The position numbers and the translations under genes were made by a program. Shown piece after piece: positions 1 through 44,770 of a stretch of 44,770 nt of DNA; position 1 is the first letter of the stretch; each line of letters starts with the position of its first letter. The stretch covers positions 1 to 44,770 of the forward strand of contig JANYDT010000223.1 in NCBI GenBank assembly GCA_025359845.1, read 5' to 3'. The DNA is from Acidimicrobiia bacterium. GTDB taxonomy: Bacteria; Actinomycetota; Acidimicrobiia; Acidimicrobiales; JANYDT01. The notes beneath the pieces are model-generated. The model was not told where the DNA came from. It was given only the letters and a program-made list of their open reading frames with translations, and did not search any database.

Positions 1-19
1 CAGCCGACGAGGTTGGGCG

Positions 20-1018
20 ATGACCGACTTCTATCACGTCCCCGTCATGTGTGACGAGGTGATCGCGTGGATCGCTCCGGTACCGCCCGGACGTATCGTC
101 GACGCCACTCTAGGGGGCGCGGGCCACGCGATTGCGATCCTCGACTCCCGCTCCGATCTCACCTTGCTTGGCCTGGACCGCGACCTCAGCGCAGTAGCCG
201 CGGCGACCCATCGACTGTTCCGATTCGGGTCCCGGGTGGTGGTCCGTCACGCGCGTTTTGACGAAATGGGCGCCGTCCTCGACGAGGTGGATGGCGGCCG
301 CGACGGCATTCCGGCGTTGGCATCGGCGGTGCTCTTCGACCTTGGTGCGAGTTCTCATCAACTTGATGCCGGCGAACGGGGGTTCAGCTTTCGACAGGAC
401 GCGCCGCTGGATATGCGCATGGACCAATCTACGGGCCTGACCGCATCGGATGTGGTCAACGAGGCGCGAGCAGACGAACTCGCCACGATTCTGAGCGAGT
501 ACGGCGACGAGAAATTCGCGGCGCGCATCGCCAGGGCCATAGTCGCCCGGCGCCCGATTTCCACCACCGTGGAGTTGGCCGAAATCATCACATCCGCCAT
601 CCCTGCGGCCACGCGTCGGGTGGGCGGGCACCCCGCGAAGCGGTCGTTTCAGGCCCTTCGGATTCACGTCAACGACGAATTGAGCGTCTTGCGGTCGGCG
701 CTCGATACGGCTATAGACCGGCTTCGGCCGGGCGGCCGTTGCATTGTCCTCTCTTACCATTCGGGTGAGGACCGCATCGTCAAGGACCGCTTTGTCTTTG
801 CCGCGACGGGCGGATGCACCTGCCCCGTCGGCCTGCCCTGCAATTGTGGGGCTCTTCCCCGAGGCCGACGGTTACGCAATGGGGTCATCCGCCCGTCTGC
901 GACAGAGATAGCAGCCAACCCCCGAGCGGCCAGCGCGCTGGCTCGGGTGTTCGAAAAGGGGCCTGACAACAGGTCTCACAAACCTCGAAACTGGCACGGG
1001 CCAGGAGGTCCAGCGTGA
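20..1018 (+). CDS. rsmH: 16S rRNA (cytosine(1402)-N(4))-methyltransferase RsmH
   Basis: RsmH (MraW) transfers a methyl group from S-adenosylmethionine to N4 of C1402 in the decoding centre of 16S rRNA. The 332-residue length is normal for the family. The N-terminal stretch HVPVM near residue 6 and the DATLGGAGH SAM-binding loop near residue 28 are visible, followed by the family segments FDLGASSHQLD, RGFSFRQDAPLDMRMD and the late SYHSGEDRIVK. The ATG is preceded by a purine-rich GAGG about 7 bases upstream. It is the first gene of the dcw operon seen here; mraZ would normally lie just before it, outside the window. Its stop overlaps the next GTG start by four bases, so translation is probably coupled. 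Confidence 0.97.
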   Translation: MTDFYHVPVMCDEVIAWIAPVPPGRIVDATLGGAGHAIAILDSRSDLTLLGLDRDLSAVAAATHRLFRFGSRVVVRHARFDEMGAVLDEVDGGRDGIPALASAVLFDLGASSHQLDAGERGFSFRQDAPLDMRMDQSTGLTASDVVNEARADELATILSEYGDEKFAARIARAIVARRPISTTVELAEIITSAIPAATRRVGGHPAKRSFQALRIHVNDELSVLRSALDTAIDRLRPGGRCIVLSYHSGEDRIVKDRFVFAATGGCTCPVGLPCNCGALPRGRRLRNGVIRPSATEIAANPRAASALARVFEKGPDNRSHKPRNWHGPGGPA

Positions 1019-1722
1019 GTGTGACCCAACTGCGGCCACGCCGCTCTGCCGGGACCCGATTCGAACCGGCCCCGTTGCCTCCGAGGAGACCGACGGCGCT
1101 GCCGCCGGTACGTATCCGGCCCGAAGATCTTCAGGATCCATTTCCCGACTTCGAGGGCCCGATCGACGAAAGCGTCCTATCTGCGGCCCGAAGAGCTCAC
1201 CCGGCGGGTCACTCGCGACCGAGACCAACCGTCGCCCAACCGCGCGTGGCCCCTCGCCCGTACCCGAGTTCGACTCCACCAGTTCAAGACCGTTTTGCGC
1301 CTGGGGCTTACGTGGGCCCGGGCGCTACGGCCCCGGCATTGCGCCCGGAACCCCGCCGCGCCCCTCGAGTCCTTCCGGCGCCCGAGGCTCGTCCCAACCT
1401 GCGGGTCGTGCGGCCCCGATCGGTGCGCGAACGTCGCCGTCAACGCACCATGCTGACGGCTGCGCTTTTAGCCACTGTGTGTGTCGCCATCGCATTCTTC
1501 GGCGCCGTAGCCCTCCATGCGAAACTGGCGCAGGGACAGGTTCGACTGGACGGATTGCAACGGTCAATGACCGAACAGGAGAAACAACGCACGGTGCTGC
1601 GGTCGGAGGTAGCTCGGCTCGAGTCCCCTGACCGGATAGTCGCGGCCGCCCGTGACCTCGGATTGGTCATACCTGATGCGATTCATTTTGTCCCTAACAC
1701 GTCGTCTGATCCAGCGCCGTGA
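1015..1722 (+). CDS. ftsL: FtsL-like septum protein with long cytoplasmic tail
   Basis: This is the small bitopic membrane protein found between rsmH and ftsI, a position that belongs to FtsL (part of the FtsQ/FtsB/FtsL complex that activates septal peptidoglycan synthesis). The 235-residue protein has about 145 residues rich in Pro and Arg, then one hydrophobic segment near residues 148-168 and a short extracytoplasmic coiled coil with the heptad-like stretch RSEVARLESPDRIVAAARDLG. FtsL sequences diverge strongly, so the name rests on position and topology. The usual family length is about 100-130 residues, so the tail is unusually long. The GTG start lies in a GTGA overlap with the rsmH stop. 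Confidence 0.8.
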   Translation: MSVTQLRPRRSAGTRFEPAPLPPRRPTALPPVRIRPEDLQDPFPDFEGPIDESVLSAARRAHPAGHSRPRPTVAQPRVAPRPYPSSTPPVQDRFAPGAYVGPGATAPALRPEPRRAPRVLPAPEARPNLRVVRPRSVRERRRQRTMLTAALLATVCVAIAFFGAVALHAKLAQGQVRLDGLQRSMTEQEKQRTVLRSEVARLESPDRIVAAARDLGLVIPDAIHFVPNTSSDPAP

Positions 1723-3623
1723 TCCACCGCGGGGGGCGCTTGTCGCGTCGACGGGTCCGTCATGTCACGGCCGTTTGGATCGTTTGTTTCGCGCTCCTGG
1801 CCACGCGTATGGCCTGGGTGCAAGTGGGGTCCTCTCGACAGTATGAAGATCTTGGCCTCAAGCAAAGGATCCGCACCGAGCGCCAACTCGGGCCGCGAGG
1901 TGACTTGTTCGATCGGCGGGGGGTCGCGCTGGCCATGAGCGTTCCGGCCTATACGGTCTCGATCAACCCTCGCCAGGTGGATCCATCAATGCGGGCCAGC
2001 TATGTGAACGCCCTGGCCACGGTGCTGCCTCTATCTCGCAAAGAGCTGGCGGCGAAGCTGAGCGGCCGCACCACCTACCAAATGTTGGCCCGCAATCTCG
2101 ACGACGCCGCGGCGTCGCGCCTGCGGGCCGTTCGCGTCAAGGAGAAGCTTGACGCAGTGAGCATCGAAGACCAGATCGTTCGAGTGAATCCGGCTGGAGA
2201 CCTGGCCCGGTCCGTGATCGGACGGGTGAGCCTTGACGGTGGAGTGAGCGGTCTTGAAAAGCAGCTGGACGGCCGCTTACGCGGCAGCGACGGCAAGAGC
2301 ATGGCCGAGTACGACCGGCTCGGGCGCCGGGTGCCGACCGGGGCTTCGAAAGTCGTGACCGAGGTCCAACGAGGAACCAGCTTCGTGCTGAGTGTGGATC
2401 GTTCGTTCCAATACACCGTCGAATCCCTCCTGAAGACTTCCGTGGCCCGCTACAACGCATTGCGGGCCACCGCCATCGTCATGGACACCGACGGCCAAAT
2501 CCTGGCGATGACGACAGTCGACCAGACCCGTCAAGGACCGGTTGTCAGCAGTCGGGCCGATTCGGTGGTGGCCACTTACGACCCGGGTTCCGTGAACAAA
2601 GTGATCACCATTTCTGGGGCCCTGGAAGATGGACTGATCCGCGCCGACGAGCGCTTCGGGGTTCCTGACACGTTGCAAGTCGCGGATCACCTTTTCAGCG
2701 ACGATCATCGCCATGACACTCTGGCATGGACAATGGGTGACATCTTGTCGACTTCATCGAACGTGGGAACCATTATGATTGCCAAACGATTAGGAAAAAA
2801 CCGCGTCGACGCTTACTTACGAAAGTTCGGTCTCGGACGCCGCACCGGCATTGAGTTTCCCGGCGAGTCGGTCGGCATCATGCGTTCGCCGAACCATTGG
2901 TCAGGAACAGACATCGGCGCGATCCCGATCGGTCAGGGCATTCAGGTCACGCCGCTGCAGATGCTGAGCGTGTATGCGGCATTGGCCGGCGATGGCCGCC
3001 GAGTCACGCCCCAGCTCATCAAGGCCGTGGTATCACCCGACGGGGTCCAGACCGACCAGCCCGCACCGCCGCGGCCCCAGGTGGTGTCGGCCGTGACGGC
3101 AGAGCAGCTCCGCACCTGGCTGCGGGCGGCGGTGATCTCAGGAACCGGCCAACAGGCCGCCATTCCCGGCTACTCGGTCGCCGGCAAGACGGGCACTGCC
3201 CGAAAAAGGAATCCGGTCGGTAGCGGCTACAAGCCCGGCGCCTACATCGCGAGCTTCATCGGGATGGTTCCGGCGGAAAATCCACGGCTCGTCGCGATGG
3301 TCCTGTTCGATGAACCGACACCCATCTACGGAGGTCAGACCGCGGCGCCAGTGTTCTCGGAGATAATGCGCCAAGCGGTCCAGCATTTTCGTGTTGCGCC
3401 TACCCAGGTCGACGGCCGACGGTCGGCGGCGGCGGTCGCCCGGGGGCCCCTCGTGCTCGAAGGTCTTGACGGCGATGGCCGCACGGTGTCACTGCCCGAA
3501 CATGGCGATCCGGCGCTCGACCCTCGTATTCCGACCACCCTCGCGGCTACGGCCTCGAAGATTGCACCATCGCCACCTCGGTCGCTTGGTGGCCAACGAT
3601 CTGTGCCCGGGGTTTCACCGTGA
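1719..3623 (+). CDS. ftsI: Septal peptidoglycan transpeptidase (class B PBP, FtsI/PBP3)
   Basis: This penicillin-binding protein cross-links peptidoglycan at the division septum. One N-terminal membrane segment (about residues 17-35) is followed by the PBP dimerisation domain and the transpeptidase domain. All three catalytic motifs are present: SxxK as S291-V-N-K294, SxN as S346-S-N348, and KTG at 490-492. At 634 residues it fits class B enzymes. I see no PASTA repeats; the last 60 residues or so are low-complexity. The GTG start overlaps the upstream stop by four bases, as does its stop with murE. FtsW, its glycosyltransferase partner, is encoded further along the same operon. Confidence 0.95.
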   Translation: MIHRGGRLSRRRVRHVTAVWIVCFALLATRMAWVQVGSSRQYEDLGLKQRIRTERQLGPRGDLFDRRGVALAMSVPAYTVSINPRQVDPSMRASYVNALATVLPLSRKELAAKLSGRTTYQMLARNLDDAAASRLRAVRVKEKLDAVSIEDQIVRVNPAGDLARSVIGRVSLDGGVSGLEKQLDGRLRGSDGKSMAEYDRLGRRVPTGASKVVTEVQRGTSFVLSVDRSFQYTVESLLKTSVARYNALRATAIVMDTDGQILAMTTVDQTRQGPVVSSRADSVVATYDPGSVNKVITISGALEDGLIRADERFGVPDTLQVADHLFSDDHRHDTLAWTMGDILSTSSNVGTIMIAKRLGKNRVDAYLRKFGLGRRTGIEFPGESVGIMRSPNHWSGTDIGAIPIGQGIQVTPLQMLSVYAALAGDGRRVTPQLIKAVVSPDGVQTDQPAPPRPQVVSAVTAEQLRTWLRAAVISGTGQQAAIPGYSVAGKTGTARKRNPVGSGYKPGAYIASFIGMVPAENPRLVAMVLFDEPTPIYGGQTAAPVFSEIMRQAVQHFRVAPTQVDGRRSAAAVARGPLVLEGLDGDGRTVSLPEHGDPALDPRIPTTLAATASKIAPSPPRSLGGQRSVPGVSP

Positions 3624-5098
3624 AGCTCAGTAGCCTCCTCGGCGCGGTTGAGCGGAGCCGCTGGCCCATCCAAGTAGACCGATACGTTCCGGCGGGTGCG
3701 GCCCACGATCCCGATATTGGTTTGATTGCTCACGATTCGCGCCTGGTGGGCCCCGGGACCCTCTTCTGCTGCATCACCGGCCTCAAAGTCGATGGTCACA
3801 GGTTCGCCAACGACGCCGCCAGGGCCGGGGCGGCGGCGCTCATAGTGGAGCGCCAGGAACGCACCGCTCCCCAGCTTCCGCAACTGATCGTGACGAGTTC
3901 GCGCGAGGCGATGGGACCCTTCGCGGCAGCCCTCCACGGTCAGCCGTCCGAGACGCTCGAGATCATTGGCGTGACCGGAACCAACGGTAAAACGACCACG
4001 GTCATGTTGCTCGGTCATATTTTGAGGTCGGCCGGCCGAAGCGCGGAAATACTCGGAACACTGACCGGGGCTCGGACCACACCTGAAGCGACAGAATTGC
4101 AGGATCGATTCGCGACATTCCGCGAGCGGGGCGTGCAGAACGTCGCGATGGAGGTGAGCTCACACGCCCTCGAATTGCACCGGGTTGACGGAACGCGCTT
4201 CCGTGCCGTTCTCTTTACGAATCTCAGTCCGGACCATCTTGATTTTCACCCTACGATGGAAGCGTATTTTCGAGCCAAAGCCCGTCTGTTTGATTCTCGA
4301 TTCGCAGACTTGGCGGTAGTGAATTCGGATGATCCCCGCGGTCGGCTTCTGCTCGATACTGTCGCGCTACCCTCCATCCCGTTTTCGATCAACGATGCCA
4401 AGAACCTGAAGCTGAATGCTACATCCAGTACTTTCGTTTGGCGTGGCCACAACGTCGAACTTCCGATGGGTGGACAGTTCAATGTGGCCAACGCACTGGG
4501 AGCGGCGACTGTGGCCGCGGCCTTGGGCATCGATGAGATGGTCATAGCGTCGACCCTGGCGAGCGCCCCCGTTGTTCCGGGTCGCTTTGAAGTAGTCCGA
4601 ATCGGGCAGCCGTTCGCAGTCGTGGTCGACTATGCCCATACCCCCGCGGCACTGGAGGCGGTGTTGGAGTCGACCCGCGCCGCGATCGCCCAAGGCGGTC
4701 GCCTCATCCTGGTGTTCGGTTGCGGCGGGGAGCGCGACCGCCTCAAGCGGCCCTTAATGGGAGAGGCAGCGGAGCGGCTCGCCGACATCGCGATCCTTAC
4801 GAGTGACAACCCTCGAAGTGAAGATCCCCTGACGATCATCGAAGAGGTGCGCAAAGGTATGCGTGGAGTGGGACTTTCAAGCTTGCACGTCGAGCCTGAC
4901 CGGCGCGCGGCCATCAGCTATGCGTTAGCGACAGCACGGGACCGTGACACCGTTGTCATCGCCGGGAAAGGCCACGAGACCGGACAAGAAATCGGGGCCG
5001 TGACGTTTCCTTTCGACGATCGTCAAATAGCCGACACGATACTCATGGCTCGTTTCGGAAATACGCGCTCTGCGGATGGATGTCAAACATGCGAATGA
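3620..5098 (+). CDS. murE: UDP-MurNAc-L-Ala-D-Glu:meso-diaminopimelate ligase MurE
   Basis: MurE is an ATP-dependent cytoplasmic ligase that adds the third amino acid of the peptidoglycan stem peptide. The ATP loop GTNGKTTT is at residues 120-127. The segment MEVSSHALELHRV follows, as in the family. The motif DNPR at 396-399, with SED after it, is the known signature for meso-diaminopimelate, so this cell wall should be of the DAP type. The length of 492 residues is standard. The GTG start makes a GTGA overlap with the ftsI stop. No mutation of a key residue is seen. Confidence 0.96.
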   Translation: MKLSSLLGAVERSRWPIQVDRYVPAGAAHDPDIGLIAHDSRLVGPGTLFCCITGLKVDGHRFANDAARAGAAALIVERQERTAPQLPQLIVTSSREAMGPFAAALHGQPSETLEIIGVTGTNGKTTTVMLLGHILRSAGRSAEILGTLTGARTTPEATELQDRFATFRERGVQNVAMEVSSHALELHRVDGTRFRAVLFTNLSPDHLDFHPTMEAYFRAKARLFDSRFADLAVVNSDDPRGRLLLDTVALPSIPFSINDAKNLKLNATSSTFVWRGHNVELPMGGQFNVANALGAATVAAALGIDEMVIASTLASAPVVPGRFEVVRIGQPFAVVVDYAHTPAALEAVLESTRAAIAQGGRLILVFGCGGERDRLKRPLMGEAAERLADIAILTSDNPRSEDPLTIIEEVRKGMRGVGLSSLHVEPDRRAAISYALATARDRDTVVIAGKGHETGQEIGAVTFPFDDRQIADTILMARFGNTRSADGCQTCE

Positions 5099-6444
5099 CG
5101 CTGGCCGAAGCTGCGCTCATAACCGGCGGATCAGTGCTCGGTGAAGCGACTTTCAGCGGTGTGACCGTGGACTCGCGAACGGTTATTCCTGGGCAGCTGT
5201 TCGTCGCTCTGCAAGGGGATAGAGACGGTCATGACTTCGCCGACGCGGCGGTCGCGGACGGTGCGGCGGCATTGCTCGTTGAGTATCCGACCAGGTCCGG
5301 ACCGGAACTCGTGGTCAAATCTACTTTGATCGCGTTGCAAGCGCTGGGGCGTGCCGCCCGGCACCGGTTCAAAGGTCCAGTCATAGCCATTACCGGATCG
5401 AGCGGTAAGACTTCGACGAAAGATTTGCTGAATGCGATCCTGCGCCAAAAGGGTCAGACGGGAGCGAGCGTTCGTTCATTCAACAACGAGCTCGGCGTGC
5501 CGATCACCCTCCTCGATACCCCCGAAGACGCGTGGGTCATGGCGATCGAGATGGGCTCTCGTGGACAGGGCCACATCGCCCTGCTCTGCGAGATGGCACA
5601 GCCGAACATCGGAATCGTCACGAACATCGGGATGGCCCACCTCGGAGAGTTCGGTTCAGTCGAAGCCATTGCCGAGGCCAAAGGTGAATTGGTCGTTTCG
5701 GTGGCTGGCCTCGGTGACAAAGGGTGCGCAGTTCTCAACGCTGACGACTCGAGCACCCGACGCATCCGGGCGCGAACCGACGGCCCCATACTGACCTTTG
5801 GCGAAGCACCGGGAGCCGATGTGAGGGCTACGAACGTTCGTCTTGACGACGACTTACGGCCCCGATTCGATCTGGTGAGTCCGTTCGGAGAGGCCACGGT
5901 GAGAGTGGGGGCCCGGGGCCTCCACCAGGTTTCGAATGCTCTGGCGGCCGCCGCAGGAGCGCTGCTGGTGGGAAGTTCAATCGATCACGTCGTCGTCGGT
6001 CTTGCCGATCCGATGTTGTCGCCGGCCCGCATGGAAGTAGTTCGAACCGCAGCCGGACCGATCGTGATCAATGACGCGTACAACGCCAATCCCGCGTCCA
6101 TGAGGGCTGGTCTTGCGGCCCTCTGCCAGCTGTCGGTGCGGCCCCGAGTCGCGGTGCTGGGGGTGATGGCCGAACTTGGTCCTGCGGGCGATTCCTGGCA
6201 TCGTCAGATTGCCGACGAAGCCAACGACAGCTCTATTCATGTCATTGCCGTCAATGCGCCGGCCTACGGTGCGAAAGCCTTTCATGTGCATTCCCAGGAT
6301 GAGGTCCTCACGGCGCTCGACAATTTGGGAGCGCTCGACGGGGGGGCCGCCGTTCTGGTCAAGGGCAGCCTGGTGGCTGGACTTCAGTCGTTGGCCGTTC
6401 GCCTGATCGGGGAGCTTGGCGGGCCCATGAGCACAGCCCCATGA
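5089..6444 (+). CDS. murF: UDP-MurNAc-tripeptide:D-Ala-D-Ala ligase MurF
   Basis: MurF attaches D-alanyl-D-alanine to the UDP-MurNAc tripeptide, the last cytoplasmic step of stem peptide synthesis. The ATP loop GSSGKTST is at residues 103-110, followed by the family segments SFNNELGVPITLL, EMGSRGQGHI and INDAYNANPASM. Three in-frame ATGs lie within 15 bases (5080, 5089, 5095). I chose 5089 because GGATGG at 5074-5079 is nine bases upstream of it, and the resulting start MRMTLAEAA matches the family. Position 5095 would give the ATGA overlap used elsewhere in this operon. The predicted length is 451 residues. Confidence 0.95.
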   Translation: MRMTLAEAALITGGSVLGEATFSGVTVDSRTVIPGQLFVALQGDRDGHDFADAAVADGAAALLVEYPTRSGPELVVKSTLIALQALGRAARHRFKGPVIAITGSSGKTSTKDLLNAILRQKGQTGASVRSFNNELGVPITLLDTPEDAWVMAIEMGSRGQGHIALLCEMAQPNIGIVTNIGMAHLGEFGSVEAIAEAKGELVVSVAGLGDKGCAVLNADDSSTRRIRARTDGPILTFGEAPGADVRATNVRLDDDLRPRFDLVSPFGEATVRVGARGLHQVSNALAAAAGALLVGSSIDHVVVGLADPMLSPARMEVVRTAAGPIVINDAYNANPASMRAGLAALCQLSVRPRVAVLGVMAELGPAGDSWHRQIADEANDSSIHVIAVNAPAYGAKAFHVHSQDEVLTALDNLGALDGGAAVLVKGSLVAGLQSLAVRLIGELGGPMSTAP

Positions 6445-7478
6445 TCGCCCTGCTGTTGGGGGGCGGTCTTGGATTTCTGAGCTGCCTCCTGGGTATGCCG
6501 ATACTCATTCGATGGTTCGCGACTCACGGCATCGGCCAGCCAATTCGGAACGACATTTCGCAACACCAGAAGAAGTCGGGCACGCCCACAATGGGTGGTA
6601 TAGCGATCGTAGCGGCGGCAGTAATTGGATATGTCGTTCCGCATTTCATACGGAACGACGCCAAATTCAGTCGAGGAGGGCTTCTAGTCCTTTTTGCCCT
6701 GGTCGGCGGCGGAATAGTCGGGCTGACCGATGATTGGATCAAGGTCACCCATAGGCGGAGCCTGGGTCTGAACAAACGTATGAAGATTCTGGGTCAACTG
6801 GCGGTGGCGATGATCTTTGCGTCGCTGGCGTTCACCTGGGCCCATGTGCGGGCCAATATTGGGTTTACCCGCTATGACCTGCCAGGTATCGGAGTGCCGA
6901 GAGGAGTGTGGATAGCGTTTGCCGTCGTGACCATGATCGGATTTTCGAATGGCGTGAACTTTACCGATGGGCTGGATGGGCTAGCGGCCGGTTCGTCTAT
7001 CTACGGGTATTCGGCGTATGTCGTGATGTGCTTCTGGATGTTTCGACACGGCAACGTATATCGAGTTCCCCAGGCATTGGATCTGGCCATTCTGGCCGCG
7101 GCCCTGGCCGGTTCTTGCGCCGGGTTCCTTTGGTGGAACGCCTTCCCGGCCAGGATCTTCATGGGTGACGTAGGGGCGTTGGCGCTCGGCTCGGCGTTCG
7201 GCGCCTTAGCCGTGGTCACTTACACCCAGCTGCTCCTCCCGATTCTCGGAGGCCTGTTCGTATTCGAAACGGTTTCGGTGGTCATACAGATCTTCAGCTT
7301 CCACGCGTTCAACAAGCGGCGGGTCTTCCGTATGGCCCCCATCCATCACCATTTCGAATTGGGGGGTTGGCCGGAAACGACGGTTATCGTTCGTTTCTGG
7401 ATCATTGCCCTCTTCTGTGTCGCCGTCGCGTTGGCTATCTTCTACGCTGATTTCATTGCCCTTGGAGGTATTGACTAA
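6441..7478 (+). CDS. mraY: Phospho-MurNAc-pentapeptide transferase MraY
   Basis: MraY is an integral membrane enzyme that moves phospho-MurNAc-pentapeptide onto undecaprenyl phosphate, forming lipid I. The protein has 345 residues with about ten hydrophobic segments. Visible motifs are the magnesium-binding D97-D98 in TDDWIKV, the segment NFTDGLDGLA from residue 173, MGDVGALALG, and the HHH triad at 302-304 followed by FELGGW. The start is an ATGA overlap with the murF stop. The next gene is ftsW, joined by a TAATG overlap, so the murD that normally follows mraY is not here. Confidence 0.97.
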   Translation: MIALLLGGGLGFLSCLLGMPILIRWFATHGIGQPIRNDISQHQKKSGTPTMGGIAIVAAAVIGYVVPHFIRNDAKFSRGGLLVLFALVGGGIVGLTDDWIKVTHRRSLGLNKRMKILGQLAVAMIFASLAFTWAHVRANIGFTRYDLPGIGVPRGVWIAFAVVTMIGFSNGVNFTDGLDGLAAGSSIYGYSAYVVMCFWMFRHGNVYRVPQALDLAILAAALAGSCAGFLWWNAFPARIFMGDVGALALGSAFGALAVVTYTQLLLPILGGLFVFETVSVVIQIFSFHAFNKRRVFRMAPIHHHFELGGWPETTVIVRFWIIALFCVAVALAIFYADFIALGGID

Positions 7479-8887
7479 TGCCCCCCGGTCGCGTTCAGCA
7501 TCCGCGGATGACGATCTCAGGACGACCGCCGGTGACGGACCGGTCGGGCGCGCTCCCGCTTCGCAGTGTGACCCATCCGTCGGGCCGTAGGATGGCGCGG
7601 GCTCGGCCGAGGTGGCCGGCCTTGGCATTAGTTCTACTTTGCGTTGTCATCGCGCTTTTGGGCATCGGTTTGGTGATGGTTCTGTCGGCGTCGATCGGGT
7701 TGCGGACCCAGGCTCCATGGCGGTCCTTCGCACAGCAGCTCACTTTCGCCGGCATCGGTTCGATCGCCCTCCTTGTCGGAGCATACGCGGACTACGGACG
7801 GCTGCGGAGGATGGCGGTCCCTCTGCTCGTAGCGACCGGGCTCGCGTTGGCCATCGTCCTCACGCCAGTCGGGCGGACGGTTAATGGGGGTCGCCGATGG
7901 TTGGACGTCGGTCCGGTACGAATTCAGCCGAGCGAACTTGCGAAATTGGCCCTCACCGTCGTCGTCGCGGCCTTACTCTCGGCGCGCGCTCATCGCCTTC
8001 ACGAACCTCGCTTGAGCACGCGGCCCGTTGTGCTGGCGACTTTGGCGATCGGCGTTCTCATCGTTTCGGAGCCGGACATGGGTACCACCTTGATCGTTGT
8101 CGCCATCGTCACCGTTATGCTGATTGCCTCGGGAATCCCCTCCGCCCGCCTTTGGCGCATGGCGGGTGCATTGGCCGGACTTGTCGTCGTGTTCGGACTA
8201 CTCGAGAGCTATCGACGCGACCGGTTGTTGACGTTTCTCCACCCCAATCGTGATGTCAGCGGGATTGGCTACCACCTCCATCAATCGCTCGTGGGATTGG
8301 GCTCGGGAAACTTTCTCGGCGTTGGAATCGGCAACGGCCGAGCCAAGCTGGGCTACTTGCCCAACGCATCCACCGACTTCATCATGAGCGTCATTGGCGA
8401 AGAACTCGGGCTGATCGGAACGCTCTTGGTGATCGGACTCTTCGTCGCGTTCGGGGTTATCGGTTATCGCATCGCCCGCCACGCCGCCGACGATTTCGGC
8501 TATCTGCTGGCCGTAGGGGTGACGACCGGCGTTCTCGTGCAAGCCTTTTTCAACATCGGAGCGGTGTGCGGCGTCCTGCCCATCACCGGTGTTCCGCTGC
8601 CCCTCATTTCGGCTGGCGGGTCGTCGTTGATCATGCTGCTGGGGAGCGTGGGGATCTTGCTCTCGATCGCCCGCCGCGGCTTCGTGGCCGATCGCCCTTC
8701 GGAACTGGTGTCAGAGTTGGACGAGTCTGCCGTCGGCCGAGCGGTGACGATTGGGGTGCAACATCACCCAAGCAATCCGGTCACAGGTCCGACGCGATCG
8801 CGACCGGCCCGCTCGTCCGTCCCGGCCGCCACTCGACGGCCACGCTCGGACGCCGTGCGTCGCCGACGACAAGAAGTCGAGCGATGA
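7478..8887 (+). CDS. ftsW: SEDS peptidoglycan glycosyltransferase FtsW
   Basis: FtsW is the SEDS-family glycosyltransferase that polymerises lipid II at the septum together with FtsI. The 469-residue protein has about ten membrane segments after a polar N-terminal stretch of roughly 45 residues, and an Arg-rich cytoplasmic C-terminal tail of about 80 residues. Family segments include GGRRWLDVGPVRIQPSELAK, the SEPDMGTT region and the late PLPLISAGGSS. The start chosen is the ATG in the TAATG junction with mraY. An in-frame ATG at 7592 would remove 38 residues and is possible. murC begins at its stop, leaving no room for murG. Confidence 0.95.
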   Translation: MPPGRVQHPRMTISGRPPVTDRSGALPLRSVTHPSGRRMARARPRWPALALVLLCVVIALLGIGLVMVLSASIGLRTQAPWRSFAQQLTFAGIGSIALLVGAYADYGRLRRMAVPLLVATGLALAIVLTPVGRTVNGGRRWLDVGPVRIQPSELAKLALTVVVAALLSARAHRLHEPRLSTRPVVLATLAIGVLIVSEPDMGTTLIVVAIVTVMLIASGIPSARLWRMAGALAGLVVVFGLLESYRRDRLLTFLHPNRDVSGIGYHLHQSLVGLGSGNFLGVGIGNGRAKLGYLPNASTDFIMSVIGEELGLIGTLLVIGLFVAFGVIGYRIARHAADDFGYLLAVGVTTGVLVQAFFNIGAVCGVLPITGVPLPLISAGGSSLIMLLGSVGILLSIARRGFVADRPSELVSELDESAVGRAVTIGVQHHPSNPVTGPTRSRPARSSVPAATRRPRSDAVRRRRQEVER

Positions 8888-10287
8888 ATGACTGGGTCCC
8901 TGAACTGGACCGAATCGGCCATGTGCATATCGTTGCCATTGGGGGCGCGGCGATGAGCGCGCTCGCCCATATTCTCCTCGCCGAAGGTCATCGGGTATCG
9001 GGAAGTGATCAGAGCGACGGACTGGTGCTCGACGCGCTTCGCAACGCCGGGGCGAAAGTCTGGATTGGCCACGACCGCACTCACATCGACGGCGCCGATC
9101 TCGTGGCGGTATCCACTGCGATTGGGCCTGGCAATCCTGAACTCGATGCCGCGATTGCCCAAGGTATCCCGGTGGCCGGAAGGCCGGCGATGATGGAAGC
9201 GATCGCTCGGGGTAAGCGCACCGTGGCCGTCTCGGGCACGCACGGCAAGACCACGACCTCGGCCATGTTGGCGTTGGCCCTCGATTCGGCGGGCTTCGCT
9301 CCGTCGTTCATAGTCGGAGGACTCGTCCGCCAGCTCGGGACGGGAGTGCGCTGGAATCCCGGCCCGTGGCTGACCGTCGAGGCCGACGAGAGTGACGGTT
9401 CGTTCGTGCGATTCCGAGCAGAGTCGGTGATCGTCACCAATATTGAGGAAGACCACCTCGACTTTCATAAGTCGATGGCCAACCTCGAGGCGGCGTTCGA
9501 CGCATTCGTGGATCAATCGACCGGTGTTCGGGTCGTCGGCGCGGACGACGAAGGGGCGCGACGCCTGCACCAGCGACACCGAAACATGATCAGTTACGGC
9601 ACCGATCCCGAGGCCGATTTCCATATCGCTGACTACGTCGTCGATGGAATGGGATCGCGCCTGCGAGTCGAACGGGCGGGTCGACTCGTAGCCGAAGTTG
9701 TTCTGCGCGTGCCCGGACTGCACAACGCTCGCAACGCGGTCGCCGTGCTCGCCATGGGCGTCGAATTGGGTGCGCCCATCGATCGCCTAGTGGCCTCTCT
9801 GGGTGAGTTCGCAGGGGTGGCCCGGCGCTTCGAATGGCGCGGTGAAGCCAATGGCATCACCTTCATCGATGACTATGGCCATCTGCCGGCCAAGGTCTTG
9901 GCCACGTTGCGCGCCGCGCGCGCGATAGCGCCGGGCGCGGGCTGGAGGCGGATAGTGGCCGTATTCCAACCTCATCGGTACACGCGTACGGAGGCGCTCG
10001 GAGCCGACTTCGGGGATGTTTTTTCGGATGCTGACCTGATCGTCGTCACGCCGATCTACGCCGCTGGCCAGGCCCCGATTCCGGGAGTGTCGAGCCAACG
10101 GATTTCTGACGCGGTGCGAGCCCGACACCCCGAGGCCGCCGTGGTCGATGTGAGCGATCGCGCCGAGTTGGTCGCTTTCCTCGCGGGGGAACTGCGAGCC
10201 GGCGATGTGTGCATAACCTTGAACGCGGGCGACTTGACGACACTTCCCGACGAACTCCTCTCACTGCTGGAGCCCGGTCGTGGCTGA
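8884..10287 (+). CDS. murC: UDP-N-acetylmuramate:L-alanine ligase MurC
   Basis: MurC begins stem peptide synthesis by joining L-alanine to UDP-MurNAc with ATP. The N-terminal nucleotide-binding segment HIVAIGGAAMSALAHIL, the ATP loop GTHGKTTT at residues 118-125, and ESDGSFVRF, NIEEDHLDFH and FQPHRYTRT are all present. The reading frame is open for another 106 codons upstream inside ftsW, but the ATG in the ATGA overlap with the ftsW stop gives the normal 467 residues. In the late motif usually written DDYGHHP, this protein has DDYGHLP, so one histidine is replaced by leucine. The last bases overlap murB by eight. Confidence 0.96.
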   Translation: MNDWVPELDRIGHVHIVAIGGAAMSALAHILLAEGHRVSGSDQSDGLVLDALRNAGAKVWIGHDRTHIDGADLVAVSTAIGPGNPELDAAIAQGIPVAGRPAMMEAIARGKRTVAVSGTHGKTTTSAMLALALDSAGFAPSFIVGGLVRQLGTGVRWNPGPWLTVEADESDGSFVRFRAESVIVTNIEEDHLDFHKSMANLEAAFDAFVDQSTGVRVVGADDEGARRLHQRHRNMISYGTDPEADFHIADYVVDGMGSRLRVERAGRLVAEVVLRVPGLHNARNAVAVLAMGVELGAPIDRLVASLGEFAGVARRFEWRGEANGITFIDDYGHLPAKVLATLRAARAIAPGAGWRRIVAVFQPHRYTRTEALGADFGDVFSDADLIVVTPIYAAGQAPIPGVSSQRISDAVRARHPEAAVVDVSDRAELVAFLAGELRAGDVCITLNAGDLTTLPDELLSLLEPGRG

Positions 10288-11284
10288 CGTTGCGAACCGG
10301 CCGGGCGCAGTCACCCGCCCTGACTTCGATGCGGCGGCGAGGGTGTTGGGTGATCGGGTGAGACGCGAAGTCTTGCTCGCGGCGTCCACAACTCTGCGGG
10401 TTGGCGGGAGAGCTGCGCTGCTTTTTCGAGTAAATGACCCCGATGAGCTGTTCGATATTAGGGCGGCGGTGCAGCGATTCGGCCTCGATGTGCTGTGCGT
10501 CGGCCAGGGGTCCAACCTACTCATCGCCGATGAAGGTTTTGCTGGTTTGGTGCTCGAGTTCGCTGGCCTGTTCGAGGAAATAACGGTACGGGGATCCACG
10601 GTGACGGCGGGCGCGGCGGTGAAGTTGCCGGTTCTGGCCCGGAAGACGGCGGCGGCGGGGTTGACGGGTCTCGAGTGGGCCGTGGGCGTGCCGGGCTCGG
10701 TTGGCGGCGCCGTAGCCATGAACGCAGGGGGACACGGCTCCGATGTTGGCGCGAACCTCCACCATGTCCGAGTGATCGACCTTCGCGGCGCCGGACCGAT
10801 CGAAGAGCGATCGGTTTCAGATCTCGATCTCGCGTACCGGCACTCGGCCATCGGCTCGAAAGAGGTCGTCTTGGATGCGACATTCGAGCTGCAACCGGGC
10901 GACCGAAGCCGCTCCGAGGTCGAGATTTCCGAGATCGTGCGCTGGCGCCGCGAACATCAGCCGGGCGGCTCGAACTGCGGATCGGTCTTTACCAATCCGC
11001 CGGGAGACAGCGCAGGACGCCTCATCGATCAAGCAGGATTGCGCGGCGCCCGGCTCGGATCGGCATCGGTATCAGAGAAACATGCAAACTTCATTCAGGC
11101 CGACGAGTCTGCCCTTGCGGCCGATATTTGGAGTTTGATCCAACACGTCCGAGATGAGGTCTACCGAGTATCGGGGGTTTTGCTTCAGCCCGAGGTTCGA
11201 ACGGTGGGTCTCGCCGCACTGCTTCATCCGTCGCGTCGCGCCGCCGAGTTAGAAAGGCCGAACGATCATGCATCCGCCCCGTGA
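10280..11284 (+). CDS. murB: UDP-N-acetylenolpyruvoylglucosamine reductase MurB (type I)
   Basis: MurB is an FAD enzyme that uses NADPH to reduce the enolpyruvyl group of UDP-GlcNAc-enolpyruvate to UDP-MurNAc. FAD-binding segments VGQGSNLL and GVPGSVGGAVAMNAG are present. The catalytic serine lies in SNCGSVFTNP and the catalytic glutamate in LQPEVRTVG near the C-terminus. The length of 334 residues is typical. The GTG start is inside the last codons of murC (8-base overlap). The product feeds MurC, encoded just upstream. The C-terminal 20 residues or so after the RTVG motif are extra. Confidence 0.95.
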   Translation: MADVANRPGAVTRPDFDAAARVLGDRVRREVLLAASTTLRVGGRAALLFRVNDPDELFDIRAAVQRFGLDVLCVGQGSNLLIADEGFAGLVLEFAGLFEEITVRGSTVTAGAAVKLPVLARKTAAAGLTGLEWAVGVPGSVGGAVAMNAGGHGSDVGANLHHVRVIDLRGAGPIEERSVSDLDLAYRHSAIGSKEVVLDATFELQPGDRSRSEVEISEIVRWRREHQPGGSNCGSVFTNPPGDSAGRLIDQAGLRGARLGSASVSEKHANFIQADESALAADIWSLIQHVRDEVYRVSGVLLQPEVRTVGLAALLHPSRRAAELERPNDHASAP

Positions 11285-12539
11285 CCGACGTATGCCACCG
11301 CCACCGTTGGCCGACGCTGTTTCGAGTCGCTGGGGATCGTCGCCCGAGCCCGAGCGTCCAACGCCAACGGACGGCGAGCCCGCAGGGCACGGCACTCGTG
11401 GCCGGCGCCCGGTGCAGGGGCGCAACCCTTCGGAGGAAAACCAGCGGATCGCCCAAAGAAGAGCGGAGGTCGTTGAGGCGGCTGAACGGTCGCAGCGCCG
11501 ACGGTCAGTGGTTGTGGCTCTCCTTGCGGGTCTCTTCATTGGCGGCATCGCGCTGGTGTTTTCGCCGGCTGGAGGAGTGGCGCGTATCGACGTGGTGGGG
11601 GCCACCCGTACCTCCGGGGATGCTATTCGGGTGGCTAGCGGCGTAGGCCGCGGTCGGGCCATCATCTTGGTGCGGAGCGAAACGGTTCGGCGCCGCCTTG
11701 AAAAGCTTCCGTGGGTCGCCCGCGCTCGTGTGGCGCGAATCATGGATGGGGCCCACCCGGTGCTACGCATCACCGTCGTCGAGCGCGTTGCAGTGGCGGC
11801 AGTCCGAGTCAAAAACGGCACGTGGTTGACAGTTGATTCAACCGGCAGAGTCTTGGCCCACACGCGGACCAAGCCGGCCACCCTGGTAGCCGTAACTGTG
11901 GAACGGATACCGGCGACGCCGATGAGCGCCAGGATTCTGGCGACCCGTATCGCCCCCGTTCTCGAAGCAGTTTCGCCGTTCGGCGCGGCAGCCCTCACGG
12001 GCGACGGAGTGTTCGCGTTGGGAGTTGTCTTCGCGGGAGTGATCCCGGGGGAGCGAGACACCCCGCTCAAGGGTGGTGTCGACGCGATTGTGGCGGGCCG
12101 ACAGATCCCCGAAAACGCTCAACGGGGCGTGTTGATCGCAAGACGCCTGCCGCCGTCGATCGTAGGTTCGACCAGGGCGAGCACAATCGTTGTGCAGGTG
12201 GACGGCGATCGAGTGCGAGTGCTCGTTCCCAGCCTGGCGAGTGATCAGCCGGAGCCCGCGGGCGCGGGTCTATCAGTGGCCTCTCGCCCTGTGGCCTTCG
12301 ACTTCGGTGCCGTCGACGTTTCCAAAGCGGATGGGTCCACGACGAGCAATGGCGCCCAGGGCGGCATCGACTCCTCGTCGCCGCCGGTTCCGTCCCACTC
12401 GGCGACGACTGAAGGCTCGTTGGCTTCAGTTGAACGCCGGATGCGAGCCCTCGAAATCTTGGCGAGCGCGTTGGACCCGCGCCACACGTTGGTCGTGGAC
12501 CTGTCGGTTCCGGATTCCCCCGTCGTCACTCCCGTTTAG
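11268..12539 (+). CDS. ftsQ: Cell division protein FtsQ/DivIB
   Basis: FtsQ is a bitopic membrane protein that links early division proteins to FtsW and FtsI. After about 80 polar, Pro-rich cytoplasmic residues there is one membrane segment (VVVALLAGLFIGGIALVF, near residues 84-101). A POTRA domain follows, starting ARIDVVGATRTSGDAIR and containing the typical LPWVARARVAR and VVERVAVAAV stretches. At 423 residues it is longer than usual (about 250-320), with an extra low-complexity Ser/Pro region near residues 345-385. The ATG lies inside the end of murB, with AAAGG 10 bases upstream. A noncoding leader separates it from ftsZ; no ftsA is present. Confidence 0.9.
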   Translation: MHPPRDRRMPPPPLADAVSSRWGSSPEPERPTPTDGEPAGHGTRGRRPVQGRNPSEENQRIAQRRAEVVEAAERSQRRRSVVVALLAGLFIGGIALVFSPAGGVARIDVVGATRTSGDAIRVASGVGRGRAIILVRSETVRRRLEKLPWVARARVARIMDGAHPVLRITVVERVAVAAVRVKNGTWLTVDSTGRVLAHTRTKPATLVAVTVERIPATPMSARILATRIAPVLEAVSPFGAAALTGDGVFALGVVFAGVIPGERDTPLKGGVDAIVAGRQIPENAQRGVLIARRLPPSIVGSTRASTIVVQVDGDRVRVLVPSLASDQPEPAGAGLSVASRPVAFDFGAVDVSKADGSTTSNGAQGGIDSSSPPVPSHSATTEGSLASVERRMRALEILASALDPRHTLVVDLSVPDSPVVTPV

Positions 12540-12545
12540 ATGTAC

Positions 12546-12574
12546 TTGACGTTGCGTATCAAAACCCGTAGACT
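12546..12574 (+). promoter_or_regulatory. Predicted sigma70-type promoter for ftsZ
   Basis: A -35 box TTGACG (12546-12551) is followed after exactly 17 bases by a -10 box TAGACT (12569-12574). Both fit the primary sigma factor consensus known in Actinomycetota (TTGACN and TANNNT). It sits just after the ftsQ stop and about 165 bases before the ftsZ start chosen here, so ftsZ should have its own transcript as well as read-through from the dcw operon. A second TTGACA at 12593-12598 has no convincing -10 box at the right distance. Confidence 0.7.
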
Positions 12575-12607
12575 GCAAGCATCTACAACAGATTGACATA
12601 ACTGTAA

Positions 12608-12622
12608 ACCTTCAGTTGAGGT
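12608..12622 (+). promoter_or_regulatory. Imperfect inverted repeat in the ftsZ leader
   Basis: The 15-base stretch ACCTTCAGTTGAGGT has half sites ACCT(T)CA and TGAGGT that pair with one bulged base. It lies downstream of the predicted promoter and about 120 bases before the ftsZ start, inside the transcribed leader. It could be an operator or a small RNA hairpin. No regulator is identified from the sequence. Confidence 0.3.
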
Positions 12623-12726
12623 CAAGGGTCTGAGAGGATTTTCCTTGTCTGAAGTTTCGGTTCTTCCCCGAGCCGTTCGTCTTGAACGATTCACTACTTA
12701 CCGGTGGCCATTCCACCGATATCCCT

Positions 12727-12732
12727 GGAGGT
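12727..12732 (+). promoter_or_regulatory. Shine-Dalgarno site that fixes the ftsZ start
   Basis: A GGAGGT sequence lies eight bases before the TTG at 12741. It decides between that TTG and a more distant in-frame TTG at 12645, which has no such site and would add 32 residues unlike any FtsZ N-terminus. Confidence 0.8.
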
Positions 12733-12740
12733 CACATCCC

Positions 12741-13835
12741 TTGGTCCCGCCACAGAATTATCTCGCAATGATCAAGGTCGTCGGTGCCGGCGGCGGCGGA
12801 GTAAACGCGGTCAATCGCATGATCGAGGCGGGGCTCAAAGGCGCCGAATTTATCGCCGTCAACACCGACGCTCAGGCGCTGCTCATGAGCGACGCCGACA
12901 TCAAGCTCGATATTGGTCGAGAACTCACCCGCGGACTCGGAGCCGGGTCAAACCCCGAAGTTGGGCGCCAAGCCGCAGAAGATCATCATGAAGAACTGGT
13001 GGAGGTGCTGAAAGGCTCCGACATGGTGTTTGTCACTGCAGGGGAGGGGGGCGGCACCGGCACTGGCGCGGCGCCGGTCATCGCTGAAATAGCAAAGGGG
13101 CTCGGCGCGCTGACCATTGGCGTAGTCACCCGGCCCTTCGGTTTCGAAGGTCGACGGCGGTCGGTCCAGGCCGAAAACGGGATCCAGGCCCTCAAAGAGA
13201 AGTGCGACACGCTCATCGTGATTCCCAATGATCGGCTGCTTACGGTGGCTGGAGACAAGACCACGATGATGCAGGCCTTCAAAATGGCCGATGAAGTGCT
13301 GCTGCAAGGCGTTCAGGGCATCACCGACTTGATCACCATTCCGGGTGTTATCAACGTCGACTTCGCTGACGTACGGGCCATCCTCCAAGACGCCGGTTCA
13401 TCGCTCATGGGTATCGGATACGGTTCCGGCAACGGGCGGGCGTCGACGGCGGCACGCCAAGCCATCAGTTCTCCCCTCCTCGAAGCGAGCATTGAAGGGG
13501 CCCGAGGCATTCTTCTCAACATTTCCGGTGGCAGCGACCTCGGCCTGTTCGAATTCAACGAGGCGGCCGAGATCGTGCACGCAGTCGCCCATCCCGACGC
13601 CAACATCATAGTTGGTACCGCCATCGACGACGACATGGGCGACGAGGTCCGGGTAACCGTGATTGCCGCAGGATTCGATCGATGGGACGAGCAGCGCACG
13701 GGTAAAGCGGCGGAGGCCGGCTCGAAGCGGCCGGCATTAGCCGTGGTGGCTGATCATCAGGCCGATCCATTCGCAACTGATGACGACGACCTCGATTTTG
13801 AGGATGACTTCGACGTTCCTTCGTTCCTCAAGTAG
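12741..13835 (+). CDS. ftsZ: Cell division GTPase FtsZ
   Basis: FtsZ is the tubulin-like GTPase that forms the division ring at midcell. The segment [20 protein letters not shown] begins at residue 3, the tubulin signature [10 protein letters not shown] is at residues 103-112, and the T7-loop region [11 protein letters not shown] follows. The last residues, FDVPSFLK, form the conserved tail that binds SepF and other partners. The frame stays open to a TTG at 12645, but the TTG at 12741 with its GGAGGT site gives the family N-terminus and 364 residues. No ftsA is encoded beside it; sepF lies 1.4 kb downstream and probably serves as the membrane anchor. Confidence 0.97.
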
Positions 13836-13842
13836 GTACCCG

Positions 13843-14520
13843 TTGGGCGAGAGTCGCGTCGAAGTTCGATTCACCGATTCCACTGACCCAGATTTGGCGG
13901 TGGGCGCGGCCCCTGACGGACCGCGATATTGCTGGTCGCACTTCACCGTCCATCCGTGCACTTGGCTCCGTCAGGTGCACGGGCGTCGCGTCGTTCGGGT
14001 CGACCGCCCAGGCCAACACGCTGGAGCACTGGCGGACGGCGTCATCACGGCGGTGACCGGCGCGGCCTTAGCCGTCGTCGTGGCTGACTGCGCTCCGATC
14101 GCCTTGATCAGCTCCGATGCGGTGGGAGTCGTCCACGGCGGTTGGCGGGGACTCGAGGCGGGGGTGCTCGGTGCGTCCGTAGCGAAGATGCGCCAAGTTG
14201 CGTCCGGACCGATTTCGGCTCGACTGGGGCCGTGCATCCACGGCGAGTGCTACGAATTCGGCCGCCAAGATCTAGATCGGCTGGTACGTCGTTTCGGCCC
14301 TTCCGTTCAATCGCGCACCACGTGGGGCACTCCAGCCCTCGACTTACCGGAAGTCGTTCGGATTGAACTCCGTCGCCATGGGGTGACCCTTGAAAAGTCG
14401 CAGGCCGACGAAGATCGGTGCACCGCTTGTGGTCCGTCTTTGTGGTCGTTCCGGGCCCGCAGAGACCGACAGCGCCAGGGCGTGGTGGCTTGGATCGAGC
14501 CCCTGCACAGGGAATCGTGA
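13843..14520 (+). CDS. pgeF: Peptidoglycan editing factor PgeF (YfiH family)
   Basis: This family (formerly called multicopper polyphenol oxidase or DUF152) contains PgeF, a cytoplasmic hydrolase shown in E. coli to remove wrongly built UDP-MurNAc-L-Ser. The metal-binding residues are visible as H46 in QVHGRRV, C83 in VADCAPIAL and H98 in VHGGWRG; the GPCIHGECYEFG segment follows. The frame is open 63 bases further up inside ftsZ, but the TTG at 13843, eight bases after the ftsZ stop with AGGT upstream, gives 225 residues and a normal N-terminus. It is usually placed between ftsZ and the yggS-type gene in Actinomycetota. Confidence 0.9.
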   Translation: MGESRVEVRFTDSTDPDLAVGAAPDGPRYCWSHFTVHPCTWLRQVHGRRVVRVDRPGQHAGALADGVITAVTGAALAVVVADCAPIALISSDAVGVVHGGWRGLEAGVLGASVAKMRQVASGPISARLGPCIHGECYEFGRQDLDRLVRRFGPSVQSRTTWGTPALDLPEVVRIELRRHGVTLEKSQADEDRCTACGPSLWSFRARRDRQRQGVVAWIEPLHRES

Positions 14521-15194
14521 TCGACCGCGAAACTCTGGCCCCGGACGAGACGATTCGCCAGCGTATCGAGGCCCTGCACAACAAGATTGCCGAGGCCGGC
14601 GGTGATCCGGGCGACATCGAGATCGTCGCCGTGACCAAAGGATTCGGTCCCGACACGGTGCGGGCCGCGCTCGGCGCCGGACTGGTCAGCATCGGCGAGA
14701 ACTTTGCCGATGAGCTCGTTGGCAAAGCCGAACTGCTGGCCCAAACCGAACCGAAGGCCGCTTGGCATTTTCTCGGGTCGCTTCAGACCAACAAGATCAA
14801 TCGCCTCCTTCCGTTCGTCAATTGTTGGCAAAGCGTCGACTCTGTGCATCGCGTGGAGGCCTTGGCGAAGCGGTCGCCGGGCGCGGCCATCCTCATCCAG
14901 GTTCGCCTCGACGACGGGGCAGGGCGCGCCGGCGCGGCGTTTTCGGAGACGACCGACCTCGTGGCCAGATCTCGCGACCTCGGCCTTGTCGTTCGAGGCC
15001 TGATGGGCGTCGCCCCTATCGATCCCCAAACCGCGTCAAGTAGATTCGCGGCACTGGTGCGAGCCGCCGACGGTCTCTCTCTTCCGGTCCGTTCAATCGG
15101 TATGAGCGACGACTTCGAACTTGCGGTGCGCGCCGGCTCCACCATGATCCGAATCGGCACGGCGCTCTTCGGACGGAGAAAGAACACAGGATGA
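14517..15194 (+). CDS. yggS: PLP homeostasis protein, YggS/PLPBP family
   Basis: This is a pyridoxal phosphate-binding protein of the YggS/PROSC/YlmE family, which balances PLP and amino acid pools and has no known catalytic reaction. The PLP lysine is K41 in VAVTKGF. The family segments GENFADEL, WHFLGSLQTNKI, RGLMGV and SIGMSDDFE followed by GSTMIRIGTALFG are clear. The length of 225 residues is normal. The GTG start in the GTGA overlap with the pgeF stop is preferred over a GTG about 100 bases upstream. It sits between ftsZ and sepF, as is common in Gram-positive bacteria. Confidence 0.95.
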   Translation: MIDRETLAPDETIRQRIEALHNKIAEAGGDPGDIEIVAVTKGFGPDTVRAALGAGLVSIGENFADELVGKAELLAQTEPKAAWHFLGSLQTNKINRLLPFVNCWQSVDSVHRVEALAKRSPGAAILIQVRLDDGAGRAGAAFSETTDLVARSRDLGLVVRGLMGVAPIDPQTASSRFAALVRAADGLSLPVRSIGMSDDFELAVRAGSTMIRIGTALFGRRKNTG

Positions 15195-15216
15195 GCGATA
15201 GGCTGACATCGGGTTG

Positions 15217-15252
15217 CGCGTGCCGTTGCTCTCGCACGCGTATCGAGATACG
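15217..15252 (+). promoter_or_regulatory. Hairpin and perfect inverted repeat upstream of sepF
   Basis: Two neighbouring symmetric elements occupy the 81-base gap before sepF. CGCGTGC (15217-15223) can pair with GCACGCG (15234-15240) across a 10-base loop. Overlapping its end, CGTATC-GA-GATACG (15239-15252) is a perfect 6+2+6 inverted repeat ending 23 bases before the sepF ATG. A weak promoter-like pair, TTGCTC (15226-15231) and TACGAC (15249-15254) with 17 bases between, overlaps both. The layout would suit an operator over a promoter, but no regulator is known. Confidence 0.4.
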
Positions 15253-15275
15253 ACATTCAATGATGAGGAGCAGTG

Positions 15276-15809
15276 ATGGCAGGACTTTGGAAGCGAGCGA
15301 TGGAGGTCCTGGGGCTTAGTGATGGTGACACTTATGCCGACTTCGAGGCTTACGAAGATCAGGGCCCGCCCCAGCCAGTCCGACGGGGTCCGATGAACCG
15401 AGCCGACTCGGAAGGCATGGGCGGCGCCAAAGCAGTGGTTCCACCGGCCGCCCATGAGGCGGGCGGCTCCGGAGTCGGTGGCGTCAGTGTCTTGCCGCGG
15501 TCGCCAGCGGTCCGTACCGTCACCGCTGTCGCCCAACAGGTGCGGGTTCACACCATCACACCTTCTGAGTTCTCCGATTGCCAAGAGATCGGCGAAAGGT
15601 TTCGCGGTGGCCAACCCGTCATAGTCAACCTCGGCGACGTTGATCGAGAACTTACGCGACGCATTGTGGACTTTGCCTCTGGCCTGGTCTACGGGCTGAA
15701 CGGTACGATGAAGAAGGCGGGCGAAAAGGTGTATCTCCTAACGCCGAGCAATGTCGAGGTCTCGGCTGACGAAAAGCGTAAGCTCCAAGACCGCGGCCTG
15801 CTGGCGTAG
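15276..15809 (+). CDS. sepF: Cell division protein SepF
   Basis: SepF bundles and aligns FtsZ filaments and anchors them to the membrane through an N-terminal amphipathic helix. The start MAGLWKRAMEVLGLSDGD fits that helix. A low-complexity linker (about residues 25-85) leads into the conserved SepF domain, with RVHTITPSEFSDCQEIGERF, QPVIVNL, RRIVDFASGLVYGLNGTM and VYLLTPSNVEVS. The ATG at 15276 has GAGGAG five bases upstream; an earlier GTG immediately before it is less likely. The length of 177 residues is typical of Actinomycetota. It replaces FtsA, which is missing from this cluster. Confidence 0.95.
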   Translation: MAGLWKRAMEVLGLSDGDTYADFEAYEDQGPPQPVRRGPMNRADSEGMGGAKAVVPPAAHEAGGSGVGGVSVLPRSPAVRTVTAVAQQVRVHTITPSEFSDCQEIGERFRGGQPVIVNLGDVDRELTRRIVDFASGLVYGLNGTMKKAGEKVYLLTPSNVEVSADEKRKLQDRGLLA

Positions 15810-15814
15810 CGGTT

Positions 15815-16063
15815 ATGGTCATCGGCCGACTCGTTTGCTTGGCGTCTGATGCCCTAATTGCCGCGCTCATCGTTTCGATGGTGCTGAGCTTTTTTCCTCT
15901 CAGCTCCGACTCCCCGCTCGGGAACCTTCGATCCATCTTGACGCGCGTGACCGATCCGCTCTTGCGACCACTTCGCCGGGTCTTGCCGACGATCGGCATG
16001 TTTGATCTTTCGGGAATGGTACTGATTCTTGGCTCACAGATACTCTGTCGTGCTTTGACGTAG
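15815..16063 (+). CDS. YggT family membrane protein
   Basis: This 82-residue protein has two hydrophobic segments (about residues 9-27 and 60-77) around a short polar loop with NLRSILTRVTDPLLRPLRRVLP, which is the typical YggT motif (PLxPxRRxxP). YggT genes lie between sepF and divIVA in many Gram-positive genomes. The exact function is unknown; roles in division-site or envelope organisation have been suggested. It starts five bases after the sepF stop and should share its transcript. Confidence 0.88.
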   Translation: MVIGRLVCLASDALIAALIVSMVLSFFPLSSDSPLGNLRSILTRVTDPLLRPLRRVLPTIGMFDLSGMVLILGSQILCRALT

Positions 16064-16117
16064 ACGAGCTCGCTGACTGTCCCCATTTCCGTCGCGTCCC
16101 CCGATACCATTGGAGCC

Positions 16118-17290
16118 ATGAGTATGTTGGCGTCTGGAACGGAATTGACCGCTCAGGTCATTCGGGAGGCTCAGTTTCGAGAGGGCTGGCGCGGCTACAG
16201 CCAGGCCGAGGTAGACGACTTTCTCGAACAGGTCGCAACGGGGGTCGACGCCCTTCAGGCCCGAAACCGTGAATTGGTCGGCGCCAGCCTCGCCCGACCG
16301 ACCGTAGTCGCCGCGGATGACTCGATCCGGCGAACGCTCGTCCTCGCTCAGCGCGCTGCTGACCTCGTCGTAAGCGAGGCCAAGTCGGTCGCCGATAAGC
16401 TCGTGGGCGACGCCACGGAGCGGTCGAAGACCCTGGTGAGCGAGGCCACATCGAGGGCCGATAAGCTCGTGGCCGACGCCACGGAGCGGTCGAAGACCCT
16501 GGTGAGCGAGGCCGAAGAACGCGTCGGGCATATCGTCTCGACGGCGCAGGCGTCGGCCGCCCAGGTTTCCGAGGACGTGAAAATTCGGACCGAGCAAGCC
16601 CACCGAGAGGCGTTGGCTCAAATTGCCGTGGCCCGTCAAACGGCATCGGCGCAGGCCGATGCGCTTCAGCGAGAGGCCGAGAGCCATGGCGAGAACGTGC
16701 GCGCCCAGGCCGAACAGCACGCCACCGAAGCCCGTGAGCGGGCCTTGGCCGAAGCCGCCGAGTCGTTGGCTGCGTCGGCGGCTGAACATGATCAACAGCA
16801 ACAACGCATCCGCGCTCTGCGGGCCCACGCGACGACGACCCACTCGGCCGTGAGGCGCCTGCTGGAAAATCAACTCCGGCAACTCGAAGCCCTCGAAGAT
16901 CACGCGACCGACTCGCCAGAGGCCATTGTCGGCGAAAAGGGCCGGGACGCGACCGGGCACGAGCGGCCTGAAACGACTGCCGAAAGGCCAGGCGACCCGG
17001 CGAAGAGTGGGTTGTCATTGCCGCAGCCGCTCGACGCGGCCACAGTTCATGATTTCCCTGAGGTGAAGTTGGGAGCCGACTTGACCGAGGGTCCCGCAGT
17101 CATCGAGCCGGAAAGTGCGAACGACGTCGGGCTTAGCGGCGATACGGTTTGGGCGCAGTCGGCGGCCGACGGACCGGAGTCACTCGTTGCCCGACTTCGG
17201 CGGGCGGTGGCCGATGCGACTGACGGACCGGCCGCGGTACCTGGGTTGGAGGCGTACGTCAATATGGGAGAAGAACAGGCGGCTTCGTGA
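16118..17290 (+). CDS. divIVA: DivIVA-type polar growth scaffold
   Basis: DivIVA (Wag31 in mycobacteria) binds curved membrane at poles and septa and directs wall growth. The N-terminal lipid-binding domain reads REAQFREGWRGYSQAEVDDF (about residues 15-35). From about residue 60 to 270 the protein is an Ala/Glu/Arg-rich coiled coil. Two near-identical 22-residue blocks from residue 92 form an 11-residue periodicity (ADKLVxDATER and SKTLVSEAxxR). The C-terminal 120 residues are acidic and disordered. At 390 residues it is longer than the usual 200-300. The start may be the ATG at 16118 or the one at 16124. It has a 54-base upstream gap. Confidence 0.9.
   Translation: MSMLASGTELTAQVIREAQFREGWRGYSQAEVDDFLEQVATGVDALQARNRELVGASLARPTVVAADDSIRRTLVLAQRAADLVVSEAKSVADKLVGDATERSKTLVSEATSRADKLVADATERSKTLVSEAEERVGHIVSTAQASAAQVSEDVKIRTEQAHREALAQIAVARQTASAQADALQREAESHGENVRAQAEQHATEARERALAEAAESLAASAAEHDQQQQRIRALRAHATTTHSAVRRLLENQLRQLEALEDHATDSPEAIVGEKGRDATGHERPETTAERPGDPAKSGLSLPQPLDAATVHDFPEVKLGADLTEGPAVIEPESANDVGLSGDTVWAQSAADGPESLVARLRRAVADATDGPAAVPGLEAYVNMGEEQAAS
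16391..16513 (+). repeat. 66-base tandem duplication inside divIVA
   Basis: Bases 16391-16447 recur at 16457-16513 with a single mismatch over 57 bases (GGGCGAC against GGCCGAC). The period is 66 bases, equal to 22 residues or two 11-residue coiled-coil units. The reading frame is kept. The high nucleotide identity suggests a recent duplication or ongoing repeat exchange. Confidence 0.95.
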
Positions 17291-17318
17291 AAATCGGCGA
17301 CCGCGGCTGAGGTCGAAC

Positions 17319-17330
17319 TGCGAATTCGCA
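17319..17330 (+). promoter_or_regulatory. 12-base perfect palindrome upstream of the TraR/DksA gene
   Basis: TGCGAATTCGCA is perfectly self-complementary and lies in the 91-base gap after divIVA, 51 bases before the GTG start of the next gene. A possible -10 box TATTCT is at 17346-17351, which would place the palindrome over the -35 region. It resembles an operator. It does not match the actinobacterial LexA box TCGAAC-N4-GTTCGA, although TCGAAC occurs next to it. Confidence 0.35.
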
Positions 17331-17381
17331 TCATCAGCGTGGTGCTATTCTCCGGCCTCCCTTCTCCCCAGGAGCAACTTC

Positions 17382-18368
17382 GTGGCTAAGTCGTCCAAGC
17401 CGGCATCTCCGGCGAAGGCCCCCGTCAGTGGCCCTTCGAAAGGAATTTCGAAGGGCTCGTCACCCGCGGCGAAGGCGCCGGTGAAAACGGTCGCCGCGCC
17501 CAGCGACCCAGTCGCCTTGAAGGCGAGCACATCAACATCGGCCAAGTGGTCAGTCACTTCTGCGCCAGTGGCTCAAGCGCCGACCATGGCCCCAACGACG
17601 CCGAAATCCGGCGGCGCGAAATCAACGCACAAGGAACAATTGACCGAGTCGCACGCCCATCCCAAAGTTGCTGTCAAGGCGCCCGCCCCGACTTCGACCC
17701 CGCCCGTGAAGGCCCCTCCTAAGGCCGTGAAAACTGCGGATGCGGCCCACAAGGCCGCCGAATTGGCCGATAAGACGACGGCGAAAACCGTCGAGGCACG
17801 GCCGAAGGCCGTGGAGCCATCCGCGAAGGCCACGGTCGAAGGGCCGAAGCCAGCGGTCGCGGGGCGATCTGTGCGACCAGTTAGCCCAGCTCGAAAGGCC
17901 GGCGACGACACGCCAGGGGCGAAAGCCGCGTCAGCGGCCAAGCGCAACGCCGCAAGTACGGCGGTCATCGACCCGTTCGACGAACTGGACTCGATGAGCG
18001 AGAAGCAGTTTCTGGCCAGTCAACGCGTGCTCCTTTTGGCAGAACGGGCCACGTACACCAACCAAGCCATCATGCTTCGGGCTGAGGCCGATCAGTTGGC
18101 CGAGGAAATGGAGCCAGGAGACGTCCAATTCGACGACGAATCCGGCGAAGGCACGACCGTGAACGTGGAGCGCGAGCGAGATCTCGCGATGTCGGCTCAG
18201 GCCGTCCTGTACGTCGAAGACATCGACCGGGCATTGGCTCGCATGGACGCCAAGGCATACGGTATTTGTGAGGGTTGCCACAAGCCCATCGTCCGTCCGC
18301 GCCTTCAGGCCATGCCGTTCGCGACGCAATGCGTTTCGTGCAAGAACGGCGGGCTGTCGCGCCGTTGA
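17382..18368 (+). CDS. TraR/DksA-type zinc-finger protein with basic histone-like tail
   Basis: The C-terminal part (from about residue 195) is a TraR/DksA family protein, known to act in the RNA polymerase secondary channel. It has a helical region with an acidic tip and a C4 zinc finger C296-x2-C299-x17-C317-x2-C320. The N-terminal 190 residues are almost only Lys, Ala, Pro, Ser, Thr and Val with recurring AKAPV-like units, resembling bacterial histone H1-like tails. The GTG at 17382 has AGGAG seven bases upstream; the open frame further up overlaps divIVA and is not used. The length is 328 residues. It overlaps lspA by four bases. DNA or RNA binding by the tail is an inference. Confidence 0.85.
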   Translation: MAKSSKPASPAKAPVSGPSKGISKGSSPAAKAPVKTVAAPSDPVALKASTSTSAKWSVTSAPVAQAPTMAPTTPKSGGAKSTHKEQLTESHAHPKVAVKAPAPTSTPPVKAPPKAVKTADAAHKAAELADKTTAKTVEARPKAVEPSAKATVEGPKPAVAGRSVRPVSPARKAGDDTPGAKAASAAKRNAASTAVIDPFDELDSMSEKQFLASQRVLLLAERATYTNQAIMLRAEADQLAEEMEPGDVQFDDESGEGTTVNVERERDLAMSAQAVLYVEDIDRALARMDAKAYGICEGCHKPIVRPRLQAMPFATQCVSCKNGGLSRR

Positions 18369-18871
18369 GAACCCGAGCGACGATTCGCGGAGCCGCCATA
18401 GCGGCGACCGCGGTCGTGGGGGCAGATCAACTTGCGAAAGCCTTGGTGGTGGCCAATGTCGGATCGACCGACCAGGTCAAGCTGTTCCTCGGGGTGCGCA
18501 TAGTTCGAGTTTCCAATCGTGGCGTGGCCTTCAGCCTCGGCAACAGTCGGGGGAGCGGTGGCGTCGTGGTGTTGGTAGTAGTGATCGTCGCCGTGCTGGC
18601 GTGGTTCTTGCGTCGCGAGCTCCGGCGCCCATCTGACGATCCGCGAGCTCCCAGTCTCGGCCAGGCCATCGCATTTGGAGCGATCTTCGGCGGTGCCATA
18701 GGAAACATGATCGATCGTCTTGTGCGCCACCCCGGTTGGGGGCGTGGCGCAGTAGTCGACTTCGTCGATGTTGTTCGCTTTTGGCCGGTATTCAACGTCG
18801 CCGATGCCGCATTAACCGTCGGGTGCCTCGCGCTGGTGGCGACGACAATACGGCGCGGGGAGCCCCGATGA
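18365..18871 (+). CDS. lspA: Lipoprotein signal peptidase (signal peptidase II)
   Basis: LspA is a membrane aspartyl protease that cleaves signal peptides from diacylglyceryl-modified prolipoproteins. The 168-residue protein has four hydrophobic segments. Conserved residues are D21 in ADQLAK, N51-R-G-V-A-F, the GNMIDRL segment (N114, D117), and the catalytic pair D132 in VVDFVD and D147 in FNVADAA. The TTG start lies in a TTGA overlap with the previous stop and gives the normal length; the frame is open further upstream inside the zinc-finger gene. The next gene overlaps by ATGA. Confidence 0.95.
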   Translation: MRTRATIRGAAIAATAVVGADQLAKALVVANVGSTDQVKLFLGVRIVRVSNRGVAFSLGNSRGSGGVVVLVVVIVAVLAWFLRRELRRPSDDPRAPSLGQAIAFGAIFGGAIGNMIDRLVRHPGWGRGAVVDFVDVVRFWPVFNVADAALTVGCLALVATTIRRGEPR

Positions 18872-19833
18872 AGGCGAACGTCTCGGCCGCGCTAGCGGGC
18901 GAGCGGTTGGACCGGGTCGTGTCGTTGGTTGCCTCGATCACTCGGGCCGAGGCGAGCAGCTGTATCGATGATGGTCGCGTCCTGCTCAATGGTTTGGTCG
19001 TTCGGCATCGTTCGAGGCGGGTGCGTGACGGCGATGTCGTCGATGTTGACGTTCCCGAGCGACTGGCCGGGGCGGGGCTGGACCCCGATAGCGATGTTCC
19101 GTTTGACGTCGTCTACGTCGATGAAGCGATGATCATCGTCAACAAGCCTGCGGGTGTGGTTGTCCATCCTGGGGCCGGCAACACGTCGGGCACTCTCGTG
19201 CACGGTCTCATCGCGAGATATCCGGACTTGGCTGAAATCGAGCCGCCCGCGGGGGGCGGACGAGACCGCAGTGTCGCGCTGCGCCCCGGAATCGTTCATC
19301 GGCTCGACAAGGGCACGTCGGGACTTCTGGTCATTGGAAGAACGGCCGAGGCAGTGAGGGCGCTGCAGGCCCAACTCTCGGACCGCTCGATGCGCCGCCG
19401 CTATGTTGCTCTGGCGTTGGGCCATTTCACCTCGAGGCGAGGGCTCATTGATGCGCCGATCGGTCGCAGTGAGCACGAACCGACGAAGATGGCCGTGGTC
19501 GCGGCCGGTCGCGCGGCGCGAACGAACTATGTCGTCCAGGAGATTTTCGATCAGCCTGAGCCCACCTCGCTGGTGAACTGTTCTCTCGAAACCGGCCGCA
19601 CTCACCAAATTCGCGTTCACCTTAACGCCATCGGTCATCCCGTGGTGGGCGATGATCGGTACGGAGGAGCCAGGTCCAGCCTCATTCTCCCCAGACCCTT
19701 TCTCCACGCCGCCGGACTACGCCTGACCCATCCCCGAACCGGCGAGCCCTGCGAATTCGAGGCCCCGCTCCCTCCGGATTTGGCTGCCGTGCTGGCCCGG
19801 TTGCGGAGCCAGCCGGAATCTTCTAAGGCGTAG
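18868..19833 (+). CDS. rluD: 23S rRNA pseudouridine synthase, RluD/RluA family
   Basis: This enzyme isomerises uridines to pseudouridine in large-subunit rRNA. An N-terminal S4 RNA-binding domain (about residues 12-60, with GERLDRVVSL and DDGRVLLNG) is followed by the catalytic domain. VNKPAGVVVHPG starts near residue 91 and the catalytic aspartate is D147 in HRLDKGTSGLL. The late segment TGRTHQIRVHL is also present. The length of 321 residues is typical. Which uridines are modified cannot be told, so the symbol follows the closest family. The ATG is in an ATGA overlap with lspA, the usual pairing in Actinomycetota. Confidence 0.92.
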   Translation: MKANVSAALAGERLDRVVSLVASITRAEASSCIDDGRVLLNGLVVRHRSRRVRDGDVVDVDVPERLAGAGLDPDSDVPFDVVYVDEAMIIVNKPAGVVVHPGAGNTSGTLVHGLIARYPDLAEIEPPAGGGRDRSVALRPGIVHRLDKGTSGLLVIGRTAEAVRALQAQLSDRSMRRRYVALALGHFTSRRGLIDAPIGRSEHEPTKMAVVAAGRAARTNYVVQEIFDQPEPTSLVNCSLETGRTHQIRVHLNAIGHPVVGDDRYGGARSSLILPRPFLHAAGLRLTHPRTGEPCEFEAPLPPDLAAVLARLRSQPESSKA

Positions 19834-19851
19834 TTCTAAGGTCGCGTGGTT

Positions 19852-19869
19852 CGGCGTTCGATCGCGCCG
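19852..19869. terminator. Weak hairpin between convergent genes
   Basis: CGGCG (19852-19856) and CGCCG (19865-19869) can form a five-base stem with an eight-base loop in the 39-base gap between the rluD and rrf2 stops. No T-run follows. It might serve both strands, but the support is thin. Confidence 0.25.
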
Positions 19870-19872
19870 TTC

Positions 19873-20337
19873 TCAATGTTCGTGGTGCTCCGGTGCGGGG
19901 ATGCGGGCGCGCACCGGGTTGCCTCGAGCGCGCTCGACCATCTCGGCCAAGGTGTAGCCGTCAAGGTGTTTGCGCATATGGTCTCCGACGTCGGCCCACA
20001 CCGCGAGCAGTATGCATTGCCCCTCGTGATCACACGCTCCGTTCTCGTGGGGATTGCCGAAGTCGCCCGCTTGAATCGGACCATCAACGGCGCTGACGAT
20101 TTGCGACAACGTGATTAATTCGGGCTCTCGGGTCAGAACGTAGCCACCGCCGACGCCCCGTTTCGATCGTACGAGTCCTGCCCCTTTTAGGGCGAGCAAG
20201 ATTTGTTCGAGGTAGGGCTGGGGTAGCCCGGTACGGGCCGAAATGTCTTTGACGGACTGGGTCGGCGCATCGGGGGCGTGCAGCGCGAGCGACAGCAGAG
20301 CGCGACTGGCGTAGTCCCCTCTCGTTGAAACCTTCAT
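19873..20337 (-). CDS. Rrf2 family transcriptional regulator
   Basis: Rrf2 proteins (IscR, NsrR, RsrR, CymR) are winged-helix dimeric regulators, many of which sense iron-sulfur status, nitric oxide or redox state. The N-terminal MKVSTRGDYASRALLSLALH and the recognition region GLPQPYLEQILLALKGAGLV, then RGVGGGYVL, are typical. Cluster-binding members usually have three cysteines; here only C102 and C108 (C-x5-C followed by ILLAVW) are present. At the place of the first there are His and Pro instead. The protein has 154 residues, is the only minus-strand gene between rsmH and dnaE1, and is divergent from bpa. Its target genes are unknown. Confidence 0.92.
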   Translation of the reverse strand: MKVSTRGDYASRALLSLALHAPDAPTQSVKDISARTGLPQPYLEQILLALKGAGLVRSKRGVGGGYVLTREPELITLSQIVSAVDGPIQAGDFGNPHENGACDHEGQCILLAVWADVGDHMRKHLDGYTLAEMVERARGNPVRARIPAPEHHEH

Positions 20338-20432
20338 CTGTCCCCGATCGTACGCACTAGTAGACGCTCGCGGAAGTAACTGTGCCGTAGTGGCGAATTC
20401 TCGTGCCCGCCTCGATGGTGAAGAATCAGGGA

Positions 20433-20948
20433 ATGAAACAAGCTATGGATCCGGGGGTTGAGGACGTCGTGGTGGTCTCTGGTCCTGGCGCGTCGACCGA
20501 ACCGGTATTGGCGAACGCGGGCACGATCGAAGAACCCGCCAAAGTGATGCGGATCGGCTCGATGATCAAACAACTTCTCGAGGAGGTTCGCCAGGCCCCG
20601 CTGGACGAGCGGAGCCGGCGTCGGCTCCGCGAAATTTACGAACTATCGGTGAAGGAACTTGCCGGCAGCCTCTCTCCCGACCTCAGCGCCGAGCTGAATT
20701 CGCTCGCCTTGCCCTTCTCCGACGACGCGCCGCCGAGCGACGCCGAGTTGCGAATCGCCCAAGCGCAGCTGGTCGGCTGGCTGGAGGGGCTGTTTCACGG
20801 TATCCAGGCCACGCTGTTCGCCCAACAAATGGCCGCGCAGGCCCAAATCGAACACATGCGTCAGGGTCAGCGTGGATTGCCGTCGGGCCCGGTGCCCAGC
20901 GGAGCGAACGAGGGTGTCGACCCGGGCCGCTCCGGCACATATCTCTGA
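20433..20948 (+). CDS. bpa: Bacterial proteasome activator Bpa/PafE
   Basis: Bpa (PafE, Rv3780 in M. tuberculosis) forms a ring that opens the 20S proteasome without ATP so that unfolded proteins enter. The core reads EEPAKVMRIGSMIKQLLEEV, then APLDERSRRRLREIYELS, LPFSDDAPPSDAELRIAQAQ and LVGWLEGLFHGIQATLFAQQ, nearly identical to the mycobacterial protein. The C-terminus GTYL corresponds to the HbYX-like tail (GQYL) that docks on the proteasome. The start is uncertain: ATG 20433 gives 171 residues; ATG 20415 or 20445 (AGGGA 12 bases before the latter) are alternatives. No proteasome or Pup gene is in the window. Confidence 0.93.
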   Translation: MKQAMDPGVEDVVVVSGPGASTEPVLANAGTIEEPAKVMRIGSMIKQLLEEVRQAPLDERSRRRLREIYELSVKELAGSLSPDLSAELNSLALPFSDDAPPSDAELRIAQAQLVGWLEGLFHGIQATLFAQQMAAQAQIEHMRQGQRGLPSGPVPSGANEGVDPGRSGTYL

Positions 20949-20992
20949 GCAGCCGGCGAAGCACGCTCCGCACCTTCACTGCAGAGCCCGAA

Positions 20993-21592
20993 ATGTCACA
21001 GAGCGGCGCTAAGAAGGTCGCCCGCGTGCTGGGGCCCTTTTGGCTGGCTGCGGTCGTTGCTCTGGTCAGCCTCCTGGTCATCACGACCTGGCCGCGGTTC
21101 GGCCATGGCGAAGGACTTCCCAACACGCGAGGCTGGGGCGACCCTGGTCAGCCCGGCAGCACCCAGGGGCAGCAGTTCTTGAATACGAAGATCGTTTTGA
21201 TCAGAGCCGGCGGAGTTCGGGTCCGGGTCCATCGAAGAGCAGCGGCAAATTTCCGTGGATTTCTTAACGAACTGGCTTCGACGCCCTATGCGATCCACCA
21301 GCGCGACACCGCGGGCTACAACCACCGATTCAACGTAAACGATCCGAAGCGGCTTTCAGAGCACGCATGGGGTACCGCCGTCGACGTGAACTGGACTGCG
21401 AACCCGAATCGGATCGATTGTCGCCTCGTAACCGATTTTCCCCATCACATTGAGGCCGTGGCCAAGCGGTGGGGCTTGCGCTGGGGAGGCAACTTCGGTT
21501 GCCCGAAGGATCCGATGCATTTCGAAATCAAAGGCACGCCCCGAGCCGCGGCCCGTGCGGCGCGGCTAGCGTCGCGAACTACACGCCAGTAA
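20993..21592 (+). CDS. Membrane-anchored M15 family D-alanyl-D-alanine carboxypeptidase-like protein
   Basis: The N-terminus has a hydrophobic anchor at about residues 15-32 after a short basic stretch, so the enzyme should face outside. The zinc peptidase fold of family M15 is marked by H124 and D131 in SEHAWGTAVDVN and by D173 and H176 in DPMHFEI, the usual metal and catalytic residues. Such enzymes cleave D-Ala-D-Ala or L-Ala-D-Glu peptide bonds in peptidoglycan. Substrate cannot be told from the sequence. The protein has 199 residues, is 44 bases downstream of bpa and 31 upstream of dnaE1. Confidence 0.82.
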   Translation: MSQSGAKKVARVLGPFWLAAVVALVSLLVITTWPRFGHGEGLPNTRGWGDPGQPGSTQGQQFLNTKIVLIRAGGVRVRVHRRAAANFRGFLNELASTPYAIHQRDTAGYNHRFNVNDPKRLSEHAWGTAVDVNWTANPNRIDCRLVTDFPHHIEAVAKRWGLRWGGNFGCPKDPMHFEIKGTPRAAARAARLASRTTRQ

Positions 21593-21623
21593 TTTCTGTT
21601 CCTCCTCCGACTCAGCGCCTTCA

Positions 21624-24600
21624 ATGACCTCCTCCTTCACTCACCTTCATCTTCACACCGAGTATTCGATGCTCGACGGTGCGGCGCGGGTGAGCGAGGT
21701 CGTGGCCGCGGCCGTCGCCGATGGGCAACCGGCCATAGGAATAACCGATCACGGCAACATGTACGGCATCCTCGACTTCTACAAAGCGTGTCGGGAGGCC
21801 GGAGTCAAGCCGATTCTCGGGACCGAGGCCTACATGGCGGCCGAAAGTCGCCACGAGCGCCCGAGGAGAATAGGTCGTGTCGATGACGGGGCTATGCAGC
21901 AGGGGGGCGAGACGACCGACAAGCTCTACTACCACCTGACCCTGCTGGCCGAGAGCGACCAAGGCTACCGAAACCTGCTTCAGCTTTCGAGCCTAGCTTT
22001 TCTCGAGGGGTATTACTACAAGCCTCGAATGGATTGGGAACTGTACGAGCGTTTCCACGAAGGGATCATCGCCACGACAGGGTGTCTCGGTGGAGTCGTT
22101 CTTCAGGCGTTGCTGGCGGGCAATGAACGCCTTGCGCTGGAGCGCGCCGCGAGACTCCAAGACATCTTCGGGCGTGACAACATGTTTGTCGAACTGCAAG
22201 ATCATGGATTGGCGGCTCAGCTGCAGACCAATCCGCAACTCATTGAGATAGCTCGAAAGATCCAGGCCCCGTTGCTGGCCACAAACGACTCGCACTACAC
22301 GAAACGTGAAGACTCGGTCGCCCACGATGCCCTTCTTTGCGTGCAAACCGGTGCGACCATCGACGATCCTAAGCGTTTCAAGTTCGAGTCGAACGAGCAC
22401 TATCTCAAGAGCGCGGCCGAGATGAGGTATTTGTTCCGCCACTGGGAGTCAGCCTGTGATAACACTCTTTGGATCGCAGAACGGGCCGACGTTACCATCG
22501 AGTTCGGCAAGGCCGAGTTACCACAATTTCCGCTTCCGTCAGGGTTTCTCTCCGAGGCAGAGTACTTGCGTCACCTTGTTTTCGAAGGAGCGGCGCACCG
22601 TTATGAACAGCCACTCCCTGCTCATGTCAATGATCGGCTGGAGTATGAGCTTCGTGTTATTATCGAGATGGGCTTTGCAGCATATTTTCTCGTCGTCTGG
22701 GACTTGATCAAATATGCCAAAGACAAGGGCATTCGGGTCGGACCCGGGCGAGGGAGCGCAGCCGGATCAGCGGTCAGTTACTGCCTTCGGATTGTTGATC
22801 TTGATCCAATTCGTTACGATCTACTCTTCGAGCGCTTTCTTAATCCTGGGCGTAAGCAAATGCCCGATATTGATATGGACTTCGACGAACGCTACCGCTC
22901 CGAAATGATCCGCTACGCCACAGAACGCTACGGGTGGGATCACGTTGCCCAGATCGTAACCTTCTCAACCATCAAGGCTCGGGCTGCGGTTCGAGACGCG
23001 GCCCGAGTGCTCGGGTATCCGTACGTCGTGGGTGACAAGGTCGCCAAGGCTATGCCTCCGCTGGTCATGGGCCGTGATACGCCTCTGTATGCTTGTTTGG
23101 CGCCCCACCCGAAATACGAGGACGGGTACAAAGCGGCTGCTGACTTGCGGGCCATGTATCAGACGGACCCTGACGTCAAACGAGTCGTCGATGTGGCTAA
23201 GGGTCTCGAGGGCCTTCGGCGTCAGGACGGTATTCATGCCGCAGCAGTGGTGATTACCCACAAGCCACTCACTGACTACTTGCCGATTCAACGTAAGCCT
23301 GAACCAGGTGGCAAGGCCGAAGATGCGCCGATCGTTACTCAGTATGAGATGCACGGGGTCGAAGAGCTGGGCTTGCTCAAGATGGACTTTCTTGGGCTGC
23401 GCAACCTTTCGGTCATCGACAATGCCCTCCTGTTGATTAAGGCGAATCGGGGTGTCGATATCGATATCGATACTGTCGATCTAGCCGACGAACCGACGTT
23501 TGAGATGCTCCGACGAGGTGACTCGATTGGCGTGTTCCAGCTGGAGGGTAGCCCCATGAGGGCATTGATGCGTTCGCTTGCGCCAACGGTATTCGACGAT
23601 GTTTGTGCGCTGGTGGCTCTGTATAGACCTGGTCCGATGGCGGCCAATATGCACAATGACTTTGCTGACCGAAAGAATGGTCGAAAGCCGCTTGCCTATT
23701 TTCATGCCGATGCAGCGCCGCTTCTCAAAGACACTTACGGACTGATGATTTATCAAGAGTCCATGATGCGCGTCGCCCAGCATTTTGCCGGGTACTCTCT
23801 CGAAGAGGCCGACAATCTGCGTAAGGCGGCTGGTAAGAAAGTTCGCGAAATCATGGCACAAGAGCGCAATAAGTTCGTCCAGGGATGTGAACGAACTGGG
23901 TACGGGAGCCAGCTCGGAACCCAGATCTTTGACATCATCGAACCGTTTGCCGACTATGCTTTCAATAAGAGTCACAGCTTTGGCTATGGGTTGGTCAGCT
24001 ACCAAACGGCCTACCTCAAGGCGAACTATCCGGCCGAATATCTCGCTGCCCTCCTCACCAGCGTTCGCGATGACAAAGACAAGACTGCGGTTTACCTCGC
24101 CGAATGCCGCAACCTGGGGATCGAAGTTCTCGTTCCTGATGTCAACCGCAGCGTGAGCGACTTCTCCTCCTACCAAGATCAGACGGGCGTAAGGGCGATT
24201 CGGTTTGGATTGTCAGCGGTGCGCAACGTGGGCGTCGGGATGGTCGAAAAGATTGTTCAGGAGCGCACCGAAGCGGGCCCATACGTTGACTTCTTCGACT
24301 TCTGCTGGCGGGTCGACACCACGGCGTTGAACAAGCGAACTGTGGAATCACTGATCAAGGGCGGAGCGTTTGACGCCCTTGACCATCCGCGTCGGGGGCT
24401 CATGGAGGTTCACGAGCGGGTGATCGATGCCGTCCTCGCCCGACGTCGAGAAGCCGACATCGGGGTGATGAGTTTTTTCGACGAGTTCCCCCTGGCCGAT
24501 GACGGGAAAATCGGATTCGATGACACGCGAGTGACGATTCCGACCCACGAGTGGGACAAGACGCCGAGGCTCGCGTTTGAGAAGGAGATGCTCGGGCTTT

Positions 24601-25211
24601 ACGTCAGCGATCATCCGCTGCTCGGAGCCCAAGCGGCGCTGCGACGACTTTGTGACACGACGATAGCGGCCCTCCGCGAAGCTCAGGCCAGCGAGTCCGG
24701 AGGATTCGGCAGCGGCGAACGCGGTGAGCGGGCCGACATAAAGGTCGTCGGCGGTGTGGTGACCGCCCTTTCTCGGAAGTACACGAAAAAGGGAGACCTC
24801 ATGGGGGTGTTCACCCTGGAAGACCTCGACGCCGCGATCGAAGTCATGGTGTTTCCCAAAACAATGATGGAATACGGCCACCACTTGGTGGCCGACGCGA
24901 TCGTGACGGTCAAGGGTCGCCTTGACACCCGCGAAGACGAGCCCAAGCTGATAGCGATGGAAATCCGGCGACCGATCATCAACGTTGACGGGGGGGGCCC
25001 TCCCTTGCGCATACAGCTGCCCGAGTCGGTGCGGGAAGACGCGATCGATGAGATGCGTCGCGTGCTGAAAGCGCACCCGGGGGAGTCCGAGGTGTTCGTG
25101 CGTCTGGGACGTCACCTGTTGCGGCTGCCGGCGGAATATCAGGTCGAGCCATCGGCTCGGCTGCTCTCCGAATTGCGGGTTTTGTTGGGCCCCGACTGCA
25201 TCGCCAGCTGA
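21624..25211 (+). CDS. dnaE1: DNA polymerase III alpha subunit DnaE1
   Basis: This is the replicative polymerase catalytic subunit (1195 residues). The N-terminal PHP domain keeps the metal-binding set known to give actinobacterial DnaE1 its 3'-5' proofreading exonuclease: HLHLH at 7-11, D18, H43 in TDHGN, E68 in GTEAY, the H of YYHLTLLA, the C of TTGCLGG, and D and H of NDSHY. The polymerase core has GPGRGSAAGSAVSY and the catalytic D415 and D417 in PDIDMDF. C-terminal tandem helix-hairpin-helix and OB regions follow (KVVGGVVTALSRKYTKKG). No intein is seen. The middle, about 22440-24060, has near 50% GC in many 60-base rows, well under the flanks. Confidence 0.97.
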   Translation: MTSSFTHLHLHTEYSMLDGAARVSEVVAAAVADGQPAIGITDHGNMYGILDFYKACREAGVKPILGTEAYMAAESRHERPRRIGRVDDGAMQQGGETTDKLYYHLTLLAESDQGYRNLLQLSSLAFLEGYYYKPRMDWELYERFHEGIIATTGCLGGVVLQALLAGNERLALERAARLQDIFGRDNMFVELQDHGLAAQLQTNPQLIEIARKIQAPLLATNDSHYTKREDSVAHDALLCVQTGATIDDPKRFKFESNEHYLKSAAEMRYLFRHWESACDNTLWIAERADVTIEFGKAELPQFPLPSGFLSEAEYLRHLVFEGAAHRYEQPLPAHVNDRLEYELRVIIEMGFAAYFLVVWDLIKYAKDKGIRVGPGRGSAAGSAVSYCLRIVDLDPIRYDLLFERFLNPGRKQMPDIDMDFDERYRSEMIRYATERYGWDHVAQIVTFSTIKARAAVRDAARVLGYPYVVGDKVAKAMPPLVMGRDTPLYACLAPHPKYEDGYKAAADLRAMYQTDPDVKRVVDVAKGLEGLRRQDGIHAAAVVITHKPLTDYLPIQRKPEPGGKAEDAPIVTQYEMHGVEELGLLKMDFLGLRNLSVIDNALLLIKANRGVDIDIDTVDLADEPTFEMLRRGDSIGVFQLEGSPMRALMRSLAPTVFDDVCALVALYRPGPMAANMHNDFADRKNGRKPLAYFHADAAPLLKDTYGLMIYQESMMRVAQHFAGYSLEEADNLRKAAGKKVREIMAQERNKFVQGCERTGYGSQLGTQIFDIIEPFADYAFNKSHSFGYGLVSYQTAYLKANYPAEYLAALLTSVRDDKDKTAVYLAECRNLGIEVLVPDVNRSVSDFSSYQDQTGVRAIRFGLSAVRNVGVGMVEKIVQERTEAGPYVDFFDFCWRVDTTALNKRTVESLIKGGAFDALDHPRRGLMEVHERVIDAVLARRREADIGVMSFFDEFPLADDGKIGFDDTRVTIPTHEWDKTPRLAFEKEMLGLYVSDHPLLGAQAALRRLCDTTIAALREAQASESGGFGSGERGERADIKVVGGVVTALSRKYTKKGDLMGVFTLEDLDAAIEVMVFPKTMMEYGHHLVADAIVTVKGRLDTREDEPKLIAMEIRRPIINVDGGGPPLRIQLPESVREDAIDEMRRVLKAHPGESEVFVRLGRHLLRLPAEYQVEPSARLLSELRVLLGPDCIAS

Positions 25212-25269
25212 GGATTCGGCTATGGGTCAGATGTCGACGCGCTCGGTTTCCGGTATCGACCTGGCTGTT

Positions 25270-25298
25270 TTCTTGTCAGGGCTGGCTCCGGCTAAACT
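25270..25298 (+). promoter_or_regulatory. Possible promoter for the unknown gene after dnaE1
   Basis: A -10-like TAAACT (25293-25298) lies 17 bases after TTCTTG (25270-25275). The -10 box is good and the -35 box is poor. It stands in a 152-base gap between the dnaE1 stop and the next start, where nothing else is recognised. Confidence 0.3.
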
Positions 25299-25363
25299 TT
25301 CCTTGTCGTTTCGCAATCGCGGAGCGAGTCTTGAGCATCTAGTTGGCTGGAGCACGCAGATCG

Positions 25364-26041
25364 ATGTCGTTCACCGTCGAAACAAAAGACTGTACGGCGC
25401 TCAGTGATTCTGAGCTGGGCGATATGGGCGACATGTGTTCGGGGGGGCCCGCCGGTTTCGAAATCGGAATTCTTTCCAAGCAGCGGGAGGCCTGGGTACT
25501 GATCACCCAGGTGCGAGATGAAGGCCGCCTGCACGGGTTCGGTTTTTTTACCCTCGAGCGCATCGGCGGTACCCCTGCCCTTCTGATCGGTCTGGCGTCG
25601 GTGAAGCGTTCGTCAAAGCGCGAGTCGGCGCTGAAAGCGCTGGTCAATGACCAATTGCGACGATCGCTCTTGGCCTTCCCGGACGAGGATGTCCTCATCG
25701 GTACGCGGATGATCGACCCGGGTGCATTCTCGGCCTTCAAGGGCCTCGAAGACATCGTTCCGCAGCCTGGTCACAAGGCCACGGGCGAGGAGCGCGCTTG
25801 GAGTCGTCGATTGGCTAAGCGGTTTGGGGCAGAGCATCGCGTCGATGACCGCGCCTTTGTAATTCGGGGCGAAGGTTCGCCGGAAGGCGTTCTCGATCAC
25901 GAGTCGGCCAAACCCGACGGTATTGCGGCCGATGTGGCGGCCTACTTCGAGCCACTCAACCGGGCCAACGGTGATGTGCTGGTGACCTTCGGCTGGGCGA
26001 TGGCAGAAGAGCTTGTCGCCCGCATCCGGGCCTTGAAGTAG
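25364..26041 (+). CDS. Conserved-looking protein of unknown function, possible GNAT fold
   Basis: I do not recognise a named family. The 225-residue protein has no signal peptide or membrane segment. The order of predicted elements, a strand ending TLERIGGTPALLIGLASVKR, then an Arg-containing turn and the helix ALKALVNDQLRRSLLAF, then VLIGTRMIDPGAFSAFKGL, resembles the acetyl-CoA-binding half of GNAT acetyltransferases. The usual Q/RxxGxG/A loop is not clear, so this is inference only. The C-terminal half (GHKATGEERAWSRRLAKRFG) is strongly charged. The ATG at 25364 is preferred over a TTG 21 bases earlier. It has its own upstream gap and faces the exopolysaccharide locus. Confidence 0.7.
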   Translation: MSFTVETKDCTALSDSELGDMGDMCSGGPAGFEIGILSKQREAWVLITQVRDEGRLHGFGFFTLERIGGTPALLIGLASVKRSSKRESALKALVNDQLRRSLLAFPDEDVLIGTRMIDPGAFSAFKGLEDIVPQPGHKATGEERAWSRRLAKRFGAEHRVDDRAFVIRGEGSPEGVLDHESAKPDGIAADVAAYFEPLNRANGDVLVTFGWAMAEELVARIRALK

Positions 26042-26050
26042 CCCATCGGA

Positions 26051-26071
26051 GCCGACGCTCGAAGCGCCGGC
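26051..26071. terminator. Hairpin between convergent genes
   Basis: GCCGACGCT (26051-26059) and AGCGCCGGC (26063-26071) form a nine-base stem with one mismatch and a three-base CGA loop, starting ten bases after the stop at 26041. There is no T-run, but hairpins of this kind often end transcription in high-GC actinobacteria. It also lies beyond the stop of the minus-strand gene at 26158. Confidence 0.45.
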
Positions 26072-26157
26072 ACGACACGCTGGGCCTATTAACCGGTCCG
26101 ATTTGTGGCGGCGATGGCTTGGCCCGCGGCTGCTCCGATGTTGCGCCCGATCAGCTC

Positions 26158-27789
26158 TTAGTCTAATGCGTTTAATGGCTCAGTGCTCAACAGTGGGCTG
26201 CGGCGCGCCAGCATCGCCGCGCCCCTTCGGGCCACTTCGCCCATCGTTTGCGTGAGGATGGCGATGTCCAGACCGACCGACCAATTTTCGACGTAGAACA
26301 CGTCGCAACGTTCATAGCTTTCAAACGATGGTGAATCGCGCTCCTCGACCTGCCAGAGGCCAGTGATCCCCGGGCGAACCCGGTGACGCATGAGAAGACG
26401 GTCGCCAAAGGTGGCCACCTCACGAGCCAAAGCCGGCCGAGGCCCCACAAGACTCATTTCGCCGCGCAACACGTTGAGCAACTGGGGCAACTCGTTGAAG
26501 CTGGTGGCATCCAGAAACCTCCCGATTTTCGTGAAGCGAGGATCGTCCTGCAGTTTGAACAGCGGCCCGGCACGCTCGTTCTGGGCCATGAGTTCGGCCA
26601 GCTTGGCCTCTGCGTTGACCACCATCGTGCGGAGTTTGAACATCGTGAAGGGTTGGCCGTCGCGTCCTATGCGTTGCTGGCGGAACAGAACCGGTCCGCG
26701 GTCGGTGAGTTTGATCAGGACGGCGGCGGCCAGCATCACGGGAACCGCCGGGATGAGCAACAGGCTCGACAAGACGACGTCGAGAGCCCGCTTCACGCGC
26801 GCCTCCCAGCCGGTGAGCGTAACCTGCTCGAGATAGAAGGCGGCTTCGCGCCCTATGGGGTTGGCCCGAAGCCGGTTGGACGCGAACCCAGCTAGCCCGC
26901 CTGACATCTGGACGTGCATACCCTCGTCGAGAACATCGCGCACTACGGCGTTTAGCTCGGCGAAACTCACCGACGATGGGGCGATGATCACTCCGGTGGC
27001 TCCGCACCCGCGGGCCGACTGAATCGTGCCGAGCACGGGGCCGAGAAAGGGCGCTGAGAAGCCGTCGCGCGCAGCTTCGTCGGCGTCGCCCACGACTCCA
27101 ACCACGTCATAGCCGAGTTCGGGCCGATCGGCAAGCAACCGGTCGAGGTCGCGAGCCTCGGCGCCGGTACCGACCAGGAGCACTGGCCAGGCATGACGCC
27201 CCTCGGTGCGGGCGCGACGCAGGTGTCCGCGATAGCCCGATCGGCCGAGCATCAAAAATACGAATCCGACGAAGGCGGCCACGGCGATGCGACTGAAACC
27301 GACGTCTGTGGCGAGGCGATCATCGAGGAAGGTCAATATGGCGACGGTCATGAGTTCAGCCCGAAACATCGTCGACAATTCCAGGGCGCGCACGCTGCAA
27401 ACCCGAGCCCGGTAGAGCTTATTGGCGGCGATGACGATGAGGGTGGCCACGACAAAGATCGGAAGGACGAAGGCGCGCCTGACAGTCCAGATCGAGCCCC
27501 GCCCAGAACTGAGGGCCACGATGCTCCAACCGGCGGCCGTCCAAAGGGCGTCGCTGGCTACCAGTAGACCGCGGAGCCTTCGGCTGCCGCGAACTGTCTC
27601 CGACGACCGTCGAACGGGCGAGCTTCTGGGCTCGGCCGGCGACGGTGGACCGGGCAACGATGGGGTGCTGCGGGTTCCGTGCACGGGCGGCGTCTTCCTC
27701 AGCTCAAGATTCTCGTGAACGAATGGCGGTTCATGTCTGAGTGCAGTATGACGATCTCCGGCAGTGACGGGAAGAGGCGAATGAATCAT
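26158..27789 (-). CDS. Initiating polyprenyl-phosphate sugar phosphotransferase (WcaJ/WbaP-like)
   Basis: This enzyme type starts surface polysaccharide repeat units by moving a sugar phosphate from a nucleotide sugar to undecaprenyl phosphate. The polar N-terminus (about 70 residues) is followed by four membrane segments, a Rossmann-like domain (VLLVGTGAEARDLDRLLADR), a fifth membrane region and the bacterial sugar transferase domain. That domain shows KRALDVVLSS, DRGPVLFRQQRIGRDGQPF, FKLRTM, FNELPQLLNVLRGEMSLVGP and RPGITGLWQVE. The protein has 543 residues. It is transcribed away from the rest of the locus, with 98 bases to the thioesterase start. The sugar is not predictable. Confidence 0.92.
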   Translation of the reverse strand: MIHSPLPVTAGDRHTALRHEPPFVHENLELRKTPPVHGTRSTPSLPGPPSPAEPRSSPVRRSSETVRGSRRLRGLLVASDALWTAAGWSIVALSSGRGSIWTVRRAFVLPIFVVATLIVIAANKLYRARVCSVRALELSTMFRAELMTVAILTFLDDRLATDVGFSRIAVAAFVGFVFLMLGRSGYRGHLRRARTEGRHAWPVLLVGTGAEARDLDRLLADRPELGYDVVGVVGDADEAARDGFSAPFLGPVLGTIQSARGCGATGVIIAPSSVSFAELNAVVRDVLDEGMHVQMSGGLAGFASNRLRANPIGREAAFYLEQVTLTGWEARVKRALDVVLSSLLLIPAVPVMLAAAVLIKLTDRGPVLFRQQRIGRDGQPFTMFKLRTMVVNAEAKLAELMAQNERAGPLFKLQDDPRFTKIGRFLDATSFNELPQLLNVLRGEMSLVGPRPALAREVATFGDRLLMRHRVRPGITGLWQVEERDSPSFESYERCDVFYVENWSVGLDIAILTQTMGEVARRGAAMLARRSPLLSTEPLNALD

Positions 27790-27887
27790 TCATGGCTTTG
27801 GACGGACGCGTGGGCAATCCGAACGTCGCGTGGACATCGTCGAAAATCCGACTCCACCTTGAAGAAGTAGTCCAATATATCTGGCCA

Positions 27888-28715
27888 ATGAACGAGGATT
27901 TTCCGAACGACATCGTGGCGTGCGCCGTCGAACTCGCTGAGGGCGGCCAGGGACGCCCGCTCTTTCTCGTCCATGGAGGAAGCGGCAATTTGATCAACCT
28001 CGTCGGTCTGGCCCATGAAGTTGCAGGGATCCGGCCGGACGGAGGGGCGATCTACGGATTCGAGGCGGCGGGGCTTCGCGGCGGAGCGATGGACGGGTCC
28101 GTTCGAGCCATGGCGGCAAGATATGTGGCGGCGACCCGTGCGATCGCGCCGACCGGACCCTATCTACTGGGAGGGTTTTCGATCGGCGGTGGCATCGCCC
28201 TCGAGATGGCGGCGCAGCTTTGCGATGACGGGCACCAAGTCGCAGGGGTCGTGCTGCTCGACGCCCACCCTTCGCTCGCCCCGCCATTGGGCGAAAACCA
28301 ACTAGCGCATGTCGCGAAGCACCTTCGCAGCGAAGGGTTGCGAGCAATTTGGCCGTGGGCCCGCCGACAGTTCTGGTGGAAACTCGGGCGACGTTCCGAT
28401 CCGCAGATGCTGGCTCGGCTCGGGTACAACGATCCGGCCAGTCGGGGCGAGCAAGCGTGCGAGGCCACGATTTTTGCGCTCGGACGAACGCACGCCCACG
28501 ATTGCCTTCGCCCAGTAGAAGTTGATGTCATCCTCATCAAGTCGGGCGAACTCTGGCCGGGTTACCCGACCGACCACGGCTGGGGCCCGTATGTGAAGGG
28601 CCGGCTCACTGTCGCGTTGGCCGACGGAGATCATCTCTCCATGCTCGACGCACCTCACCACGCGCGATTGGCGCGAACCGTGGCCGGACAGCTTGACCAG
28701 TGGTGCCTGGGATAG
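27888..28715 (+). CDS. Free-standing type I thioesterase (alpha/beta hydrolase)
   Basis: The sequence matches thioesterase domains that release acyl chains from carrier proteins in polyketide and nonribosomal peptide systems. Motifs are PLFLVHGGSGNLINL, the nucleophile S98 in GGFSIGGG, D125 in VVLLDAHPS and H249 in GDHLSML, giving a full Ser-Asp-His triad. The frame is open to an ATG at 27792, only two bases from the divergent gene's start; ATG 27888 leaves room for promoters and gives 275 residues. A carrier protein and an FkbH enzyme are encoded 11 kb downstream in the same locus, so it may act on that carrier or transfer an acyl group to sugar (inference). Confidence 0.8.
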   Translation: MNEDFPNDIVACAVELAEGGQGRPLFLVHGGSGNLINLVGLAHEVAGIRPDGGAIYGFEAAGLRGGAMDGSVRAMAARYVAATRAIAPTGPYLLGGFSIGGGIALEMAAQLCDDGHQVAGVVLLDAHPSLAPPLGENQLAHVAKHLRSEGLRAIWPWARRQFWWKLGRRSDPQMLARLGYNDPASRGEQACEATIFALGRTHAHDCLRPVEVDVILIKSGELWPGYPTDHGWGPYVKGRLTVALADGDHLSMLDAPHHARLARTVAGQLDQWCLG

Positions 28716-28823
28716 TACTCAAGGAGTCTCAGAGCCACCCCGCCACGCAGTGGTTCGGGTCGGCGACGGCGCAGAGGGTGTCAAGCTGGGGTTGCCCGAA
28801 ACCGATGTCTTCTCCGATCGGAT

Positions 28824-29525
28824 ATGTCAATGGCTCCTCTTTCCTTACGTCTCAGAACAAGCCGCCTCGGGGCAACGGAGGCCGTTCGTTTGGCGCGCTT
28901 GGCTTGGAACCGAGATCAAGGGCTGCCGCGTGCCGTGAAACTGCGGAAGGCTTCGGCCTTCGTGCGGAGCCTGCTGTTGGGTTCGTTGTACCTGCGGCGA
29001 GTCGATGAAACAGGCTCGGGGGTGCGTTGCCTTGGCCGACCCCGTATCACCAACGACGGGTTCATGAAACTCGGCAGCGGGTCTGTTCTGAGGTCGCACA
29101 TCGTGCCCGTCGAATTGGTGTCAGGGCCCGGAGGTCGACTCGAAATCGGCCGCTTTGCTGTCATCAATACGGGGGTAAGCATTGCTGCTCATGGTCGGAT
29201 TACGATCGGTGATCGGGCCTTGATTGGCCCCTATGTGATGATCAACGACACCGCATATCACGATGTCTACGAGCGGGGCATAGTGCCCGCGCCGCAGCCG
29301 ATCGTGATCGAGGACGACGTTTGGCTGGGCGCGAAATCGACTGTGCTGCCGGGGGTGCGAATCGGACGCGGCGCAATCGTTTCCGCCCATGCCCTCGTCA
29401 CGAAGGACGTACCGGAATTCACGATCGTCAGTGGAGTCCCGGCGGAGGTCGTAGCAAGGCTGAATCCGAAGAAGTTTGCGGTCGCCGCCAAACAAAATGT
29501 CGGTTGCGAGAAGGACACTTCATGA
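28824..29525 (+). CDS. Left-handed beta-helix acyltransferase (hexapeptide repeat)
   Basis: Residues from about 75 to 215 form hexapeptide repeats ([LIV]-G-x4), with GRLEIGRFAVINTGVSIAAH, ITIGDRALIGPYVMIND and VWLGAKSTVLPGVRIGRGA, ending in the family closing segment VTKDVPEFTIVSGVPAEVVA. Such trimers transfer acetyl or other acyl groups from CoA (or carrier protein) to sugars; the closest group is the maltose/galactoside O-acetyltransferase type. The 233-residue length includes an N-terminal basic stretch of about 50 residues. Two ATGs (28824 and 28830) are possible. No start codon exists in the same frame between it and the thioesterase stop. Confidence 0.85.
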   Translation: MSMAPLSLRLRTSRLGATEAVRLARLAWNRDQGLPRAVKLRKASAFVRSLLLGSLYLRRVDETGSGVRCLGRPRITNDGFMKLGSGSVLRSHIVPVELVSGPGGRLEIGRFAVINTGVSIAAHGRITIGDRALIGPYVMINDTAYHDVYERGIVPAPQPIVIEDDVWLGAKSTVLPGVRIGRGAIVSAHALVTKDVPEFTIVSGVPAEVVARLNPKKFAVAAKQNVGCEKDTS

Positions 29526-30556
29526 CGTCGGTGTCGGTAATAATCGCGGCGTTCAACCGGCCGGACTCGTTGCGGGTGCTTCTGTGTGACCTATCGCGTC
29601 AGGAACTGGACGGCGAGGTCGAGGTCATCGTGGTCGACGACGGCAGCGAACCGTCCATCGGTCCCGAGGTCGGCGTCGCCATCCCGTCGGGCCTGTCGGG
29701 CACGATCCTTCGCCAAGCCAACGCCGGGCCGGGCGCGGCCCGCCACTACGGCATCGGCGCGTCGAGCGGCGAAATCGTCGTCATCATCGACGACGACATG
29801 ACCATCCCACCGTCGTTTTTGGCCGCTCACGTGGCGGCCCATCGACAAGGCGCGACACTCGTCATGGGCCTCATTCGAGAGCCCGCCGGGGGCCAAGGTC
29901 GGCCGCTCTTCGACCGCTTCCACTTGTATTCGCTCGACCGATTCGTCACGGCCTATCGCGCGGGTACGGCCGAGCTTCATGGCGGACGCCTGTGCACGGG
30001 CAACGTCTCGGTGCGAAGATCGGCTTATCTCGGTGTCGGCGGCTTCGATTTGTCAATGCGGCGCTGCGAAGATCGCGACTTGGGGCTGCGGATGGAAGCG
30101 GCGGGTGAGCGGCTCGCCTTCGCGGAAGAGGCATGGGCGCAACATTGCAGCGATCACGCTGACGCCCGCGCCTGGCTGCGACGTTCGAGTGAATGGGGGG
30201 CTGCGGATGTCCTCATAGCGGCCAAGCACCCTCGGTTCGACCACGCCAGTCCTTGGACCTTCTTTCGTGACATACCTCGCCTCGTGCACCCGTTTGCGCT
30301 ATCCGCCGCGTTCGTCCCCCGACTTGGCGCCATTGGTGCACGCGTTGTCTATCGCGTCGCGACGGTGATCGATCGGCTCGGTCGAGAGCGCGAAGCCTTG
30401 ACCGTGACGACATTTGCCTATGCCCTTTCTTACTACGGAGGCGTGGGGCGACAATCGGGTACATCGAAGTCGGTATGGCGCTCGTATCGGGTGTGGCGCA
30501 ATTCACACGCGGCGGGTCCCGCCGTTGGAGCCATCCCGCTGGAAGTACTCCCGTGA
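29522..30556 (+). CDS. Glycosyltransferase family 2
   Basis: The N-terminal GT-A domain begins TSVSVIIAAFNRPDSLRVLL and contains VIVVDDGSEP, ANAGPGAARHYG and the metal-binding VVIIDDDMTIPPS, all typical of inverting GT2 enzymes. CTGNVSVRRSAYLGVGGFD and CEDRDLGLRMEAAGERL follow, as in transferases that add one sugar to a lipid-linked repeat unit. It has no N-terminal membrane segment. The ATG in the ATGA overlap with the acyltransferase gives 344 residues; the frame is open upstream but overlaps that gene. Donor and acceptor are unknown. Confidence 0.9.
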   Translation: MTSVSVIIAAFNRPDSLRVLLCDLSRQELDGEVEVIVVDDGSEPSIGPEVGVAIPSGLSGTILRQANAGPGAARHYGIGASSGEIVVIIDDDMTIPPSFLAAHVAAHRQGATLVMGLIREPAGGQGRPLFDRFHLYSLDRFVTAYRAGTAELHGGRLCTGNVSVRRSAYLGVGGFDLSMRRCEDRDLGLRMEAAGERLAFAEEAWAQHCSDHADARAWLRRSSEWGAADVLIAAKHPRFDHASPWTFFRDIPRLVHPFALSAAFVPRLGAIGARVVYRVATVIDRLGREREALTVTTFAYALSYYGGVGRQSGTSKSVWRSYRVWRNSHAAGPAVGAIPLEVLP

Positions 30557-31110
30557 AGGGCTTCAAGCGATTCTTCGCCGACGTGACATCTGACTACAGC
30601 CAGGTGCGGCGTTCGCTCGAGAAGTACGGGGGCCGATCGTTGCCATCGTGGCGGCTACCGATCGATGCCGTTCAACGAATCGGATTCCAAATGATGATCG
30701 CCGTGCGGTTCATGCGACTGCTACGAGACCTGCGAATACCCCTCGGTGCGCAAGTGGTGTCGCGACTGATCCGACTCAGCTATGGCGCGGAGATCCATTG
30801 GGATGCAGAACTGGCCCCTGGAGTGTCAATAGTTCATGGGACGGGCCTGGTTCTAAGTCGTAGTGCCAGGGTCGGACAGGGTTGTATCCTGTTCCAGGGA
30901 GTTACGCTCGGGGAGTCGATCGACGCCACAAGCCGGGAGGTGGGTGCGCCCACTCTCGAAAGTGACGTACACGTCGGCCCCGGCGCGGTTCTTCTCGGTC
31001 CGATCACGATCGGCGCGGGTTCGAAGATCATGGCGAACGCCGTCGTTACGATATCCGTCCCCTCAGGGTCGATAGTTCGTTCGCCCGCGCCAGAGGTGGA
31101 TGTCCGATGA
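30553..31110 (+). CDS. Serine acetyltransferase-like (CysE-type) hexapeptide acyltransferase
   Basis: The fold is a left-handed beta helix of the CysE/LbH type, with the segment GAEIHWDAELAPGVSIVHG, VLSRSARVGQGCILFQGVTL and VHVGPGAVLLGPITIGAGSK. In serine acetyltransferases the corresponding histidine pair acts on serine and CoA; the first 70 residues here do not form the full CysE N-terminal domain, so sugar acylation is more likely in this locus. The length is 185 residues. The GTG start lies in a GTGA overlap with the GT2 stop, and the next gene overlaps its own stop by ATGA. Confidence 0.85.
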   Translation: MKGFKRFFADVTSDYSQVRRSLEKYGGRSLPSWRLPIDAVQRIGFQMMIAVRFMRLLRDLRIPLGAQVVSRLIRLSYGAEIHWDAELAPGVSIVHGTGLVLSRSARVGQGCILFQGVTLGESIDATSREVGAPTLESDVHVGPGAVLLGPITIGAGSKIMANAVVTISVPSGSIVRSPAPEVDVR

Positions 31111-31895
31111 ATAGGGTTGCGTTCGGACATATTCACGCCGACGGCGTGACCTTTGACGAAGCCGTCGCGTTAATAGTCGAGCGAGCCGCTCATCGCCAGG
31201 GCGGCTACGTGGTGACTCCAAACGTCGATCATGTCGTGCTGGCCGAAACCGATGCCGATTTGCGAGCCTCGTACCGCGACGCGTTCCTTTCCGTGGCCGA
31301 CGGCATGCCCCTGCTCTGGATAGCGCGCTGGTGCCGATCGCCCCTACCGGCCAAGATCTCAGGCTCGGATCTGACGGTCCCATTGGTCACCGCCGCGGCG
31401 GCAGCAGGGGTGAGCGTATTTCTTCTCGGTGCTTCCCATGAGACGTGCGAAAGGGCCATTGAGGCCATGACTCGGCAATGCCCGTCCCTTCGGGTTGCCG
31501 GTCATGCTTCTCCCGACTTCACGCTCGACGGCGACCAGCGGCCCGTCCTGGAAGCCTGCGGACGAGCTCGGGACTCGGGGGCTGGCCTCGTTCTCGTAGC
31601 CATGGGCTGTCCGAAACAAGAGGTGTTGATGCACCGATTTCATGGTTACTTCGACGGTGCTGTAGCGATCGGGATCGGCGGAACCCTGCGGTTCCTCGCC
31701 GGTGAGGTCGATCGTTGTCCGCCGTGGATGGCGCGGACGGGCATGGAGTGGCTGTATCGGCTGGTCAAGGAACCGCGCCGCCTGGCCGGTCGGTATTTGG
31801 TGCGCGACCGAGCCATTGCCGGCATTGCCTGGAGGCAGTGGCGAGCCAGTCGACTGCCGGTGCGGCTCGGAAACGAACAGGTTGATCCGTCGTGA
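31107..31895 (+). CDS. WecG/TagA/CpsF family glycosyltransferase (GT26)
   Basis: GT26 enzymes transfer N-acetylmannosamine, its uronic acid or related sugars to lipid-linked intermediates (TagA in teichoic acid, WecG in enterobacterial common antigen). T37 in VVTPNVDH and D65 in SVADGMPLLW fall at the positions of the substrate-binding Thr and the proposed catalytic Asp of TagA. The segments ISGSDLTVPL, VSVFLLGASHETCERAI, VLVAMGCPKQE and GIGGTLRFLAGEVDRCPPWM are clear family marks, and the tail GMEWLYRLVKEPRRLAGRY is the membrane-associating part. The length is 262 residues, coupled by ATGA to the gene before. Confidence 0.93.
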   Translation: MNRVAFGHIHADGVTFDEAVALIVERAAHRQGGYVVTPNVDHVVLAETDADLRASYRDAFLSVADGMPLLWIARWCRSPLPAKISGSDLTVPLVTAAAAAGVSVFLLGASHETCERAIEAMTRQCPSLRVAGHASPDFTLDGDQRPVLEACGRARDSGAGLVLVAMGCPKQEVLMHRFHGYFDGAVAIGIGGTLRFLAGEVDRCPPWMARTGMEWLYRLVKEPRRLAGRYLVRDRAIAGIAWRQWRASRLPVRLGNEQVDPS

Positions 31896-32004
31896 AGCGA
31901 CCTAGGTCTCAAATGAGAGCGTGGGTCGATTCGACCAATCGGCGGGGCGGGGCCGTTGGACCTATTCCCTTTGCGACTCGCCCGGTTTACTCTGGCGTAC
32001 GACT

Positions 32005-33624
32005 ATGAACGCGGCCTCACCATCGGCGCGCCCTCGGTTAGGCAGCCGGGTGGCTTCGCAGCGACCCGCCCGCGCCGAACTGGGGGCCGCGCTTGTTCTC
32101 CCTCCATCGGGGGGGTCCTCATCGCGAAAGCGCCTCTCCGTTGACCCGAGCGAGGCGCAGCGAGATTCGGCTCACGCCTTCAAAGCCGCGGGCGTGATCG
32201 GCTCGTCGCTCCTTGTGACCCAAGCCATTGGTTTTCTCGGAAACAATATTGTCGTCACCCGTTTGCTCAAAGAGCACTACGGGCCGGTCCGCTTTGCGGA
32301 CTCGTTCGCCATGCTGAGCATGATGGCGCTCAATCTCGGTGTCGACACGTACGTTCGTAAAGAGGTGGCCGTCAGGCCAGATCACGCCCGCGAATTTGCG
32401 AGTGGAGTGCTCGGGGCCCGAATCATCTTGGGTGTCGGCTTCATGCTTGTCAGCTTTTCGATTCTGATCGTTACCCATCGGCCCCCCGTGGTGATAGCGC
32501 TGGCGCTGCTGTTTTGCGTAGGCCAGCTCCTCCAACACCTCTCGGAGACGAGTGCGGCCTATCTGCAGGCCGTCGGCTCGGTTCGCGAGGCGTCCATCAT
32601 GCGGGTCGGTTCCAAACTCGCCTGGGCCGTCGTCGCCATTGGCGGCGTTGTGGCTGGCCTCGGTGTATGGATCGTGCCGGCGGCGATGGTGGTCTCGGAG
32701 GGCTCCAAGGCGATCGTGCTCGGCCTGCTTTCTCGTCGCCGACTCCAGCTTCGCTTTCGACTCGATGCGGGGGCCCGGCAGGCAACCTGGACAGTTCTTG
32801 TGGCCAGCTTGCCGTTTCTCATGACCCATATCAATACTGTGCTCTCGGCCACCCTTGACGTCTCGATGGTCGGCTTTCTCACCAATAATGATGAGGTTGG
32901 ATTCTACGGCTCGGCTACCAATATTGCGCTCGTTGCCCTGGTGCTCGCGCCCGTAATTTCCTGGGTACTGTTGCCCCTGCTTTCGAGGTCCCTGGCCCGT
33001 TCAGAAGAAGAGTTTTGGCGAGTGGTGTGTCGATCTCTTGAGATTGTATTGACCATCGCCGTTCCGCTTTCGGTACTTCTTTCTCTCAACGCTGACGTCG
33101 TTATCAAAATGACGATTGGCTCGTTCTTCAGTCCCGCGGTCCCGGCGCTGCGGGTTCTCGCGCCGATGTTCGTCTTGACCTACGTGACGATTCTGTGCGC
33201 CTCTGGGCTCATTCGCTTGGGCCGTGGTTGGTTCATCGCTCGCGTGGGCATTGCCGCGGTCGCATTCAACGTGATCCTCAACCTGGTCTTGATCAGACGG
33301 GGACTCTCCTGGTGGGGGTCGGGCGGGGCCGGGACGGGGGCCTCCATTTCGATCGTGATCGCCGAAGCTTTCGTGGCTTCGTCATATGTCTATGCCCTAG
33401 GCCGCAAGGCGTTCGACCGCCGGTCCTTACGAACCATCGGAATTACGCTAGTGGCCAGCGTCTTCATCGTCGTTCTGGATCGGACGATGCTTCCATTGTG
33501 TCGTTCTGTGCCCGTCGTGCGGCCAATCGTCGACACCGGCCTGTTTCTCGCTCATTTGCTCGGCCTCGGCGTGATCCGCCCGTCCGAACTTCGCCGTCTC
33601 GTCAAAGGAGGAGGCTTCTCATGA
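32005..33624 (+). CDS. Wzx-type polysaccharide flippase (MOP superfamily)
   Basis: The protein has twelve or more hydrophobic segments after a polar N-terminus of about 60 residues. The first, AGVIGSSLLVTQAIGFLGNN, and the repeated pattern match the oligosaccharidyl-lipid flippases (Polysacc_synt family) that turn undecaprenyl-linked repeat units across the membrane. The start is uncertain: a GTG at 31921 would add 28 residues rich in Trp and Cys, while ATG 32005 gives 539 residues. Neither has a good ribosome site. The stop overlaps the chain-length gene by ATGA. It is the export step between the glycosyltransferases and the Wzy-like polymerase. Confidence 0.88.
   Translation: MNAASPSARPRLGSRVASQRPARAELGAALVLPPSGGSSSRKRLSVDPSEAQRDSAHAFKAAGVIGSSLLVTQAIGFLGNNIVVTRLLKEHYGPVRFADSFAMLSMMALNLGVDTYVRKEVAVRPDHAREFASGVLGARIILGVGFMLVSFSILIVTHRPPVVIALALLFCVGQLLQHLSETSAAYLQAVGSVREASIMRVGSKLAWAVVAIGGVVAGLGVWIVPAAMVVSEGSKAIVLGLLSRRRLQLRFRLDAGARQATWTVLVASLPFLMTHINTVLSATLDVSMVGFLTNNDEVGFYGSATNIALVALVLAPVISWVLLPLLSRSLARSEEEFWRVVCRSLEIVLTIAVPLSVLLSLNADVVIKMTIGSFFSPAVPALRVLAPMFVLTYVTILCASGLIRLGRGWFIARVGIAAVAFNVILNLVLIRRGLSWWGSGGAGTGASISIVIAEAFVASSYVYALGRKAFDRRSLRTIGITLVASVFIVVLDRTMLPLCRSVPVVRPIVDTGLFLAHLLGLGVIRPSELRRLVKGGGFS
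33604..33614 (+). promoter_or_regulatory. Strong Shine-Dalgarno site before the Wzz-like gene
   Basis: AAAGGAGGAGG ends six bases before the ATG at 33621. It is among the strongest ribosome sites in the window and excludes longer in-frame starts inside the flippase gene. It suggests that the chain-length protein is made in high amounts relative to its neighbours. Confidence 0.75.
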
Positions 33625-34685
33625 ACGCCGTTCCATCTACTCGTCGGTTGATTGCTGCCCCGAATGGAGCGACAGACGTTTCTCCGGGCGTGGGAAAGGC
33701 CGATCTCTTTGATACTGGTCTGGTCAAGCTGTGGCGCGGTTACGCCCGTCGATCCGTTCTGCGCCATCCGATACGGGCGATCCTTACGTTCGTGCTTCTG
33801 TTCGGGGCTTCGGCGTTCTTCGCGCTTTCGTCGACGAAGGTCTATTTGGTGACGACCAATCTCACCGCGAAGCTCGACGTAGTATCGGCCGTCGCCAACC
33901 CGAACCGCTCGCAGACGTTGGCGAACGTCAAGCCAATCCTTAACGCCGACGCACTCATCACCGCCGATGACAACCTCAAGAAGTTGATGGTGCAGGCCAA
34001 CCTCGTAGCTCGGTACAACCGCAACGAACCGAAACTGGCAAAATGGAAGCGGAAGTTGTTTTTGGGCAAGGACCCCGATCCGAAAGCCCGCGAAGACGAA
34101 GTCTTGCGTCTCCTGCGCGGCGGTGTCTCGGCCAAGGCCGATCAAACCAGCGATTCGGTCACGATCAGCGTTCTCTGGAACGACGCCGTTCAGGCTCGTG
34201 ATATCGCCGTGGAGGCACAGAAGAACTTCCTGAGCGATCGGCGCAACGCTGAGGTGCAACCGATCAAGGACGCGCTTCGGTTGATCGATGAGAAACGGAC
34301 CATCGCCGTACAAAACGTCGAATCCCTCCGGATGCAGCTCGGAATACCGGCTGACTCGCGCGAGCCGCTACCTGAGTCTTCGCCGCTCAAGGATGCCCTC
34401 GCTCAGCAACAAACGCTGAGCAATCGCAAGCTCGACGCCGAACTCGAACTGGCCTCGACGGAGACCGGTTTCAAATATCGGTATTCGGAAGTGCGCCCGC
34501 CAGAAGTGCCGCTGGCCCCGGTTAAAGGAAGCCTCAAGTTAATCGTGCTCGGACTGATTCTGGCCAGCGCCGCGGCCGTGGCTGTGGCCGTGGCTGCCGA
34601 TACCCGCAAGGGAGCCATCATCGAACCGTGGCAGGTCACGCGAAAGCTGAACCTCCCGGTGTTGGCCGAGCTGAAAAGACCGTAG
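33621..34685 (+). CDS. Wzz-like polysaccharide co-polymerase (chain-length determinant)
   Basis: The topology is that of polysaccharide co-polymerases: membrane segments at about residues 52-71 and 306-327 flank a large extracytoplasmic region with a coiled-coil stretch (KDALRLIDEKRTIAVQNVES). The Pro-rich PPEVPLAPVKGSLK just before the second segment is the known family mark. Such proteins set polymer length and often pair with a BY-kinase on a separate or fused chain. Here the C-terminus ends 27 residues after the last segment, with no kinase domain. The ATG in the ATGA overlap gives 354 residues. Confidence 0.85.
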   Translation: MNAVPSTRRLIAAPNGATDVSPGVGKADLFDTGLVKLWRGYARRSVLRHPIRAILTFVLLFGASAFFALSSTKVYLVTTNLTAKLDVVSAVANPNRSQTLANVKPILNADALITADDNLKKLMVQANLVARYNRNEPKLAKWKRKLFLGKDPDPKAREDEVLRLLRGGVSAKADQTSDSVTISVLWNDAVQARDIAVEAQKNFLSDRRNAEVQPIKDALRLIDEKRTIAVQNVESLRMQLGIPADSREPLPESSPLKDALAQQQTLSNRKLDAELELASTETGFKYRYSEVRPPEVPLAPVKGSLKLIVLGLILASAAAVAVAVAADTRKGAIIEPWQVTRKLNLPVLAELKRP

Positions 34686-34692
34686 GCGCCGC

Positions 34693-35964
34693 GTGAGATC
34701 ACCAGGATTGATCGGTTTGGCGGCCATCGCGGCCAGCTTGCCAGGAGCGCTCTGCGGAGCGTACCTGGGCGCGCTCGGAGCGCTCGGCGGATCGCGCCGT
34801 GGTTCGCCCCGCGGGCCGGCGCCAGAAACGCTCAACCATTTTCCGCTCATAGCGGTCCTGGTGCCGGCCCACAACGAAGAGAACAACGTCGCGGCCACGG
34901 TATCGAGCCTGCTGGCGACCGACTACCCGGCGTTGCGACTACGAGTTCTGGTCGTCGCCGACAACTGCCGAGATGAGACCGCGTCGGTGGCGCGCGGCGC
35001 CGGGGCCAGCGTGCTGGAACGCCGAGACGCGGTTCGTCGAGGTAAAGGGTACGCCTTGGCCGCTGGGTTCGAACATGTGCTCGCCGATCCGACGGTTGAC
35101 GCGGTGGCGGTGGTCGACGCCGACACTTCGGTGTCGGCCAACTTGTTCAGAGAAATGGCCTGTGCCTTCCAACGCGGCGACGATGTGGTTCAGGCTGACT
35201 ATGGCGTGAGTAACGCGATGGCGTCATGGCGGACTCGCCTGATGGTGATTGCTTTGTCCTGCTTTCATGGTGTGCGGTCGACGGCGCGCGAGCGCCTCGC
35301 ACTGTCGTGTGGCTTGCGCGGGACAGGAATGGGGTTTACCCGGGCTGCCCTGGTCGGGGTTCCACACGATTCGACTGGTTTGGTCGAAGACGTCGAGTAT
35401 GGAATCGCCCTTGGCCTGGCCGGCCATCGAGTGGCGTACCTCGGCGCCGCCCACGTGCGCGCAGAGATGCCCTCCACGGCTGCCGCGGCGACATCGCAGC
35501 GAGACCGATGGGAGCACGGTCGCCGCCAGCTCATCCGCCGATGGGGCCCGTCGTTGGCCCGAGCGGCCCCCGGGAACCGAGTTGCCGCCGACCTCTTGGC
35601 CGACTTACTGGTTCCTCCGTTGGCCCAATTGGTAGCAACTCTGCTCGTAGTGGGATCGGTCGGAGCGGTCCTGGCCTCCTCGGGTGTAACCGCCCTGCCT
35701 GTCGCGTTGAGCGCGACCGGCCTGGCAGGAGTTTGCCTTTACGTGACCCGTGGATGGCAGTTGTCCGCCACGGGCCTGCGGGGACTCCGAGACCTGGTCA
35801 CGGCTCCGGCCTATGTGGGCTGGAAACTCGGCTCGAAGGTGCTCGGGCGCGCCAAACCGCGCCGAGACAACGGATGGGTTCGCACTGCACGAGAACCGCT
35901 GGAGGGCAATGACCGCGCCTCGGAGCGCCCCAAAATAGCGTGTCTCACGACAACGAAGGAGTGA
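34693..35964 (+). CDS. Membrane glycosyltransferase family 2, processive-synthase type
   Basis: The GT-A domain contains IAVLVPAHNEENNVAATVSS, VVADNCRDET, VAVVDADTSVS and VEDVEYGIAL, then SQRDRWEHGRRQ, close to the Q-x2-R-W motif of cellulose and hyaluronan synthases. One membrane segment lies at the N-terminus and two to three follow the catalytic domain (about residues 300-355). No PilZ domain is present. These features suit a membrane-bound beta-glycosyltransferase that may be processive, but single-sugar transfer cannot be excluded. The GTG start is seven bases after the previous stop. The length is 423 residues. Confidence 0.85.
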   Translation: MRSPGLIGLAAIAASLPGALCGAYLGALGALGGSRRGSPRGPAPETLNHFPLIAVLVPAHNEENNVAATVSSLLATDYPALRLRVLVVADNCRDETASVARGAGASVLERRDAVRRGKGYALAAGFEHVLADPTVDAVAVVDADTSVSANLFREMACAFQRGDDVVQADYGVSNAMASWRTRLMVIALSCFHGVRSTARERLALSCGLRGTGMGFTRAALVGVPHDSTGLVEDVEYGIALGLAGHRVAYLGAAHVRAEMPSTAAAATSQRDRWEHGRRQLIRRWGPSLARAAPGNRVAADLLADLLVPPLAQLVATLLVVGSVGAVLASSGVTALPVALSATGLAGVCLYVTRGWQLSATGLRGLRDLVTAPAYVGWKLGSKVLGRAKPRRDNGWVRTAREPLEGNDRASERPKIACLTTTKE

Positions 35965-35970
35965 AGAACC

Positions 35971-36522
35971 ATGGGAATGAGTACCGCCATCCGCGCCGGT
36001 GTCGAGCGCCGAAAACAACCTGTGTCAGAAACGCCGCAACACGGCATCCTTGCCACCGTGGCCGGACTGCAAGCATGGCGATGCGAACCAGGGACCGTTC
36101 GGTCTCTGCCCGAACGTGAATACCACGCCCTCTGGTTCGAGTTGCGCTCGTGGGATTGGTCTTCGTTGGCGATCGTGCCCACGTGCCAGGGCGTCTCGGA
36201 GTTCGACGTGGCCGAGAAACTGGTGATGGTGGGTGTCTCGAACACGGGGCGGGCCATCACGCTGGTAAGTGCCGAGGGCGTCAACACCGAAGGAACCGAA
36301 GCTACCATCGCTTTGATCCGAGAGATCGAGGGGCGCGGGGAACAGGCCATCGTGGTGGTCGACTCGCTTCTTGACAATCCGGCGGTGATGCCGATCACCC
36401 AAGCGGTGAACGGAGCCGTGCTCGTTGTCCGGCTCGGCCAGAGCGAAACCACCGATATCGAACGGGTGGTTCTCGGAGTCGGGCGCGATCGCGTTCTCGG
36501 CGCGGTGACTCGGGGCCGATAG
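35971..36522 (+). CDS. BY-kinase-like protein lacking the P-loop
   Basis: The second half (IVVVDSLLDNPAVMPITQAV, NGAVLVVRLGQSETTDIERV, then RVLGAVTRG) follows the C-terminal half of CapB/CpsD-type bacterial tyrosine kinases, including the Walker B-like strand. The Walker A loop GxxGxGK[ST] that should precede it is absent; that place reads VEGV-like and neutral (ITLVSAEGVNTEGTEA). There is no C-terminal tyrosine cluster either; I count one Tyr in 183 residues. It should therefore not be an active kinase. AAGGAG (35956-35961) nine bases upstream supports ATG 35971. It follows the Wzz-like gene by one gene, so a structural or regulatory partner role is likely (inference). Confidence 0.65.
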   Translation: MGMSTAIRAGVERRKQPVSETPQHGILATVAGLQAWRCEPGTVRSLPEREYHALWFELRSWDWSSLAIVPTCQGVSEFDVAEKLVMVGVSNTGRAITLVSAEGVNTEGTEATIALIREIEGRGEQAIVVVDSLLDNPAVMPITQAVNGAVLVVRLGQSETTDIERVVLGVGRDRVLGAVTRGR

Positions 36523-38628
36523 ATGAGTCGAGTTCGAGTCTTGGCAGTGTTGGCTACGGCCGCCGCGTTGTTCGCAGCCGGCAGTCCGGCGCGCAGTGGC
36601 GCCCAGACGAGTACGTCGGCGCCCGCGGCCGCTTCGGTCGTCGTCTTCGACGCGGGCTTGCAGTCAGGCTGGATAGATTTCGGTTGGTCGAACAAGCCGG
36701 TCGTTGTGGGCCAACCCGTCGAAGTGGACATGGGGGACTTTGGCGGCTGGATCACTGCGAAACCGGGGGGCCAGGTCGGTGTCTTCGGGTCGGTGGAACT
36801 CTCATACAGCGTTTCCGACACGTTCGCCGGAGCGCTCGCACTGCGGCTCGGCGATGACCACAACTCGATTTTCCCAGAGGTAATCTTAGCGGCCGTCAAG
36901 GCCGATGGAACCGGCATGCGGCGACTGTCGATCGGCTTCGACAAGTTGAATCCCGGTCGGTTGCGCTTTGATCGAATCATTGTGCGGGGCCGTGTTCAAC
37001 TGCCGAAGAATTCCGTCATCCGTATTAGTCGTATTGCCCTCACTGTGGGCTCAGGTCCGACTCAGTCTCCAGCGCGGGTAGGGGCGCCGATCCGTCCGAC
37101 CGGCAGCCGTGCGATCACGGCCGATATTGACTGCGCGAGCGATCGTAGGCCCATATCACCGCTGATTTACGGCATCGCGTACGACGAAATCAAAGACGCG
37201 TCGAGCCCGCAGCAATGGACGATGGGAGCGACTGCTCGGCGCTGGGGTGGAAATCCCACGACACGGTACAACTGGCAATCGCATGTCTGGAACACGGCCA
37301 GTGATTACTTTTGGCAGAACGTGGCGGTGCGCGGTCACGAAGCATTTCTGAAGGACAATGCGGCCCACGGTTTGCTCAGCGTGCTCACGGTACCGACGAT
37401 CGGGTGGGTGGCGAAGGATGCAACATCGGAGTCGTTTCCGGTGTCGGTGCTCGGACCGCAACAGGCGATCGAGCCCGATCACCCCGACGCCGGCAACGGC
37501 GTGTCGACGGCCGGCAAGAAGTTGCCCCCGGGGTCACCGAAAACGACGAGCATTGCCGCGCCGCCAGATTTCGTTGGTCGTTTCGTGGCGTCGGTCAAGG
37601 GTCAGGTGACTATCTACCAATTGGACAACGAGCCCGAGATCTGGGATTCCACCCATCGAGATGTCCATCCGAACCCCGTTTCGTACGACGAACTGTTGAA
37701 ACGGACCGTCGACTACGCCTCGGTCATCCGCCAGAACGACTCCAAAGCGGTGATCGCCGGTCCAGGATCGTGGGGATGGCTCGGATACAACTACTCGGGC
37801 GTGGATGCGGCCGCTGGGTACACCCCGAAGCCGGACCGGCTGGCGCACGGCGACAAACCCCTGCTGGCGTGGTATCTGCAACAGCTCCGCGAGGCGGAGA
37901 AACAGAAGGGCGTGCGCCTCCTCGATGTGCTCGATGTCCACTTCTACCCGCAGGAAGAGAACATTTACGGTCAATCGGGTCGGCTCGACCCGCAAGGGTC
38001 GGCGTTGCGCATCCGCTCGACCCGTTCGCTATGGGACCCGACTTACACGGACGAGTCGTGGATCAAGGACAAGATTGCGCTGCTTCCTCGTTTGAATGGG
38101 TGGATCGCTGACAATTATCCAGGAACGAAACTTTCGATCGGGGAATGGAATTTTGGCGGAGAGTCTCACATGAGCGGAGCGCTCGCGACGGCTGAGGCCT
38201 TGGGCCGATTTGGTCAAAACGGAGTCTACGCGGCCAATTATTGGACTCTTCCGCCCGTCGATTCGCCGGTTTATTGGGCGTTTCGGGCGTTCCGAGGAGT
38301 GGCGGGACCAATCGCCAGCGGTGCCCATCTCGGCGCAACGTCGGTTAGGTCCACTTCGAGTGATCCGAGCAACGCATCCGTGTTTGCTTCCGTCGACGAA
38401 CGAGGAAAGATGTCGGCGGTGGTGCTCAATTTTTCTCCAGCAACCACACTCTCGATTTCGCTACGGACCAAGGGTTGCGTTCCAGCCGGAGCCGACGTGC
38501 GGCTTCGCCAATTCTCCTATGATGGGTCGAAGCCGGGCTTTCTCGGTCCGACGCTCTCGGCCATTTCAACTGGAAATGCGACGGTCTCGGTGCAGCCCTG
38601 GAGTATCAACGTGGTGGAGATCGCGTGA
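36523..38628 (+). CDS. Secreted glycoside hydrolase family 44 (endo-beta-1,4-glucanase/xyloglucanase type)
   Basis: GH44 enzymes are retaining endoglucanases. After a Sec signal peptide (about residues 1-28) and a beta-rich N-terminal domain, the catalytic part starts near residue 195 with ISPLIYGIAYDE. It holds ARRWGGNPTTRYNWQ, the acid/base E370 in QLDNEPEIWDSTHRDVHP and the probable nucleophile E541 in SIGEWNFGGE. A beta-sandwich end follows. The length is 701 residues. It starts directly after the TAG of the BY-kinase-like gene and overlaps the ACP gene by GTGA, so it is part of the polysaccharide operon and probably trims or releases the polymer, as GH8 BcsZ does for cellulose (inference). 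Confidence 0.88.
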   Translation: MSRVRVLAVLATAAALFAAGSPARSGAQTSTSAPAAASVVVFDAGLQSGWIDFGWSNKPVVVGQPVEVDMGDFGGWITAKPGGQVGVFGSVELSYSVSDTFAGALALRLGDDHNSIFPEVILAAVKADGTGMRRLSIGFDKLNPGRLRFDRIIVRGRVQLPKNSVIRISRIALTVGSGPTQSPARVGAPIRPTGSRAITADIDCASDRRPISPLIYGIAYDEIKDASSPQQWTMGATARRWGGNPTTRYNWQSHVWNTASDYFWQNVAVRGHEAFLKDNAAHGLLSVLTVPTIGWVAKDATSESFPVSVLGPQQAIEPDHPDAGNGVSTAGKKLPPGSPKTTSIAAPPDFVGRFVASVKGQVTIYQLDNEPEIWDSTHRDVHPNPVSYDELLKRTVDYASVIRQNDSKAVIAGPGSWGWLGYNYSGVDAAAGYTPKPDRLAHGDKPLLAWYLQQLREAEKQKGVRLLDVLDVHFYPQEENIYGQSGRLDPQGSALRIRSTRSLWDPTYTDESWIKDKIALLPRLNGWIADNYPGTKLSIGEWNFGGESHMSGALATAEALGRFGQNGVYAANYWTLPPVDSPVYWAFRAFRGVAGPIASGAHLGATSVRSTSSDPSNASVFASVDERGKMSAVVLNFSPATTLSISLRTKGCVPAGADVRLRQFSYDGSKPGFLGPTLSAISTGNATVSVQPWSINVVEIA

Positions 38629-38852
38629 ACCTCGAAGAGTTACTGGGACTCATACTCGAAGTCGATCCTTCGTATCTCACTGATGCGACGTTGCGCGCCG
38701 ACGTCACCAATTGGGACAGCTTGGCCCATCTTTCGGTCGTTTCGGGGGTGGAGGAGATGTTCGATGTGCTTCTGAGCACGTCCGAGATGCGCGAAGTCAC
38801 GTCGGTCGCCGCGCTACGCGCCATCCTCAGAACGAAGGGGGTCGTCGTATGA
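38625..38852 (+). CDS. Acyl carrier protein
   Basis: This 75-residue protein has the acyl carrier fold, with the phosphopantetheine attachment S32 in NWDSLAHLSVV and the conserved acidic helix after it (VEEMFDV). It is not next to fatty acid genes. It starts in a GTGA overlap with GH44 and ends in an ATGA overlap with the FkbH gene, which implies that the two products act together. In characterised systems an FkbH enzyme loads a glyceryl group from 1,3-bisphosphoglycerate onto such a carrier. Confidence 0.92.
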   Translation: MNLEELLGLILEVDPSYLTDATLRADVTNWDSLAHLSVVSGVEEMFDVLLSTSEMREVTSVAALRAILRTKGVVV

Positions 38853-40579
38853 TCGCGCCACCAACGCTCCTGGCGCGCCGTCTCGGCTGGAAGGAGGTCG
38901 AGCGCGGTGGCCGACCGGCCCGGACCCGAACCGCGCTGCTCTCCACCTTCACGGTGGATCCGATTACGCCCTACCTCGGTATGGCAATGGAAGAAGCAGA
39001 CCTTGCCCCCACCTTTTTTGTAGGTCAGTTCGGCCAGGTGACCTCCGAGTTTCTCGACCCCATGAGCGCCACGGCCCGGTTCAGGCCCGATCTTGTCGTC
39101 GTCTGGCCCTCCCTCGAGGATCTCTGGGGGGGAGCAGCGCTGCCGCTCGACGGCGCGCTCGACGGGTACGTGGAGCCTCTCGTCGAAATGGCGGGGGTGG
39201 CCGCCGCGGCGGCGGCGAAGTGGTCGGCAATGCTGGTATTTGTGCTCCCCGCGTTGCCGATGGTCAGGCCTTTGGGCGTCGGCGACGCGACCAACCCGCT
39301 GGGTGTTGCGGCGGCCGCGTACGCGGCGCGCGAAGCCGCCCGCGCCGCGCTCACGATTCATCCCGGAGTGCTTGTGGCTGACGCCGAAGATGTCGTTCGT
39401 GGGCTCTCGACCGGGGCCACATTCGATCCGCGGCGGTGGTACTCGGCGCGTATACCGTGGAGCGAGGTCGCCTTTTCGATCCTCGCCGAACAGGTAGCGC
39501 GACTTGTCTCGCTGGCCCGTTTTGGAGCCCGCAAGGTCGTGGTCGTCGATGCCGACAACACCTTATGGGGCGGTGTCGTTGGTGAGGTCGGGCCCGAGCG
39601 TGTCGACATACTTGACAACGGCCCGGGCGAGGCCTATCGAGGTTTCCAGCAGTACCTGATTGAGTTGCGTCGGGCCGGCCTCGTGCTGGCCTTGGCATCC
39701 AAAAACAATGAGCCAGAAGTATGGCGGGCCTTTGGCCGCCGCGAGATGGTGTTGCGTCAAGAACACCTATCGGCCTGGCGAGTCAATTGGAAACCCAAAG
39801 CTGAGAACATCGATGACATGGTTGCGGAGTTCAACTTGGGGCTCGAATCAGTGGTGTTCATCGACGATTCGCCAATGGAGCGCGACTCGGTCGTCTCGGC
39901 GCTGCCCGGGGTTAGAGCAGTCGCCTTTCCAGAAGACCCCTCCGATTGGATAGCCATGATCACCAAGGACGGCTTCTTGGATCGCCTCCCGCCGACCACT
40001 GACGACCTGACTCGGGCCAACTCTTACGGGGCCGAGCGGCAACGCCGCGTGGCGCGCAGCACGTTGACCCATGAGCAGTACCTTGACACGCTCCGTCTCG
40101 AAGTCGCCATGTTCATGCCGGCGCCCGACGACCTCGCTCGACTCGCGCAACTCGTGGCCAAGACGAATCAATTCACCCTCCATCAACCGCGTCACTCGGA
40201 GGCGACACTGGCGGCGATCATCGGTGACCCGAGCATCGCAGTGCGCCTCGTCGCGGCGCGGGACCGCTTCGGCGACTACGGGGTAGTCGGGGCCTTTGTC
40301 GTCGTGGGACGAAAGCTCGACACGTTCGTGCTTTCCTGCCGGGCCATGGGCCGAGGCGTCGAGGTGGCCATGCTCACAGCCGCTGGGAAACTGGCAGGTG
40401 GTCCGATCGACGTTCAGGTCGAGGTTGGTGCACGAAACGCACCGGCTCGTGAATTTTTCGCCATACACCGGGTTGTCGACGGTGTAACCGACGGGCCCGC
40501 TACTGACGGCCGCCGCATATCGGTTCTTGCGCCATCGTGGCCAAAGCATGTTTCATCATTTGGAGGGTTGACATGGTGA
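38849..40579 (+). CDS. FkbH-type HAD enzyme (glyceryl-ACP synthesis family)
   Basis: FkbH proteins join a HAD phosphatase-like domain to a GNAT-like C-terminal domain; studied members take 1,3-bisphosphoglycerate, remove phosphate and pass a glyceryl unit to a carrier protein. The first 225 residues form a SGNH-like or linker region. The HAD nucleophile is D234 in VVDADNTLWGGVVGE with D236 two residues on; the later acidic pair D339-D340 is in VFIDDSPMERDSV. The C-terminal part has KTNQFTLHQPRHS and LSCRAMGRGVEVAML. The ATGA start gives 576 residues; the frame is open upstream into the ACP gene. Other three-carbon substrates remain possible. Confidence 0.9.
   Translation: MIAPPTLLARRLGWKEVERGGRPARTRTALLSTFTVDPITPYLGMAMEEADLAPTFFVGQFGQVTSEFLDPMSATARFRPDLVVVWPSLEDLWGGAALPLDGALDGYVEPLVEMAGVAAAAAAKWSAMLVFVLPALPMVRPLGVGDATNPLGVAAAAYAAREAARAALTIHPGVLVADAEDVVRGLSTGATFDPRRWYSARIPWSEVAFSILAEQVARLVSLARFGARKVVVVDADNTLWGGVVGEVGPERVDILDNGPGEAYRGFQQYLIELRRAGLVLALASKNNEPEVWRAFGRREMVLRQEHLSAWRVNWKPKAENIDDMVAEFNLGLESVVFIDDSPMERDSVVSALPGVRAVAFPEDPSDWIAMITKDGFLDRLPPTTDDLTRANSYGAERQRRVARSTLTHEQYLDTLRLEVAMFMPAPDDLARLAQLVAKTNQFTLHQPRHSEATLAAIIGDPSIAVRLVAARDRFGDYGVVGAFVVVGRKLDTFVLSCRAMGRGVEVAMLTAAGKLAGGPIDVQVEVGARNAPAREFFAIHRVVDGVTDGPATDGRRISVLAPSWPKHVSSFGGLTW
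40562..40567 (+). promoter_or_regulatory. Shine-Dalgarno site before the third acyltransferase
   Basis: GGAGGG lies five bases before the ATG at 40573 and inside the last codons of the FkbH gene. It fixes the start against an open frame 36 bases further upstream. Confidence 0.7.
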
Positions 40580-41145
40580 AGCGGGCGACGATCGAAGGGT
40601 TCCTGCGCGACATCAAATCCAGCACCCACGTGCGCTATCGGGCGGCCAACCTCCTTTGCCGTTGTCTCCCGCAGTTCGCCAGCGGGTACGTCCGAGCCCA
40701 CGTGTATCGTCTGGCCGGACTTGATGTGGCGAAGAGCGCTTTCCTTATGGACAACATAGAGTTGGCGAGCGGCCGACCGGGCTTCAGTGCCAAGCTGCAC
40801 ATCGGCGAGCGGACCCTCATCAGTACGAACGTCACGATCAACCTGGACGGGCCGGTACACATAGGTAACCAGGTAACGATCGGTCCGTTCGTGAAGATCT
40901 ACAGCGGATCTCATGAAATGGGCGACTCGTCGTGGCGGTGCTCACCGCAAGCGACGGGCCAGTCGGTAGTGATCGAAGACGGCGCTTGGGTGGCGGTCGG
41001 CGCCACAATCTTGCCCGGGGTGCGAGTCGGTCGTGGCGCAGTGGTCGCGGCTGGAGCCGTGGTGACAAAGGATGTTGCGCCGAACGCCTTTGTCAGTGGC
41101 GTCCCGGCCGTAGTTACCCGCGAGTTACCTGAAGGCAAACCGTGA
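40573..41145 (+). CDS. Left-handed beta-helix sugar O-acyltransferase
   Basis: The 190-residue protein has hexapeptide repeats from about residue 75: KLHIGERTLISTNVTINLD, VHIGNQVTIGPFVKIYSGSH, and AWVAVGATILPGVRVGRGA, with the closing segment VTKDVAPNAFVSGVPAVV. The His of SGSHEMG is at the place of the catalytic histidine in maltose/galactoside acetyltransferases. The start has GGAGGG upstream and overlaps the FkbH stop by seven bases. Its place after ACP and FkbH suggests that it moves the carrier-bound acyl group to the polysaccharide, though CoA-dependent acetylation is equally compatible with the sequence. Confidence 0.87.
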   Translation: MVKRATIEGFLRDIKSSTHVRYRAANLLCRCLPQFASGYVRAHVYRLAGLDVAKSAFLMDNIELASGRPGFSAKLHIGERTLISTNVTINLDGPVHIGNQVTIGPFVKIYSGSHEMGDSSWRCSPQATGQSVVIEDGAWVAVGATILPGVRVGRGAVVAAGAVVTKDVAPNAFVSGVPAVVTRELPEGKP

Positions 41146-41162
41146 GGTTTGTGCCCCTTCGG

Positions 41163-41813
41163 TCACCGAGGAAGAAAACCCGACGCAACTTTGTGGCATT
41201 GGCTTCCCCGCGGTGGCGTGAGGGTTACGACGATGCGCGCGGGCCGAAACCCGAGGACATCTTCGATGTGGGCCGCGCCCGAGGGATGGCGTGGGGTGCG
41301 GGGAAGGCGCTGGAGAAGTCGAGCGTCGGCGACCGGCAGCCACTGCTTTTGACCCTTCCAGCCAAAGGAGCAGCGCAGTCCGCGCGCATCATTGGTCAAA
41401 ACCGGCCGGGTCTCTGGTTCGATCAAAGCGACGGTCTGGTGACCGGTTACCTCCCACCAAGGTGCCGACGGGCCGAGCAGGCCGAGAATGGGCTGCGAGC
41501 GGGGGTGCAGGAGGGCCTTGAGATATTTCTCGGCGGCCCGAGGACGAAGACTTCCAGTCCGTTGCAATGGGGCTTCGACAGCGACATACTCGGGTTGCTC
41601 GTTCACGAGGTCGCTGAAAGCGACCTTGGCCCGGGCTCGAGCCAAGTCGAACGGTTCCAGTGCGGTTTCGGACGACGACGGCTCATGTATGCGCACGAAC
41701 GCGCCCGAAGTCAGGTCAACAGCGACACACCACCGCCGGGCTATCGCAAGAGCAAGGACATTCAGAACATCACCGGGCTGGGTTGCTCGACAGGGGATCG
41801 TTGCCGTCCGCAT
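41163..41813 (-). CDS. Unknown protein on the minus strand inside the polysaccharide operon
   Basis: I do not recognise this family. The 216-residue product has amphipathic and hydrophobic patterns expected of a folded soluble protein (VLNVLALAIARRWCVAVDL, FDLARARAKVAFSDL, RPARIVVTLTPPRGSQCHKV) and no signal peptide. The start ATG has GGAG a few bases upstream. It lies opposite to all neighbours, ending 18 bases from the acyltransferase stop and starting 50 bases from the next + strand gene. The + strand is also open over the same region, but its product is Arg-rich and of poor quality. It splits the operon, so the genes after it need their own promoter in this gap. Confidence 0.65.
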   Translation of the reverse strand: MRTATIPCRATQPGDVLNVLALAIARRWCVAVDLTSGAFVRIHEPSSSETALEPFDLARARAKVAFSDLVNEQPEYVAVEAPLQRTGSLRPRAAEKYLKALLHPRSQPILGLLGPSAPWWEVTGHQTVALIEPETRPVLTNDARGLRCSFGWKGQKQWLPVADARLLQRLPRTPRHPSGAAHIEDVLGFRPARIVVTLTPPRGSQCHKVASGFLPR

Positions 41814-41863
41814 AATCTCCGATCATGGCGCATTCGTCCACGGAAGTGGGGGATGGTCGCCCG

Positions 41864-42031
41864 ATGGTGAAGTTTCTCCTCCTTTCGCCGATAATCTTCA
41901 CGATCTTGTTCCCCGCGATGGCCGCGGGGCGCGACCCGGAGCGCGGTATGCCCAGAGCACTGGGTTGGTGGTTCTTGTTCTCGATGTTCTTCATGGCGGC
42001 GATGCGCTGGCTGTATCCGAGACTCTTGTGA
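41864..42031 (+). CDS. Small membrane protein (55 residues)
   Basis: The product begins MVKFLLLSPIIFTILFPAMA, then a polar loop with DPERGMPRALG, then WWFLFSMFFMAAMRWLYP, which is a hairpin of two membrane helices. The in-frame ATG at 41825 would add 13 polar residues but lies only 11 bases from the divergent start; ATG 41864 has GGATGG about ten bases upstream. The stop is in a TGATG overlap with the Wzy-like gene, so it is probably translated and coupled to it. The family is not known to me. Confidence 0.6.
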   Translation: MVKFLLLSPIIFTILFPAMAAGRDPERGMPRALGWWFLFSMFFMAAMRWLYPRLL

Positions 42032-43620
42032 TGCGTGGACGAGAGCCACTCTTCGGGGATAGGACCGTGCAAAGCGCCATGGGGCCGACCGGTGAGATGG
42101 GCGGTCCCCTGCCGACGTACGGCCCCCGGTGGCGGGTCAAGCGGCGACCCATTCGTCGAGCGGCGCTAATGCAGTGGGAGACCTGGAAGTTTTTCTTCGG
42201 GGTCGTGCCGGTCGGGGTGTTGGTCGTCCTATTCGCCGGACCTTTCTTTGCCCTGCTTCTTCTCGCGGCCGTTCTCGGCTACATAATGTTGACGAGGGTC
42301 CCGCTCGAGTGGATCATACCCGGGGTGCTGTTTCTCGTATTGGCCCTCGACAATCCCGGCAATCGCCCCGCCGATGATATGTGGAAGTCTCCCTTCTTGC
42401 CACTGGGAAAGCTGCTGTTCGAAAACCTTAAACCTCTTCCATTTTCAGCCCTCGATCTTGTTTTTGCATTGAGTACCATGCGAGCGGTTTCGGCGCTGGT
42501 CATGAGATCGAACCGGGGCGCAAAGAGCGGCGTGACGGTTGGTGTTCCGCCGAGATATTTTCTTCGGGCGGCGCTGATCTCGCTCGCCGCGATCCTTTGG
42601 CATGAGGTGCACGGCGTGTATGGGGGCGGAAACTGGCGCCAATCGCTCTGGCAGGTGCGCCAGGCCGTTTGGATGCCGTGTCTAGCCGTGACGGTCAGCG
42701 CCATCATCACGCCGACCGTGTTGCGTCGCATCGAACGAATGGTGATCTGGGGAGCCGTCGTCAAGGCCTTCACAGGTTTGTGGTTCTACTTGGTAGTGGC
42801 GAAACCACATGGCTTGCTGCCAGCTTACGTCGGTACTCACAGTGATTCCGTGATGTATGCCTTGGTACTCGCGATGCTGGGGGCGAAGTGGTTCGCCTAC
42901 CGAGATGCAGCGACCCGTCGCCAGCTGCTCTGGGTCGGGCCCTTGATGTTCTTGGTGATGAATCTCAATGGGCGCCGGATCGTATGGGTCGGCGTCGCCG
43001 GCGCGCTGGCCTACGTGATCGCTACGTCTGACCGCCAGATGAAACGCAAGCTGGGTACCACGCTGTTGGCGATTGCTCCTCTCATCGGTATCTATTTTGC
43101 GATAGGCATGAAATCTAATGCTCGGGTCTTCTACCCCGCTAAAATGGTGAATTCAGTGCTATTTCAGAACGATCGATCAAGTCAAACGCGCGACGTCGAG
43201 AATTACAATTTGTTCGTCACCTACCTTCAAAGTCCCGTGATCGGTGTTGGGGCCGGACACGAGTATGTCGAGTACGTGGTCGGCGATGATATTTCCAAGA
43301 TCTTTCCGCAGTATCGTTATATTCCCCATAATAGTTATCTCGGTCTTTGGGCATTCGGAGGGGGGCCGACCGCATCGTTGTATTCGTTGACGTGGATCGC
43401 CGCCGTCTACTGCGCCACTGCGTCCCTCAAGCGCTCCCGACATCCTCTCATCCGCTCGTCGGCTCAATGGGCGGTCGCAGGCATAATCGCGTACTTGGTC
43501 CAAACTTTTGGTGATGTCGGGTTCCAGGACTGGTCTCCGGCCATTATCGCCGCGCTTTGCTGTGGGGTGGCGGGAGGGCTTGTGCCCCTCAGCCGGGTGC
43601 CCGCGGAGGAGTTGGCGTGA
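42031..43620 (+). CDS. Wzy-like O-antigen polymerase/ligase family membrane protein
   Basis: The 529-residue protein has about eleven hydrophobic segments and a periplasmic loop between about residues 350 and 430. The loop has VFYPAKMVNSVLF, and the downstream PHNSYLGLWAFGG matches the HN-x-YL motif of the O-antigen ligase and polymerase superfamily. The cytoplasmic N-terminal 45 residues are polar. Its role would be to polymerise lipid-linked repeat units exported by the flippase. Start: the ATG in the TGATG junction; a GTG one codon before is also possible, and the long open frame upstream is antisense to the minus-strand gene. GC falls locally near 43080-43340. Confidence 0.85.
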   Translation: MRGREPLFGDRTVQSAMGPTGEMGGPLPTYGPRWRVKRRPIRRAALMQWETWKFFFGVVPVGVLVVLFAGPFFALLLLAAVLGYIMLTRVPLEWIIPGVLFLVLALDNPGNRPADDMWKSPFLPLGKLLFENLKPLPFSALDLVFALSTMRAVSALVMRSNRGAKSGVTVGVPPRYFLRAALISLAAILWHEVHGVYGGGNWRQSLWQVRQAVWMPCLAVTVSAIITPTVLRRIERMVIWGAVVKAFTGLWFYLVVAKPHGLLPAYVGTHSDSVMYALVLAMLGAKWFAYRDAATRRQLLWVGPLMFLVMNLNGRRIVWVGVAGALAYVIATSDRQMKRKLGTTLLAIAPLIGIYFAIGMKSNARVFYPAKMVNSVLFQNDRSSQTRDVENYNLFVTYLQSPVIGVGAGHEYVEYVVGDDISKIFPQYRYIPHNSYLGLWAFGGGPTASLYSLTWIAAVYCATASLKRSRHPLIRSSAQWAVAGIIAYLVQTFGDVGFQDWSPAIIAALCCGVAGGLVPLSRVPAEELA

Positions 43621-44468
43621 CGTCGTGGGCGCTGCTGACGCCGAGCTTCTCGCGCGACTTTGAGCGTTGCCGTCTGCTGGTCGAGAGCTGTGAGCGATAT
43701 CTCGCGCCCAGCGTGAAGCACTACCTGATTATCGATGAACGCGATGCCAAACTCTTCCGGAGTCTTCGGTCCACTCGTACCGAACTCGTGTTGAAGCAAG
43801 ACGTTCTTCCCGCATTCCTTCATCAAGTCCCGTTTCGGCCGAAGTGGTGGTGGCGTTGGTCTGGACGACCCGTGAGGGGCTGGATGGTTCAGCAAATCGT
43901 GAAGCTTTCGGCGGATCAGTTCGCGCCGCAGGACGCCTACATCTTCGCCGATTCCGACACCTTTTTTGTACGGCCGTGGGACCCTGCGAGCTGGATACGA
44001 GACGGAAGAGTGCCGATGTTCCGAGAGATCGGTCCCGCGCTGCGCGGTCCGATGACTACCTCGTGGTTTGAAGCGACAAGTTCGCTGCTCGGGGTCGGAT
44101 TCCCTGAGCCTTATCAGACCAACTACGTCACATCCCTGGCCGTTTGGCGCCGCGACAACCTGCAGCGTCTGCACCGGGCGCTCGAAGTTGGCCACGGGGC
44201 ACCATGGCAGGAGGCACTCTATCCGCTCCGCACGGTCAGCGAATACACGCTGTACGGCCTTTACTGCGATGCGGTCCTGGGCGACGAGGCATGCCAATAT
44301 CACACCGACGTCGTTCCCACTCTGAACTATTGGCCCGACGTGGCCCTTGACGAACGAAGCCTGGCAGCCTGGTCGCAAGGCTTACTGCCGCAACACGTGA
44401 TGGCGATGGTGTCTTCACGCTCCTTGACGTCGGTCGCCGCGATCCGCAACGTCTTCGGCATCGCGTAG
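43617..44468 (+). CDS. DUF6492-like GT-A type glycosyltransferase
   Basis: The 283-residue protein resembles DUF6492 proteins, a group associated with polysaccharide loci. The DxD motif at D112 and D114 in FADSDTFFVRPWD, and the start SWALLTPSFSRDFERCRLL, fit a nucleotide sugar-binding GT-A fold. YLIIDERDAKLF and TSWFEATSSLLG also appear. The Trp-rich stretch KWWWRW near residue 76 is unusual. Acceptor and donor are unknown. The GTG start is in a GTGA overlap with the Wzy-like stop, so it is the last gene of that operon. Confidence 0.75.
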   Translation: MTSWALLTPSFSRDFERCRLLVESCERYLAPSVKHYLIIDERDAKLFRSLRSTRTELVLKQDVLPAFLHQVPFRPKWWWRWSGRPVRGWMVQQIVKLSADQFAPQDAYIFADSDTFFVRPWDPASWIRDGRVPMFREIGPALRGPMTTSWFEATSSLLGVGFPEPYQTNYVTSLAVWRRDNLQRLHRALEVGHGAPWQEALYPLRTVSEYTLYGLYCDAVLGDEACQYHTDVVPTLNYWPDVALDERSLAAWSQGLLPQHVMAMVSSRSLTSVAAIRNVFGIA

Positions 44469-44482
44469 GAGCGCGTAGCTCC
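44468..44482 (+). terminator. Short hairpin after the last polysaccharide gene
   Basis: GGAGC and GCTCC form a five-base perfect stem around GCGTA, beginning at the last base of the stop codon. No T-run follows. It marks a possible end of the polysaccharide operon before the LysR gene. Confidence 0.3.
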
Positions 44483-44509
44483 CAGCGTTGGCTACCATCA
44501 CTCTTAGCG

Positions 44510-44770
44510 ATGGACCTCCGACAGCTGGCCGCGTTGATCGCCGTGAGCGAAACGGGTACCTTTTCGGCGGCCGCGTCGAGGTTGCATACGGTGCAGTCGA
44601 ACGTCTCCGCACACATAGCGCGACTGGAGAGAATTCTCGGAGCGACCCTGGTGGACCGGTCGGCGGGGCGCCTCACGGAGGAAGGGGAGATAGTGGTCGC
44701 AAGGGCCCGTCGGGTCCAGGCCGAACTTGACGCCATGGTGGCTGACGTCATTTCATTGCGCCACGAGGTC
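44510..44770 (+). CDS. LysR family transcriptional regulator, N-terminal part
   Basis: The frame is open from ATG 44510 to the window end (87 codons). MDLRQLAALIAVSETGTFSA and ASRLHTVQSNVSAHIARLER form the LysR winged helix-turn-helix, followed by LGATLVDRSAGRLTEEGEIV and the start of the linker helix. The effector domain lies beyond the window. It is 41 bases after the DUF6492-like gene. Whether it controls the polysaccharide genes or something downstream cannot be seen. Confidence 0.9.
   Translation, partial: MDLRQLAALIAVSETGTFSAAASRLHTVQSNVSAHIARLERILGATLVDRSAGRLTEEGEIVVARARRVQAELDAMVADVISLRHEV

Follow-up and report, generated by a model that had tools for sequence, protein, structure and literature searches.

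The window analysed here (the whole stretch of DNA, 44,770 nucleotides) harbors a three-gene cassette encoding a free acyl carrier protein (ACP), an FkbH enzyme and LbH2, an acyltransferase of the left-handed beta-helix (LbH) type. On balance, we favor the view that this cassette serves the carrier-dependent glycerylation of an exopolysaccharide (EPS) made by a Wzx/Wzy system. The individual parts are known, but their use in an exopolysaccharide locus seems to be undescribed.

The cassette and its genomic setting

According to the initial annotation, the three genes overlap by 4 and 7 bases and specify a carrier, an FkbH enzyme and a beta-helix acyltransferase. Both overlaps are exact (ACP/FkbH, 38849-38852; FkbH/LbH2, 40573-40579), and the three identities were upheld, with catalytic motifs intact:

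38625 to 38852, forward strand: free acyl carrier protein (ACP), 75 aa; translation, sub-cut-off match to PF14573 (E 0.0015), homology to FkbH-adjacent ACPs
38849 to 40579, forward strand: FkbH enzyme, 576 aa; TIGR01686, TIGR01681, invariant residues, predicted structure
40573 to 41145, forward strand: LbH2, left-handed beta-helix acyltransferase, 190 aa; Hexapep match, Maa/LacA/WcaF relatives, alignment with EPS-locus homologues

The end of the preceding GH44 gene also overlaps the start of the ACP gene by 4 bases (GTGA, 38625-38628), and the cassette is thus the end of a longer packed run in the order GT2, CpsD-like, GH44, ACP, FkbH, LbH2. Translation of the ACP starts at a GTG codon and that of the two enzymes at ATG.

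The predicted phosphopantetheine site of the ACP is Ser32 within NWDSLAHL. The protein scores below curated cut-offs (PF14573, 19 bits versus 32; NF002150, 16.6 versus 66) and is clearly homologous to carriers adjoining other FkbH genes, such as that of locus L026 (41.5% identity, 2e-11). With a separate FAS-type ACP present elsewhere in the genome, the cassette ACP is a dedicated free carrier for FkbH. The genome contains two PPTase genes; the second (G000:C102:3468-4140) adjoins another carrier-protein match, away from the window.

FkbH is the only such enzyme of its genome and scores 241-243 bits with TIGR01686 (cut-off 146.65) and 63 bits with TIGR01681. It comprises an SGNH-like N-domain, a HAD-IIIC core and a C-terminal domain with C497 in an SCR motif that is present in 111 of 112 FkbH rows. 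The HAD motif residues are intact (D234/D236/T238, S284, K317, D339/D340) and, like the SCR cysteine, invariant in an alignment of the window enzyme with ten relatives. Foldseek matches of the predicted structure (pLDDT 78) were B. fragilis BF1531 (3slr), MDP-1-type HAD phosphatases and GDSL/SGNH hydrolases.

Certain relatives of FkbH initiate lactyl units, and the window enzyme might likewise load or yield a small acyl group other than glyceryl, for example lactyl, that would still reach the polymer. It belongs to a divergent branch and reads KTNQFTLHQ in place of the near-invariant KTNQFNLTT, a variant unique among the 97 rows with the motif, although this count is biased for loci of the wider scan described below, where KTNQFN[LV]T served as pattern. 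We nevertheless regard a different acyl group as quite improbable, given that every catalytic residue of the HAD domain is kept, as is the SCR cysteine, and that the locus holds no gene to reduce or dehydrate glyceryl. Genes for glyceryl modification in general (dehydrogenase, methyltransferase, MaoC, SDR, KS) were looked for in the locus and none was found, which favors plain glyceryl.

The other genes of the locus are the following:

26158 to 27789, reverse strand: polyprenyl-phosphate hexose-1-phosphate transferase (initiating enzyme); PF02397, 208 bits
27888 to 28715, forward strand: type II-like thioesterase; PF00975, 62 bits
28824 to 29525, forward strand: LbH1, second left-handed beta-helix acyltransferase; Hexapep, 2.4e-14
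29519 to 30556, forward strand: GT2a, family 2 glycosyltransferase; PF00535, 70 bits
30550 to 31110, forward strand: CysE/EpsC-like LbH protein of the serine-acetyltransferase type; NF041874 EPS_EpsC, 109 bits (cut-off 150)
31107 to 31895, forward strand: WecG/TagA/CpsF glycosyltransferase; PF03808, 170 bits
32011 to 33624, forward strand: Wzx flippase; PF01943, 72.5 bits
33624 to 34685, forward strand: Wzc-like chain-length determinant; read by eye and from position, no Pfam match
34693 to 35964, forward strand: GT2b, family 2 glycosyltransferase, conserved in sister loci; PF13641
35971 to 36522, forward strand: CpsD-like chain-length partner; read by eye, adjoins the Wzc-like gene, no Pfam match
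36523 to 38628, forward strand: GH44 glycoside hydrolase, EpsB-like; PF12891, 214 bits; NF041873 EPS_EpsB, 640 bits (cut-off 1250)
42136 to 43620, forward strand: Wzy polymerase, EPS type; NF041870 Wzy_EPS, 284 bits (cut-off 670); PF04932

In all, the locus encodes the initiating transferase and three glycosyltransferases, together with Wzx, a Wzc-like protein, Wzy, GH44 and three LbH proteins. Homologues of GT2b in Armatimonadota EPS loci are 35-45% identical. No P-loop is apparent in the CpsD-like protein, which may therefore be a degenerate tyrosine-kinase partner. A 216-aa open reading frame (41163-41813, reverse strand) between LbH2 and wzy has coding-like GC by codon position and no Pfam or NCBIfam match.

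A free thioesterase in the locus had also been noted. It is a real gene, but it lies about 10 kb from the ACP gene at the opposite end of the locus, and other FkbH loci show no such link; with a homologue near FkbH in just one of 96 loci, its membership in the cassette is uncertain and not supported.

FkbH loci in other genomes

A scan of the genome collection with the window FkbH as a single sequence returned zero relatives, and an alignment was required. FkbH relatives occur in 18 of the 395 genomes of the class, and a wider, alignment-based scan yielded 80 FkbH loci spread over many phyla, Thaumarchaeota and Asgard archaea among them. Over 96 loci, FkbH has an ACP-like small gene nearby in 77, an MBOAT gene in 18, where FkbH and ACP are found near MBOAT acyltransferases, and a modular KS (polyketide synthase) in three; an LbH gene at most three genes away was counted 28 times. 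MaoC dehydratases, SDRs, PPTases, polysaccharide deacetylases, GNATs and methyltransferases are among the other neighbors, and for this reason many FkbH modules elsewhere may alter the acyl group further. In L026, L027, L030, L050, L051 and L074, FkbH and ACP adjoin an MBOAT acyltransferase (PF03062 in the three tested) and a second protein family without Pfam match, a Dlt-like layout with FkbH as loader. Loci L055, L062, L068, L070, L078 and L085, of Thaumarchaeota and related archaea, contain FkbH, in most cases next to an ACP-like gene.

The trio of LbH2, FkbH and ACP is present in four Armatimonadota loci (L178, L231, L232 and L237; LbH2 35-44% identical). Six Armatimonadota loci have the arrangement GT2-WecG-LbH2-GH44, in several cases followed by Wzy, with FkbH and ACP absent. 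In L178 (on a contig shared with L057) the order is WecG-LbH2-FkbH-ACP-GH44, i.e. the FkbH-ACP pair lies between two genes that adjoin directly in the sister loci. The trio FkbHs occupy three places in the tree (window; L231/L057; L232/L237), and the paired LbH2s are not grouped in the weakly resolved LbH2 tree. Based on these trees, the pairing of FkbH and ACP with one acyltransferase family seems to have arisen more than once, and such repeated pairing argues more strongly for a common function than a single locus would.

Two side observations concern the trio loci. In the carriers of two of them (L232, 4314-4556; L237, 233-538), the motif at the serine predicted to be modified reads WTSF, not WDSL. 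Both the window (41825-42031, 68 aa) and L178 (372-506, 44 aa) encode a small membrane protein immediately upstream of wzy; the two show a similar GW..SM pattern, and no such gene was found in the FkbH-free loci checked.

FkbH enzymes were first known from polyketide clusters (PMC7489565), which raises the question of whether the cassette serves a secondary metabolite and came to lie in the EPS locus by an accident of horizontal transfer. In the FkbH tree the row nearest to the window (L098), on very long branches, adjoins a PKS; moreover, large PP-binding proteins are encoded elsewhere in the genome and the locus includes the thioesterase. The overlaps of cassette genes with GH44 and LbH2, the presence of the conserved trio at EPS loci in a different phylum, in one case together with GH44, and the rarity of modular KS genes near FkbH nonetheless make this scenario extremely improbable. 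A plasmid search at the DNA level for close copies gave short matches only.

EpsB-type GH44 occurs in two other genomes of the 395 in the class, neither time in an EPS locus, and a genome of the same family (G991, 78% complete assembly) contains GH44 fragments and no FkbH match. The two GH44 genes that scored best in Myxococcota lacked EPS neighbors in the stretches read, indicating that the genomes drawn lack the eps locus itself.

Proposed route and donor of LbH2

The initial annotation had interpreted the cassette as a route for decorating the surface polymer with a glyceryl or related three-carbon ester. This interpretation is the best available and is partly supported, namely by the gene identities, the motifs, the dedicated carrier, the PPTases and the recurrence in EPS loci; from these we infer a glyceryl substrate, its loading onto the ACP, the carrier as donor, transfer by LbH2 to an acceptor on the repeat unit, an ester bond and the decoration as such. 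A PPTase would prime the ACP at Ser32. FkbH would take 1,3-bisphosphoglycerate, which should yield D-glycerate; its HAD domain would strip the phosphate, and the glyceryl would be passed by FkbH to the ACP thiol, probably through C497. LbH2, with His114 as general base, would then place the ACP-bound glyceryl on a hydroxyl of the lipid-linked repeat unit in the cytoplasm, after which Wzx would flip the unit.

LbH2 (Hexapep, 3.4e-13, 49 bits; cut-off 27) is a protein of the Maa/LacA/WcaF kind whose best PDB relatives are Maa/LacA-type O-acetyltransferases. It might be an ordinary acetyl-CoA O-acetyltransferase, with glyceryl-ACP being used for the same polymer or for another molecule by a different enzyme; candidates are LbH1, the CysE/EpsC-like protein and any enzyme whose gene lies elsewhere. 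The two further LbH proteins in the locus fit this model, and so do the homologues adjoining GH44 in the six Armatimonadota loci devoid of FkbH and ACP, which are probably ordinary acetyl-CoA O-acetyltransferases. The catalytic His114 is kept in 18 of 18 aligned rows, and Trp139 of the window protein is kept within GAWVA. A tryptophan opposite the catalytic histidine is typical of acetyl-CoA users (PMC3046976), and its retention speaks against a change of donor.

By contrast, the 7-base overlap with FkbH and the apparently repeated joining of this family to FkbH and ACP in four other loci argue against LbH2 as an acetyltransferase, and the same holds for the erosion of basic residues in paired LbH2 proteins. 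When all LbH genes near FkbH were compared for CoA residues, nothing could be learned, as many represent unrelated LbH types; the comparison used here is restricted to the LbH2 family. Positions 166, 180 and 183, which are K, V and R in the window protein, correspond to K166, R180 and R183 of LacA, which probably contact CoA. All three are basic in eight of ten unpaired and in none of six paired LbH2 proteins (Fisher p 0.007, a value that is too small as the rows are related). This pattern was noticed post hoc in the window, L178 and L029; L231, L232 and L237 were added later and fit it. Judged from these sequences, the loss of basic residues is consistent with a change of donor from CoA to carrier, and we consider it unlikely, although by no means far-fetched, that LbH2 is an ordinary acetyltransferase.

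Related systems and significance

Polyketide pathways of actinobacteria offer well-documented cases of carrier-bound glyceryl (PMC7489565, PMC3679948). The FkbH/ACP pairs of tetronate and methoxymalonyl pathways (such as Mad7/Mad8 and Mad14/Mad12) resemble the window in combining an FkbH-like enzyme with a free ACP and in the expected glyceryl source, 1,3-bisphosphoglycerate (PMC7489565). Unlike these pathways, the window has the pair beside an LbH acyltransferase in a polysaccharide locus. The partners that mark such operons (FabH-like protein, dehydrogenase or methyltransferase, together with a PKS) were not found in it, and the absence of polyketide modules that had been reported for the window was confirmed. 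It had also been noted that no characterized actinobacterial example was known, and none for polysaccharide glycerylation was found in the literature searched. Likewise, the literature searched on FkbH in connection with O-antigen, capsule, Sphingomonas or glycerate esters did not describe a gene for glycerylation of a polysaccharide.

The Dlt system for D-alanylation (DltA/DltC/DltB/DltD) also combines a loader, a free carrier and an acyltransferase for a surface polymer. Its loading enzyme is different, however, and the acyltransferase of the window is a cytosolic LbH protein and not an MBOAT, the form present in the loci of FkbH relatives such as L027 and L050.

The eps locus of Myxococcus xanthus (PMC7484181) shares with the window EpsB-like (GH44), EpsC-like and Wzy_EPS-like proteins in a Wzx/Wzy locus. 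The GH44, CysE-like and Wzy proteins of the window all score below the curated cut-offs and are distant relatives rather than members of these families, no outer-membrane export gene was recognized in the window locus, unlike in M. xanthus eps, and neither ACP nor FkbH is mentioned in the M. xanthus study (PMC7484181).

Glycerate or a derivative of it is known to decorate glycans in two systems. A flagellin sugar of Campylobacter carries dimethylglyceric acid (PMC3068675), and the flagellin glycosylation locus of Campylobacter jejuni holds the FkbH-domain gene cj1302. Strain 12664 has cj1302 as a pseudogene, and no dimethylglyceric acid sugars were detected in it; they are also absent from strain 12661, in which cj1301 is missing (PMC7099621). 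As in the window, an FkbH gene is found in a glycan locus, and the C. jejuni sugar bears a glycerate-derived acyl group, although this is amide-bound, methylated and located on pseudaminic acid of flagellin (PMC7099621, PMC3068675). Gellan gum of Sphingomonas contains glycerate and acetate as esters (PMC9104527). Like the polymer proposed here, it is an exopolysaccharide with a glycerate ester, although in the L form and not in the D form expected from 1,3-bisphosphoglycerate. Both precedents are suggestive rather than conclusive. Industrial patents are said to describe a role of fkbH in gellan glycerylation; a gene for this modification was not found in the literature searched.

It is tempting to speculate that FkbH and ACP constitute a widespread, little-recognised glyceryl-activation module for bacterial and archaeal surface glycans, which may have been joined repeatedly to acyltransferases of either the cytosolic LbH type or the membrane-bound MBOAT type, the LbH enzymes switching from acetyl-CoA to glyceryl-ACP; the window would be one example. 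If the glycerylation module proposed for the window is real, it would provide a genetic handle on a chemically known decoration (the glycerate of gellan, the methylated glycerate of Campylobacter) and link central glycolysis directly to surface polymer chemistry. Paired and unpaired LbH2 proteins would represent a test case for the choice between CoA and carrier as donor. Since the gelling of commercial gums is controlled by acyl decoration, identification of a glyceryl transferase would also be useful.
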